In this document: positions 1-50,816 of the stretch, piece by piece
Position numbering within the stretch: position 1 is the first letter of the stretch
Layout of the letters: the number at the start of each line of letters is the position of its first letter
Source: Prevotella sp.
GTDB lineage: Bacteria; Bacteroidota; Bacteroidia; Bacteroidales; Bacteroidaceae
Reading direction: 5' to 3'
Assembly (NCBI GenBank): GCA_017445845.1
Contig: JAFSRY010000099.1
Location: 1-50,816 of the forward strand
Length of the DNA stretch: 50,816 bases
Notes under the pieces: model-generated
The model's input: the letters and a program-made list of their open reading frames with translations, nothing else
The model's database searches: none
Told to the model about the DNA's origin: nothing
Position numbers and translations under genes: made by a program

Positions 1-252
1 GAAAGAAAATAAACTCATCGGATTAAACGGATTAAACGGATTCTTCGCAGAGAAGGAAAATCCGACAAATCCGATAAATCCGAGGAAAGAAAATAAACTC
101 ATCGGATTAAACGGATTAAACGGATTCTTCGCAGAGAAGGAAAATCCGACAAATCCGATAAATCCGAGGAAAGAAAATAAACTCATCGGATTAAACGGAT
201 TAAACGGATTCTTCGCAGAGAAGTAAAAATCCGAGAAATCCGCTCAATCCGA
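1..252. repeat. 84-bp tandem repeat, three copies
   Basis: Two identical 84-bp units (1-84, 85-168) are followed by a third that diverges in its last 40 bases (169-252). The window edge may cut further copies. Each unit has a left arm made of 9-bp steps of the type CGGATTAAA and a right arm of 9-bp steps of the type AAATCCGAT in the opposite sense, around a short centre (TTCTTCGCAGAGAAG, itself an inverted repeat). A transcript could therefore fold into a long imperfect hairpin. No open frame of note runs through it. From 253 to 320 nothing else is recognised. Confidence 0.9.
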
Positions 253-320
253 TGATAAAAAAATAGACATCACAATGACTATTGCATCAGCTACTATGGA
301 GAAAACTATGACATCAAAAA

Positions 321-386
321 GTAAATTCGCCGATTTTGGTCAGTAAATTCGCCGATTTTGGTCAGCAAATTCGCCGATTTTACTTT
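321..386. repeat. 22-bp tandem repeat, three copies (core TCGGCGA type)
   Basis: Three abutting 22-bp units start at 321, 343 and 365. The first two are identical and the third differs at its ends. Read on the minus strand each unit is TGACCAAAAT, a 7-bp core CGGCGAA, then TTTAC. The centre is an imperfect palindrome. The same flanks with another core occur at 42690-42799. There are no spacers, so this is not a CRISPR array. Confidence 0.9.
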
Positions 387-419
387 AAGAAGTCTTAGCT
401 TCGGCTGAGGCAACTCATA

Positions 420-551
420 GGAACGGCAAGCAGAAAGCTAAGGAACGGCAAGCAGAAAGCTAAGGAACGGCAAGCAGAATGCTAAGGAATGACAAGCAGA
501 AATCAAAGGAATGACAAACAAGTAGCAATGATATGACAAAAGAAAAAGCAA
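420..551. repeat. 22-bp tandem repeat running into a start codon
   Basis: Units begin at 420, 442 and 464 (GGAACGGCAAGCAGAAAGCT then AA, nearly identical). They continue with increasing divergence at 486 and 508 (GGAATGACAA...). A sixth, degenerate unit at 530-551 matches about 13 of 22 positions of the fourth unit and contains the ATG of the following channel gene at 533. Bases 387-419 between this array and the previous one show no clear feature. Confidence 0.8.
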
Positions 552-2023
552 TCATCGTGATGGTGTTCAGTGCCATCGTGACTGTCGGAAGACCAGCGTC
601 TCTTGCTGGTGAACACCACCGGCTGACACTGCAGGAGACCATTGAGCGGGCTCGCCGGAACAGCGTCGAAGCCCAGCAGGCCCTGACCGAGCTTCGCGCT
701 GCCTACTGGCAGTATCGGGCCCATAAGGCCGACCTGCTGCCTGAGGTGTCGCTCTCGGCCACGCTGCCCTCGTATAGCAAGCAGTATAATGCCTACCAGA
801 CGGCCGACGGCAGCTATACCTTCGTGCGCTCGAACTACTTAGAGACCACGGGGACCATCAATGCCACGCAGCGCATCTGGCAGACGGGCGGCACGCTGAC
901 GCTGTCTTCCTCGATAGACTACCTGCGCCAATACGGTGAGGATGGCGGCCGGCGCTACATGGCCATCCCGCTCCGACTGACGCTCAGCCAGCGTCTGTTC
1001 GGTGTGAACGACGTGAAGTGGGCGCGCCGCATTGAGCCCTTCCGCTACCGCGAGGCGAAGGCCAACTACCTGGCGGCGACGGAAGGGGTCACCATTCAGG
1101 CCGTCAACCTCTACTTCAACCTGCTGCTGTCGAAGGAGAACCTCTCGATGGCCCGGCAGAACTATCAGAACGCCCAGCGCCTCTACGACGTGGCACTGGC
1201 GAAGCGGGAGATGGGTATCATCAGCGACAACGACGTGCTGCAGATGCGGCTGAACCTGCTGCAGGCGGAGAGTGCGCTGACCGACGGCCAGACCGCCGTC
1301 AGCAGTTCGCGCTTCCGCCTGGCCACATTCCTCAACCTGACTGACAGCGTCGACATCGACACCGTGGTGCCCGAGCTGGCAATGACGGCCGACGTGAGCT
1401 ATCCCCTGGCCCTGCAGAAGGCTATGGAGAACAACTCCCTGCAGCGGCGGTTGCACCGGCAGCGCATGGAAGCCGACTACAGCGTGGCATCCGCCCGCAG
1501 CAACCAGCGCAGCGTCAACGTCTATGTCAGCGTGGGATATACCGGCCAGGACCGTCGCTGGCGCGGTGCCTACTCGCCGCTGAACGAGCACCAGCGCGTG
1601 GAGGTAGGCATGAGCATACCCCTGCTGGACTGGGGACGACGCAAGGGCCGCATACGCATGGCCGAGAACAACCGTCGGACCCTGCGCAGTCAGCTGGAAC
1701 AAGAGGAGAAGACGTTCAAACAGAACCTCTTCATCCTTGTCGAGCAACTGAACAACCAGGCACGTCAGCTGCGCATCGCCAACGAGGCCGACAGCATAGC
1801 GCGCCGACGCTACGACACCAACGTGAAGACCTTCGTGGCAGGCACCATCAGCACTCTTGAACTCAACGACGCGCAGAACAGCAAGGACGCTGCCCGCCGT
1901 CAACGCATCCAGCAGATGTATGAATTCTGGAACCTCTACTATGAACTGCGCAGCATCACCCTGTGGGATTTCGAGAAAAATACATATATTGATGCCGACT
2001 TCGAAGCGTTAATAAAAAAATGA
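533..2023 (+). CDS. TolC-family outer membrane efflux protein
   Basis: This 496-residue protein has an N-terminal hydrophobic signal segment (about residues 7-25), then the two helical repeats of the outer membrane efflux protein family. Visible family features are the opening LTLQETIERARRNSVE, long coiled-coil helices rich in Q, N, A and R, and the second-repeat segment VEVGMSIPLLDWGRRKGRIR. The family forms trimeric outer membrane and periplasmic tunnels working with HlyD-type adaptors and ABC or RND pumps. No pump is adjacent on this side of the window, so its partners may lie to the left. A sigma-54 regulator and histidine kinase follow in the same direction, a grouping often seen with Bacteroidetes ABC/HlyD/TolC exporters. 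The start at 533 lies inside a 22-bp repeat unit. An internal ATG at residue 10 would also leave a signal segment. Confidence 0.9.
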   Translation: MTKEKAIIVMVFSAIVTVGRPASLAGEHHRLTLQETIERARRNSVEAQQALTELRAAYWQYRAHKADLLPEVSLSATLPSYSKQYNAYQTADGSYTFVRSNYLETTGTINATQRIWQTGGTLTLSSSIDYLRQYGEDGGRRYMAIPLRLTLSQRLFGVNDVKWARRIEPFRYREAKANYLAATEGVTIQAVNLYFNLLLSKENLSMARQNYQNAQRLYDVALAKREMGIISDNDVLQMRLNLLQAESALTDGQTAVSSSRFRLATFLNLTDSVDIDTVVPELAMTADVSYPLALQKAMENNSLQRRLHRQRMEADYSVASARSNQRSVNVYVSVGYTGQDRRWRGAYSPLNEHQRVEVGMSIPLLDWGRRKGRIRMAENNRRTLRSQLEQEEKTFKQNLFILVEQLNNQARQLRIANEADSIARRRYDTNVKTFVAGTISTLELNDAQNSKDAARRQRIQQMYEFWNLYYELRSITLWDFEKNTYIDADFEALIKK

Positions 2024-2085
2024 TACTACCTTAAGATAAGGTACTTCCATTCGTAAGAACAAGCGTAAAAAACTTCGTCATTTCT

Positions 2086-2116
2086 TTTGTTTTTCGCTCA
2101 TTTAATCGTACCTTTG
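2086..2116 (+). promoter_or_regulatory. Bacteroidetes-type promoter, upstream copy
   Basis: TTTG (2086-2089), 19 bp, then TACCTTTG (2109-2116). It belongs to a 50-bp block (2067-2116) that is repeated almost exactly at 2154-2203. Just before it, TACCTTA-AGA-TAAGGTA (2027-2043) is a perfect 7-bp dyad that could be an operator or a weak hairpin after the channel gene. Confidence 0.75.
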
Positions 2117-2171
2117 ACTTCGTCGAAAGTACTACCGTTCGGAAAACCAAAGAAAAAACTTCGTCTGTTTC

Positions 2172-2202
2172 TTTGTTTTTCGCTCATTTAATCGTACCTT
2201 TG
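2172..2202 (+). promoter_or_regulatory. Bacteroidetes-type promoter, proximal copy
   Basis: TTTG (2172-2175), 19 bp, then TACCTTTG (2195-2202). The regulator ATG begins at 2207, only 4 bp after the box, so a transcript from this copy would be essentially leaderless. The upstream copy would give a leader of roughly 90 nt. Confidence 0.8.
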
Positions 2203-2206
2203 TCCC

Positions 2207-3586
2207 ATGATACTTATAGTAGACGACGACCGTGGCATTCGCACTTCGCTCCGCCTGTTGCTTGAACGCAACGGCTACGAAGTGGCAGAGGCCAAGAACA
2301 AACAAGAGGCGATGAACATCGTGTGGAACCAACCGCCGGAGCTCATCCTCATGGACATGAACTTCTCGCCCCTGACAACGGGCGAGGAGGGACTGCAGCT
2401 GCTTCGGCAAGTGAAGGAAACCAACCCTTTAATTCCTGTCATCCTTATGACGGCATGGGGCAGCATCGAACTGGCCGTGAGGGGAATGAAGACCGGTGCC
2501 TCCGACTTCATTACGAAACCTTGGAACAACAGCCTGTTGCTGCGTCGCATCGAGACCACCCTGCGTCTGTCTGCACGGCAGGCTACAGCTGACGGTCGTA
2601 TCCCCTCGTCTTTTCCCTTGTCTTCTCCGCAGACTGTGGCATCGTCACTGCCCAGTCCTGCCATCATTGGCCGTTCGCCCCAGCTGCTGAAGGTAATGGA
2701 GACCATCAGCCTCATTGCGCCCACCAACGCCAGCGTGCTCATCACCGGCGAGAGCGGAACGGGAAAGGAACTCATTGCCCAGACCCTTCACCAGCAGAGC
2801 CAGCGGGCGAAGAAACCGTTTGTCAAGGTCAACCTCGGCGGCATGTCGCAGTCGCTCTTCGAGAGTGAGATGTTCGGCTATCGGAAAGGAGCCTTCACGG
2901 GAGCTGTCGGCGACCGCAAAGGGCGCTTCGAGATGGCCGACGGCGGAACCATCTTCCTCGATGAGATTGGCGACCTGGACATGGGCAGTCAGGTGAAGCT
3001 GCTGCGAGTTCTTCAGGAACAGACCTTCGAGCCCCTTGGCACCAGTAAGCCCTTGCAGGTTGATGTGCGGGTAGTCTCGGCCACCAACGCCCCTCTGCAA
3101 CAGCTCATTCAGGAAGGCCGCTTCCGTGAGGACCTGTTCTACCGCATCAACCTCATCAGTGTCCACCTGCCTGCCCTGCGCGAACGTCCCGAGGACATTC
3201 CTCTTCTGGTCAACCATTTCACCCGACAGGCTGCCAAAGCCAATGCCCTTCCTATGGCCGACATTGCCGACGATGCCATCGACTATCTGAGGACACTGAC
3301 CTATCCCGGTAACATCCGCCAACTGAAAAACCTTGTAGAGCGCACCGTACTCATCAGCCGCCGGCAGCTGCTGACACGCCGGGACTTTGAGCGTCAGGTG
3401 GTCCTGGACCCGCAGCTGTCGGCACCCGTGACTCATGGCATGGGTACCCTCGACGAGCAGGAGCGCGATGCCATTGTCAGGATGCTGGAGCAGCACAATA
3501 ACAACATCAGTCGTGTCGCCGAGGCACTCGGCATCAGCCGCGGTGCCCTATACAGGAGAATGGAGAAATATAACATCAAGCCATGA
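2207..3586 (+). CDS. Sigma-54-dependent response regulator (NtrC/AtoC family)
   Basis: This 459-residue protein activates sigma-54 promoters when phosphorylated. The receiver domain (about 1-120) has the acidic pocket D6-D8 and phospho-acceptor D50 (LILMDMNF). The AAA+ domain has Walker A GESGTGKE at about 181-188, the sigma-54 contact loop GAFTGA at 228-233 and the Walker B segment GGTIFLDEIGDL. The C-terminus is a Fis-type helix-turn-helix (SRVAEALGISRGALYRRM). The stop overlaps the start of the kinase gene (ATGA), so the two are translated together. Its likely targets are envelope export genes such as the channel gene upstream. This is inferred from position, and no -24/-12 site was found in the window. 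Confidence 0.95.
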   Translation: MILIVDDDRGIRTSLRLLLERNGYEVAEAKNKQEAMNIVWNQPPELILMDMNFSPLTTGEEGLQLLRQVKETNPLIPVILMTAWGSIELAVRGMKTGASDFITKPWNNSLLLRRIETTLRLSARQATADGRIPSSFPLSSPQTVASSLPSPAIIGRSPQLLKVMETISLIAPTNASVLITGESGTGKELIAQTLHQQSQRAKKPFVKVNLGGMSQSLFESEMFGYRKGAFTGAVGDRKGRFEMADGGTIFLDEIGDLDMGSQVKLLRVLQEQTFEPLGTSKPLQVDVRVVSATNAPLQQLIQEGRFREDLFYRINLISVHLPALRERPEDIPLLVNHFTRQAAKANALPMADIADDAIDYLRTLTYPGNIRQLKNLVERTVLISRRQLLTRRDFERQVVLDPQLSAPVTHGMGTLDEQERDAIVRMLEQHNNNISRVAEALGISRGALYRRMEKYNIKP

Positions 3587-4815
3587 ACACCGCCTATATC
3601 CTTATTGCTGTCGCCATCGTCGCCATTGTGCTCACCCTTCGTCTGCACCGGCACTACCGGAAGACGCTGAGAGCCATCGACAGCGGCTTCGAACTGCTGC
3701 GCACGCGCGACACCAGCAGCCGACTGGCCCGCAGCGGCAATGCCGATATAGACAAGATACGCGATACTTTTAACAATATGCTGGCGGAACTGAAAGCCAG
3801 CAAGGAACAGGTGTTGGAACAGAACAACCTGCTCAATCTGTTGGTGGGCGTGTCGCCAATGGGCATCATCATGCTCGACTTCGACGAGCACATCGTCAGC
3901 ATGAACCCTGCAGCGCGACAGTTTCTGGAATGTCCGGACAATGTCGTGGGCAAACGCATCGGCGAACTGCCGTCGGCCATTGCCCAACGCATGAGTCAGC
4001 TCAACGAGAAGAAGGCTGAAACCTTCACCACCAACAATGCACATATATTTAAATGTACGCGCGCGACGTTCATCGACCGAGGCTCCCATCATCCCTTCTT
4101 CCTCATAGAAAGCCTGACGGAAGACGTGATGGCCGCCGAGAAGAAAGCCTACGAGAAAGTCATCCGTATGATAGCCCACGAGGTGAACAATTCTACGGCG
4201 ACGATGATGTCGATACTCGATATGATCGGTTCAGACCTGCAGGGTTTCAGCGAAGACACCAGTGATATTGGCAAGCTGTTGCAAGTGTGCAGCGAGCGCA
4301 GCCAGGCCATGACCGACTTCATCAGCAGGCTGGCCGAAGTGGTGAAGATTCCCGATCCCATTGTGAAACCTGTCGCCGTGAACAGTCTGGTGGAAGACAA
4401 TGCGCAGTTTCTCGAGTCGCAATGTGTGGCGCAGAACGTTGCCATCGGCATACGGCTGAGCCATCGGAATCCGTTGGTGCAGGCCGATGCAGCCCTGATG
4501 AGTCAGGTGTTGATAAATATCGTGAAAAACGCCATTGAGAGCATTGTGACCCTGACGGAAGAAAAGCCCGGCCATCAGGGCATTGTAAGAATAGAAACTA
4601 CCGATGAGGGTAATATCACCGTCACGGACAATGGCAAAGGCATCTCGCCTGACGTTGAGCAGAAGATATTCACTCCCTTCTTCTCTACCAAGCCTACGGG
4701 CAACGGCCTTGGACTGCTGTTCGTACGCGAGGTCTTGACCCGTCATCGTTCCACCTTCTCTCTGAAGACCGTCGACGCCGAAACAATCTTCACCCTACGG
4801 CTGCCACAGGGTTAG
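3583..4815 (+). CDS. Sensor histidine kinase (NtrY/AtoS-like)
   Basis: This 410-residue kinase is the partner of the sigma-54 regulator, whose gene it overlaps by 4 bp. It has a single N-terminal membrane helix (about residues 4-22) followed by a HAMP-like linker. A PAS-like sensor follows at about 85-190 (MGIIMLDFDEHIVSMNPAAR). The H-box is MIAHEVNNSTATMM with phospho-acceptor H199. The HATPase domain shows the N box (INIVKNAIESI), G1 (VTDNGKGI) and G2 (GNGLGLLFVREVL). Only one membrane helix is visible, so the sensed signal is probably cytoplasmic or membrane-associated. The gene is closed by a hairpin terminator at 4848-4875. Confidence 0.93.
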   Translation: MNTAYILIAVAIVAIVLTLRLHRHYRKTLRAIDSGFELLRTRDTSSRLARSGNADIDKIRDTFNNMLAELKASKEQVLEQNNLLNLLVGVSPMGIIMLDFDEHIVSMNPAARQFLECPDNVVGKRIGELPSAIAQRMSQLNEKKAETFTTNNAHIFKCTRATFIDRGSHHPFFLIESLTEDVMAAEKKAYEKVIRMIAHEVNNSTATMMSILDMIGSDLQGFSEDTSDIGKLLQVCSERSQAMTDFISRLAEVVKIPDPIVKPVAVNSLVEDNAQFLESQCVAQNVAIGIRLSHRNPLVQADAALMSQVLINIVKNAIESIVTLTEEKPGHQGIVRIETTDEGNITVTDNGKGISPDVEQKIFTPFFSTKPTGNGLGLLFVREVLTRHRSTFSLKTVDAETIFTLRLPQG

Positions 4816-4847
4816 AACAGCGTCACTACCTGTGATAGTCGTTTTTA

Positions 4848-4875
4848 CTTATCTGAAGCGGTAGATAAGTTTTTT
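4848..4875 (+). terminator. Rho-independent terminator after the two-component operon
   Basis: CTTATCT (4848-4854), 8-nt loop, AGATAAG (4863-4869), then six T. The hairpin lies inside the last codons and stop of the convergent GT25 gene, so the same DNA codes on one strand and terminates on the other. Confidence 0.65.
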
Positions 4876-5580
4876 ATAGAACAGTTTCAGATGCCATGTC
4901 CACATGCGGTAGCGCTGTCTGCGTGCCGATTTCTTACTGATGCTCGACGCAAAGAGTCCCGTGTGGGTGCCCTGGGTGGCAATGGTGGGGTGGCACCAAT
5001 AGTAGGGCAGGGCAATGCGTTCGATAAGGGCCCTATGCAGAAGGTCGATGGGCAGGTCGCAACGGTGGGCATCTACATAGTCGAGTATCATCCGGGCCGC
5101 ACCGCGGCTGTAGTAGATGCATCCCGCAAACCGGTCTTTACGGGCAGGGTATAGGTGTTGGCCGCGACGGCGCTGACTGCCGGGAACAAAGTTCAGGCTG
5201 CTGTCTTCAAAAGAGATGAGGACGTTGTTGAGCTGCCGGCTTTCTATCTCTTCCATGCACTCGGCAAAGACCTTTTCGAAGTTCTTATAGAGTATCATGT
5301 CGTCTTCTAATACCACAGCTCCTTCGAGTTCGTGGCCGATGATATACTGGCAGGCCAGCAAGTGCTTCATGGCACAGGATGTAGCTGCCGAGGGCTGGTG
5401 CATCTGGCCCGTGAAATATCGGTCGAGGACTTCAGGTGACAAATCGTCGCGGTCGCCATCGAGAATGAATTGAAAGGGCAGTCCGCGTCGGTTGAGTTGG
5501 TTCCGGATGTGCGCTTCACGGTCTTCATATCCTTTTCTGACGTGGAGCACCAACAGGGTAGGAGGTGTAAAAGCGGTCAT
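4849..5580 (-). CDS. Glycosyltransferase family 25 protein
   Basis: This 243-residue protein has no signal peptide. Family signs are the N-terminal LLVLHVRKGYEDREAHIRNQ (the GT25 start with a conserved Arg), FQFILDGDRDD, and the acceptor/metal region GAVVLEDDMILYKNFEKVF (DxD-like EDD). GT25 enzymes add sugars, often galactose, to lipooligosaccharide or glycans at the cytoplasmic face, so a role in surface glycan synthesis is likely. The acceptor cannot be told. It is translationally coupled to the upstream HD-domain gene (ATGA overlap at 5577-5580). The C-terminus is basic. Confidence 0.85.
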   Translation of the reverse strand: MTAFTPPTLLVLHVRKGYEDREAHIRNQLNRRGLPFQFILDGDRDDLSPEVLDRYFTGQMHQPSAATSCAMKHLLACQYIIGHELEGAVVLEDDMILYKNFEKVFAECMEEIESRQLNNVLISFEDSSLNFVPGSQRRRGQHLYPARKDRFAGCIYYSRGAARMILDYVDAHRCDLPIDLLHRALIERIALPYYWCHPTIATQGTHTGLFASSISKKSARRQRYRMWTWHLKLFYKKLIYRFR

Positions 5581-7655
5581 GGTTCTTTCTGTCCTTCCGT
5601 TTTAGATGTTTCCTTTTGTGCCTCAGGATAGGCTATGCGGGTGTGATAGAGTGCCTTCAGCCGCTCGATGAGCACTTGCTTGGACAGCTTGATGTCGAGG
5701 AAGGTGATGGGACAGTTGGCGAAATATCCAGCCTGCACCATGCCGTCGATGAGGCGGTTGACAAGGCCGGAGATGTTCTCTTCGGTATAGTCGGTCAGCG
5801 AGCGAGAAGCCGCTTCTACGCCATCGGCCATCATCAGCACGGCCTGTTCGCGGGTGAAGGGGTCGGGGCCGGGGTAGGAGAAGGGACGCGGGTCTACTTC
5901 CTCGTCGGGATGTTCGTTCTGGTATTTTATATAGAAGTACTTGGCCATGCCCGTGCCGTGGTGGGTGAGGATGAAGTCCTTGATGAACTGAGGCAGGCCG
6001 TAGCGGTCGGCAATCTTGACGCCTTCGGTGACATGGCTGATGATTTTCCGTGCACTCTCGGTATAGGGCATGTCGTCGTGGGGGCTTACTCCCGCCTGGT
6101 TCTCCGTGAAGTAGACGGGGTCGGCCATTTTCCCTATGTCGTGGTACAGGGCACCGGTACGCACCAGTAGGGCATTGGCTCCGATGCGCCGGGCGATCTC
6201 TGCGGCCAGGTTGCCGACGGTGATAGAGTGTTGGAAGGTTCCCGGAGCTACTTCTGAGAGTTCGCGGAGGGCCCCTCGGTTGGTATCGGATAATTCGAAG
6301 AGACTGACGTCGGAAGTAAATCCGAAGAGCTTTTCGAAGACATACATCAAGGGGTAGGAGAGAAGCAGCAGGATGCCGCTGACGATGAGATACTTATACA
6401 TGTATCCGCCGAGCTTGTCGATGTTGTCGGTCTGGATGAGCTGTATGGCAAAGCAGATGAGGATGGCGGCAGCGGTGACGAGGATGGCCGACTTGAAGAG
6501 CTGCGACCGACTGGACAGTTCGCGCAGGGAATAGATGGCGACGAGTCCGGCAACCAGCTGTATGACGATGAACTCATAGTGATAGCCCACGGCAAGGCTG
6601 CACAGGAGTATCATGATGACATGGGTGAAGAAGGCTGTTCGGGAGTCCATGAAGACGCGCACGAAAATGGGCACCATCGACAGCGGCAGCAGGTAGATGT
6701 TAAGGATGTTGTTGCGCATCATCAGCGATACCACGACGGGGAAGAGGGTGATGACCGAATAGAGCATCATCGTGGCCTGCGGATTGTAGAAATAGTCTTT
6801 TCGGAAGAGATAGAGGTAGAAGGTGTAGAGTACGATCATCATCACGACAAACATCAGCTGGCCGATGAAGGTCGTCGAGCGTTGTTCCATGGAGGTCTGT
6901 CGCTCGAGTTCGTCGATGTATGACTGCAGGATGATGGCGCGTTCGGCATCGACCATTTCTCCGCGGTCGATAATCTTCTGTCCTTCCTTGATGGTGTCGT
7001 TGGTGAATGGACTGACGGTGGCCAACAACGAGTCGAGTTCGTGTTGTGACGCTCCTTCGTCGTATATCAGGTTCGGCTTGACAAAGAGGGCTATGTTCAG
7101 TGTGTCTAAGCCGGATGTCTCGGTTTGCATCCGTGGGTCGTTGAGCAGAAGCTCGATGGCGGCTGTGGGCGTGAAGGTGAAGCTGACGCGATGGCTGACG
7201 GTGTCGCCGTTTTCAAGGCATCGGATGTGCTTGTCGGTCTCCGTCATCAGCTGTTTGTATTCGGCAGTGTCCATGATGCCGGCTGTATAGATGTTTTCCA
7301 GCCGTGCCGTGAGAACGCTCGCTAGTGACTCGTCAACATGGTGACGTTCCAGATAGCCTTTCAGTCCTTTCACGCGCTTCTGGCTTTCAGAGCGGGCATA
7401 TTTATAATAGGGTTGAAAATTACGGCGCACGGAGTCTTTCTCTTTTTCTATGGCTTCGGTGGTCTTGTTCACGACAAAGGGGTGGCGGGCCATGAGCAGT
7501 TCCGATTTCCAGGGGGTGTTCAGGTCGTATTGCAGTTGCTGATGTGCACCGCGCGGCATGAACCAAAGGATGAGTATGATGGAGGCACAGACAACACCGA
7601 TGCGGACGATTCTGTTGCGCCACGACTTATTCTCTGTAATGTTATATCTTGCCAT
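5577..7655 (-). CDS. 7TM-HD family phosphodiesterase (PgpH-like, c-di-AMP)
   Basis: This 692-residue membrane protein begins with a membrane helix at about residues 18-35, then a large extracytoplasmic 7TMR-HDED domain (about 40-260). Seven hydrophobic helices follow (about 265-455). The cytoplasmic HD domain has FQHSITVGNLAAEIARRI, the metal pair H505-D506 (LYHDIGKM), a downstream HH (ILTHHGTG) and D (MMADGVEA). Proteins of this architecture (PgpH) hydrolyse c-di-AMP to pApA and affect osmotic and wall homeostasis. The start at 7655 is chosen because the longer frame begins at a TTG inside the -7 box. It heads a two-gene operon with GT25. Confidence 0.92.
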   Translation of the reverse strand: MARYNITENKSWRNRIVRIGVVCASIILILWFMPRGAHQQLQYDLNTPWKSELLMARHPFVVNKTTEAIEKEKDSVRRNFQPYYKYARSESQKRVKGLKGYLERHHVDESLASVLTARLENIYTAGIMDTAEYKQLMTETDKHIRCLENGDTVSHRVSFTFTPTAAIELLLNDPRMQTETSGLDTLNIALFVKPNLIYDEGASQHELDSLLATVSPFTNDTIKEGQKIIDRGEMVDAERAIILQSYIDELERQTSMEQRSTTFIGQLMFVVMMIVLYTFYLYLFRKDYFYNPQATMMLYSVITLFPVVVSLMMRNNILNIYLLPLSMVPIFVRVFMDSRTAFFTHVIMILLCSLAVGYHYEFIVIQLVAGLVAIYSLRELSSRSQLFKSAILVTAAAILICFAIQLIQTDNIDKLGGYMYKYLIVSGILLLLSYPLMYVFEKLFGFTSDVSLFELSDTNRGALRELSEVAPGTFQHSITVGNLAAEIARRIGANALLVRTGALYHDIGKMADPVYFTENQAGVSPHDDMPYTESARKIISHVTEGVKIADRYGLPQFIKDFILTHHGTGMAKYFYIKYQNEHPDEEVDPRPFSYPGPDPFTREQAVLMMADGVEAASRSLTDYTEENISGLVNRLIDGMVQAGYFANCPITFLDIKLSKQVLIERLKALYHTRIAYPEAQKETSKTEGQKEP

Positions 7656-7679
7656 AGGCTTTTTCGGGTTTTCAATTTG

Positions 7680-7710
7680 CAAAGATAATGGTTTTTGTCT
7701 AAACTACCAA
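7680..7710 (-). promoter_or_regulatory. Promoter of the 7TM-HD gene
   Basis: Read on the minus strand: TTGG (7710-7707), 19 bp, TATCTTTG (7687-7680). The expected transcription start is near 7675, giving a leader of about 20 nt before the ATG at 7655. Confidence 0.75.
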
Positions 7711-7887
7711 GGAAATATGAGTACAAACTGAAGCGTTTGCATTTTTTAGCTTTCACATCTGCACAAAAGAAACCGTTTTTGTGCAAAAGGAGTGAATTAA
7801 ATGCACAATAAAAGTAAAAATGCGCATTTTTAGGTTAAAATTATTAAATATTGAAGGCGGGTGTGGTGACAAATGGGACAATTTATG

Positions 7888-7895
7888 TAACTTTG
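7888..7895 (+). promoter_or_regulatory. -7 box of the OmpP1/FadL gene
   Basis: TAACTTTG followed by CA fits the Bacteroidetes -7 element. The -33 region is not convincing. It rules out the more upstream ATG at 7820 as the translation start. Confidence 0.6.
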
Positions 7896-7924
7896 CAGCC
7901 AAGTTTTTTATAATTCTTTTTAAA

Positions 7925-9328
7925 ATGAATAAGTTTAAACTGGCCATGGTGGCCTTATTGTTTTCAGGTAATGCTGCTTTTGCAGGTGGTTTCTTAACCA
8001 ACACTAATCAGAGCGTACTCTTTCTGCGTAATCCGGCTCGCGATGCGGCCATCGGTATTGATGGTGTCTACACCAACCCCGCCGGTGTGGCCTTTATGAA
8101 CGAGGGGTGGCATCTGTCGTTCAACTGGCAGAATGCCCATCAGACGCGCACCATCAACTCGGCTTACGGTCCGCTGTTTGCCTATAATGCCAAAGCTCCT
8201 GTCACGCCCGACGCAGAGGGCCTGGCCTGGCGCGAGTTTGAAGGTGTGGCCCACGCCCCCTTCCTGCCTTCGCTGCAGGCTGCCTACAACACGGGTAAGT
8301 GGAGTTTCCAGTTCAATGTGGCCGTCAGTGGTGGCGGTGGTAAGTGTGAGTTTGACAACGGACTCGGCTCGTTGGAGGGTCTGGTGGCCTCACAGATTGT
8401 GCCCAATGCCCAAAATGAGCAGATGCAACAGCAGCTGGCTGCTTCGCGTGGCATCATGCTGAACGGACAGTATGCCCTTGATTCTTATATGAAGGGTCGT
8501 CAGTACTACTTCGGAACGACACTCGGTGCTGCCTACAAGCTGAATGAGAACCTCTCTGTCTACGGCGGTCTGCGCGTGCTCTACGGTACGGCCCGCTACG
8601 AAGGCTATGTGAAGAACATCCAGATGGGTGTCATGCCCGTCAATCCCGGTACTGGTCAGCCGATGCCCGACATGGCACAGCTTGTTCCTGCCGGGCAGGA
8701 TGATATTGAGTTGGACTGCAAGCAGTCGGCAATGGGCGTTGCCCCGATCCTCGGTGTCGACTATAAGATTGGCAAGCTGAACCTTGCTGCCAAATATGAC
8801 TTCAAGGTGCGTATGCGTCTGAAGAACGATACGTCGACACCCGTCACTGTGCCGCAGCTGGCCAAGTATGCCGACGGAAATGTCGTTGCCGAAGACTCTC
8901 CTGCACTCTTTGCCTTCGGTGCTCAGTATGAAATCACCGATAAGTGGCGCGTCATGGCTGGCTACCATCACTTCTTCGATGTAGACACCAAGCAGTGGAC
9001 GAAGGACATGGTTGGCGACACCAACGAGTTCAATGTCGGTACGGAATACGACATCACCGACTGGCTCCAGGTGAGCGGTGGTCTGCAGAAGACCAACTAC
9101 GACCAGACCGACGGCTTCATGAATGACATTTCGTTCAACGTCAGCTCATATACCTTCGGACTGGGCTTCGGCGTGAAGGTCTGCGACAATGTGAAGCTGA
9201 ATGCCGCCTATTTCCAGACAAACTACGACACCTACAAGAAGACCGAGCAGGTGAGTACCATTACGGTGAAGAACAACTTCACACGAACGAACCGCGTGTT
9301 TGGCATTGGCGTGGAGTGGGATTTTTAG
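7925..9328 (+). CDS. OmpP1/FadL/TodX-family outer membrane transporter
   Basis: This 467-residue protein has a signal peptide (about residues 1-20, ending AAFAGG). The mature N-terminus GGFLTNTNQSVLFLRNPAR and the segment GVYTNPAGVAFMNEGWHLSF carry the NPAG motif of the FadL hatch region. The rest is alternating amphipathic strands of a 14-stranded barrel, ending with the aromatic VFGIGVEWDF, a typical outer membrane insertion end. The family moves hydrophobic compounds such as long-chain fatty acids across the outer membrane. The start is placed at 7925 because an upstream in-frame ATG (7820) lies before the -7 box. The gene stands alone and is followed by a strong hairpin. Confidence 0.92.
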   Translation: MNKFKLAMVALLFSGNAAFAGGFLTNTNQSVLFLRNPARDAAIGIDGVYTNPAGVAFMNEGWHLSFNWQNAHQTRTINSAYGPLFAYNAKAPVTPDAEGLAWREFEGVAHAPFLPSLQAAYNTGKWSFQFNVAVSGGGGKCEFDNGLGSLEGLVASQIVPNAQNEQMQQQLAASRGIMLNGQYALDSYMKGRQYYFGTTLGAAYKLNENLSVYGGLRVLYGTARYEGYVKNIQMGVMPVNPGTGQPMPDMAQLVPAGQDDIELDCKQSAMGVAPILGVDYKIGKLNLAAKYDFKVRMRLKNDTSTPVTVPQLAKYADGNVVAEDSPALFAFGAQYEITDKWRVMAGYHHFFDVDTKQWTKDMVGDTNEFNVGTEYDITDWLQVSGGLQKTNYDQTDGFMNDISFNVSSYTFGLGFGVKVCDNVKLNAAYFQTNYDTYKKTEQVSTITVKNNFTRTNRVFGIGVEWDF

Positions 9329-9352
9329 AAGACTGACAGCCGGTAGTTTTTA

Positions 9353-9409
9353 ATAACAGTGTTAGCAAGCACTGATAAGCTGATTATCAATGCTTGCTAA
9401 CACTGTTAT
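9353..9409. terminator. Long hairpin between convergent genes (likely bidirectional terminator)
   Basis: Arms of 19 bp (9353-9371 and 9391-9409; TAACAGTGTTAGCAAGCA and its complement) enclose a 19-nt loop that contains its own dyad TGATAA/TTATCA. T and A runs flank it at 9347-9352. It lies between the converging OmpP1 and TPR lipoprotein genes. The right arm is also the first unit of a 22-bp tandem array, so it may be a repeat structure as much as a terminator. Confidence 0.6.
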
Positions 9410-9456
9410 CTGTACTTGCTAATACCGTTATCAGTGCTTGATAACACTGTCAACTC
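9391..9456. repeat. 22-bp tandem repeat, three copies (TGCTTGnTAACAC type)
   Basis: Units start at 9391, 9413 and 9435. The consensus is TGCTTGnTAACACnnTTATC followed by nG. The same unit family recurs four times at 22429-22516. Bases 9457-9521 hold no further clear repeat, apart from CCGATGCTTAG near 9472, which also appears (complement) at 42671-42682. Confidence 0.88.
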
Positions 9457-9521
9457 ATAGAGGTCATCGTCCCGATGCTTAGTATCGTCCCTCCCGACGC
9501 ATGTTTCCGGCAGCGGCGGGG

Positions 9522-10238
9522 CTATCGTTCGGGGTCGTATACTCTGGCAAAGATGACGGCCGCCTGCTGGATGACCTGATGGAGTTGGGCGTCGTTGTAG
9601 AGCGGGTATTCATCCAGCGAATAGGCTGCTACTTGCCGAACCTCTTCGTTGATGGAAGGGTCGTTGACAATGGCTTCCAACTCTGCCCTCAACGCTTCTG
9701 TGCCCTCGCAGAGTCCGATGGCCATTGCCCGGTTGATGGGGTCTGCCCGTTCGGAGTTCCCGCTGGCAGCCCGGTCGTAGACGGTGATGGCCTGGCGGTA
9801 GGCTTGCAGGGCTTCGTCGTAGCGGCCCATCTGCTCGAGCGTGGCGCCCCGTTGCATCAGGAAGCTGGCATAGTCGGGGAACTTCTTATATGCATCGTCG
9901 AGAACCTTGAGGGCTCCTTCGTAGTCGTGGATGCTGGCTTTGGCCTGAGCCAGTTGTGAGAATGCCAGATGGTAGCTGTCGACATTGGGCAGGAACTTTT
10001 CTAAAAGTTGAATGGCTTTGCGCACGGAGTCGGCATGTATCGTTGCGTTGTCATCCAACGGCATGGGGAAGAGCAGGCGCGAGGCCTCGTTGTAGAGTTC
10101 GATTCCCTTGATTTCTTCCTTTGCTTCGGACTTCACGGGAAGCGTGGATTGCTTTTTGCAACTCACCGTCGATGCCGTCAGGAGCAGTGCGGCAAGGGCG
10201 GCTATCATGAAATGACAGTATGGTTTGAACGGGTTCAT
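9522..10238 (-). CDS. TPR-repeat lipoprotein
   Basis: This 238-residue protein has a lipoprotein signal peptide ending in a lipobox-like TVSC (Cys27) followed by KK, so it should be lipid-anchored in the envelope. The body carries about four TPR-like helical pairs. Examples are the segment beginning SYHLAFSQLAQAKASIHDYE and the one from FLMQRGATLEQMGRYDEALQ through AYRQAI. TPRs mediate protein-protein contacts and no partner is evident. It lies 23 bp downstream of priA and is probably cotranscribed with it. Confidence 0.8.
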   Translation of the reverse strand: MNPFKPYCHFMIAALAALLLTASTVSCKKQSTLPVKSEAKEEIKGIELYNEASRLLFPMPLDDNATIHADSVRKAIQLLEKFLPNVDSYHLAFSQLAQAKASIHDYEGALKVLDDAYKKFPDYASFLMQRGATLEQMGRYDEALQAYRQAITVYDRAASGNSERADPINRAMAIGLCEGTEALRAELEAIVNDPSINEEVRQVAAYSLDEYPLYNDAQLHQVIQQAAVIFARVYDPER

Positions 10239-10261
10239 CGTTATTTTTTTTGTTTTTAGGG

Positions 10262-12529
10262 TTACAATGGGTCGACATCATAGAAAATCTGAAGGGAGGC
10301 ATAGCGTTTGTCCTGCATGATGGTCTGCTGTATGTCGCGCAGACACTGCCGTACCCGGTGAAGGTCGATGCCCAGTTCGAGCTTCAGGACGAGTTTGCGC
10401 AGGTGGAGGGCTTTCACTCGTGCCACGCCTGGCTTGTCGGGTCCCAGCACACGGTCGCCCAATGCCTTGCGGAGTAGGCTGCCCATATAGATGGCGGCAG
10501 AGTCGACGAGAGGTTCTTTGGCATGTCGCAGGTTGACGTAGACGAGGTGATAGAACGGCGGATAGCGGAACTGTCGCCGCTCTTCGAGGAGTTCTTCATA
10601 GAAGGATGGATAGTCATGGTGCACGACCTCCTGGATGACCGACAGGTCTTTGTTGCGCGTCTGCAGCAGTACGAGACCGCGCTCACCCTTCCGTCCGGCA
10701 CGCCCGCTGACCTGGGCCATCATCATGAAAGCATGTTCATAGGCACGGAAGTCTGGATAGTTGAGCATCGTGTCGGCATCGAGAATGCCGACGACGGCCA
10801 CGCGGTCGAAGTCGAGACCTTTCGAAATCATCTGCGTCCCGATGAGCACGTTGGTCTTTCCCGAGGCAAAGTCGCCGATGAGTCGCTCGTAGGCATTGCG
10901 TGTACGGGTGGTATCGAGGTCCATTCGTGCCACGCGGGCCTCAGGGAAGAGGTCGCGTATCTGGTCTTCAATCTTCTCCGTTCCGTAGCCTCGTCCCTTC
11001 AGCTCGTCACTGCCGCAGCAGGGACAGACCGTCGGCACGGGGTAGGTGTAGCCGCAATAATGGCAGGTCAGGACATTCGTGTTCTTATGCAAAGTCAGCG
11101 AGACGTCGCAGTTCTGACAATGAGGTACCCATCCGCAGACCTTACACTCAATCATCGGTGCGAAGCCCCGTCGGTTTTGGAACAGTATCACTTGCTGGTC
11201 GCGACCTAAAGCCTGTCGGATGGCGGCAAGCAGCTGCGGTGAGAAGGGACCCTTCATCATCTTGCGGCGGTGCAGGTCTTTCACGTCGACGATTTCTATC
11301 TCAGGCAATTCGATGTCCTTGTATCTCGTCGAGAGCGTGACGAGTCCATACTTGCCGCGTTGGGCATTGTGGTAGCTTTCCATCGAAGGCGTTGCCGTGC
11401 CGAGCAGCGTCTTTGCCCCTGCCATCTGAGCCATGACGATGGCCACGGAACGGGCATGATAGCGAGGTGCCGGGTCTTGTTGTTTGAAAGAGGTCTCGTG
11501 TTCTTCATCGACAATGACCAGCCCGAGTCGCTGGAAAGGCAGGAATACCGCCGAACGGGCACCGAGGATGATGTCGTAGGGATGGGCGGAGAGTTGCTTC
11601 TGCCAGATTTCAACGCGTTCAGCATCACTGTATCGTGAGTGGTAGATGCCAAGACGGTCGCCGAAGACAGAGCGCAGGCGGTCCATCATCTGAACCGTCA
11701 ACGCTATCTCGGGCAGCAGGTAGAGAACCTGCCGGCCTTCGTCTAATGTCTTCTGGATGGTATGGATATAGATTTCAGTCTTTCCGCTCGACGTCACACC
11801 ATGCAGCAAGACGACATTGTGGCGGAAAAACTGCAGCTGTATCTGGTTGTAGGCCGTTGCCTGCGCATCGCTCAGGGGCTTGATGGCTTCGGGATGTGGC
11901 TCGCCGCCCGAACCTAACCGTCCCACCTCGCGTTCGTAAGTCTCGAGGAAGCCCCGGTCGATGAGGGCCTTCACGCTCGATGCCGTAGCGTGACTCTCAT
12001 TGGTCAGTTCTTCGCGGGTGATGGACTTTTCGGGATTTTCGAAATACATTCGGAGGAAAGTTTCAAGCACCTTCTTCTGTGCCGTCGCCCTTGTCAAAAT
12101 GTCCAGTGCAACATGCATGGCCTGTTCGTTCAGGTAACGCTCCGTCAGCCGGATGCAGGTCTCTGTCTTCGGCCGGTAGTTATCTTCGGCTTTCAGCCCT
12201 GCGGGTAATGCCGCCTTGAAGATGTCGCCGAGCGGAGAGAGGTAATAGTCGCTCATCCATTGCCAGAGTTTCAGCTGGGCAGGCAAGAGAATAGGGGCAT
12301 TGTCCATGATGCCCTTGATGTCTTTGATTTCTACCGCCTTTCCATCACGGTTGAACCGTTCGGGCCGCTCGTCGTAGACAGCCGTCACCAGTGCCGTATA
12401 GGTCTTCTTGCCTCCGAGGGGAGCCAGTACGCGAATGCCCGGCTGCATCCATGCTTCCCATTCGTTGGGCACTGCATAGGTGAAGATGCCGTCAAGCGGC
12501 AAGGGCAATATCACGTCAATGTATTTCAT
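10262..12529 (-). CDS. priA: Primosomal protein N' (PriA helicase)
   Basis: This 755-residue replication-restart helicase loads the replisome at stalled forks. The N-terminal DNA-binding domain starts MKYIDVILPLPLDGIFTYAV. The helicase core has Walker A HGVTSSGKTEIY and the DEEH box (VIVDEEHETSF). A zinc-binding insert with eight cysteines (CKVCG, CQNC, CHYCG, CPCCG) follows, then motifs V and VI (GTQMISKGLDFDRV, QVSGRAGRKGERG). A longer frame runs 37 codons upstream, but the -7 box at 12536-12543 lies inside it, so the start is 12529. The transcript would have only a few leader bases. Confidence 0.97.
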   Translation of the reverse strand: MKYIDVILPLPLDGIFTYAVPNEWEAWMQPGIRVLAPLGGKKTYTALVTAVYDERPERFNRDGKAVEIKDIKGIMDNAPILLPAQLKLWQWMSDYYLSPLGDIFKAALPAGLKAEDNYRPKTETCIRLTERYLNEQAMHVALDILTRATAQKKVLETFLRMYFENPEKSITREELTNESHATASSVKALIDRGFLETYEREVGRLGSGGEPHPEAIKPLSDAQATAYNQIQLQFFRHNVVLLHGVTSSGKTEIYIHTIQKTLDEGRQVLYLLPEIALTVQMMDRLRSVFGDRLGIYHSRYSDAERVEIWQKQLSAHPYDIILGARSAVFLPFQRLGLVIVDEEHETSFKQQDPAPRYHARSVAIVMAQMAGAKTLLGTATPSMESYHNAQRGKYGLVTLSTRYKDIELPEIEIVDVKDLHRRKMMKGPFSPQLLAAIRQALGRDQQVILFQNRRGFAPMIECKVCGWVPHCQNCDVSLTLHKNTNVLTCHYCGYTYPVPTVCPCCGSDELKGRGYGTEKIEDQIRDLFPEARVARMDLDTTRTRNAYERLIGDFASGKTNVLIGTQMISKGLDFDRVAVVGILDADTMLNYPDFRAYEHAFMMMAQVSGRAGRKGERGLVLLQTRNKDLSVIQEVVHHDYPSFYEELLEERRQFRYPPFYHLVYVNLRHAKEPLVDSAAIYMGSLLRKALGDRVLGPDKPGVARVKALHLRKLVLKLELGIDLHRVRQCLRDIQQTIMQDKRYASLQIFYDVDPL

Positions 12530-12535
12530 AGGATG

Positions 12536-12543
12536 CAAATTTA
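12536..12543 (-). promoter_or_regulatory. -7 box of priA
   Basis: TAAATTTG followed by CATCCT and then the ATG, a gap of 6 bp between the box and the start codon. This implies a near-leaderless mRNA. Confidence 0.65.
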
Positions 12544-12656
12544 CATAAAATAATCGAATTACAGTCAAGCGGATTGATATTTTTCTCATTTTTTCAGAAC
12601 CAATTGTGCGAAAATAAAAAAGTATGACTAAAAAATGCAAAAAGTAAGTTTTTTCT

Positions 12657-12687
12657 TTTGTTTTTTGCGCGTTTCTTCGTACCTTTG
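12657..12687 (+). promoter_or_regulatory. Promoter of the yceD-rpmF-fabH operon
   Basis: TTTG (12657-12660), 19 bp, TACCTTTG (12680-12687). The ATG begins at 12696, 8 bp after the box. Confidence 0.85.
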
Positions 12688-12695
12688 CAGCCCGT

Positions 12696-13226
12696 ATGGA
12701 GTGTCTTGACCAACTGAAGATAGACCTGAAGGGGTTGAACAGTGACGTTGAGGAACGGCATATAACCCTGAATGACGCTTACTTCGAGGCCATCGAGGCT
12801 ACAGAAGTGAGGCGTGGCTCTGTGGATGTCGATGTCACCATCCATAAGATGACAGAGACGGCATTCGAGCTTCTCTTCCATACAGAGGGAACGGTGCTCG
12901 TACCCTGCGACCTTTGTCTTGACGATATGGAACAGGACATAAGTGCCGAGCAGCGTATTATAGTGAAATTCGGAAAAAACTACTCAGAAGAGGACGAACT
13001 CATCGTTGTCGACGAGAACGAAGGAATGCTCGACGCAACATGGCTCGTCTATGAGACGATAGCTCTTGCCATCCCCATCAGGCACGTTCATGCACCTGGA
13101 AAATGCAACGCGGCCATGACAGAGAAACTCAATGAGTTCTCAGCTGCCCGAAGCAGCCAAGAGGAAGGCGAACCGGCTGTCGACCCGCGCTGGAGCGCAC
13201 TGAGTAAACTGAAATTAGAAGAATAA
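12696..13226 (+). CDS. YceD/DUF177-family protein
   Basis: This 176-residue acidic cytoplasmic protein shows the family pattern LKIDLKGLNSDVEE at the start and the central VLVPCDLCLDDME with two Cys. A later segment is EDELIVVDENEGMLDATWLVYETIALAIP. In most bacteria this family sits directly before rpmF and is linked to 23S rRNA and ribosome assembly. Here too it is 33 bp before rpmF, with which it shares a promoter. It has no further catalytic signature. Confidence 0.9.
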   Translation: MECLDQLKIDLKGLNSDVEERHITLNDAYFEAIEATEVRRGSVDVDVTIHKMTETAFELLFHTEGTVLVPCDLCLDDMEQDISAEQRIIVKFGKNYSEEDELIVVDENEGMLDATWLVYETIALAIPIRHVHAPGKCNAAMTEKLNEFSAARSSQEEGEPAVDPRWSALSKLKLEE

Positions 13227-13259
13227 ACAACAATTTAAAAATTAAAGTATTAAAGAATT

Positions 13260-13445
13260 ATGGCACATCCTAAAAGAAGACAGTCGAAGACTCGTACCCT
13301 GAAAAGAAGAACTCACGACGGAGCAGTAGCACCCACACTGGCAGTATGTCCCACCTGCGGCGCTTACTACATCTATCACACTGTATGCCCCACCTGCGGC
13401 TACTATCGTGGTAAGGTTGCTATCGTTAAGGAGACAGCTGAATAA
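13260..13445 (+). CDS. rpmF: 50S ribosomal protein L32
   Basis: This 61-residue protein starts MAHPKRRQSKTRTLKRRTH and carries a C4 zinc ribbon (CPTCGAYYIYHTVCPTCG). The length and both cysteine pairs fit bacterial L32 (zinc-binding form). It is second in the operon, 9 bp before fabH. Confidence 0.98.
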   Translation: MAHPKRRQSKTRTLKRRTHDGAVAPTLAVCPTCGAYYIYHTVCPTCGYYRGKVAIVKETAE

Positions 13446-13454
13446 AATTAAATA

Positions 13455-14453
13455 ATGAGCAAGATAAATGCAATTATCACCGGCGTTGGCGGCTATGTGC
13501 CCGACTATGTCCTCACCAACGAAGAACTGTCGCACATGGTAGACACCAACGACGAGTGGATAGTGACCCGCGTAGGTATCAAAGAGCGCCGCATCCTGAA
13601 AGGCGAAGGCTTGGGAACCAGCTTCATGGCTACCAAGGCCGCCGAGTTGCTGCTGCAGAAGACGGGCGTAGATCCCGACAGCATCGACGCGCTCATCGTT
13701 ACCACCACTACTCCCGACTATAAGTTTCCTTCAACAGCATCGCTGACGTTGGGACGACTTGGGCTGAAGAATGCCTTCGCCTTCGACTTCTCCGCTGCCT
13801 GCTGCGGATTTCTCTATTCGCTCGACGTGGCCGCACAGATGATCAAGACAGGGCGCTGCAAAAAAATTATCGTCATCGGAGCCGATAAGATGTCATCGAT
13901 GGTCGACTATACCGACCGTCAGACCTGCGTGCTCTTCGGCGACGGTGCCGGTGCAGTGTTGGTAGAGGCAACAGAGGAAGAGAACGTCGGCGTGCAGGAT
14001 GCTTACTTCCGCACCGATGGTATCGGCTATCCTCATCTTCACATGGTTGTCGGAGGCTCCGTATGCCCACCCACAAAGGAAAATGCCCAGACACCCGAAG
14101 CTTACCTCTATCAGGAGGGCCGCACAGTGTTCCGCTATGCTGTCACGGCAATGAGCGACGATGTGCTTGAAATCATGAAACGCAACGGCCTTCAGGCTGA
14201 CGACGTGCAGTGGGTAGTGCCTCACGAGGCCAACCTGCGCATCATCGAGACCGTGGCCAAGCGGGCAGAAATCCCAATGGATAAGGTGATGGTGAACATC
14301 GAGCACTATGGCAACACCAGTGCCGCCACCATTCCCCTGGCACTGTGGGACTTCGAGGACAAGCTGAAAAAAGGCGACAACGTCGTCTTCACCGCCTTCG
14401 GCGCAGGCTTCGTTCATGGTGCCTCTTACTATAAGTGGGCCTATAACAAATAA
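13455..14453 (+). CDS. fabH: 3-oxoacyl-ACP synthase III
   Basis: This 332-residue condensing enzyme joins acetyl-CoA and malonyl-ACP to start fatty acid synthesis. The catalytic Cys116 lies in DFSAACCGFLY. The His is in VPHEANLRI and the Asn in HYGNTSAATIPLAL. The glycine-rich end is FGAGFVHGASYYKW. Placement after rpmF is the classical arrangement linking lipid and ribosome synthesis. Confidence 0.97.
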   Translation: MSKINAIITGVGGYVPDYVLTNEELSHMVDTNDEWIVTRVGIKERRILKGEGLGTSFMATKAAELLLQKTGVDPDSIDALIVTTTTPDYKFPSTASLTLGRLGLKNAFAFDFSAACCGFLYSLDVAAQMIKTGRCKKIIVIGADKMSSMVDYTDRQTCVLFGDGAGAVLVEATEEENVGVQDAYFRTDGIGYPHLHMVVGGSVCPPTKENAQTPEAYLYQEGRTVFRYAVTAMSDDVLEIMKRNGLQADDVQWVVPHEANLRIIETVAKRAEIPMDKVMVNIEHYGNTSAATIPLALWDFEDKLKKGDNVVFTAFGAGFVHGASYYKWAYNK

Positions 14454-14458
14454 GAAAT

Positions 14459-14531
14459 GAGAAATGGGAAATGAGGAATGAGAAATGGTTGGGTAGTGTC
14501 CCGCCAGGTTCATTCCTCATTTCTCATTCTT
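14459..14531. repeat. Inverted repeat of the GAAATGAGGAATGA family (copy 1)
   Basis: GAAATGAGGAATGA (14468-14481) and its exact complement TCATTCCTCATTTC (14510-14523) are embedded in stretches of 8-bp AATGAGAA-like steps on both sides. The loop is 28 nt. The element fills the gap between fabH and era. A second copy with the same arms and a different loop is at 19425-19498. Confidence 0.85.
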
Positions 14532-14567
14532 CTTTTCACATTTCTCATCTCTCATTATTCATTCATT

Positions 14568-15488
14568 ATGCATAAAGCAGGATTTGTAAACATTGTAGGC
14601 AACCCCAACGTGGGTAAGTCGACGCTGATGAACCAACTTGTCGGCGAGCGTATCTCTATTGCAACTTTCAAGGCACAGACAACACGCCACCGCATCATGG
14701 GCATCGTCAACACGCCCGACATGCAGATTGTCTTCAGCGACACTCCAGGTGTGCTAAAGCCCAACTATAAGCTGCAGGAGTCGATGCTTGCTTTCTCAGA
14801 GTCGGCCCTGCAGGATGCCGACGTACTGCTCTACGTTACCGACGTCATTGAGAACCCCGAGAAAAACATGGACTTCCTGGAGAAAGTTCAAAAGATGGAC
14901 ATTCCCGTGCTGCTGCTCATCAACAAGATTGACAACCTCACTGCCAGCCAACCCGGAGCCGAAGGGAAAGCCCTCAATCCGCAGGAGCGCCTCACCGCCA
15001 TCGTCGAACATTGGCACCAGCTGTTGCCCAATGCTGAAATCCTGCCCATCTCGGCACTCAACAAGTTCGGTACCGACATGCTCCTCAAGCGCATTCAGGA
15101 ACTGTTGCCGGAGAGTCCTGCCTTTTTCGACAAAGACCAGCTGACCGATAAGCCCGCCCGCTTCTTTGTCTCGGAAATCATCCGCGAGAAGATACTCCTC
15201 TATTATGACAAGGAGATACCCTACAGTGTGGAAGTGCGCGTCGATTCCTTCAAGGAAACTGAACAGCGTATCGACATCCATGCCATTATCTATGTGGAAC
15301 GGGAGTCGCAGAAAGGTATCATCATCGGCCATCAGGGGGTGGCCCTGAAGAAACTCGGCATAGAAAGCCGGAAGGCCCTTGAGAAGTTCTTCGACAAGCG
15401 CATCAACCTTGAGACATTCGTCAAGGTAGACAAAGACTGGCGTTCGTCACAGCGCGAACTCGATGCTTTCGGTTACAATCCCGAGTAA
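14568..15488 (+). CDS. era: GTPase Era
   Basis: This 306-residue GTPase matures 16S rRNA and assembles the 30S subunit. G1 is GNPNVGKST, switch/G2 follows KAQTTRHRIMG, G3 is DTPGV, and G4 is LLINKID. G5 is PISALNKFG. The C-terminal KH domain has the GxxG loop in IIIGHQGVALKKLG. An upstream in-frame ATG at 14478 falls inside an inverted repeat and would add 30 unrelated residues, so 14568 (MHKAGFVNIVG) is the start. Confidence 0.97.
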   Translation: MHKAGFVNIVGNPNVGKSTLMNQLVGERISIATFKAQTTRHRIMGIVNTPDMQIVFSDTPGVLKPNYKLQESMLAFSESALQDADVLLYVTDVIENPEKNMDFLEKVQKMDIPVLLLINKIDNLTASQPGAEGKALNPQERLTAIVEHWHQLLPNAEILPISALNKFGTDMLLKRIQELLPESPAFFDKDQLTDKPARFFVSEIIREKILLYYDKEIPYSVEVRVDSFKETEQRIDIHAIIYVERESQKGIIIGHQGVALKKLGIESRKALEKFFDKRINLETFVKVDKDWRSSQRELDAFGYNPE

Positions 15489-15548
15489 AAGCTTCTTAAT
15501 AATTCTTAATGTTGCACTGAGGTACGCGGTTGTTTCACGGAAAATGCG

Positions 15549-15556
15549 TACCTTTG
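15549..15556 (+). promoter_or_regulatory. -7 box before nif3-like gene
   Basis: TACCTTTG followed by CA, in the extended context GCGTACCTTTGCA. The -33 element is weak. The box shows that translation cannot start at the upstream ATG at 15530. Confidence 0.65.
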
Positions 15557-15583
15557 CAACGTATAACATTAGCTTGTAACAGC

Positions 15584-16372
15584 GTGAAAATAAGAAAGGT
15601 GATTGATGCCCTTGAACAATTCGCGCCTCTGCCCTTGCAGGAAGGATTTGACAATGCCGGCCTGCAAGTCGGATTGACAGAAGCGGAAGTCTCAGGGGCT
15701 TTGTTGTGTCTGGACGTGACGGAGGCCATCGTCGATGAGGCCATCCGTCGCGAGTGTAATCTTATCGTGGCCCACCATCCGCTCATCTTCCATAAGCTCG
15801 CCCATGTGACGGGCTGCAACTATGTGGAGCGTGCCGTTGTTAAGGCCATTAAGAATGACATCGTCATCGTGGCGATGCACACCAATATGGACAATGCCCG
15901 TGGAGGCGTGAACTATAAGATTGCTGGGAAAATGGGACTCATCAACGTCAGCTTCCTCGGTGAGCAGCGCACGGTAGAAGGAGTCGATGGTGCTTCAGGT
16001 GTTGTCGGTGAGTTTGCCGAGCCGATGGAGGCACAAGCCTTCCTGAGCCTTCTGAAGGAACGTTTCGGCGTGGCCTGTATCCAAGCCAACGAGCTGTTGC
16101 AACGCCCCATTCGTCGCGTCGCGCTATGCGGTGGCGCCGGTGCTTTTCTTCTCGGCGATGCCATTCGTGTCGGAGCCGATGCCTTTGTGACGGGTGAGAT
16201 GCACTATCATGAGTTCTTCGGCCATGAGCAGGAGATACAGATTGCCGTCATCGGTCATTATCAGAGCGAGCAATACACTAACGAAATTTTCCGCGACATC
16301 ATCCTCTCGGAGTGTCCAGGCGTACGCTGCTGCATGGCAGAGACGAACACCAATCCTATACATTATATATAA
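15584..16372 (+). CDS. Nif3-like dinuclear metal centre protein (DUF34)
   Basis: This 262-residue protein begins at a GTG (MKIRKVIDALEQFAP). The usual ATG further up (15530) precedes the promoter box. Metal ligands of the NIF3 family are visible: VAHHPLIFH, VAMHTNMDN near the middle, and GEMHYHEFFG with GHYQSEQYT near the end. Members are GTP-cyclohydrolase-1 type 2 homologues of unsettled function, and metal-insertion and NAD-related roles have been suggested. It forms a pair with the zinc-ribbon coiled-coil gene 55 bp downstream, a neighbourhood common in Bacteroidetes. Confidence 0.92.
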   Translation: MKIRKVIDALEQFAPLPLQEGFDNAGLQVGLTEAEVSGALLCLDVTEAIVDEAIRRECNLIVAHHPLIFHKLAHVTGCNYVERAVVKAIKNDIVIVAMHTNMDNARGGVNYKIAGKMGLINVSFLGEQRTVEGVDGASGVVGEFAEPMEAQAFLSLLKERFGVACIQANELLQRPIRRVALCGGAGAFLLGDAIRVGADAFVTGEMHYHEFFGHEQEIQIAVIGHYQSEQYTNEIFRDIILSECPGVRCCMAETNTNPIHYI

Positions 16373-16427
16373 TATATAGGCAGAGCAAAGAGAAACTCAT
16401 TTAAAAATAAAAATCATATTAACGATT

Positions 16428-17297
16428 ATGGCAAAAAAAGATCCAACAGACTTGTCAGTAGAAGAGAAACTGAAAGCCCTTTATCAATTGCAGACTACAC
16501 TGTCGTCCATCGACGAGAAACGTGCCCTTCGTGGTGAGTTGCCTCTTGAGGTTCAGGACCTCGAGGATGAGATTGCCGGCTTGACCACTCGTGTTGAGAA
16601 GATTGAAAGTGAAATCGCCGACTTCCAGGCCGCCGTCACCATGAAGAAAGGTGAGATTGCAACAGCCCAGGCCAGCGTCAAGCGCTATCAGCAGCAACTC
16701 GACGAAGTGAAAAACAACCGTGAGTACGACACTCTGACCAAAGAGATTGAGTATCAGAGCCTTGAAATTGAACTTTGCAACAAGAAGATACGCGAGGCAC
16801 AAGTGAGAATGGAAGAGCGTACGCATGACATTGAACAGGCTCGCGCCCTCATTGCCGACCGCAATGCCGACCTCGACCAGAAGCGTAGCGAACTGGAAGA
16901 AATCATGCAGGAGACGCGTGATGAAGAAGAGCAACTGAAGGAAAAAGCAAAAGAACTCGAACTGAAGATAGAACCGCGTCTGCTCTCCAGCTTCAAGCGC
17001 ATCCGCAAGAATGCCCGCAACGGACTCGGCATCGTCTATGTGCAGCGCGATGCTTGTGGCGGTTGCTTCAACAAGATTCCACCACAGCGTCAACTCGACA
17101 TCAAGATGCACAAGAAAATCATCGTCTGTGAATACTGCGGACGTATCCTTGTCGATCCGGAACTGGCAGGCGTGAAAGCCGACGGATCAGCTACTGAGGA
17201 TAAGCCGAAGCGCAAGCGGGCCATCCGCAAGACCTCCACGAAGAAAGCTGCCGAGAAAGCCGCCGAAGAACCTGAAGTTCCAGAGGCAGAGGCATAA
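16428..17297 (+). CDS. Coiled-coil protein with C4 zinc ribbon (CdsZ/DUF164-like)
   Basis: This 289-residue protein carries a long antiparallel coiled coil over about residues 10-180, with many E, K, Q and L heptads. A zinc ribbon follows at about 205-245, DACGGCFNKIPP and VCEYCGRILVDPEL. The C-terminal tail is Lys/Ala-rich (RKRAIRKTSTKKAAEKAAEE), unlike the rest and probably disordered. The family is thought to bind nucleic acid or act in a scaffold role and is usually next to Nif3, as here. No enzymatic motif is seen. Confidence 0.85.
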   Translation: MAKKDPTDLSVEEKLKALYQLQTTLSSIDEKRALRGELPLEVQDLEDEIAGLTTRVEKIESEIADFQAAVTMKKGEIATAQASVKRYQQQLDEVKNNREYDTLTKEIEYQSLEIELCNKKIREAQVRMEERTHDIEQARALIADRNADLDQKRSELEEIMQETRDEEEQLKEKAKELELKIEPRLLSSFKRIRKNARNGLGIVYVQRDACGGCFNKIPPQRQLDIKMHKKIIVCEYCGRILVDPELAGVKADGSATEDKPKRKRAIRKTSTKKAAEKAAEEPEVPEAEA

Positions 17298-17324
17298 AGC
17301 TACATCACTAACGAGGTTGAAGCG

Positions 17325-18407
17325 ATGAAGAGACTCACCACCGTCCTCCTGACACTGTTGGGATTGCACTGCGGAACCGCGTGCAGTCAGCAGCAATTCG
17401 AGAATGCTGACGTGCAGGGCTTTTCCCTGCTCGTCAGTCAACCCGATGTCGTCGTTCTCGACGTGCGTACAGCCGAAGAGTATGCCGAAGGCCATCTTGC
17501 AGGCGCCGTCAATATTGACGTGAAAGGAACAGACTTCCTTTCGCAAGCACTTGGACAGCTCGATTCTACGAAGACCATTGCCGTATACTGTCGCAGCGGA
17601 CGCCGTTCGGCTGCTGCTGCAACGCTCCTCGCCAAGGAAGGTTTCAGACTTGTCAACCTCGTAGGCGGCATCATGGCTTGGCAAGCCGAAGGACAACCCG
17701 TCACCTGCGACACCCATGAGCGTGACGTGTTTCTGACAAAGAGCGGCAAGCATGTAGAGTTCTATGCACTCATGCACGCCAGCATCCGCATCGTCTACGA
17801 CGGAAAGGAAATCTATGTAGACCCGGTCAGCCAGCTTGGTGGGCGCATCGTTGACTATGCTTTGTTGCCCAAGGCAGACTATATCCTTGTCACCCATGAG
17901 CATGGAGACCACTTCAATCCGGAGACCATTCAGCGTCTTCAGAAAGAAGGAACTCGCCTCGTTACCAACCGCCGCTGCGCCGAACAACTCGGCATGGGCG
18001 ACGTGATGGGTAACGGCGACTGTCTCTCGCTGGCCGATGACATGACCCTCGAGGCTGTGCCAGCCTATAACATCACCGAAGGACATCTGCAGTTCCATCC
18101 GAAAGGTCGTGACAACGGTTTCGTGTTGACCCTCGACGGTCTGCGCATCTATATCGCCGGCGACACTGAGGATATTCCGGAAATGGAGCAACTGGCACCT
18201 GTCGCCGGGCAACAGGAACAGGTTGACATTGCCTTCCTGCCCTGCAACCAGCCCTACACGATGACTACCAGCCAGCTGGAACACGCAGCCAAGATGGTGC
18301 AACCGAAGGTGCTCTTCCCTTACCACTACGGACAGACCGATGTCAGCGTCCTGCCTTCACAACTGGAAGGCCAATCCATCGATGTCCGCATCCGCCACTA
18401 CGAATAA
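17325..18407 (+). CDS. Rhodanese / metallo-beta-lactamase fusion, probable lipoprotein
   Basis: This 360-residue protein has a hydrophobic leader ending GTAC-S (Cys20), which fits lipid anchoring. An N-terminal rhodanese domain (about 22-130) has VVLDVRTAEEYAEGHL and the active loop CRSGRRSA, with the persulfide-forming Cys. It is joined to a UlaG-like metallo-beta-lactamase fold (about 140-360) with THEHGDHF, IAGDTEDIPEME and a terminal FPYHYG. The combination suggests sulfur-linked or phosphodiester hydrolysis chemistry in the periplasm, but the substrate is unknown. It follows the zinc-ribbon gene by 27 bp. Confidence 0.88.
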   Translation: MKRLTTVLLTLLGLHCGTACSQQQFENADVQGFSLLVSQPDVVVLDVRTAEEYAEGHLAGAVNIDVKGTDFLSQALGQLDSTKTIAVYCRSGRRSAAAATLLAKEGFRLVNLVGGIMAWQAEGQPVTCDTHERDVFLTKSGKHVEFYALMHASIRIVYDGKEIYVDPVSQLGGRIVDYALLPKADYILVTHEHGDHFNPETIQRLQKEGTRLVTNRRCAEQLGMGDVMGNGDCLSLADDMTLEAVPAYNITEGHLQFHPKGRDNGFVLTLDGLRIYIAGDTEDIPEMEQLAPVAGQQEQVDIAFLPCNQPYTMTTSQLEHAAKMVQPKVLFPYHYGQTDVSVLPSQLEGQSIDVRIRHYE

Positions 18408-18408
18408 T

Positions 18409-18543
18409 TTACTTCTTTCTGTTGCGCCTTTTCGCTTTTATCTCATAGATGACACTAATAATAGAAACAAGCACACCTACACCGCCTACAAAGAGGCATA
18501 TTAAATCATAATTCTCTTTTGCCCATGACATTATAGCATCCAT
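18409..18543 (-). CDS. Small single-pass membrane protein, 44 residues
   Basis: The frame starts MDAIMSWAKENYDLICLFVG, continues through a hydrophobic stretch of small and branched residues to about residue 33, and ends in a basic tail (KAKRRNRKK), the expected topology for a one-helix membrane protein with a cytoplasmic C-terminus. AGAGGA stands 6-8 bp before the ATG, a good ribosome binding site. Base composition is clearly more AT-rich than the neighbours. It lies 69 bp downstream of the TerB-DnaJ gene and converges with the rhodanese fusion gene. Function is unknown. Confidence 0.6.
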   Translation of the reverse strand: MDAIMSWAKENYDLICLFVGGVGVLVSIISVIYEIKAKRRNRKK

Positions 18544-18612
18544 ATAAATTCCTCTATAAGTTTCCCTCGAACAGCCTCCAATCTATAGGTGACACTTTCT
18601 TTCCTTACTTTA

Positions 18613-19413
18613 TTATAGACCTCGGGCTTTGTAGATGCGTTCCTTCGCATCGTTGATTTCCTTGAATTTCTTTTCCGCAGCCTTACGGACGTCATCGCCG
18701 AGTGATGCTACACGGTCGGGATGGTGTTGAAGGGCTAACTTCCGGAAGGCCGCCTTCACTTCATCGTTGGTGGCATCGGGCGAGATGCCGAGTACCTTAT
18801 AGGCCGCCTCCAGGTCGTTGCCGCCATTGCGCAGGTTGAACATGCTGTCGATGTCGGCAGCGGAGAGGCCGAGGTGATAGGCTATTTCGCGCAGTGCCTG
18901 CATTTCTTCGTTGGCCACCGTGCCGTCGGCTTGTGCAATGAGCACGAGGTAGTTGACGAGCATGAGGCGCTGCGAATAGTCCATGTTGGCGGCAATCTGT
19001 TGGCACGACTGTCGGATGGTGTCGCGGAAGGCATTGGCTCCCATCTGTTTCTGTTGCTCGAAGATGCGCAAAAGTATTTGTTCGCCTTGGTTGACGGCCT
19101 GTTCACCGAAGTTCTGACGAAGAAACCGACGTACGACCTCCATCTCGGAGTGCATCACGCGTCCGTCGGCACGGATGATATAGGCAGAGAGAACGAGCAG
19201 GGAGAAGAGGAAAGAGTTGCGTTGCCCTTCATAGGCACGTCGTGACGCAAATCCGTCGGCAGTTTCATTGTACTCGTTGTTGTTGTAGTCTAAAGGAGTG
19301 CCGTCGCCGACACTGGCATCAAAAAGCCATCCAAGAACGAAACCTGCGATTGCTCCCAGTGGGCCTCCGTTGATAAAGCCGAGGAAGCCTCCTATCCATT
19401 TTCCTGCTGCCAT
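18613..19413 (-). CDS. TerB-like / DnaJ-domain protein (DjlA-like)
   Basis: This 266-residue protein has a glycine-rich hydrophobic N-terminus ([20 protein letters not shown]), a probable membrane anchor. A helical TerB-like domain follows at about 65-185 ([34 protein letters not shown]). The C-terminal J domain is at about 200-266, with the HPD motif in [12 protein letters not shown]. It resembles DjlA, a membrane-anchored DnaK co-chaperone. The start MAAGKWIGG is preferred over an ATG 21 codons upstream that lies in the inverted repeat. Confidence 0.9.
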
Positions 19414-19424
19414 TTTTTTAATTT

Positions 19425-19498
19425 GAATGAGAAATGAGAAATGAGGAATGAGCCTGCCGGAATAGGCACCATTCATTCCTCATTTCCCATTTTCTCAT
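19425..19498. repeat. Inverted repeat of the GAAATGAGGAATGA family (copy 2)
   Basis: GAAATGAGGAATG (19438-19450) pairs with CATTCCTCATTTC (19474-19486), again inside AATGAGAA-type steps. It occupies the gap between the glutaminase-like gene and the TerB-DnaJ gene. The arms match copy 1 at 14459-14531 and the loop does not. Confidence 0.85.
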
Positions 19499-19499
19499 T

Positions 19500-22217
19500 T
19501 TATTTCTTGATTACTTTTTTGACTTCTCCGTTGGAGAACCTGACGATGTTGAGGCCAGCCTGCGGTTCACTGATGCGCTGCCCGCCCATGTTGTAGCGGG
19601 CAGCCTCGGTAGCCTCTAAGGTATGGTCCTTGACTTCTTTCACATCGCTCAGCGGAACGTTGGGGTCGAAGTTCTCGACAAGGACCTTCATCCAGTGTCC
19701 GCCGACGACAGAACGGGCGCGGAAGCCCTGCATACGTCCATTCGTAGTCCAATACCAGTCGCTGATGGGTACGCGCGAAGTCGTTTCGTTGGCATACTTC
19801 CAGACACGGTCGGCAAAGGCATTGAAGACGCTGTTGTTCGGCGACATGGCAGCTGTCCACATCACCCAGTCACTCTTCGTATAGTCGGAACGGCTGTCGA
19901 GGGGCAGGCCGTAAGTCTTCTGGTGGGTGCGATAGTAGGAAATCTCAGTCATCATGACGTCACTGAGCCAGTTGAGTTGCCACAGTTTATCCCATACAAG
20001 GTTATATTTCTGGCTCCAGCTGTCATTGCGGTCGTCAAGGGTCAGCTTGTAGTGGCGTTGGTCGGAGGCGATGGCGTCTTCTTTCCACTGCTGCGACATG
20101 GCGTAAGCCTTCTGATAGTATTTCTCGTAGTTCTCCGTGTCGCCTTTCATTCGGCACATCAGGGCATAGCCGGCCACACCATAGATGGCCTTGAGCGACA
20201 GGTTTGCATTGTGTGCCAGATGGCCTGCGAAGTCATCCGTGCACAGCTGGTTGGCCGGGTCCTGACCGTTTTCGGCAAGATAGTCGGCCCATGTGGTCAG
20301 TGTTTTCCAGAAGCGGTCGGCATAGTTGGTGTTGCCGTCGCGCATGGAGATGGTGGCGGCCAGTGTCAGCATGTTGCCCGACTCTTCGAGCGGCATGTTT
20401 CCTCCGAAACCTCCGTTGTCTTCAGGGAAGCAGGGTGCGTAGTGCTGCCATTCGGCAATGGGGTAGTGGCCCAGGTCGTGCACACAGAAATTGAATCCCC
20501 AACGGTCGCTCTCGCAGAATTTGAAGATGGAGGTCATCATGGCCTTCTGCAGTTCGGGATTATACATCAGGAAGAGGGGTGATTCAGGATATGTCAGGTC
20601 GACGGTGTTGATAAAACCACCCGAGTCGTTCTCGCGAGAGAAGAAGATGAGGTCGCCGTCCTTATCCTGGAAGAGCTTATGGGCAGCTATGCAGTGGCGG
20701 TAAGAAGCCGTGACGAGTTCGGCATACTTGGTGGAGTTTGCGGCTTGAAAGGCATCATCAAAGATGCGCTTGTCCCACTGGCGGCAGCGTTGCATGATGT
20801 CGTTGTAGTTCTCTGCCATCTCCTTGAAGGCCGTGAAGATGGTCTTTCCATTACGGGCCCAGTAGCCTTTATATTTCCTGCCAAAGAACTGAATGTCGTT
20901 CACTTCATCGTAACCGACCATTGTGAAGTTGGCAGTCTCGGTGACTTTGCCTAAGTCGTTGATGAAGACGAGGGTGGGGTATTGCGAGATGTCGTTGGCT
21001 CGTGTAACACCATTGCTGGTGACACTGCCCTTGTCGGCAAATTCCTGCTCGACACCGTTGGTGTTGCAAAGAAATACTTTACCATTGATGCCTGGCACAT
21101 AGAGATAACCCCAGTCGATGGGATCCCAGCTGCCCGTTTCATGGAACGACTGTGAGATAGAGCCCGTGTAGACGGTTGACACTTCTTCTCTGTTTCGGCT
21201 ACGCGACTGAACGGCCTGGGAGCCACGCTGAACGGTAATCAGCGGTGAATAGCCGAAGTAAATCTGGACGTCGTGCTCCTGTGCATCGGTCGAGCGTACC
21301 TGATAGCTGATATAGTTGACGGGTGTGGAGAGCAGGTCGAGGTCGTCGAGGAGCATCGGTGCCGTGAAGACAAGGTCGAGTTCGACAGGGCCGCAGACCA
21401 TGGTGTAGTAGGTGTTGGTGGCCATGACACTGATGCTTTTCTGTGTTGCTGTCTCGATGCCTTCGGCAGGAACGAGGATGTTCTCGTAGATGCCAAAGTC
21501 GATATAGGAACCTCCTGTCGTATTGTGGCAGTGGGCAGCCACGACGTTGTCGCCTTCGTGCAGGTATCCTTTCTCTTGGGCCGTGAGGTGGTGGGTTTCT
21601 CCCTGAATCCATGTCTCGCCGGTCTCGACGACCTTATGCCCGTTGATGTATAGTTGGAAAATGTCGTCGTGGGAGAACTGCACATAGAGGTCTTTTTCCA
21701 AGTCTTCGGCGGTGACGGTCATGTGGCGGCGTACATAGATGTCGGTGTTGTTGCCAGTCCAATTGGTGTGGACATTGGGGTACTCATTGCCATTGCCGAA
21801 GGCGCCTTGCTTCACTTCCCATGAGCTGTCATCGAAGTCTTCTTCAGTCCAATCGGTTCCCGACTGACGTTCGAAACTGACGGGAGCCGACCAGTTACCG
21901 CTGCTTGCCATGTTAAGCATCGGTGAACCGAGAATGTAGCGGCGCTGTGCACCCATGAAGCGGTAGGTCTTACCGTCGACGCGCAACAGACCGTCGATAG
22001 GCTTTTCGTGGTCACGGGAGTACCAATAGTTGACAGAACCGTCGGTCAGCTTGTCATAAGCCGACCAGATAGAGAAATAAGGGTCATTGACAATAATTGG
22101 AACAGCAGGTAATCGGAGTGAGTTTGTCCGATAGGGCTTGAAGAATTCTGCTTCTTGAGCTTCTGCTCCAATAATCGTTGTCAAAACGAGAAGAGCGGTA
22201 GTAAAAAGTCTTTTCAT
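19500..22217 (-). CDS. Secreted glutaminase A-like protein (DUF5127/DUF4965/DUF1793)
   Basis: This 905-residue protein has a signal peptide (residues 1-20, ending GAEAQ). The opening FKPYRTNSLRLPAVPIIVND and YFSIWSAYDKLTDGSVNYW is the DUF5127 start seen in fungal and Bacteroidetes GtaA-like proteins. A beta-galactosidase-type jelly roll is inserted at about 110-235 (WTEEDFDDSSWEVKQGAFG). The long central to C-terminal alpha/alpha region includes NMPLEESGNMLTLAATIS and HNANLSLKAIYGVAGYA. It ends in a sorting-like motif (YNMGGQRI...GLNIVRFSNGEVKKVIKK). Likely outer surface or secreted. Substrate is uncertain, amide or glycan. Its own promoter is at 22252-22259. Confidence 0.87.
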   Translation of the reverse strand: MKRLFTTALLVLTTIIGAEAQEAEFFKPYRTNSLRLPAVPIIVNDPYFSIWSAYDKLTDGSVNYWYSRDHEKPIDGLLRVDGKTYRFMGAQRRYILGSPMLNMASSGNWSAPVSFERQSGTDWTEEDFDDSSWEVKQGAFGNGNEYPNVHTNWTGNNTDIYVRRHMTVTAEDLEKDLYVQFSHDDIFQLYINGHKVVETGETWIQGETHHLTAQEKGYLHEGDNVVAAHCHNTTGGSYIDFGIYENILVPAEGIETATQKSISVMATNTYYTMVCGPVELDLVFTAPMLLDDLDLLSTPVNYISYQVRSTDAQEHDVQIYFGYSPLITVQRGSQAVQSRSRNREEVSTVYTGSISQSFHETGSWDPIDWGYLYVPGINGKVFLCNTNGVEQEFADKGSVTSNGVTRANDISQYPTLVFINDLGKVTETANFTMVGYDEVNDIQFFGRKYKGYWARNGKTIFTAFKEMAENYNDIMQRCRQWDKRIFDDAFQAANSTKYAELVTASYRHCIAAHKLFQDKDGDLIFFSRENDSGGFINTVDLTYPESPLFLMYNPELQKAMMTSIFKFCESDRWGFNFCVHDLGHYPIAEWQHYAPCFPEDNGGFGGNMPLEESGNMLTLAATISMRDGNTNYADRFWKTLTTWADYLAENGQDPANQLCTDDFAGHLAHNANLSLKAIYGVAGYALMCRMKGDTENYEKYYQKAYAMSQQWKEDAIASDQRHYKLTLDDRNDSWSQKYNLVWDKLWQLNWLSDVMMTEISYYRTHQKTYGLPLDSRSDYTKSDWVMWTAAMSPNNSVFNAFADRVWKYANETTSRVPISDWYWTTNGRMQGFRARSVVGGHWMKVLVENFDPNVPLSDVKEVKDHTLEATEAARYNMGGQRISEPQAGLNIVRFSNGEVKKVIKK

Positions 22218-22251
22218 ATTGTGCCTAATTTGATTATGATTTATTATCTTG

Positions 22252-22259
22252 CAAAATTA
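22252..22259 (-). promoter_or_regulatory. -7 box of the glutaminase-like gene
   Basis: TAATTTTG followed by CA on the minus strand, about 34 bp upstream of the ATG. Confidence 0.6.
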
Positions 22260-22376
22260 CGGTTTTTTCTTTGATAATCCGTTATCCTTTAGGATATTTT
22301 AATTTTTTTACAGCAAGTAACCATCATTGTACCCCGGACCTTAGCTTTGGCGACCCCGATTCTGCCCATCGGAAAA

Positions 22377-22404
22377 GCCGGCATTGTGTATCGACAATGC
22401 CGGC
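22377..22404. terminator. Perfect 11-bp hairpin
   Basis: GCCGGCATTGT (22377-22387), loop of 6, ACAATGCCGGC (22394-22404). There is no T run directly after it, so it may be a Rho-dependent or structural element rather than a classical terminator. It sits in the 459-bp gap 22218-22676, upstream of the 22-bp array. The rest of that gap (22260-22376, 22517-22676) shows no gene. Confidence 0.5.
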
Positions 22405-22428
22405 AATTATCATCGCAATCCTTAACAG

Positions 22429-22516
22429 TGCTTGTTAACACCCTTATCAGTGCTTGATAACAGGCACGCCAATGGTTGATAACACGATTATCTGTGCCTG
22501 TTAATACCCGTTACAA
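22429..22516. repeat. 22-bp tandem repeat, four copies (TGCTTGnTAACAC type)
   Basis: Units start at 22429, 22451, 22473 and 22495, sharing T-G-[CG]-[CT]-TG-n-TAA-[CT]-A and a TTATC-like end. The family is the same as at 9391-9456. It stands downstream of the nuclease gene and upstream of the glutaminase-like gene. Confidence 0.85.
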
Positions 22517-22676
22517 AATGATATACCACGATTGGAACAAAGATAAGTGTCACACGGTTTATAAGTCTTTGAATTGTAATTACTTATAAAAACATCCCGT
22601 CGAGGGCCGCACCCCGTCAGGCATTCTTCTCTGGCCTGTAGCATGCTTGATTGTCACTTCATCGGCCTATACCTCT

Positions 22677-23525
22677 TCACCATGCTTCAAGGTCGTAGAC
22701 GGCTTCCACCTTGTCCTCGGTCTTATCATCGAGGGCAGGGAAAAAGTCGATGCCCGTCATTTCCTCAATATCGTCGATGTTATAGACGTGGTCGGAAATC
22801 TTCATCTTCTTGCCAATGTTGTCGTAGACGAAGCCGATGGCCTTTGGTGAACCCTTGCGGCAGAGAATGACCTTGAAGAAGGCATCGGGCACCCACACCT
22901 TGTTGCGGCCGATGGTCTTCTGATAGTCTTTTCCGTTTCGGAAGATAGGGCCGCAGACAATGTCGATGGCTCCATATTTGCCTGCCCACTGGCGGCATTG
23001 CATCTCGAGGTCGTTCCATTCGTATTTGTTCAGTCCGTGGTTTTGCGGGCAGATGTTGGTCAAAAGGAACGATTCGTCCATGGCAGCCTTGTTCCACTTG
23101 TTGTCGGCGGCAGGACACATGTGTCCACGGTCATAGCCTCGGTTGTAATAGTCGTCGAGGGTGGCACGAGGAGCCGGTACGGAGGTGTCTTCCATGAAGG
23201 CACTCTCGTCTCGGTGGGCATTGCCGTGGGTGCGGTTCTTCGTCAGGTGCCATGCCACCCAGTTGGGTTGTTTCGTGGTGGCATTGTAAGAGGTCGTATA
23301 GCCCTGCCGGCGGATGATACGCTCGGGGCGGTCGGTCAGTGGGGCTGGCAGTTCATATTCTATGACGGTCTTCTGTTGGGTGGCTGCCTCTCGGGAGTAG
23401 AGGGTGGATGCCGGGGCCGGTTCCTGCTGCTGATGCTGGCCGGAGGGTGAACAGGCCATCATGAGGAGGAATGCCGGCAGACTATACCTCCATTGACATC
23501 TGGAGTTCTTCTTGAATAGCTTCAT
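22677..23525 (-). CDS. DNA/RNA non-specific endonuclease (NUC1 family), lipoprotein
   Basis: This 282-residue protein has a lipoprotein leader ending LMMAC (Cys25). The nuclease domain has the DRGH signature at 132-135 (YDRGHMCPAA), with the catalytic His, and the metal-binding Asn region FLLTNICPQNHGLNKYEWNDLE. The family cuts DNA and RNA without sequence preference in the periplasm or outside the cell, for nutrient use or defence against foreign DNA. The first 44 bp overlap the end of the upstream permease gene in another frame, so expression is probably coupled. Confidence 0.93.
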   Translation of the reverse strand: MKLFKKNSRCQWRYSLPAFLLMMACSPSGQHQQQEPAPASTLYSREAATQQKTVIEYELPAPLTDRPERIIRRQGYTTSYNATTKQPNWVAWHLTKNRTHGNAHRDESAFMEDTSVPAPRATLDDYYNRGYDRGHMCPAADNKWNKAAMDESFLLTNICPQNHGLNKYEWNDLEMQCRQWAGKYGAIDIVCGPIFRNGKDYQKTIGRNKVWVPDAFFKVILCRKGSPKAIGFVYDNIGKKMKISDHVYNIDDIEEMTGIDFFPALDDKTEDKVEAVYDLEAW

Positions 23526-24351
23526 GATTGTTCTCGTCAGTTGTTTGTATTTCTTCAGTTTCTTTTTCGTTTTCAGAGTTTTCCTCCTGAGTTGTCGGTT
23601 TCAATGCCTCGTAAGGATCGAAGGAATAGTGACGGGCAACGAAGACCATAATCAGCATGGCGGCAACACTGGAGAAAAGCATGGCGGCGGCAATGACTAT
23701 GTGCCAGGCAACGGCGGTCCAGATTGGACACCCCATGAGCAGAAGGCTCCAGAAGACAATGGGACTGGTGAAGACGAGAGTCATTGCGAGCTTGTGCAGC
23801 TGGGGGGCAAGTATTTTTTGAAAGGAACGTCGCAGGAAATATGTAGTTGCCTCACGGTGTGTGGCTCCGTTGCCCAGAAGATATTCGTAGAGTTGTCTTT
23901 GATGGCGCAGCCCCATATAGTAGGTGTGGAGGGCGGCACTGTCGGCTTCTATCATCGCTCCGATGAGGAGTCCTGACAACGGAATCATATATTGTCCGGC
24001 AAAGTCGCTGTGAATGCCGACAACCAACAGCCACATCCATAACAGCGTGAAGGTCAAGGCGCCCACGATGCCAGCCGCCATCGGGACATAGAAGAGGCGT
24101 TGGCTCACTCGGGCTTGACGCACCGTCAACCAGGCTCCCCCCAGTGCCATCAGCAAGACAAAGGGTAACGAAAAGAGCCAGTGCATCTCCGTCTGCACGC
24201 ACCAGATACAGATACCACCGATGCCGATGTATGCCAATGCTTTAGTGAGGGCTTCAGCCATCTGTCGCTCAAGACCTGTCTTGAGGGTGAGGCAAACGTA
24301 AGCGGGCAGGGCCAAAAGGGCTATTCCGAAAACAAAACCTAAGAGTGTCAT
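23482..24351 (-). CDS. UPF0014/FetB-like membrane permease
   Basis: This 289-residue protein has about seven membrane helices. The family signature is the central MIPLSGLLIGAMIEADSAAL followed by the coupling region LRHQRQLYEYLLGNGATHREA and RRSFQKILAPQLHKL. FetB-type permeases pair with a FetA ATPase and have been tied to iron export and oxidative stress. Here the ATPase gene is directly upstream. The last 45 residues form an acidic, Glu/Thr-rich tail not typical of the family. The substrate is not determinable. Confidence 0.82.
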   Translation of the reverse strand: MTLLGFVFGIALLALPAYVCLTLKTGLERQMAEALTKALAYIGIGGICIWCVQTEMHWLFSLPFVLLMALGGAWLTVRQARVSQRLFYVPMAAGIVGALTFTLLWMWLLVVGIHSDFAGQYMIPLSGLLIGAMIEADSAALHTYYMGLRHQRQLYEYLLGNGATHREATTYFLRRSFQKILAPQLHKLAMTLVFTSPIVFWSLLLMGCPIWTAVAWHIVIAAAMLFSSVAAMLIMVFVARHYSFDPYEALKPTTQEENSENEKETEEIQTTDENNHEAIQEELQMSMEV

Positions 24352-24402
24352 GCGTATTAAGATTTATTTTGTTATATGAAACATTCTCTGAAATGCTGAT
24401 GG

Positions 24403-24996
24403 TCATCGGTCATCGTCTGGCCTCTTTGTTACTATGACCACCCTTCCCTCGGCCGCCATCTGTTGGAGATAGTTTTCAACGAGAAGGCTATGCGTCGTAT
24501 CCTGACCGAGGAAGGGCATGTCGGCCAGGACGATGGCTCGGTCGAGCAGTGGGGTGACGGATAGAAGGATACGCCTGAGGGTTGGGGCCGGCAGCTGACT
24601 TGAGTCGGCATCCCACAAGGTGGAGTCGAGGTCAAGCTGTTGCCAACGTTTCCGGATGTCGGTTCGGTGAAAGTCCTTGTCGTCATTGATGTGAAGACCC
24701 CAAATCGTCTTCAGCAACTCGCCGACAGTCATCGGAACAGAGGGTGACAGCTGTGGGACATAAGCCATGCGCTCCCGGTAGAAACGGGCTGACAGCGGTG
24801 TGATGACTTCACCGTCGATGGAGATGTAGCCACGCTCATAGGGTGCCAATCCCATGATAGCTTTAAGGAGCCAGGTTTTTCCCGACTCCTTTTGACCCGT
24901 GAGGGTGCTCACGGCACCTTCACGGGCTATCAGCGATGTGGGCTGCAAGAGTCCTTCGCGCTGATGGTCAAGTATGATTTCTTTCAGTTCAAGCAT
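24403..24996 (-). CDS. ABC transporter ATP-binding protein, degenerate motifs (FetA-like)
   Basis: This 197-residue ATPase probably powers the UPF0014 permease next to it. Walker A is intact (GQKESGKT, about 34-41), and the Q-loop region AYVPQLSPSVPMTV is normal. However, the signature region reads DSSQLPAPTLRRILL in place of LSGGQ. Walker B reads RAIVLADMP without the catalytic Glu, and the switch His is replaced (VVIVTKRP). An upstream in-frame ATG at 25041 overlaps the preceding gene. MLELKEIIL is the usual type of ABC start. Confidence 0.83.
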   Translation of the reverse strand: MLELKEIILDHQREGLLQPTSLIAREGAVSTLTGQKESGKTWLLKAIMGLAPYERGYISIDGEVITPLSARFYRERMAYVPQLSPSVPMTVGELLKTIWGLHINDDKDFHRTDIRKRWQQLDLDSTLWDADSSQLPAPTLRRILLSVTPLLDRAIVLADMPFLGQDTTHSLLVENYLQQMAAEGRVVIVTKRPDDDR

Positions 24997-25027
24997 CAAT
25001 CTTGTTAGGAAGCTCTTTCTACGGAGC

Positions 25028-25990
25028 TTAGTCAATGGCAATCTTCCGTGACAGATTAGCGCGCTTGCCCTTGGCTTTCAGCACATAGATGCCTTTCTGC
25101 TCAACGGTAAAGGTGACATCGGTGCCACTCTTCTTGCCTACTCGGAGCGAGTCGACCCGGAACAATTCCACGTTGATTCTATCGGGACTCTTCACCCGGA
25201 TGGTGTGGCCGATGACTTCTACCGTTGGCGCTGCATGAGCGTTGTCGATGTCGGCCGTTTCGTCCTTTGCCTGATTTCCAAGGTACTCAGCCTTGAAGGT
25301 GTCCTTGAAAACATTCACGGTCAGGCGGTAGATGCCGTCCTGGGCAATCTCCCATTTAGTGTCGTCGCCTTCATGGCGCATCTGGGTGGAGGTGAGAAGG
25401 CCTTCGTCCTGAGTGTAAGGGTGCAGACTCTTGGGGCCCCAAGTGTTCTGTCCCTGCAGCTTGATGCGCCTGGGTTCTTCCACATTCTTTCCTTCACGCA
25501 GTTCACCAGTCCAAGTAAACACGTTGGGGTCGTCCTCGTCTTGTGTGAATGGTAGCATGACAAAAGCACTCCATCCAATCTCACAGGCACCGCCTGCCAG
25601 GTAAACCTCGCGCCAGGGTACGAAGATTTCTCCTTTCAGTGTGTGGCTGCTGGTGTCAATGGTGAATTTGTAGCGGTCTTCGCTAAAGGGTACGATCCAC
25701 CCCGCTGCCGATGAGTTATGGGTCTGGACAAAAATCAGACCTTTGTTGACTATATACGAATCGGCATAGCGGGGTGCCAGAAAATCGGTTTCGCTACCTA
25801 TGGTTTCAGTCGTAATGACCTTCAGTTCGCCGGCATTCAGAGTGCCGGCAAACTTAAATTGTCCGTTGGGGAACTTCTCCAGTTTTTGTGTTCCGCCGGG
25901 TACGGCCGTTCCTGTAATCCACAGGTCGGTCTGTGCATTTATGTTCAAGGTTCCCAGCAGGGCTATCAGGGTGATGATTATTTTCTTCAT
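25028..25990 (-). CDS. SusE/SusF-like secreted starch-binding protein
   Basis: This 320-residue protein has a signal peptide (MKKIIITLIALLGTLNINAQ) but no lipobox Cys. Two repeats of the SusE/SusF carbohydrate-binding type are visible: DLWITGTAVPGG...FKFAGTL...ELKVITT at about 23-115, and VYLAGGACEIGW...FTWTGELREG at about 130-250. A linker leads to a C-terminal beta domain ending GIYVLKAKGKRANLSRKIAID, which resembles a T9SS sorting end. AAAGGAGGA stands 6 bp before the ATG, an unusually strong Shine-Dalgarno for this phylum. It lies 17 bp behind the GH31 gene, so binding and hydrolysis of alpha-glucans probably go together. Confidence 0.8.
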   Translation of the reverse strand: MKKIIITLIALLGTLNINAQTDLWITGTAVPGGTQKLEKFPNGQFKFAGTLNAGELKVITTETIGSETDFLAPRYADSYIVNKGLIFVQTHNSSAAGWIVPFSEDRYKFTIDTSSHTLKGEIFVPWREVYLAGGACEIGWSAFVMLPFTQDEDDPNVFTWTGELREGKNVEEPRRIKLQGQNTWGPKSLHPYTQDEGLLTSTQMRHEGDDTKWEIAQDGIYRLTVNVFKDTFKAEYLGNQAKDETADIDNAHAAPTVEVIGHTIRVKSPDRINVELFRVDSLRVGKKSGTDVTFTVEQKGIYVLKAKGKRANLSRKIAID

Positions 25991-25996
25991 AGTGTT

Positions 25997-26005
25997 TCCT
26001 CCTTT
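25997..26005 (-). promoter_or_regulatory. Strong ribosome binding site of the SusE-like gene
   Basis: AAAGGAGGA on the minus strand, 6 bp from the ATG at 25990. It decides the start, because the frame is open a further 63 codons upstream into the GH31 gene. Confidence 0.75.
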
Positions 26006-26007
26006 TG

Positions 26008-28554
26008 TTATTTGACGATTTTGCGTGTGACAACCTGTCCGTCGGCATTCAGCCGGCAGACATATCCACCTTGCTGAAGCTGGTCGGCATTGAAGACTAT
26101 ACGGTCGACGTTGGCGGCTGTCGTCAGGGCGACTTCCTTGCCGTCCATCGAGAGCACTTGCAGGCGCAGGTTCTTGCACTTCTTAGACATAGAGGCTACC
26201 GCCTCATCGTTTTGTGCATCATAATAGAGGTCGATAGTGTTGTCGGCATTCACGTTTCCGAGTGCGGAAGGATTGCGGTCAATGACAATCTGGATCTGAG
26301 CGTCACAGGAAGTCTTCGGCACGCGGACGGTGACCGTCTTGGCCATATCGTCGAAGGTCCAGTCGTCGGTTGCAGAGCCGTTGAGGGTAACGCTTTCGGG
26401 CTTGTCTTCAGCCAGGAATACCACCTGATAGCTGCGCTCTTCAATCATATTGGGGAACATGCCCACGCGCGGCTCGATGGTGAAGGTGATTTGTCCGTTG
26501 GAACGAACCTGTGTCATGTGCGTAGTGGCATAGAGCCCCTCCTTGTAGCCATCGGTGTCGCCTTCGTCCTCGTAATGCTGGGTTTCACCATTGCCGCCGG
26601 GAGCTACCTTGATGATGAGTTCTTCGGGAACGGCCTTCAGGTGCTTCAAAGGTGGATTGGTGACGATAATGCTTCCGGCTTTCAGGAAGTAAGGAATTTC
26701 TGTCTGTGAATATTCGTCGACTTGTTCAATGCCGCCGCTGACGACGCGGTTGCGGCAGACGTCATACCATTGTCCTTCGGGGAGCCAGACGGAACGCTTG
26801 GCAAGGCCGTTGGCGGCAACGGGCGTAACGACGGGAGCAACAATCATGTCGTCGCCGAAATAGTATTCGTCTTCGTAGCGGTAGGCATTGTTTTCTTCTG
26901 GCCATTCGTAGTAGAGCGGACGGCACATGGAAACACCCGTGTCGTAGCCTGTGCGGGCTGCGGTGTAGATGTAGGGCATCAGCTCGTAGCGGAGGAAGAC
27001 GGTTTCGCGGAGCTGTTCAAAGTTGGGATATTTCCAGATGCGGCGTTCCAGGTCTGGATGGTTGCTGGCGTGGGTGCGGAAAACTGGGGTGAAGACACCG
27101 AATTGCATCCAGCGAAGATAAAGTTCGGGGTCGTTGTTCTTGGTCGGGGCATAGTTATGTCCGCCAAGATCATGTCCCCAATAGCCGAAACCTACGTTAG
27201 AGGCTGTTGCCGTGAAATAGGTTTCATAGGCCAATGTAGAGAATGCAGGATGAGTGTCGCCCGAGAAGCCGATGGGATAGCGGTGGCTGCCCATGCCGCC
27301 CCAGCGGTGATAGATGACGGGGCGTACGTCGGGACGGTTCATCTTCATGTCGTTATAGAAGACGTGGTTGCACCAGAAGGTTTCGCTGAGACCTTCCATA
27401 CGGGGGTTGGTGAGGTTCTGTTGCCAGTCCAGCCACCAGAAGTCAACACCTTCGCTTTCGCGCAGATGGATGATATTCTTGAACATCGTCTGATAGAACT
27501 TCGGGTCTTCAAGCGTCCAAGGCACACGGTCGGTGCCTGTCAGTCCCATGTCGTCGCGGACTTTCTCGTAGTTGTCTTCCCATGAAGCGACACCGTCGGC
27601 AGGGTGCAGGTTGAGAGATACTTTCAGGTTCTTGTTGTGCATCCAGCGGATGAGGCCGGTGGGGTTGGGAATCTTGTTCTTATCCCAGCTCCAACCAGTC
27701 CACTGGTCAGAGCGGTGCCAGTCCATATCGAAGATCATCACGTCGATGGGGATGTCGTTGTTTTGTATTTCCGTGACCAGGTTGATAAAGTCTTGTTGGG
27801 TGTACTGCTGGTATTTACTATACCAATAGCCCAGGATGTAGAGAGGAGGCATGGGAATGCGTCCTGCGACCTTGATGAAGTCGCCGAGGGCTTTCTTGTA
27901 TTCGTGGCCATAGCCGAAGAAATACCAGTCATAGGCATTTTCGTCAATCGGTTTGTCTACCCACGGGAACCCTACTTCTCTGTCATCAAAGGCAAAGGTC
28001 GTAGAGCCGTCGCCGCGTTTTGTCTTGGGGCTCTCGTCGATGACGGCCCATCCGTCGCGCGACAGGATGCCATTCTCTAAATCACCGCGGTTGCTGTCGC
28101 CTGTCACCTGGTCGAGGGTGCGAAGGGTGCCTTTCAGGTTGAGGGCATCATCCTTGCCGGGATACCACGTTACCGTTCGTCCGGCCACGTTGAGGGTAAT
28201 GGTCAGTGAGTTTGTTGTCTTTGCTGATGGGGAAGGCGTGGAACCTTTGCGATATTTCAGTTCCAGGGCGTCGGTCTTGATGTAGAGATAGCCGTTTTCT
28301 TCACGGGTCGTGAATGATGGCACCGGCAGATTACGGTTGACGAAGGCGAACGTAGCGCGGTCTTCGAACTTCTGCTGCCGACTGTACTGGATGCGGATGA
28401 GTTCAGGGGTGAGTACCGTAAAACGCATGTACCCCGATTGCACCACTGCATCATCGTTGGCTTTCGGATTCCAAGTCTCTTGCGCCATCAGTCCGACAGG
28501 ACAGAGCAAGAGCAGCATGGCTGCAATAGTTTTCTTCATGTTGATGTTGTTCAT
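26008..28554 (-). CDS. GH31-family alpha-glucosidase with T9SS-type C-terminus
   Basis: This 848-residue protein has a signal peptide; ATG at 28539 (MKKTIAAMLLLL) is an equally good start. An N-terminal DUF4968-like beta-domain (about 30-220) precedes the GH31 barrel. The nucleophile Asp is in DFWWLDWQQNLTN and the acid/base Asp in GFSGDTHPAFSTLAYE. Further barrel motifs are FDMDWH and GYWGHDLGGHNY. DUF5110-like C-terminal strands follow, then a dockerin-like or sorting segment ending GGYVCRLNADGQVVTRKIVK. GH31 enzymes cleave alpha-glucosidic or related linkages. The following SusE-like gene suggests starch-like substrates. The promoter -7 box is at 28580-28587. Confidence 0.93.
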   Translation of the reverse strand: MNNINMKKTIAAMLLLLCPVGLMAQETWNPKANDDAVVQSGYMRFTVLTPELIRIQYSRQQKFEDRATFAFVNRNLPVPSFTTREENGYLYIKTDALELKYRKGSTPSPSAKTTNSLTITLNVAGRTVTWYPGKDDALNLKGTLRTLDQVTGDSNRGDLENGILSRDGWAVIDESPKTKRGDGSTTFAFDDREVGFPWVDKPIDENAYDWYFFGYGHEYKKALGDFIKVAGRIPMPPLYILGYWYSKYQQYTQQDFINLVTEIQNNDIPIDVMIFDMDWHRSDQWTGWSWDKNKIPNPTGLIRWMHNKNLKVSLNLHPADGVASWEDNYEKVRDDMGLTGTDRVPWTLEDPKFYQTMFKNIIHLRESEGVDFWWLDWQQNLTNPRMEGLSETFWCNHVFYNDMKMNRPDVRPVIYHRWGGMGSHRYPIGFSGDTHPAFSTLAYETYFTATASNVGFGYWGHDLGGHNYAPTKNNDPELYLRWMQFGVFTPVFRTHASNHPDLERRIWKYPNFEQLRETVFLRYELMPYIYTAARTGYDTGVSMCRPLYYEWPEENNAYRYEDEYYFGDDMIVAPVVTPVAANGLAKRSVWLPEGQWYDVCRNRVVSGGIEQVDEYSQTEIPYFLKAGSIIVTNPPLKHLKAVPEELIIKVAPGGNGETQHYEDEGDTDGYKEGLYATTHMTQVRSNGQITFTIEPRVGMFPNMIEERSYQVVFLAEDKPESVTLNGSATDDWTFDDMAKTVTVRVPKTSCDAQIQIVIDRNPSALGNVNADNTIDLYYDAQNDEAVASMSKKCKNLRLQVLSMDGKEVALTTAANVDRIVFNADQLQQGGYVCRLNADGQVVTRKIVK

Positions 28555-28579
28555 TTTTAAAGTTATTGGTTTTACGGTG

Positions 28580-28587
28580 CAAATTTA
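28580..28587 (-). promoter_or_regulatory. -7 box of the GH31 operon
   Basis: TAAATTTG followed by CA on the minus strand, about 25 bp before the first ATG. It lies in the AT-rich gap 28555-28717, where nothing else is recognised. Confidence 0.6.
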
Positions 28588-28717
28588 TAAATAAATACGC
28601 AAGTGCGAAAGTAAACTAAAAAAAGTATGATGGCTGTCAATGAGACTAAAAGTATAAGCAGTTCAGTGTCAATGGTTTGTAGAATGAGGCCTGGTTTTTC
28701 TGTATTAAGTCTGTGAC

Positions 28718-30328
28718 CTATTCTATTGCCATGATCTGTTGCTCAAAGGCATCGTTTTCAACAATAGACTTGTTTTTCACTCTCGTCTTATAGGTATTGA
28801 CGGTATGGACGGAGTAATCGAGGAAACGTGCGATGCGTTCGCTGTCGGTGATGCCCAGTCGGATGAGGGCGAAGATGCGCATCTCACTCGTCAGCGACTT
28901 CTCGTCGGCAGGCTTCTTGCGGTCACTTTCCTCAAAGAGTTTGTTGTATTGTTCGACGAAAGAGGGGAAGAGGTTGAGGAAGGTTTCGTCGAAGATGGCA
29001 TACATCTGTCGGCGTTCTTCGTCAAGGGCAGAGAGTCTCACGGTCTTCCGCAAGTCTTCGTATTGTCGTGTTTGAATCTTGCGGTCGACGGTGAGATAGA
29101 GTTTTTCCATTTTCTCAATGAACTCGGCATTGGCAAAGAAAGAGCGGCCGATATACACATCTTTGATTTTATTGGCTTCGACAAGTTGATTGTTCACATG
29201 TAGCAGTTCTTCGTTATGGTCAGCAATCGTCTGTCGTGCCTGCCATAGCTGTCGGTTCAGTTTTCTGAGCGACACGATGGCAAAGGAAACCACTAAGAGC
29301 AGCAAGGCGATAAGGGCGGACGTCACTATCAACCGGTTTCGCTGGATGGAGAGGGCGTTATAGCGGTCTTGCTCGATAATGGGCAGTATCTGTCCAATCT
29401 CAATCTTCCGCTGACGGGCATTGTAAAAAGTAATGTCGTCGAGGGCTTGTTTGGCATATCGGCTGGCTCGGTCGTAGTCGCCGAGGCTGCAGATGTGTTT
29501 GGCAACGAAGAACAGTGCTGTAATCTCCCGGGTCGAAGACTCGTTGTCGTAGATGGCCGACTGGATGAAACTCTGCAGGGCTTTTTCTTCCTGACCTGTG
29601 TGGATGTAAGCCCATGCCATCTCAGCCAAAGCCATTGCCTTGTCGTGAGCATCGGTATCGGGAAAGCGTGAGAGGTAGGCCTGAATAGTAACCATTGCTT
29701 CTTCAAACCGATGGTTTTTCATGTGTTGAGCTCCCGTGAGCGACCACCAGTCGGGATCGTCTTCGGTAAGCAATGTCTTCAAAGAGTCGATATAATCATC
29801 GCTTTTCTTCATGTAGCGAGAGTAGTAAGGCTCTACTCCCGAATAGTTAGCCTCTTCCTGCCATAGTTTCTGATTATAAAAATAGTAGTCGTAAAGTTGT
29901 TCGCGACTCATATTTTTTGTCGTCACCGAAGCCATCATTTCGCTGGCTTCCTTGAACATGCCGGCTGACATCAGACAGAACGAAACAGCGCATTTCGAAG
30001 CCGACTCATTCGCCTCGTTGCCCATCTCGCTGGCCAGGTCATAGCATTTGCGGGCATAATGATAGGCCGAGTCGTAGCGATACGACTTGTATTCATCGAA
30101 GACACGCATCAGGGTCCGATACTGTTCCTGCTTGTCTGTCGTTCCGTTAGCGACTCGGACTAACGAGTCGATACGCGCCAACCTCAAAGACTCGAAATAA
30201 TCTCTTCGGGCCAGACTCTCGTCAAGCTCGTTCAGCAAAGCGATGGTTTCAGGGTCGGCCTTCTGACCGCCACACCCCGTCAGCAGGGTGACCAATAGCA
30301 TTGCCATCAGTTTAGTAATTGTCCTCAT
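28718..30328 (-). CDS. TPR and DUF6377-type membrane transcriptional regulator
   Basis: This 536-residue protein has a lipoprotein-like leader (LLVTLLTGCGG). About 50-310 is built of TPR-like helices (AMALAEMAWAYIHTGQEEKALQ). One membrane helix follows (RLIVTSALIALLLLVVSFAI), then a coiled coil. The cytoplasmic C-terminus has a LuxR-like helix-turn-helix (LIRLGITDSERIARFLDYSV then HTVNTYKTRVKNK). Such proteins sense sugars in the periplasm and control nearby polysaccharide genes. The GH31/SusE-like operon directly downstream is the natural candidate target. The start at 30328 is chosen because the frame upstream runs through the -7 box. Confidence 0.85.
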   Translation of the reverse strand: MRTITKLMAMLLVTLLTGCGGQKADPETIALLNELDESLARRDYFESLRLARIDSLVRVANGTTDKQEQYRTLMRVFDEYKSYRYDSAYHYARKCYDLASEMGNEANESASKCAVSFCLMSAGMFKEASEMMASVTTKNMSREQLYDYYFYNQKLWQEEANYSGVEPYYSRYMKKSDDYIDSLKTLLTEDDPDWWSLTGAQHMKNHRFEEAMVTIQAYLSRFPDTDAHDKAMALAEMAWAYIHTGQEEKALQSFIQSAIYDNESSTREITALFFVAKHICSLGDYDRASRYAKQALDDITFYNARQRKIEIGQILPIIEQDRYNALSIQRNRLIVTSALIALLLLVVSFAIVSLRKLNRQLWQARQTIADHNEELLHVNNQLVEANKIKDVYIGRSFFANAEFIEKMEKLYLTVDRKIQTRQYEDLRKTVRLSALDEERRQMYAIFDETFLNLFPSFVEQYNKLFEESDRKKPADEKSLTSEMRIFALIRLGITDSERIARFLDYSVHTVNTYKTRVKNKSIVENDAFEQQIMAIE

Positions 30329-30334
30329 TGCCTG

Positions 30335-30342
30335 CAAAATTA
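30335..30342 (-). promoter_or_regulatory. -7 box of the TPR/DUF6377 regulator
   Basis: TAATTTTG then CAGGCA then ATG, a 6-bp gap on the minus strand. It is one half of a divergent promoter region of 89 bp. Confidence 0.65.
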
Positions 30343-30405
30343 TAAAAAAACAAGTTAACTTGCAAACAAAAGTGTGAGTTTTTTCGATGTTTCCAAAATT
30401 CTTCG

Positions 30406-30413
30406 TACTTTTG
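30406..30413 (+). promoter_or_regulatory. -7 box of the agmatine deiminase gene
   Basis: TACTTTTG then CAAC then ATG, a 4-bp gap, in the extended context TTCTTCGTACTTTTGCA. The -33 position reads TTCG rather than TTTG. Confidence 0.7.
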
Positions 30414-30417
30414 CAAC

Positions 30418-31509
30418 ATGAATAGACAAGAACTTCATCCTCGTCTTTGTCGGCTTCCTGCAGAATGGGAGCCTCAGAGCGCTGTCCAACTGACGTGGCC
30501 ACATGCTCAGACGGATTGGGCTCCCTACCTTGGCGACATCACCAGGACTTATGTGTCGTTGGCTGAAGTCATCAGTCGCTATGAGCCTTTGCTCATTGCG
30601 GCGCAAGAACCTGATGCCGTCAGGAAACTGTTGCCTGCACAGACACCGTTTCCCATCGCCGTCGTTCCATGTAGGAATAACGACACCTGGGCACGCGATC
30701 ATGCCTTCATCACCCTCACCGCCTCCGGGCCCGAGGGTTCTCCATCGGCTCACTTCCTCGACTTTGGCTTTAACGGTTGGGGTGAGAAGTTCCCTTCCGA
30801 CCTTGACAATGCACTCAACCGGAGTCTTTTCAGCAAAGGTATCTTCAAAGGTCATTATGAAAACCATCTTGACTTCATTTTGGAAGGAGGCTCAATAGAA
30901 ACCGACGGGGAAGGAACCCTTTATACGACATCGCAATGTCTTCTTGCCCCTCATCGCAACCAGCCGTTAAGTCGCCCGCAGATAGAAGAGCAGCTGAAAC
31001 AGCGCCTGCATGTCGGCAGGGTCGTATGGTTGGATTATGGAAACCTCATCGGCGACGACACCGACGGCCACATCGATACCATTGTCCGTTGTGCACCCGC
31101 CAACACCTTATTATATATAAGGACGGAGGACACCAGGGATCCTCATTACGAAGACCTTCTGGCTCTGCGTCGTCAGCTCGAACAACTCTCAGCCCCCGTC
31201 CACGAGGGGGCTCCGTCGGGACTCCACCTTCTTCCCCTCCCTCTTCCTCTCCCCATCTTCGATGGCGCCGACCGGTTGCCTGCAACCTATGCCAACTTCC
31301 TCATCGTCAATGGTGCCGTCATCGTTCCCGTCTACGGCCAGTCCGACCTCGATGCCGAAGCCTGCCGCATCATCGGCAGTGCCTTCCCCGGCCGCGACAT
31401 CATTCCCTTAGACAGCCGTACCATCATCCGTCAGCATGGCTCCATCCACTGTATTACCATGCAATATCCTGTCCATGCTTTAGATTTGACGCCTTTCCGA
31501 GATAACTAA
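30418..31509 (+). CDS. aguA: Agmatine deiminase
   Basis: This 363-residue pentein-fold enzyme converts agmatine to N-carbamoylputrescine and ammonia. Diagnostic segments are LPAEWEPQSAVQLTWPHAQT, NDTWARDHAFITL, DFGFNGWGEKF, EGGSIETDGEGTL, GDDTDGHIDT and the catalytic Cys345 in GSIHCITMQ. It is 12 bp before the amidohydrolase gene that takes the next step, so the pair makes putrescine from arginine-derived agmatine. The start codon is 4 bp from the -7 box and there is no other ATG before the conserved region. Confidence 0.96.
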   Translation: MNRQELHPRLCRLPAEWEPQSAVQLTWPHAQTDWAPYLGDITRTYVSLAEVISRYEPLLIAAQEPDAVRKLLPAQTPFPIAVVPCRNNDTWARDHAFITLTASGPEGSPSAHFLDFGFNGWGEKFPSDLDNALNRSLFSKGIFKGHYENHLDFILEGGSIETDGEGTLYTTSQCLLAPHRNQPLSRPQIEEQLKQRLHVGRVVWLDYGNLIGDDTDGHIDTIVRCAPANTLLYIRTEDTRDPHYEDLLALRRQLEQLSAPVHEGAPSGLHLLPLPLPLPIFDGADRLPATYANFLIVNGAVIVPVYGQSDLDAEACRIIGSAFPGRDIIPLDSRTIIRQHGSIHCITMQYPVHALDLTPFRDN

Positions 31510-31521
31510 AAAAGAATAGAT

Positions 31522-32388
31522 ATGAAAGTTGCAATCATCCAACAACACAACACCTCCGACATCAGTGACAACCGCGAACGACTTGCAGGAAAAGTCCGTA
31601 GAGCTGCGGCTGACGGCGCTCAGCTTGTGGTCCTGCAAGAGCTCCACAACTCCCTGTATTTCTGTCAGACAGAAGATGTCGACCTTTTCGACCTTGCTGA
31701 GCCCATCCCCGGTCCTTCCACCGAGTTCTATGGTGCGTTGGCGCGTGACTGTCAGGTTGTCCTTGTCACGTCTCTTTTCGAACGTCGGGCAGCGGGTCTC
31801 TATCACAACACGGCCGTTGTCTTCGAAGCCGATGGCACCATGGCTGGTGAATACCGGAAGATGCATATCCCTGACGACCCGGGCTATTACGAAAAGTTTT
31901 ACTTCACACCTGGCGACCTGGGCTTCCAGCCCATCCAGACCAGTGTCGGCCGACTCGGAGTCCTTGTCTGTTGGGACCAGTGGTATCCAGAAGCAGCCCG
32001 GCTGATGGCACTTGCCGGTGCCGAACTGCTCATCTATCCCACAGCCATCGGCTATGATGCCCGTGACGGCGAAGCCGAACAGGAACGGCAACGTGAAGCA
32101 TGGACCACCGTGCAGCGCGGTCATGCCGTTGCCAATGGACTGCCTGTCGTCACCGTCAATAGGGTAGGAGCAGAAGGCCCTATTCTCTTCTGGGGGTCGT
32201 CCTTCGTGGCAGGTCCTCAGGGCGAACTGCTCTACCGTGCACCCAAAGACGAGGAGGCGGAAGCCATTGTCGATGTCGACCTCCGTCGTTCGGAGCAGGT
32301 GCGTCGTTGGTGGCCCTTCCTGCGAGACCGTCGTATCGATAGCTACGGCCACCTGTTAAAACGTTTCATTGACAGGAATAGTCATTGA
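31522..32388 (+). CDS. aguB: N-carbamoylputrescine amidohydrolase
   Basis: This 288-residue nitrilase-superfamily enzyme releases putrescine, CO2 and ammonia from N-carbamoylputrescine. The catalytic triad is visible as E40 (LQELHNSLYF), K113 (EYRKMHIPDDPGYYEKFYF) and C150 (VLVCWDQWYPEAARLMAL). The segment DDPGYYEKFYF is characteristic of the putrescine branch. It is in an operon with aguA. Confidence 0.96.
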   Translation: MKVAIIQQHNTSDISDNRERLAGKVRRAAADGAQLVVLQELHNSLYFCQTEDVDLFDLAEPIPGPSTEFYGALARDCQVVLVTSLFERRAAGLYHNTAVVFEADGTMAGEYRKMHIPDDPGYYEKFYFTPGDLGFQPIQTSVGRLGVLVCWDQWYPEAARLMALAGAELLIYPTAIGYDARDGEAEQERQREAWTTVQRGHAVANGLPVVTVNRVGAEGPILFWGSSFVAGPQGELLYRAPKDEEAEAIVDVDLRRSEQVRRWWPFLRDRRIDSYGHLLKRFIDRNSH

Positions 32389-32434
32389 TGATACCGCGTT
32401 TTTTTGATATAGATTAAAAAAAGTTCATGAAAAA

Positions 32435-32466
32435 TTTGTTACTTTAGTAAAAATCTCTTATCTTTG
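32435..32466 (+). promoter_or_regulatory. Promoter of the large secreted protein gene
   Basis: TTTG (32435-32438), 20 bp, TATCTTTG (32459-32466). The leader to the ATG at 32594 is about 120 nt, long compared with other genes here. Confidence 0.82.
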
Positions 32467-32487
32467 CACCGTTAACAGAATACAAAA

Positions 32488-32526
32488 ATGACTACCTGTT
32501 CGCAGTCCATCCCTCTGAAAAAATAA
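32488..32526 (+). other. Possible 12-codon leader ORF
   Basis: ATG to TAA coding MTTCSQSIPLKK lies within the AT-rich leader of the next gene. There is no ribosome binding site of note and no run of regulatory codons. It may be chance. Confidence 0.2.
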
Positions 32527-32593
32527 AAAAGAGATCAACAATATTAATAATAACCAATTTAATCTTAATTCTATTATTTAATTTTACACTATT

Positions 32594-35500
32594 ATGAAGA
32601 AGTTTTTTTTGTTTTTCATCGCGTTGCTGATGAGTAGTGTAACTTTCGCACAGGACATCGTTGTCATCGAGGATCTCGCGACATACCAGGGTTCTGAGCC
32701 TTTCGTCTACAACAAGAAAGACGGAAAAGTCTATGCTTTCAACAGCTTGAACGAGTATGAACAGTGGGGCCTTTACACAAAGGTCGACAACCTGAAGGTG
32801 GCCAGCGGCAGTGACCTTGCCATTGACTACATTGCAGCTGTCTCCGGTATGGAAGAACTTCCTTACATCAATACCGGTTACACCCACACTCCCGAGACCC
32901 GTGTCGTCGTTGAGTGCGTGCTCCTTGACAGCCCTGATGATGGTGCTTACAACTGGCAGGCCATCTTCGGTGCCCGTAGTTGCTTTGGCATCAGCCATGC
33001 CTTCATGTTCTTCAACCGTGCAGGTTCTGCCGATCCTAAGGATGCCGGTGGCTACTGCGTAGGTGGAAAGGAACAGTGGGGTTCTACGGCTCTGCCTCAC
33101 AACGAGGACATCGTCATCGAGTGCCAGGGCCATGAGTCCAATGTCTACTATGCTGATGGCTTCCCAGGCTCACCCATCATCAACATCTCCAATGACAGTG
33201 AACCCACCGAAGGTACTTGCCCGATGATGATCTTCACCAACAACAACGTTGGTTCACGTACCGGTTCTGATACTCACTATGGCAGCTACAGCGCCCTGAT
33301 GCAGCTGAAGAGCTTCAAGGTATATGAGGGTACTTCCGAAGAGCCCGTCATGGATCTCCGTCCTTATGTATTCATCACTGGCGATGCCGGTCTGAAGGAC
33401 GAAATCACCGGCAAGCGTTTCCATGCTGAGGAAGGTGCTTTCGAAATTCCGGAAGATGTCGACCTGAATATCTCTGGCGGTATTTCCGTATATCCCGGTA
33501 AGCGCATCTGCTACACTGTTGACAACCACGAGTATAAGTGGGACGGCACGAAGTGGGTTGACCTTGGTGAGATGACAACCATTCCTATGGAGTGCGATGT
33601 TGACTATCAGAACATGATTGACAACTGGACGGCTCCTGCCGACAAGTATGCTTGCTTCGGTATCGCCCGTGGCAACAACGCCGAGGGTATGGCTACCGCT
33701 ACCTATGATCCCGACACCAAGACCAACGACTTCCCCGCTTACAGAGGAACTGGTATGCACGAGCCTATCGGTATCCAGCTGCCTTTCGAAGAGGGTAAGA
33801 CCTATCGTTACAGTTTCGACTGGGGTGGCGCTACCGTTGACGAGTACTACAGCGAAGCCCTTGACGACTACATCCGCGACTGGCACTGCTCTTGGAATGC
33901 TACGACCATGCGTGCAGGCGTCCTTGACAAGGCCGACCTCAATAGCAACGGATTCGCCGAGCCCTGCTCCGCTCTCGGCGGCGGCAACGGTGTGCTTGCA
34001 TTCTACAAGCTCCCCACACAGGCTACGCTTAACGATGATGGTGACGTTGTTGCCAGCCATCATGTACAGATGGAATTCATTGCCGACCAGAATGGTGCTT
34101 ACCTGCTCTTCCCGTTCGGCTATGTATCCGACGATGTTGACTTCCACTTCATTATTGCTAACCTGCAGGTAGGCGAAGTCGTTTATCCCGACCTCTATAA
34201 TGAACTCAACGTCACCCGTCCGCAGCTCGAAGTCCTCATCGCCGAGGTCGAGAAGTTCGAAGGCAACACCACCGACCTTCTGCAGCAGCAGCTCACCGAA
34301 GCCCTTGAAGCTGCCAAGAAGTCACTCGAAGGCAACGACGAGGCTGAGCACAAGGCACAGGTAAAGGCTCTGACCGAAGCATACAATGCCGCTAAGGCCG
34401 TCAACATCGGCAACCTCCGCAAGACTGTAGCCGTTGCTAAGGCAGAAGGCATCACGAAGGACATCGCTGAGGCTGAGGCATTCTTCGTAGACGGTACAGA
34501 TGTCAATGTTTCCAACACGCTCCTCAACAACATCCGCATTTCCCGCCGTATCCTCCATCAGGAACGCCAGAAGGACCTCTTCGCAGGAAACGAAGCTATT
34601 GATGGCGACTTCTATATCTTCAACGTCGGTCAGCAGCGCTTCCTCCAGGGTGGCGACGACTGGGGTGCTCACGCAGCCCTCGGCTACCGTGGTGTTGAGC
34701 TGACCTTGTGGAATGCAATGGGTGGCGAAGGCTTCGAAATCGAGACTCACCTCTCTAACGGCGAAGACAGCGACTGGCTCAACTATGGCGGTTACATGGA
34801 TACCAGGGAATTCGATCCTTGGGCATTAGTAGAAGTTCCTGGCAAGCCTGGTGTCTATAACATCGCTCGTGTCAATGTCGACGAAGACTTCGAAGGCGAC
34901 TATCTGCTCCTTGGCTATCGTCCCGGCACATGGAACCGTGTCGATACCGACATGCAGGGCGTTGACGATCCCAACAACCAGTGGAAGCTTGTGACGGCTG
35001 CCGACCGTGAGGCTGCCCTCGATCAGGCTACTGCCGACAACTTCGTCGATGCTACATACATCATCTCCAATCCAGGTTTCGACCAGCGCGATCCGATCGA
35101 TGCTTACTACTATCAGCAAGACCCGGCTACTGGCGTCGGTGTATGGGGACGTGGCGCTAACTATCCTGACTTCGTCCATGAGTGCTGGAATGGTGGCAAC
35201 GCTAACGACTACTTCGAAGTTTCTCAGGACCTCGTCATCCCGAAGGATGGTTGGTATCTGCTCTCTGTCCAGGGTTACTATCGTGACGGAAGCATCGATA
35301 ATCAGCTGAACGTTCTCAATGAAGGTGGTGAAATGGCTAAAGAGGCTTCCCTCATCCTCCAGCAGGGTGCTGAGGTTAAAGAGGTATTGCTGAAGAACAT
35401 CTTCGACGCCGGTGCCGTCAACATGGCTCCTGGCTATGGCTACGCAACAGAACTTGGCGAAGTGCCTAACTCTTGCGCAAATGCCTTCCAGTTCTTCGAA

Positions 35501-35791
35501 GTCGGATGCTACTGGAATTCGCTGGAGCCCATGTGGCTCAACGCTGGCGATCCTTGCTACTTCAGCGTCACGAAGGACACCACAGCTGAAGGCGACTGGA
35601 CCGTTATCGACAACTTCCGTCTGATCTACCTCGGCGATGCGCCTGAGGAGCCTCAGAATGCTGACGGTATTGCTGACGTTGTCACAGAGAAGACTTCTGC
35701 CAAGGCATACAACCTCCAGGGTATGCAGGTGAAGAACAACACCAAGCAGCACGGCATCTACATCATCAACGGTAGGAAAGTCGTTCGCTAA
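32594..35791 (+). CDS. Large secreted protein with LamG-like and helical domains, unknown function
   Basis: This 1065-residue protein has a signal peptide (MKKFFLFFIALLMSSVTFAQ). A concanavalin/LamG-like beta domain follows at about 75-290 (YINTGYTHTPETRVVVECVL). A short repeat-like CYTVDNHEYKWDGTKWVDLG leads to a second beta-sandwich at about 330-530. A FIVAR-like helical segment lies at about 535-620 (LQQQLTEALEAAKKSLEGND), then two further beta domains. The end YNLQGMQVKNN...GIYIINGRKVVR is the Prevotella-type C-terminal sorting motif. No catalytic motif was found. Binding of a glycan or host polymer is inferred from the fold types only. It ends with a strong terminator. Confidence 0.85.
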   Translation: MKKFFLFFIALLMSSVTFAQDIVVIEDLATYQGSEPFVYNKKDGKVYAFNSLNEYEQWGLYTKVDNLKVASGSDLAIDYIAAVSGMEELPYINTGYTHTPETRVVVECVLLDSPDDGAYNWQAIFGARSCFGISHAFMFFNRAGSADPKDAGGYCVGGKEQWGSTALPHNEDIVIECQGHESNVYYADGFPGSPIINISNDSEPTEGTCPMMIFTNNNVGSRTGSDTHYGSYSALMQLKSFKVYEGTSEEPVMDLRPYVFITGDAGLKDEITGKRFHAEEGAFEIPEDVDLNISGGISVYPGKRICYTVDNHEYKWDGTKWVDLGEMTTIPMECDVDYQNMIDNWTAPADKYACFGIARGNNAEGMATATYDPDTKTNDFPAYRGTGMHEPIGIQLPFEEGKTYRYSFDWGGATVDEYYSEALDDYIRDWHCSWNATTMRAGVLDKADLNSNGFAEPCSALGGGNGVLAFYKLPTQATLNDDGDVVASHHVQMEFIADQNGAYLLFPFGYVSDDVDFHFIIANLQVGEVVYPDLYNELNVTRPQLEVLIAEVEKFEGNTTDLLQQQLTEALEAAKKSLEGNDEAEHKAQVKALTEAYNAAKAVNIGNLRKTVAVAKAEGITKDIAEAEAFFVDGTDVNVSNTLLNNIRISRRILHQERQKDLFAGNEAIDGDFYIFNVGQQRFLQGGDDWGAHAALGYRGVELTLWNAMGGEGFEIETHLSNGEDSDWLNYGGYMDTREFDPWALVEVPGKPGVYNIARVNVDEDFEGDYLLLGYRPGTWNRVDTDMQGVDDPNNQWKLVTAADREAALDQATADNFVDATYIISNPGFDQRDPIDAYYYQQDPATGVGVWGRGANYPDFVHECWNGGNANDYFEVSQDLVIPKDGWYLLSVQGYYRDGSIDNQLNVLNEGGEMAKEASLILQQGAEVKEVLLKNIFDAGAVNMAPGYGYATELGEVPNSCANAFQFFEVGCYWNSLEPMWLNAGDPCYFSVTKDTTAEGDWTVIDNFRLIYLGDAPEEPQNADGIADVVTEKTSAKAYNLQGMQVKNNTKQHGIYIINGRKVVR

Positions 35792-35831
35792 TGGATGAAC
35801 CTGTCACCTCTGCACAGAGGTATTCATAGAA

Positions 35832-35861
35832 AAGCTCTCACCTTCGGGTGGGAGCTTTTTT
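35832..35861 (+). terminator. Rho-independent terminator
   Basis: AAGCTCTCACC, TTCG loop, GGTGGGAGCTT with one T-G wobble, then a T run. It lies about 40 bp after the stop of the large secreted protein. Confidence 0.9.
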
Positions 35862-35964
35862 GTTGGAGACCCTTACTCAAGCCCTGCCACCCCTATCCCG
35901 ACAACACCCCACAGAAGCCCCAATCTCTTTCCGAGGGAGGGGAGTAACGATACATCGAATAATA

Positions 35965-36128
35965 TTATGTTTAATTCAACTTTCGGAAGTATGATAACAA
36001 TCTGTATAAGAGCGCCGTCGACCTTTGGTTCAGGGCGTTATTTACTTCCGAAACTTAAGTTATGTTTAAGTATCGTAGGTATGATGACGGCCTGTGGTTC
36101 GGGGCGTTCGTCACATCCGAATCATAAA
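35965..36128. repeat. Diverged direct duplication containing a long dyad
   Basis: TTATGTTTAA begins two related blocks at 35965 and 36060 (95 bp apart). Both continue with a GTATGATnAC segment, then a TTnGGGGCGTT or TTCAGGGCGTT segment, and end in a TCCGAA-like sequence. The first also carries TTTCGGAAGTA (35981-35991) and its exact complement TACTTCCGAAA (36043-36053). It fills most of the gap before the M6 protease promoter. Bases 35862-35964 show nothing clear. Confidence 0.6.
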
Positions 36129-36168
36129 TAAAGTAACCGTTAAAAAAACAGAAAACCCCCACAATTCC

Positions 36169-36200
36169 TTTGCTTATCTGCCGAAAAAACAGTACCTTTG
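36169..36200 (+). promoter_or_regulatory. Promoter of the M6 protease gene
   Basis: TTTG (36169-36172), 20 bp, TACCTTTG (36193-36200). The leader to the ATG is about 60 nt. Confidence 0.88.
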
Positions 36201-36265
36201 CATTTCATTTGCTACTAACAACTCAATCTATTGGCAATATCAAAAATCATAAGTAAAAAAGAGTA

Positions 36266-38392
36266 ATGAAGAAAATCCTAAGTTTAACTGCCTTCCTGAT
36301 GGTGGCAGTCGCAATGTTGGCAGTGCCTGCAAAGCGTGGAGTGGTCAAACTGATAAAGACCGCTGATGGTAAGGAAATCCGGGCACAACTCGTTGGTGAC
36401 GAGCACGCCCACTATTATCTTTCTGCCGACGGCAAGACCTATGTCATGCAGAACGGGCTGGCCGTCGAAGTCGACCAGGCCCAGCTCATCGAGAAGGCTG
36501 CTGCCCACAGGGCAAAGGCCAACAAGGCTCGTGCTGCCCGTCGCAAGGTGGGCGGTGCCGGCAAAGTCTATGAAGGCAAGAAGAAGGGCATCATCATTCT
36601 TGTCGAGTATACCGATGTGAAGTTTGAAAAAGACCACGACAAGACCCTCTTCTCGCGTATCGCCAATGAAGAGAACTTCCAGGAAGGCGACTTCGTAGGT
36701 TCTGTCAGCGACTATTTCAAGGCACAGAGCGGTGGCCGTTTCGAACTCGACTTCGATGTCGTAGGCCCTGTGACGTTGGCCAACAAGATGTCCTATTACG
36801 GTTCAAACAACAGTCAGGGCGACGACAAGCGTCCCGAGGAAATGGTCATCGAGGGTTGTAAGGCTGTCGATGGCGATGTCAACTTTGCCGACTACGACTG
36901 GGACGGCGACGGTATCGTCGACCAGGTGTTCATCCTCTATGCCGGCATGGGCGAGGCCGCCGGTGGCGAAGCTGACACCGTATGGCCCCACGAGTGGCAG
37001 CTCAGTGAAGTTGGAAAGTCTTTCAAACTCGATGACGTCACCATCGACACCTATGCCTGCAGCTCTGAGCTGACGGGCTATGACTACGACTGGTATGGCA
37101 ATGTCACCGAGACCGGCATCGACGGCATCGGCACCATCTGCCACGAGTTCTCCCACTGCCTCGGCTTCCCTGACATGTACGACACCAACTACCGTTATTA
37201 CGGCATGGCATCGTGGGACCTCATGGACTCCGGAGCCTACAATGGCGGCGGCTTCTGCCCTGCAGGCTATACCAGCTATGAGAAGATGGTGGCTGGCTGG
37301 CTCCAACCCATCGAGCTCACCGGCGAGATGGAGGTCTCCGACATCCAGCCCCTCAGCGAAGGCGGTAACGCGTACATTATATATAATAAGGGCCACCAGG
37401 AGGAGTTCTATCTCTTGGAGAACCGTCAGCTGACCGCTTGGGACCGCGGGCTGCCTACACAGGGTATGCTCATCCTTCATGTCGACTACGACGAGGATGT
37501 GTGGTATGAGAACAAAGTCAACAATGCCAACCGCCAGCGGTGCACCGTCATCCCTGCCGACGGCAAACTGAAGATGGAACTCTATGAGGGCAGCTACTAT
37601 GTCGACGAGGAAGACATCCTCGGCGACCCCTATCCCTACAATGGCAACAACAAGCTGACCAACACCTCCAGCCCGAAGGCGTCGGTCTATAATGCCAATA
37701 CCGACGGAAAGAAACTGATGAACGTGTCCATCACCGACATCACGCAGAATGCCAATGGCACCATGTCGTTCAAGTTTGCTGAAGTGACACCCGGCGACAA
37801 CCCCAATCCTCAGCCCGGCGATGCCATCTTCTATGAGTCCTTCGACCAGTGCGAAGGCACCGGTGGCAATGATGGGGTATGGAATGGCAATGTGGCCAAT
37901 TCAACCTTCAATCCCGACAACGAAGGCTGGCAGTCGGAGAAAGCCTATGGTGGCGACCAGTGCGCTAAGTTCGGCAACAGCTCTTTGGCAGGACGTGCCA
38001 CCACACCCGCCTTCACCATCGACGGTGAGGCCACGCTGACCTTCAAGGCAGGAGCATGGGATGCCAAGGGCGACGGTACGACGCTGACACTCAGCACTAC
38101 CAGCGATGCCATCACCATCGATCCTGTTGAAGTTCAAATGCCAAAGGGAGAATGGGGCGAGTTCACCGTTACCCTGACCGGAACGGGTGAGTTGTCACTC
38201 AACTTCCTCGCTTCCAAGCGGTTCTTCCTCGACGAAGTGCTCGTCGTCGGTAAGACCAGTGCCATCACCGAACGTCCGGCAGCCGTTGCCGACGAGGCTA
38301 CCACCGTCTACGACTTGCAGGGCCGCCGTCATACAGCTCGTCTGAGTAAGGGCCTGTATATCGTCAACGGCAAGAAGGTCGTCGTGCGCTGA
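36266..38392 (+). CDS. M6-family secreted metalloprotease
   Basis: This 708-residue protein has a signal peptide (residues 1-20). A propeptide-like region (about 22-105) is basic. The peptidase domain has the zinc site HEFSHCLGFPD beginning at His293 and the downstream YGMASWDLMDSGAYNGGG typical of the immune-inhibitor-A family. A jelly-roll domain (about 515-680, IFYESFDQCEGTGGNDGVW) probably binds substrate. The C-terminus YDLQGRRHTARLSKGLYIVN is followed by GKKVVVR and matches the sorting motif of the preceding gene. It is likely secreted and degrades extracellular protein. It stands alone behind its own promoter. Confidence 0.93.
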   Translation: MKKILSLTAFLMVAVAMLAVPAKRGVVKLIKTADGKEIRAQLVGDEHAHYYLSADGKTYVMQNGLAVEVDQAQLIEKAAAHRAKANKARAARRKVGGAGKVYEGKKKGIIILVEYTDVKFEKDHDKTLFSRIANEENFQEGDFVGSVSDYFKAQSGGRFELDFDVVGPVTLANKMSYYGSNNSQGDDKRPEEMVIEGCKAVDGDVNFADYDWDGDGIVDQVFILYAGMGEAAGGEADTVWPHEWQLSEVGKSFKLDDVTIDTYACSSELTGYDYDWYGNVTETGIDGIGTICHEFSHCLGFPDMYDTNYRYYGMASWDLMDSGAYNGGGFCPAGYTSYEKMVAGWLQPIELTGEMEVSDIQPLSEGGNAYIIYNKGHQEEFYLLENRQLTAWDRGLPTQGMLILHVDYDEDVWYENKVNNANRQRCTVIPADGKLKMELYEGSYYVDEEDILGDPYPYNGNNKLTNTSSPKASVYNANTDGKKLMNVSITDITQNANGTMSFKFAEVTPGDNPNPQPGDAIFYESFDQCEGTGGNDGVWNGNVANSTFNPDNEGWQSEKAYGGDQCAKFGNSSLAGRATTPAFTIDGEATLTFKAGAWDAKGDGTTLTLSTTSDAITIDPVEVQMPKGEWGEFTVTLTGTGELSLNFLASKRFFLDEVLVVGKTSAITERPAAVADEATTVYDLQGRRHTARLSKGLYIVNGKKVVVR

Positions 38393-38401
38393 AAAAGTAT
38401 T

Positions 38402-38468
38402 GAGGGCGTGTCAAAATAGAAATCTGCGCAAAGCGCACTACCTTTATTTTGATACGCCCTCTTTTTTT
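38402..38468. terminator. Strong bidirectional terminator hairpin
   Basis: A 17-bp stem (38402-38418 with 38445-38461, one G-T wobble) encloses a second hairpin TGCGC-AAA-GCGCA. Seven T follow on the plus strand and A-rich sequence on the other side. It lies between the converging M6 protease and efflux operon genes. The long symmetric arms (GAGGGCGTGTCAAAATA) also resemble the ends of a small transposon relic. Confidence 0.8.
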
Positions 38469-39990
38469 ATTCAATCGTCTTTCTGAACCGTCTCAGCAGG
38501 GCAAGGTTCGACGGCATGTGGAACATGGCCCGGCGTATGGGCTGCACGTCGTAGAGAAGCATCAGCAGAAGGATGAACACCCCGATCAGGCATACAATGC
38601 CATACATCTCTTTTGTGGCAGTCATCAGCGTCTGCACGATGTCGGTCTGTATGCCGCGGCTCAAGGCTTCGGTCAGTTTGTAGCGGAAGCCATAGCCATA
38701 GACACCCGAACACATACTTTCACAGACACCGTTGCGGATGAAGCCGCTGACGGTCAGTGCCATGAGGAATGTGGGGAATTCAATGAGGTCTTTCAGATAG
38801 AGCGTCATCGTCGAGAAGAAGATGGCATAGCCGAACGTCCGCAGGAACGTCGGTAGGTAGAGACGTTCAATTGGCAGGCCTTGTGTCACCTGGAAATACA
38901 TGATGACATGGTGGAGCAGCAGGGCGGCAAAGCCCACGCTGAGCAGCCGTGTGTATTTCTGGTTCAGCGGACGGTGCCAGAAGATGGTAAAGGCACAGCC
39001 AGCCACATATCCCACCATCTCCATCAGATAAAGCTCTTTCGTCGTCGTCCATCCGAAGTGCAGCACGCCACCCGTCAGCACGTTCTGCAGCACATGGGGC
39101 GTGGCATTCATCATCTCTGCCACAAAGAACATGCCGAGGATGGGCAGCAGCCGCCAGTGCTTCCAGATGTCAAACGAGATGTAGGGATGTCGGATGCGCC
39201 GGCTGCGCAGGAGGCAGATGGCGATGGTCACGGGCAATGACAACAGGACACCTCGCCACAGCCGTGAGTCCCACCAGTTGTAGTATTCGCCATAGGTGAA
39301 GAGCCAGATGATTTCCAACATCATTGCCGACCAGAGCAGACAGCCGAGGATGTCGAGCGAGATGAGCGGCACATGGGGGAACATGCGGAAGTTGTGTGTC
39401 AGCGAGTAGACCGTCAGGATGACGATGAGCATCAGGACGCACATGAACCAATGCATCGCCTGCCACGAGCCCAGCGTCTGCGTCAGCCAAAGGGCTGTCC
39501 AGTTAGAGGCTGGTGCCGCCATCAGGATGATGATATAGATGCCGGGCAGGAACACGCCGAAGTCTTGTCTCGGTGAAATCCACAGGCGGATGTTCGAGAA
39601 ACACTCGAAGGTACCGCACAGCTTGAAGAAGCCGGCGATGTAGGAAATGGCACAGAGCAAGGGCAGCGACGTGACATACATACATAGGATGTTGCACGCG
39701 ATGATGACGGCGGCAGCATTGATCATCAGCTGTCGGTTGGTAAACCGCATCTTGAAGCGGAAGATGAACGGGAAGGGCATGTTGACACCGACCACCCCGA
39801 ACATGGCGATGAGTTGCAGGTCCTCACGCATCATACTCGTAGAGCCCATCATGTGGCCGTTCAGCGAGAAGTAGACACCGCCCGACAGCTGAAACAGAAA
39901 GGCACAGAGCAGGAAAATCCAGGGCCTTATCCGTTCAGGTACCCATGTATTGAACATGGGCATGGAGAAACTCTGATGATCCCGGGCCAT
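38467..39990 (-). CDS. MFS efflux permease, EmrB/DHA2-like
   Basis: This 507-residue protein has about 14 hydrophobic helices and belongs to the drug:H+ antiporter 2 type. Visible segments include WIFLLCAFLFQLSGGVYFSL and LLCAISYIAGFFKLCGTF. The polar loop HNFRMFPHVPL falls near mid-protein. Its start overlaps the stop of the adaptor gene by one base (TAATG), and the channel gene lies upstream, so it is the inner membrane pump of a tripartite exporter. The conserved acidic motif of classic EmrB is weak, so the substrate is uncertain. Confidence 0.85.
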   Translation of the reverse strand: MARDHQSFSMPMFNTWVPERIRPWIFLLCAFLFQLSGGVYFSLNGHMMGSTSMMREDLQLIAMFGVVGVNMPFPFIFRFKMRFTNRQLMINAAAVIIACNILCMYVTSLPLLCAISYIAGFFKLCGTFECFSNIRLWISPRQDFGVFLPGIYIIILMAAPASNWTALWLTQTLGSWQAMHWFMCVLMLIVILTVYSLTHNFRMFPHVPLISLDILGCLLWSAMMLEIIWLFTYGEYYNWWDSRLWRGVLLSLPVTIAICLLRSRRIRHPYISFDIWKHWRLLPILGMFFVAEMMNATPHVLQNVLTGGVLHFGWTTTKELYLMEMVGYVAGCAFTIFWHRPLNQKYTRLLSVGFAALLLHHVIMYFQVTQGLPIERLYLPTFLRTFGYAIFFSTMTLYLKDLIEFPTFLMALTVSGFIRNGVCESMCSGVYGYGFRYKLTEALSRGIQTDIVQTLMTATKEMYGIVCLIGVFILLLMLLYDVQPIRRAMFHMPSNLALLRRFRKTIE

Positions 39991-41024
39991 TAGTATTTCA
40001 CCTCTACTTCAACATTCAGTCCTGCCAGCAACCGTCTCACTTCGTCAGCCTGGTTGCCGTCGGTCAGACGGATACGCACCGGAACCCGTTGTTCCACCTT
40101 GACAAAGTTGCCCGTGGCATTGTCGACGGGAACCTGTGCGAAAGCACCGCCCGTACCGCCGGCAATGGCTTCCACCTCACCCTTGTAGGTGATGCCGGGC
40201 AGGGCATCGGCCGTGAAGGTCACGCTGTTGCCTTGCCGGATGTGTTTCAGCTGCGACTCGCGATAGTTCGCCACTACCCACACTTCACCGTTGTCGACGA
40301 TGCGCGTGAGCTGTTGGCCAGGCTGCACGAGTTGTCCTTCGTGGATGTCTTTGCGGCCGATGATGCCGTCGCACGTCGCCACGATGACAGTATAGGAGAG
40401 GTTCAGCCGAGCCAGGTTCACCTGTGCCTCGGCCACACTCGTTCCGGCATGGCTCTGAGAGAGGCGGCCTGCCTGTTCGCCCAACACCAGTGACGTCGAC
40501 TGCTTGCCTGCCAACGCCTGGTCGTAACGGGCCTTGGCGGCTTCGTAGCGGGTGCGCACATCGTCGAACTGCTGGCGTGTGACGGCATTCTTTTTCAACA
40601 GCGCGTCATAGCGTTCGTAGTCAGCACGGGCGTTTTCCATGTTGACGCGCGCCTCCTCGATGCCTGCCGATGCCGCCTTTACGTTGCTCTGCGTCGTGGT
40701 CATGCCGGCGGCAACGGCCTGCGTGCCCGACTTCTGTCCGTTCAGGGCTGCCTCCGCCTGAGCCAGCTGCAGCTGATATTCGCTGTCGTCGATGATGACG
40801 AGCGTGTCACCCCGATGCACCTCCTGGTATTCATCGAAGCGTATCTCCTTGATGAAGCCTTGCACGCGGGTGTTGACAGGGGTGATATGTCGCCATACCT
40901 GCGCATTGTCGGTATATTCCACATGGCCCCAGTGAATGAAGCGTGAGCAGCAATAGCCAATGGCCAGAAGCAGTAGGGCAATCACTACTGCATTGTATAA
41001 TCGTTTGATGGTTTTCTTGTTCAT
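39990..41024 (-). CDS. HlyD/EmrA-type membrane fusion protein
   Basis: This 344-residue periplasmic adaptor has one N-terminal membrane helix (about 12-30). The biotinyl-lipoyl halves are TDNAQVWRHITPVNTRVQGF and NLARLNLSYTVIVATCDGII. The alpha-helical hairpin lies at about 85-200 and the beta-barrel at about 220-335 (YKGEVEAIAGGTGGAFAQVP). It bridges the MFS pump and the TolC channel encoded on either side. Confidence 0.93.
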   Translation of the reverse strand: MNKKTIKRLYNAVVIALLLLAIGYCCSRFIHWGHVEYTDNAQVWRHITPVNTRVQGFIKEIRFDEYQEVHRGDTLVIIDDSEYQLQLAQAEAALNGQKSGTQAVAAGMTTTQSNVKAASAGIEEARVNMENARADYERYDALLKKNAVTRQQFDDVRTRYEAAKARYDQALAGKQSTSLVLGEQAGRLSQSHAGTSVAEAQVNLARLNLSYTVIVATCDGIIGRKDIHEGQLVQPGQQLTRIVDNGEVWVVANYRESQLKHIRQGNSVTFTADALPGITYKGEVEAIAGGTGGAFAQVPVDNATGNFVKVEQRVPVRIRLTDGNQADEVRRLLAGLNVEVEVKY

Positions 41025-41070
41025 GTTTTATTCCTTTTTACTAAGATTTCCTGCGCTTTACGATGATTAC

Positions 41071-42399
41071 TCAGATGGTTCCGCAAATATATTTAATTCG
41101 ATAATAAGCAAAGATAATTCCGATGCGCGCGTTCACCTCCTGCAGTTCGGCATTGAGCTTGAGGTTGGAGGCATCCACCATGTCGGTGATGAGAGCCAGC
41201 TGGTTGAGGTAGCGGTCGCTGACCACCTGGTAGTTCTGGTCGGCCAGTTCGACACTCTTCAGCTGTGTCTGCCATTCCACGAAGGCTTGCCGGTAGAGGG
41301 TCTCGGCAGAATACACGGCATTGTCGACGGTCTCCCTGACGACGTTCAGCTCCTGCTGCTGGCGGAAGGCATCGGTGCGGGCCTGTTGCAGCTTGCGGTT
41401 GCTCTTGAAGAGCGAGCTGAGGCTGTACTTCAAGCCTACGCCGACATACCAGAAGTTGACGTTCTTGTCGATGGGGGGAATGTCATAGGTGAACGGTCCT
41501 GAGAAGTTGTCGGCGGCAAAGAGTGCCACCTTCGGCAGCAGCTCACTGCGTGCCATGCGTTCGCGCTGTCCAGCCATCTCCACGTTGAGCTGTGCCAGCT
41601 GCAGCTGCGGCGTGTTGGCAAGGGCCGTTTCGAGCGTCCCTGACCCCGTCACGGTCTGCATCTGTGCCACCGTTGAGTCGGGTTCGATGACGGTCCCTGC
41701 GGGAAGTCCCAGCGTCGTGCAGAGCTGATGGTTGAGGATAGACAGCTGGTCTTGCAGCTTGCGGAGCCCTAACTTCAGCGTTTCCATCTGCAACTCATAG
41801 CGAGTGACATCATTCTGCAGCGCCATGCCTTGACGGTATTTCTCACTGATGTCCTCCGTCAGCCGGCGGGTCAGCTCGATGTTCTGCTTGTAGACCCTCA
41901 CGCTGTTGCTGAGCTTGAAGAGGTCGAGATACTGTCCTAACGCACTGAAACGCAGCTGGCGGCGCGTCTCGTTGACACCCACCGTCGCTTGCTCCCGACC
42001 CAGTTCCGCCATGCGGATGGCCGACGACTGGGCACCGCCGGTGTAGAGGGCCTGCTGGGCTTCCAGGGCGAATGAATTACCGAAATGGGGCGCATGATAG
42101 CCGTGCACATCACCGAACGAGCGGTTCGTGATGAGCACATTGCCATTGTAGCTGGCCGAGAGAGAAGTCGTGATTTCCGGCAGTCGCTCAGTTTTGGCTG
42201 ATGCGACCCCGAGGTCGGCAAATTGTACGCCCGTCTTCGCGCTTTGAAGACTACTACTGTTTGTTTCTACTAACTGGAATAATTCTTCTACGGTCAATGT
42301 CTTGCGGGTCAGCGGAACACTCTCGTTCCTGCCCTGTGCTGTCGCTGAACATGCGCCCATGGTCAGCATGACAAGCACACTCAATTGTCGTAATTGCAT
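41071..42399 (-). CDS. TolC-family outer membrane protein of the EmrAB-like operon
   Basis: This 442-residue protein has a leader MQLRQLSVLVMLTMGACSAT with Cys17, so it may be a lipoprotein. Two outer membrane efflux repeats follow: LTVEELFQLVETNSSSLQSA through KTGV, and NTPQLQLAQLNVEMAGQRER, with GLKYSLSSLFKSNRKLQQAR near the second turn. It heads the operon, 46 bp before the HlyD gene. The frame stays open 86 codons further upstream, but that stretch crosses the -7 box and a 22-bp repeat array. The start is therefore at 42399. Confidence 0.92.
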   Translation of the reverse strand: MQLRQLSVLVMLTMGACSATAQGRNESVPLTRKTLTVEELFQLVETNSSSLQSAKTGVQFADLGVASAKTERLPEITTSLSASYNGNVLITNRSFGDVHGYHAPHFGNSFALEAQQALYTGGAQSSAIRMAELGREQATVGVNETRRQLRFSALGQYLDLFKLSNSVRVYKQNIELTRRLTEDISEKYRQGMALQNDVTRYELQMETLKLGLRKLQDQLSILNHQLCTTLGLPAGTVIEPDSTVAQMQTVTGSGTLETALANTPQLQLAQLNVEMAGQRERMARSELLPKVALFAADNFSGPFTYDIPPIDKNVNFWYVGVGLKYSLSSLFKSNRKLQQARTDAFRQQQELNVVRETVDNAVYSAETLYRQAFVEWQTQLKSVELADQNYQVVSDRYLNQLALITDMVDASNLKLNAELQEVNARIGIIFAYYRIKYICGTI

Positions 42400-42423
42400 G
42401 TAATAATGTAAAATTTGCGGCTG

Positions 42424-42431
42424 CAAAGATA
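42424..42431 (-). promoter_or_regulatory. -7 box of the efflux operon
   Basis: TATCTTTG followed by CA on the minus strand, preceded by GAAGTTTTTTTCG. The leader is about 20 nt. Confidence 0.7.
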
Positions 42432-42557
42432 CGAAAAAAACTTCAGAACCGACCCCGTATATATAGTGATTATTAGTCTTTATTAACATCAACACGGAGC
42501 GGGGGACTGAGTAGTTACGGAGCGGCTCCATCGTCATCACCATCTTCTTATCCTCAT

Positions 42558-42865
42558 TATACAGCCTTCCCTCAGCCCCGATACAGCCCATCCTTCGTCC
42601 CGATACAGCCCATCCTTCGTCCCGATACAGCCCATCCTTCACCCCGATACAGCCCATCCTTCGTCCCGAAGCTAAGCATCGGAAAAGTAAAATAGCCTAT
42701 TTTACCGACCAAAATAGCCTATTTTACTGACCAAAATAGCCTATTTTACTGACTAAAATAGCCTATTTTACTTTGCAAAATAGCCTATTTTATATCAACG
42801 ATGCACTTTTTTGGCCTTATCGAAAGCGGCAAACGGCGTTATCGAAAGCGGCAAACGAGGTAAAG
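42558..42865. repeat. 308-bp mosaic of fourteen 22-bp units
   Basis: Units start every 22 bp from 42558 with no spacer. Five are of the type GATACAGCCCATCCTTCGTC plus CC (42558-42667, the first diverged). One is a singleton, GAAGCTAAGCATCGGAAAAG plus TA (42668-42689). Five are of the type AAATAGCCTATTTTACTGAC plus CA (42690-42799). One is mixed (42800-42821), and two are of the type GAAAGCGGCAAACGGCGTTA plus TC (42822-42865). The AAAATAG-C-CTATTTT centre of the third type is a perfect palindrome around one base. The array stands between the efflux operon promoter and the clpB terminator. Confidence 0.92.
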
Positions 42866-42899
42866 AAAAAGCAGGCAGGAACCGTCCGTTCCTACCTGC
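42866..42899 (-). terminator. Terminator of clpB
   Basis: Minus strand: GCAGGTAGGAAC, loop GGACG, GTTCCTGCCTGC (one T-G wobble), then TTTTT. It stands about 120 nt after the clpB stop. The stretch 42900-43021 in between contains an AGATTTAAATCT palindrome and no gene. Confidence 0.8.
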
Positions 42900-43021
42900 T
42901 TCCGTATCATTTTTCCTTCAACGTTGACTTCGCCGACCTTTGGTCCGGAAGTCGTGAATTCATCTGTAGTAATGCCAAGTGAGTCAGGATTAAGGAGATA
43001 GATTTAAATCTCACCTCTTGC

Positions 43022-45529
<2,508 letters not shown>

Positions 45530-45716
45530 ATTATAGTCTCCTTTCTTTAATTTTCAAGTTCACTTGTTAACCATCAAAACCCATGCCGAGTATTGAAGAC
45601 GCGACAATCTGGCACAAAAGAAGACAGAATGGCGCAATGAAGGAGGCTGTCTGGTTTTTTGTTTTTTTTTAGTGTAATTCGCTTTCTCCTTCGTCTGTTA
45701 ATAATAAGGTATACGG

Positions 45717-48700
45717 ATGAGATACAGAAAGGCAATAATATTGACAGTGGTGAGCCTGCTGGCTGCCGCCAACCTCTTTGCACAGGAGGACAAGAGTCCT
45801 TTTGTGGTGAACGAGGTGATGGCAGCCAACGTTGACGAGTTCATCAGTCCGACCTGGAACTTTGACAGTTGGGTGGAACTCTACAACAGCACCGATGTTC
45901 CTGCGGAATTGTCGGGTCTCTACGTCAGCGATGACGTGATGAACCTGAAGAAATTCCGACTGCCGAAGGGGCTCGGCTCGATACCAGCCCACGGATATAA
46001 GTTGCTCTGGTTCGACGACCGACTCCTTGCCTCGACGAATGTTCCCTTCAACCTCGATATGGACGGTGGCACCCTCTACCTGAGCGACCGCGACGGTAAC
46101 CTGCTGAGTGTCACTCCCTATCCTCAGGCCGTTGAGCGTGTCTCGTGGGCAAGGACCACCGATGGCGGCAGTCATTGGGCCTACACCTCTGAGCCTACTC
46201 CCCAAGCGGACAATGCTACGGCCCACTATGCCTGGCAACAGCTGGAGGCCCCAGTGGTGATGCCTTCGTCCGGTTTTTTCGATACGGAGGTGAACGTAAG
46301 CGTTGATATTCCCGACGGATGTGAACTCTATTATACCTTCGACGGAACACTGCCCACCCTGCAAAACGGTCATAAGGCGACAGGTGAAGACCTGACGTTC
46401 AGAGAGAATACACTGTTGCGCTTCCGTCTGTTCAAGGAGGGTGCGCTGGCGAGTGCCGTGACCACGCGGTCCTACCTGAAACGCGACCGTTCCTATTATC
46501 TGCCGACGCTGTCTGTCGTCAGCGATCCGCGCTTCCTCTATGATGACTCCATCGGCATCTATACCCGCGGTGTCAACGGCATCCCCGGCATAGGGCAGTG
46601 GACGAAGGCCAATTGGAACATGGAGTGGGACCGCCCCGTCAACATGAGCTATATGGATGAGAAGGGAGCGTTTCTGACGACGAAGGACGTCGACATGAAG
46701 ATTGTGGGCGGATGGAGTCGCGGAGCTGCCATGAAGTCGTTTAAGCTGAAAGGGCGCAAGGAATATGGCGGCGACCGCAACTACGCCTATCCTTTCTTCA
46801 AGGCCAAACCCTACTTGCGCAACCGTACTCTTCACATGCGCAACGGCGGCAACGACGAGAAGTGTATGCTGAAAGATGCTGCCCTGGCAACGATCATCCA
46901 ACTGTCGGGCATCGACCTCGATGTGCAGTCTTACCTGCCCGTCCACCACTTCATCAACGGTGAATACAAGGGACTCATCAATATGCGTGAACCCTCCAAC
47001 AAGCACTTCGTCTATGCCAACCAGGGATGGGATGATGACGAGATAGACGTCTTCGAAATCAACTGCGACTCGGCATATATTCAGCAGTGCGGGACACGCG
47101 AGGGCTTCGAACGGCTCTACGAGTTGGCAAAGAATGCCGCTGACAGGTCGGTATATGCGGAAATTAAGCAGTGGCTCGACATCGACGAATACATCAACTA
47201 TATGGCGATGAGTCTGTATCTCGGACGGGGGGACTGGCCGCATAACAACCTTAAAGGCTACCGCAAGACCGACGGCGGAAGACTGCGGCTTGTAGCGTTC
47301 GACATCGACGCAGCCTTCGAGCAGGCCAATCCGTTCAAATACTTTGAGGGTGAACAGCGCCACACCTTTAACTCACTTCTGAACGGGAAGAAGCAGATAA
47401 CGGCAGAGATAGAACTCGTCACCATCTTTCTGAACCTTCTGAAGAACAGTGAGTTCCGACAGCAGTTCGCAACGGCTTTCTGTCTGATGGGCGGCAGCGT
47501 GTTTGAATACCAGCGCACCTGTAACATCGTAGACAGCCTCTATGTGCACATTGAGCCGGCTTTGCAGATGGAAGGAAAAAGCGCGTCGTCGATGGCTGCC
47601 ACGTTGAAAGGGGCTTTCACGGGAAGAGCCAACAGAATGGCGCAGGTCATGGCGGGCTATAAACCCATGCAGCTTTCTGATACTCCCATGCACGAAGTAC
47701 ACTTGACGACCGATGGAACACCTGGGGCCGTCTTCAGCATCAATGGTCAGGAGACGATGGCGGGTGTCTTCGACGGCACCCTCTTCCAACCTGCCGCCAT
47801 TAGAGCCATGGTGCCTGTAGGCTATCGCTTTGTCGGATGGCGTAGGAGCAGCAGCGACTGGTCCCCTATTATTGCCAAGGATGCGCGGTGGGGCTATGAC
47901 GACAGAGATACTGCCGACCCCGACTGGCTGGATACCGACTACCCGTTCTCCTCTTGGCCAAAGGCCATCTCTACCGTCGTTCCTCCCGGCACCCGTCGGA
48001 TGCGCTGCACGCCCATGCTGATATTCTATCCGTCGGAGTCTGACCTTTTCATTTTGTCCGTAACAGCCAATAAGCCCTTTGTGTTCTATGTCAATGGAAA
48101 AGAGGTGCTGAGACATGAAGAGAATGGGATGAAGGACTTCCACCTGTCTGTTCCCTATACCGATTTTAAGGCAGGAAAGAATGTGCTCGCAGTTGAGTTC
48201 CTCGGTGATACCGGTGGCGGGGTCTATTGGACGGGACGCATCGACAGAAACAGCCTCAGTGGTGACGGAAGTCTCTTTTCCGAGAAAGAACAGCTTCATC
48301 TGTCATACATTGATGAATACAACCTGATGGCTTGCTATGAACCGCTTGGCGACCATAGCCATTTGCCGCCCGTCCGTATCAATGAGGTGAGTGCCGACAA
48401 CAACATCTCTGTCAGCGACTACATCAAACGGAGTGACTGGATAGAACTCTATAATACGACGACCGAATCAGTTGACCTGTCAACGCTGAGACTTTCGGGT
48501 AAGCCGCTCAACCTGCCCGAGACCATCACTGAGCTGGCGCCACATGGCCATCTCGTCGTGTGGTGCGACCAGCGTGAACCCCTCTCGCAGGTTCATGCCG
48601 ACATCAAACTGCCCGATGGCGGAGGCACCCTGACGTTGACCAATGACGAAGGAACATGGGAAGATACCTTTTCTTATGCTGCCCACGACGGAAACAGCAG

Positions 48701-49079
48701 CGTAGGACGCTATCCCGACGGCGGCTCCCATATCTATGTCATGCACCGGCCGACCATCGGAGCACCCAATAAGTTCGACAGTTATACCAAACTTATCCAC
48801 GTTGACACAACGACGGACATCGACAGAGCTCGAGAGATGGTTTCGCCTTGGTCTCTCACTTATGCTTCGCAAAGGCTGACGCTGGCAGGACCCAATGCCG
48901 ATGAGGCTCGTATCGAAGTCTATACTGCCGGTGGCCAGAAGATCATAACGCATTCCGTCGTCGTCCGTAATGATTTTGTCTATGTAGACCTTTTAAACCT
49001 GCCCCCAGGCATCTACATAGCAAGAGCCGTTGCTGCGGGCAAGAGCCTGCCGGCAACAACGCTGAAGTTCAAACTATAG
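45717..49079 (+). CDS. CotH-kinase family protein with two lamin-tail domains, secreted
   Basis: This 1120-residue protein has a signal peptide (MRYRKAIILTVVSLLAAANL). A lamin-tail domain lies at about 28-160 (VVNEVMAANVDEF). A chitobiase-type beta domain follows at about 178-250 (CELYYTFDGTLPTLQNG). The CotH kinase region is at about 265-640, with GGWSRGAAMKSFKLKGRKEY, HMRNGGNDEKCML, the EF/EIN segment and RLVAFDIDAAFE holding the metal Asp pair. A second lamin-tail domain lies at about 890-1020 (VRINEVSADNNISVSDY). The C-terminal T9SS type A sorting domain ends LPPGIYIARAVAAGKSLPAT. CotH proteins phosphorylate secreted proteins in spores. The role in this non-sporulating lineage is unknown. 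Confidence 0.9.
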   Translation: MRYRKAIILTVVSLLAAANLFAQEDKSPFVVNEVMAANVDEFISPTWNFDSWVELYNSTDVPAELSGLYVSDDVMNLKKFRLPKGLGSIPAHGYKLLWFDDRLLASTNVPFNLDMDGGTLYLSDRDGNLLSVTPYPQAVERVSWARTTDGGSHWAYTSEPTPQADNATAHYAWQQLEAPVVMPSSGFFDTEVNVSVDIPDGCELYYTFDGTLPTLQNGHKATGEDLTFRENTLLRFRLFKEGALASAVTTRSYLKRDRSYYLPTLSVVSDPRFLYDDSIGIYTRGVNGIPGIGQWTKANWNMEWDRPVNMSYMDEKGAFLTTKDVDMKIVGGWSRGAAMKSFKLKGRKEYGGDRNYAYPFFKAKPYLRNRTLHMRNGGNDEKCMLKDAALATIIQLSGIDLDVQSYLPVHHFINGEYKGLINMREPSNKHFVYANQGWDDDEIDVFEINCDSAYIQQCGTREGFERLYELAKNAADRSVYAEIKQWLDIDEYINYMAMSLYLGRGDWPHNNLKGYRKTDGGRLRLVAFDIDAAFEQANPFKYFEGEQRHTFNSLLNGKKQITAEIELVTIFLNLLKNSEFRQQFATAFCLMGGSVFEYQRTCNIVDSLYVHIEPALQMEGKSASSMAATLKGAFTGRANRMAQVMAGYKPMQLSDTPMHEVHLTTDGTPGAVFSINGQETMAGVFDGTLFQPAAIRAMVPVGYRFVGWRRSSSDWSPIIAKDARWGYDDRDTADPDWLDTDYPFSSWPKAISTVVPPGTRRMRCTPMLIFYPSESDLFILSVTANKPFVFYVNGKEVLRHEENGMKDFHLSVPYTDFKAGKNVLAVEFLGDTGGGVYWTGRIDRNSLSGDGSLFSEKEQLHLSYIDEYNLMACYEPLGDHSHLPPVRINEVSADNNISVSDYIKRSDWIELYNTTTESVDLSTLRLSGKPLNLPETITELAPHGHLVVWCDQREPLSQVHADIKLPDGGGTLTLTNDEGTWEDTFSYAAHDGNSSVGRYPDGGSHIYVMHRPTIGAPNKFDSYTKLIHVDTTTDIDRAREMVSPWSLTYASQRLTLAGPNADEARIEVYTAGGQKIITHSVVVRNDFVYVDLLNLPPGIYIARAVAAGKSLPATTLKFKL

Positions 49080-49092
49080 GCTGGCATTTTAT

Positions 49093-49132
49093 CCCAAACC
49101 CACTTAAAGCAGTCTCTTTATAAGGGTTTGGG
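49093..49132. terminator. Possible weak terminator hairpin
   Basis: CCCAAACCC (49093-49101) pairs with GGGTTTGGG (49124-49132) across a 22-nt loop, between the converging CotH and fRMsr genes. No T run follows, so confidence is low. Confidence 0.35.
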
Positions 49133-49187
49133 CTTAATGTCTTCTCAATTGGGAAGAAGGGGGGCTTGTAAAAAAGTGAAGGGAGAC

Positions 49188-49661
49188 TTACAGAAGGGAG
49201 CCAATGCGCTCTAACCAACGGCGGTCGGTGTCGTCGAAGGTGGCAAGGTCGGTGCTGTCGATGTCGAGGACACCCCAGACGGCACAGGGAGAGACCATTT
49301 CGGAGTGGTGGTTGAAAAGGGGAACGACGATTTCCGAACGACTCAGCGAAGAACAGGCAATGTGTCCAGGAAAGGCTTCTACATCGGGAACGACAAGTGT
49401 CTGCCTTTGGGCCCATGCCGAACCGCAGACTCCTTTCCCATAGGGAATGGTATAGCAGGCAACGGTGCCTTGGAAGGGTCCGAGGCGAAGGACATTGGCT
49501 TCGGTGTCAACCAGATAGAAGCCTACCCAGAAATACGCTTCAGGGAACAACTCTTTCATGGCGGCCGACACATTGGCCAAGACACCGATGCGGTTGGACT
49601 CGCCTTCAACAAGGCTCTCTATCTGTTTGTATAGCAATTCGTAGCGTTCGTCTTTCTTCAT
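49188..49661 (-). CDS. GAF-domain free-methionine-(R)-sulfoxide reductase
   Basis: This 157-residue single-GAF protein repairs free methionine-R-sulfoxide. The three family cysteines are present at 69 (VACYTIPYGKG), 79 (GVCGSAWA) and 103 (HIACSSLSRSEIVVPLF). It is coupled to ksgA by an ATGA overlap at 49658-49661, so translation of the reductase follows that of the methyltransferase. Confidence 0.93.
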   Translation of the reverse strand: MKKDERYELLYKQIESLVEGESNRIGVLANVSAAMKELFPEAYFWVGFYLVDTEANVLRLGPFQGTVACYTIPYGKGVCGSAWAQRQTLVVPDVEAFPGHIACSSLSRSEIVVPLFNHHSEMVSPCAVWGVLDIDSTDLATFDDTDRRWLERIGSLL

Positions 49662-50446
49662 GGGAGATAAGGCTCTATTTGGTTGGTTAAATCAATGAAT
49701 TCATGAATGGAGAGCTGTTCGGGCCGACGCGTCATCACGGGTTGCTCGAAGAAACCGGCTGGCGGTGGGGTGGGGAAGAGCTGGCGCAACGACACACGCA
49801 GCATCTTCCGGCGTTGGCCGAAGACCGTCTTGACAATCCGCTTCATCAATGGCCATGAGCAGCCGAGGTCGCTGATGTCGTTGCGTGTCATTCGGATGAC
49901 GGCGCTTTGCACCTTTGGCGGCGGATTGAAGACAGAAGGCTCGACGGTGAAGAGGTATTCAACGTCGTACCAAGCCTGCATCAGCACAGAGAGGATGCCG
50001 TAGGTCTTGTTGCCCGGCTGGGCTGCCATGCGCAGAGCGACCTCCCGTTGTATCATGCCCGTACAGCAAGGAATACGGTCTTTGTTGTCGAGCATCTTGA
50101 AGAATATCTGTGAAGAGATGTCGTAGGGGTAGTTGCCGGTCAGGACGAAGGGACGGCCTTCGAAAAGTGTGGAGAGATCCATCTCCAGGAAGTCTTCGCC
50201 GATGATGCTGTCGTGCAGCTGAGGAAACGTTGCATGAAGGTATTGCACCGACTCACGGTCTATCTCCACGGCTTTCACCTCGCGTGGTTTCATCACTAAG
50301 TATTGTGTGAGCACCCCCATGCCCGGACCTATCTCAAGAACCGGGATGTCAGGACAAGCATCCACCGTGTCGGCAATGCGCCGGGCAATGTCGAGGTCGA
50401 CAAGGAAATGCTGCCCTAAATTCTTTTTTGGTCTTACCTGCTTCAT
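49658..50446 (-). CDS. ksgA: 16S rRNA (adenine-1518/1519 N6)-dimethyltransferase
   Basis: This 262-residue enzyme dimethylates two adenines near the 3' end of 16S rRNA. Motifs are KKNLGQHFLVD, the SAM site LEIGPGMGVLTQYL, VEIDRE, the catalytic LTGNYPYDISSQ, and the C-terminal FGQRRKMLRVSLRQLF. The operon continues with the fRMsr gene. Confidence 0.97.
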   Translation of the reverse strand: MKQVRPKKNLGQHFLVDLDIARRIADTVDACPDIPVLEIGPGMGVLTQYLVMKPREVKAVEIDRESVQYLHATFPQLHDSIIGEDFLEMDLSTLFEGRPFVLTGNYPYDISSQIFFKMLDNKDRIPCCTGMIQREVALRMAAQPGNKTYGILSVLMQAWYDVEYLFTVEPSVFNPPPKVQSAVIRMTRNDISDLGCSWPLMKRIVKTVFGQRRKMLRVSLRQLFPTPPPAGFFEQPVMTRRPEQLSIHEFIDLTNQIEPYLP

Positions 50447-50462
50447 CGTCGGTCATTTTGTG

Positions 50463-50470
50463 CAAAATTA
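50463..50470 (-). promoter_or_regulatory. -7 box of ksgA
   Basis: TAATTTTG followed by CA on the minus strand, preceded by GAAGTTTTTTTTG. It gives a leader of about 10 nt. Confidence 0.7.
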
Positions 50471-50620
50471 CAAAAAAAACTTCGGACACTTCCATGAAAA
50501 GTACGTTTTTTTGAATACAACGTGAAAAATTGATAGACTTTGAAAGACATCACGGATTTCTTAGGCCCTCCGTGTATCATGTCATTAAACATGATGGAAA
50601 TGGCTCCGGTGATGGCCCCA

Positions 50621-50816
50621 TTGACTTCGTCTTCGTCCGTCACGACTCGGCATACTTCATGCGAGCATGGTCTGCCCTCGCTGCTCCGGACGTTGACTTC
50701 GTCTTCGTCCGTCACGACTCGGCATACTTCATGCGAGCATGGTCTGCCCTCGCTGCTCCGGACGTTGACTTCGTCTTCGTCCGTCACGACTCGGCATACT
50801 TCATGCGAGCATGGTC
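50621..50816. repeat. 72-bp tandem repeat reaching the window end
   Basis: Units start at 50621, 50693 and 50765 and are identical as far as can be seen, the third being cut by the window end. The unit starts TTGACTTCGTCTTCGTCCGT and contains a short hairpin CATGC-GA-GCATG. Because 72 is a multiple of three, frames on both strands stay open through it (24-residue repeats). Neither has a convincing start and neither shows a known protein. Bases 50471-50620 before it hold ATCATGT-ACATGAT, a 7-bp dyad (50577-50596), and no gene. Confidence 0.85.

Follow-up and report, generated by a model that had tools for sequence, protein, structure and literature searches.

Bacterial tandem repeats whose length is constant while their sequence varies have been described by Subirana & Messeguer (PMC8161180), who count only arrays of at least four repeats. 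They report lengths of 20-21 and 52 nt in Bacillus and, in many groups, repeats of 20-23 nt within individual species. According to the available portions of that study, the repeats are mostly non-coding and species-specific, with exceptions among near relatives, and a short motif and its reverse often occur within one repeat. A protein polymerising on the DNA is suggested there, and the constancy of length is reported, in the same portions, without an account of what fixes it. Among the Bacteroidales, excerpts of the report on BrickBuilt of P. gingivalis (PMC4596501) place one copy, BrickBuilt_16, between a multidrug efflux gene and clpB, and note that strain W83 also has tandem repeats of 22 and 41 nt. 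Palindromic sequences have been catalogued at the RNA level as well, with 250 candidate RNAs from human microbiomes (PMC8040213, in part). In the portions of open-licence literature searched, no description of 22-bp arrays in Prevotella was found. The arrays reported here belong with the constant-size, variable-sequence repeats of bacteria (PMC8161180), and the preliminary description of the locus, which knew of no described element with this behaviour, has to be revised on this point, since such repeats of 20-23 and 52 nt are in print.

The window, by which we mean the whole stretch of 50,816 nucleotides analysed, is an entire contig (C64) of a Prevotella sp. draft genome of 2.46 Mb that is 75.5% complete. 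Fourteen contiguous 22-bp steps in a single phase had been reported at 42,558-42,865 and are indeed present: identity over this interval is 0.703 at lag 22, 0.572 at lag 44 and 0.479 at lag 66, against a maximum of 0.379 in 1000 dinucleotide shuffles across lags 10-59. The natural register of the 14 units lies one base earlier, at 42,557-42,864, and is split by TRF into three arrays of period 22. From left to right it holds one decayed unit, four copies of CGATACAGCCCATCC, the linker CGAAGCTAAGCATCGGAAAAGT, five copies of AAAATAGCCTATTTT, a second decayed unit and two inverted CGA-type units. The outermost left unit (TTATACAGCCTTCCCTCAGCCC; 42557..42578, without assigned strand) is a decayed CGA-type unit by the register table and lag-22 match. 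It is followed on the + strand by four CGA-type units, CGAT-ACAGCCC-ATCC-TTCGTCC with TTCACCC in the third (42579..42666; TRF arrays and register table), in which CGATACAG is common to the flank unit 2 consensus of other elements, and by the linker CGAA-GCTAAGC-ATCG-GAAAAGT (42667..42688, + strand), which matches the core-adjoining unit of other copies (flank unit 1 consensus, 48 flanks). The core (42689..42798, + strand; TRF and register table) consists of five palindromic units, AAAA-TAGCCTA-TTTT, with 7-bp spacers. To its right the register table gives, on the - strand, a decayed CGA-type unit in the linker position (42799..42820) and two inverted CGA-type units (42821..42864), CGAAAGCGGCAAACG... 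being the reverse complement of CGTTTGCCGCTTTCG....

When read in register, the left CGATACAGCCC... units, the singletons CGAAGCTAAGCATCGGAAAAGT and CGATGCACTTTTTTGGCCTTAT, and the right CGAAAGCGGCAAACG... units all carry a CGA...TCG frame in variable states of decay, which also surrounds other copies of the element (24 copies in one analysis, 21 in others). The five AAAATAGCCTATTTT units are the sole type outside this lattice and form a distinct, dispersed core. The earlier picture of several unrelated unit sequences plus a singleton is thus right as regards AAAATAGCCTATTTT and wrong as regards the outer types and both singletons, which fit one lattice; of the four supposed types, three resemble CGA units that have diverged, so that part of the diversity is ordinary divergence. 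The retention of the period through a change of unit type was borne out, both in the window array and at other loci.

Two genes on the - strand flank the array: one with a ClpB Pfam domain, whose stop lies at 43,022, and one for an outer-membrane efflux protein with the Pfam domain OEP, whose start was placed at 42,399. The efflux protein is 76% identical to a protein of a Prevotellaceae MAG and 69% identical to one of a Prevotella sp. MAG; a match in a Prolixibacteraceae MAG is distant (22%). A strong hairpin at the array edge (42867..42903; fold of -26.9 kcal/mol on the - strand) is perhaps the end of the clpB transcript; a terminator scan there gave no site meeting its rule. The window holds four more intergenic 22-bp arrays: at about 316-385 (- strand; reverse complement approximately AAAATCGGCGAATTTACTGACC, sharing the core's spacer frame with different inner arms), 412-520 (+ strand; AGGAACGGCAAGCAGAAAGCTA), and 9382-9452 and 22413-22467 (no strand assigned; both resembling the GATA/TATC family introduced below). 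No Rfam family reached its gathering score within the window. Tandem repeats also occupy both contig ends (84 bp x3.1 at 1-265; 72 bp x2.7 at 50617-50816), where the assembly probably broke. Heptamer repeats resembling AATGAGA occur at 14448-14563 and 19426-19452 and are a likely source of minor 7-, 14- and 21-bp signals here, and perhaps in relatives.

Autocorrelation of intergenic DNA, the check proposed in the preliminary description, shows an excess at 22 bp in the sampled part of the genome. Our sample covered 794 kb of the 2.46 Mb, window included; a simple gene caller based on hexamers assigned 87 kb of it to intergenic DNA. Stretches masked over more than half of their length were left out, and some stretches came from core-carrying contigs, away from the known core places. 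In the intergenic part of this sample lag 22 gave 34 clusters, of which the window holds six; certain arrays yielded more than one. By comparison, there were seven at lag 14, six at lag 21 and at most three at each remaining lag within 13-33. A count of identical 5-mers, which requires no model of the families, gave, per 10,000, 216 at lag 22, 135 at lag 44 and 91 at lag 66, the median being 21. Several unlike families share the 22-bp length, including AAAA, GATA, GACC, CGA and others. In the sample without chosen core loci, nine of ten core matches had an in-phase neighbour, the tenth lying at a contig end. The step is strict, measuring 22 bp in 70/70 steps across 24 elements; this count joined hits only where their distance was 22, 44 or 66 bp, and scans with free gaps agree with it among the places listed.

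In register, the families read AAAA-7-TTTT-7, GATA-7-TATC-7, GACC-7-GGTC-7 and CGAT-7-(T)TCG-7, that is, four-base half-sites at 11-bp spacing in alternating orientation. Free-gap scans, which may return the nearest partner alone, found a gap of 7 in 33/33 GATA pairs (gaps of 0-25 allowed) and, throughout the matches listed, in GACC pairs (57 counted) and core pairs (40 counted, whole genome); reversed-pattern controls of these scans gave no matches. CGA, AAAA and GATA units share a common dyad phase. Around 21 core arrays, CGA fell at phase 0 in 68/125 flank occurrences, with 33 more at phase 13, mostly overlapping TCGA, and TCG fell at phase 12 in 55/94; around ten GATA arrays, TCG fell at phase 1 in 24/34 and CGA at phase 11 in 16/38. 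These phases therefore place CGA, AAAA and GATA units on one lattice. Phasing around six GACC arrays was weak (P 0.006 and 0.25). Complementarity across the axis set by the core was 0.57, 0.46, 0.34, 0.33 and 0.29 for flank units 1-5, and 0.40, 0.45, 0.44, 0.33 and 0.36 across its antipode. In units 2-4 none of the other 22 - 2 axes scored as high as these two, the rest not exceeding 0.29; the antipode in unit 1 was tied at 0.40 by a different axis, and in unit 5 the core's 0.29 was surpassed by an axis that reached 0.32. A palindrome test taking the maximum over axes for each array was weak (p<=0.05 in 10/50), and fixed-axis tests were used instead.

The phase outlasts the sequence, persisting where substitution is nearly saturated. 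A shift test used the 42 flanks of 21 core elements, the other three of the 24 having too little flank; each flank unit was compared with the profile of the other loci at shifts of -8 to +8, unit 1 only at shifts of 0 or below. The best shift was 0 in 41, 38, 31 and 28 of the 42 flanks for units 1-4, and in 12/42 for units 5 and 6. Identity between elements across units 1-6 was 0.50, 0.40, 0.35, 0.32, 0.28 and 0.27, and within elements across units 1-4 it was 0.58, 0.43, 0.35 and 0.30. The elements thus have a conserved core from which conservation decreases towards the edge on both sides, nearing background by units 5-6, and copies stand at many intergenic sites. Half-site slots were more conserved on average than the remaining positions in unit 2 (0.53 v 0.32), unit 3 (0.39 v 0.33) and unit 4 (0.34 v 0.31), and less so in unit 1 (0.47 v 0.52). 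The scarcity of indels in flanks could partly reflect ascertainment or ectopic conversion. The idea that left and right flanks co-evolve as arms of one long hairpin was rejected, with at most a weak signal in unit 1.

Spacers within five-unit cores are position-specific and common to different loci, the first being ACCGACC in 9/11, and whole elements have therefore probably been copied among loci. Among 154 distinct AAAA-7-TTTT members in the sequences analysed, all three inner-arm pairs match in 109, with differing pair types (TAG.CTA, CAA.TTG, TCG.CGA and GGT.ACC). Identical halves are rarer than expected under independence in GATA centres (4/34 vs 8.8) and GACC centres (1/26 vs 10.2), which argues that a simple perfecting of palindromes is not the whole story. 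An asymmetric 7-bp centre inverts between adjacent GACC units (AGCCTTT / AAAGGCT or a near form) with half-sites unmoved, at C53:14969, C94:46264 and C102:6498 of this genome. Layering was visible at three loci (L017, L108 and L210), where AAAACAA-type palindromes flank AAAATAG-type ones on both sides, and this order was absent from two others (L002, and L215 of genome G044, a relative's genome that is 99% complete and has the core). A separate repeat ending ...GTGTCTAGTGAAATCAGGAAAAGTCA has three genome copies at up to two mismatches (L008, L014 and L018, on contigs C52, C81 and C87); all three adjoin a core array, at a distance of no more than about one unit and each at a different position, with a contig end always closer than 150 bp, and the repeat looks like a mobile element inserting at core arrays.

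With respect to genes, 34 of the 36 catalogued clusters of this genome have under half of their length in called genes and the arrays are accordingly non-coding; the exceptions are window positions 42569-42672, covered by an upstream extension of the efflux reading frame, and one cluster inside a called gene (L034). Counted per gap in the genome sample, arrays occupy 12 tandem, eight convergent and five divergent gaps, the window array being entered twice in the tandem rows with wrong distances caused by the extended efflux gene; all gaps of at least 200 bp number 60, 23 and 21, respectively. In a wider, partly selected set of 40 arrays the corresponding numbers are 13, 13 and 14, and in 12/13 of its tandem gaps the array lies closer to the upstream stop. 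Among the clpB downstream regions listed for the same genus, most are without a lag-22 cluster, and the adjoining gene differs in those inspected; three (L051, L052 and L055) carry other 22-bp palindromic arrays.

Samples of roughly 10 to 200 kb from each of the other genomes indicate that 22 bp recurs within the genus, and that it is neither universal there nor proved to be confined to it. In the 5-mer counts of same-genus genomes, lag 22 is the first-ranking direct lag for G017 and G023. A CRISPR spacing puts it second in G010, and lags 41, 44 and 67 precede it in G016, where it is fourth. The G010 sample includes near-identical repeats at a 77-bp step with differing spacers, an ordinary CRISPR by look (L085, 10637-11601). 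One clear 22-bp array is present in G040, and 40 kb of G061 contained none; repeats of 7 or 21 bp take the lead in G001, G022 and G008, with G008 still having one 22-bp array and lag 22 in fourth place. The core pair itself occurs in 3/150 same-genus genomes, this one included. Arrays of 22 bp elsewhere in the genus are built on other palindromes, and unlike palindromes are found at GC contents of 29, 39, 44 and 52-53%. A search for the orthologous site by a second anchor matched in 5/60 genomes (own included), weakly outside our own, and two patterns searched against viral contigs gave no matches. In other families, lag 21 leads or nearly so in G025, G031 and G038, and an array in G025 repeats about eleven times at 21 bp, with constant and variable columns (CCGTCCGAAGGTTGTCGTTTA; L115, 1702-1931). 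A pooled 100 kb from G027, G028, G030 and G033 has lag 22 on top (138 vs median 73), with four lag-22 clusters that are AT-rich or weak in look.

Arrays with a 41-bp step were present in G012 and G016. In G016, where palindromes with arms of at least six were tabulated, ten of the eleven palindrome centres of one array (L078, 2762-3441) fall at phase 25 mod 41 while TCCGAG types give way to TTCGGCC types; the remaining centre, TTCCAA, lies at phase 24. The eight palindromes of a second array (L080, 16-615) include TTCCCAA types at phase 34, TTTCCC types at 33 and one other at 15. The nearly in-phase exchange of palindromes is thus not limited to 22 bp.

From these data we favour, as a tentative account that is quite possible though short of probable, a window locus that is one copy of a dispersed, layered array, serving as a spacing-constrained lattice for a putative polymerising DNA-binding protein and grown by in-phase amplification. 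Four-base half-sites stand every 11 bp, alternately inverted, such that orientation and nearly the same helix face return each 22 bp, and the persistence of phase suggests that evolution is preserving the spacing rather than the letters. A putative oligomerising DNA-binding protein, or related proteins, would fill successive half-sites, whereby selection would hold the spacing, and may nucleate on the conserved core and spread over the weaker flanks. Growth would proceed by the gain of whole 22-bp units near the centre, through in-phase slippage or unequal exchange; older units would be displaced outward, and phase would be kept through a change of type. The kept spacing, the slots that are on average better conserved in units 2-4, the 11-bp steps and the graded conservation are together what would be expected of a cooperative DNA-binding protein. 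The main weakness of the protein reading is the number of half-site families: the four would have to be served by several proteins or by a single, loosely specific one; the other palindromes of other genomes, together with the 41-bp arrays of one, also make sequence-specific binding an incomplete account. The preliminary description had proposed either a process that measures about two helical turns or a multimeric molecule that selects the spacing. A multimeric protein, an idea already in print for Bacillus repeats (PMC8161180, in part), is still the best reading, and a measuring enzyme is unneeded, since in-phase slippage or unequal exchange suffices to keep phase when a new type is amplified. 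That an enzyme measuring 22 bp adds or rewrites units appears very improbable to us: units do change in phase, and the period is identical across families, but ordinary in-phase unequal exchange on a spacing-constrained array yields the same picture.

A purely mutational origin seems possible but rather unlikely. Hairpin-prone minisatellites would slip by whole units and template switching would mend their palindromes, the phase being inherited from an old 22-bp ancestor with no selection involved. This accords with units that are alike within arrays and unlike between them, with the covariation of inner arms (109/154 fully paired), with the inversion of asymmetric centres in some GACC arrays and with the almost in-phase palindrome swaps of the 41-bp relative. 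Neutral drift should, however, add indels, and phase outlives near-saturated substitution in most flanks; 22 bp is constant for unlike palindromes in genomes of GC 29, 39, 44 and 52-53%; and fewer GATA and GACC centres have identical halves than independent halves would give. The common position-specific spacers of five-unit cores at different loci (ACCGACC first, 9/11), and the whole-element copying that they make probable, would fit a MITE-like mobile element with an internal minisatellite as cargo, its copies spread by a transposase in trans, much as the BrickBuilt of P. gingivalis is a spacer-free 23-nt tandem unit dispersed between genes (PMC4596501, in part). We nevertheless find this improbable, as no sharp ends were seen and conservation fades across units 4-6, several families on one lattice are left unexplained, and a search for the Y1/RAYT transposase family (PF01797), the only one searched, gave no match in this genome (75% complete), the domain being present in 15/20 genomes searched.

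We strongly doubt that transcribed hairpin arrays working as RNA, in 3'-end stability, termination or as an RNA sponge, explain the pattern, since hairpins do not require equal 11-bp spacing of half-sites and gaps between divergent genes hold arrays as well. The proximity of arrays to the upstream stop in 12/13 same-strand gaps speaks for such a role, as does the better fold of the window array on the strand to which clpB and the efflux gene belong (-105 v -68 kcal/mol). Against it, the sense strand was more stable in just 7/13 arrays other than the window array, G-T and A-C mismatches numbered 10 v 6 with no clear signal, and Rfam at its gathering score had no match in the window; the strand tests (sense stability and G-U) thus lent the RNA reading no clear signal. 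Extended to the genus, the protein-lattice reading becomes a bolder proposal that we consider speculative and on the unlikely side: Prevotella chromosomes would carry dozens of dispersed nucleation-and-spreading platforms for a putative DNA-binding polymer, each with a palindromic high-affinity core and weaker half-sites on a rigid 11-bp alternating lattice, whose half-site 'dialects' would be exchangeable in phase and which would evolve in the manner of centromeric satellites in miniature, young at the centre and old at the edges.

Set against known systems, the arrays share with REP (PMC3733652) and BIME sequences their nature as short, often clustered intergenic palindromes, and differ from them in the fixed 22-bp step, which the available portions of that source do not describe for REP. 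REP elements carry a GTAG or CGTC tag. Unlike CRISPR, with its identical repeats and unique spacers, they consist of contiguous units whose 7-bp spacers are few and recurrent. They resemble BrickBuilt in being intergenic Bacteroidales elements with spacer-free tandem units and dispersed copies, whereas BrickBuilt, as portrayed in the excerpts of PMC4596501, has one unit family, a leader, a tail and IS5-like terminal repeats, and our arrays are without sharp ends as far as seen; its 23-nt unit also differs from the 22-bp step found in 70/70 steps of 24 elements. The closest likeness is to the repeats of Subirana & Messeguer: one length dominates the genome (34 clusters at lag 22 vs 7 for the next, 794-kb sample), several unlike families (AAAA, GATA, GACC, CGA and others) share that length, their sequences are species-specific save among near relatives (core pair in 3/150 same-genus genomes, other palindromes elsewhere), and they are not protein-coding (34/36 clusters less than half gene-covered). 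They differ in their length of 22 bp with several unit types per array on a common phase, in the 11-bp alternating half-site lattice, in layering and in a phase that outlasts sequence, all unmentioned in the available portions of PMC8161180. Alternating 11-bp half-sites, with a phase common to three unlike families and a spacing that outlasts sequence, offer a concrete and testable answer to the length puzzle, and such lattices should be recognisable elsewhere by phase rather than by similarity. Relative to those portions, what is new here is the phase common to families, the 11-bp alternating lattice and the keeping of phase where sequence is nearly lost.
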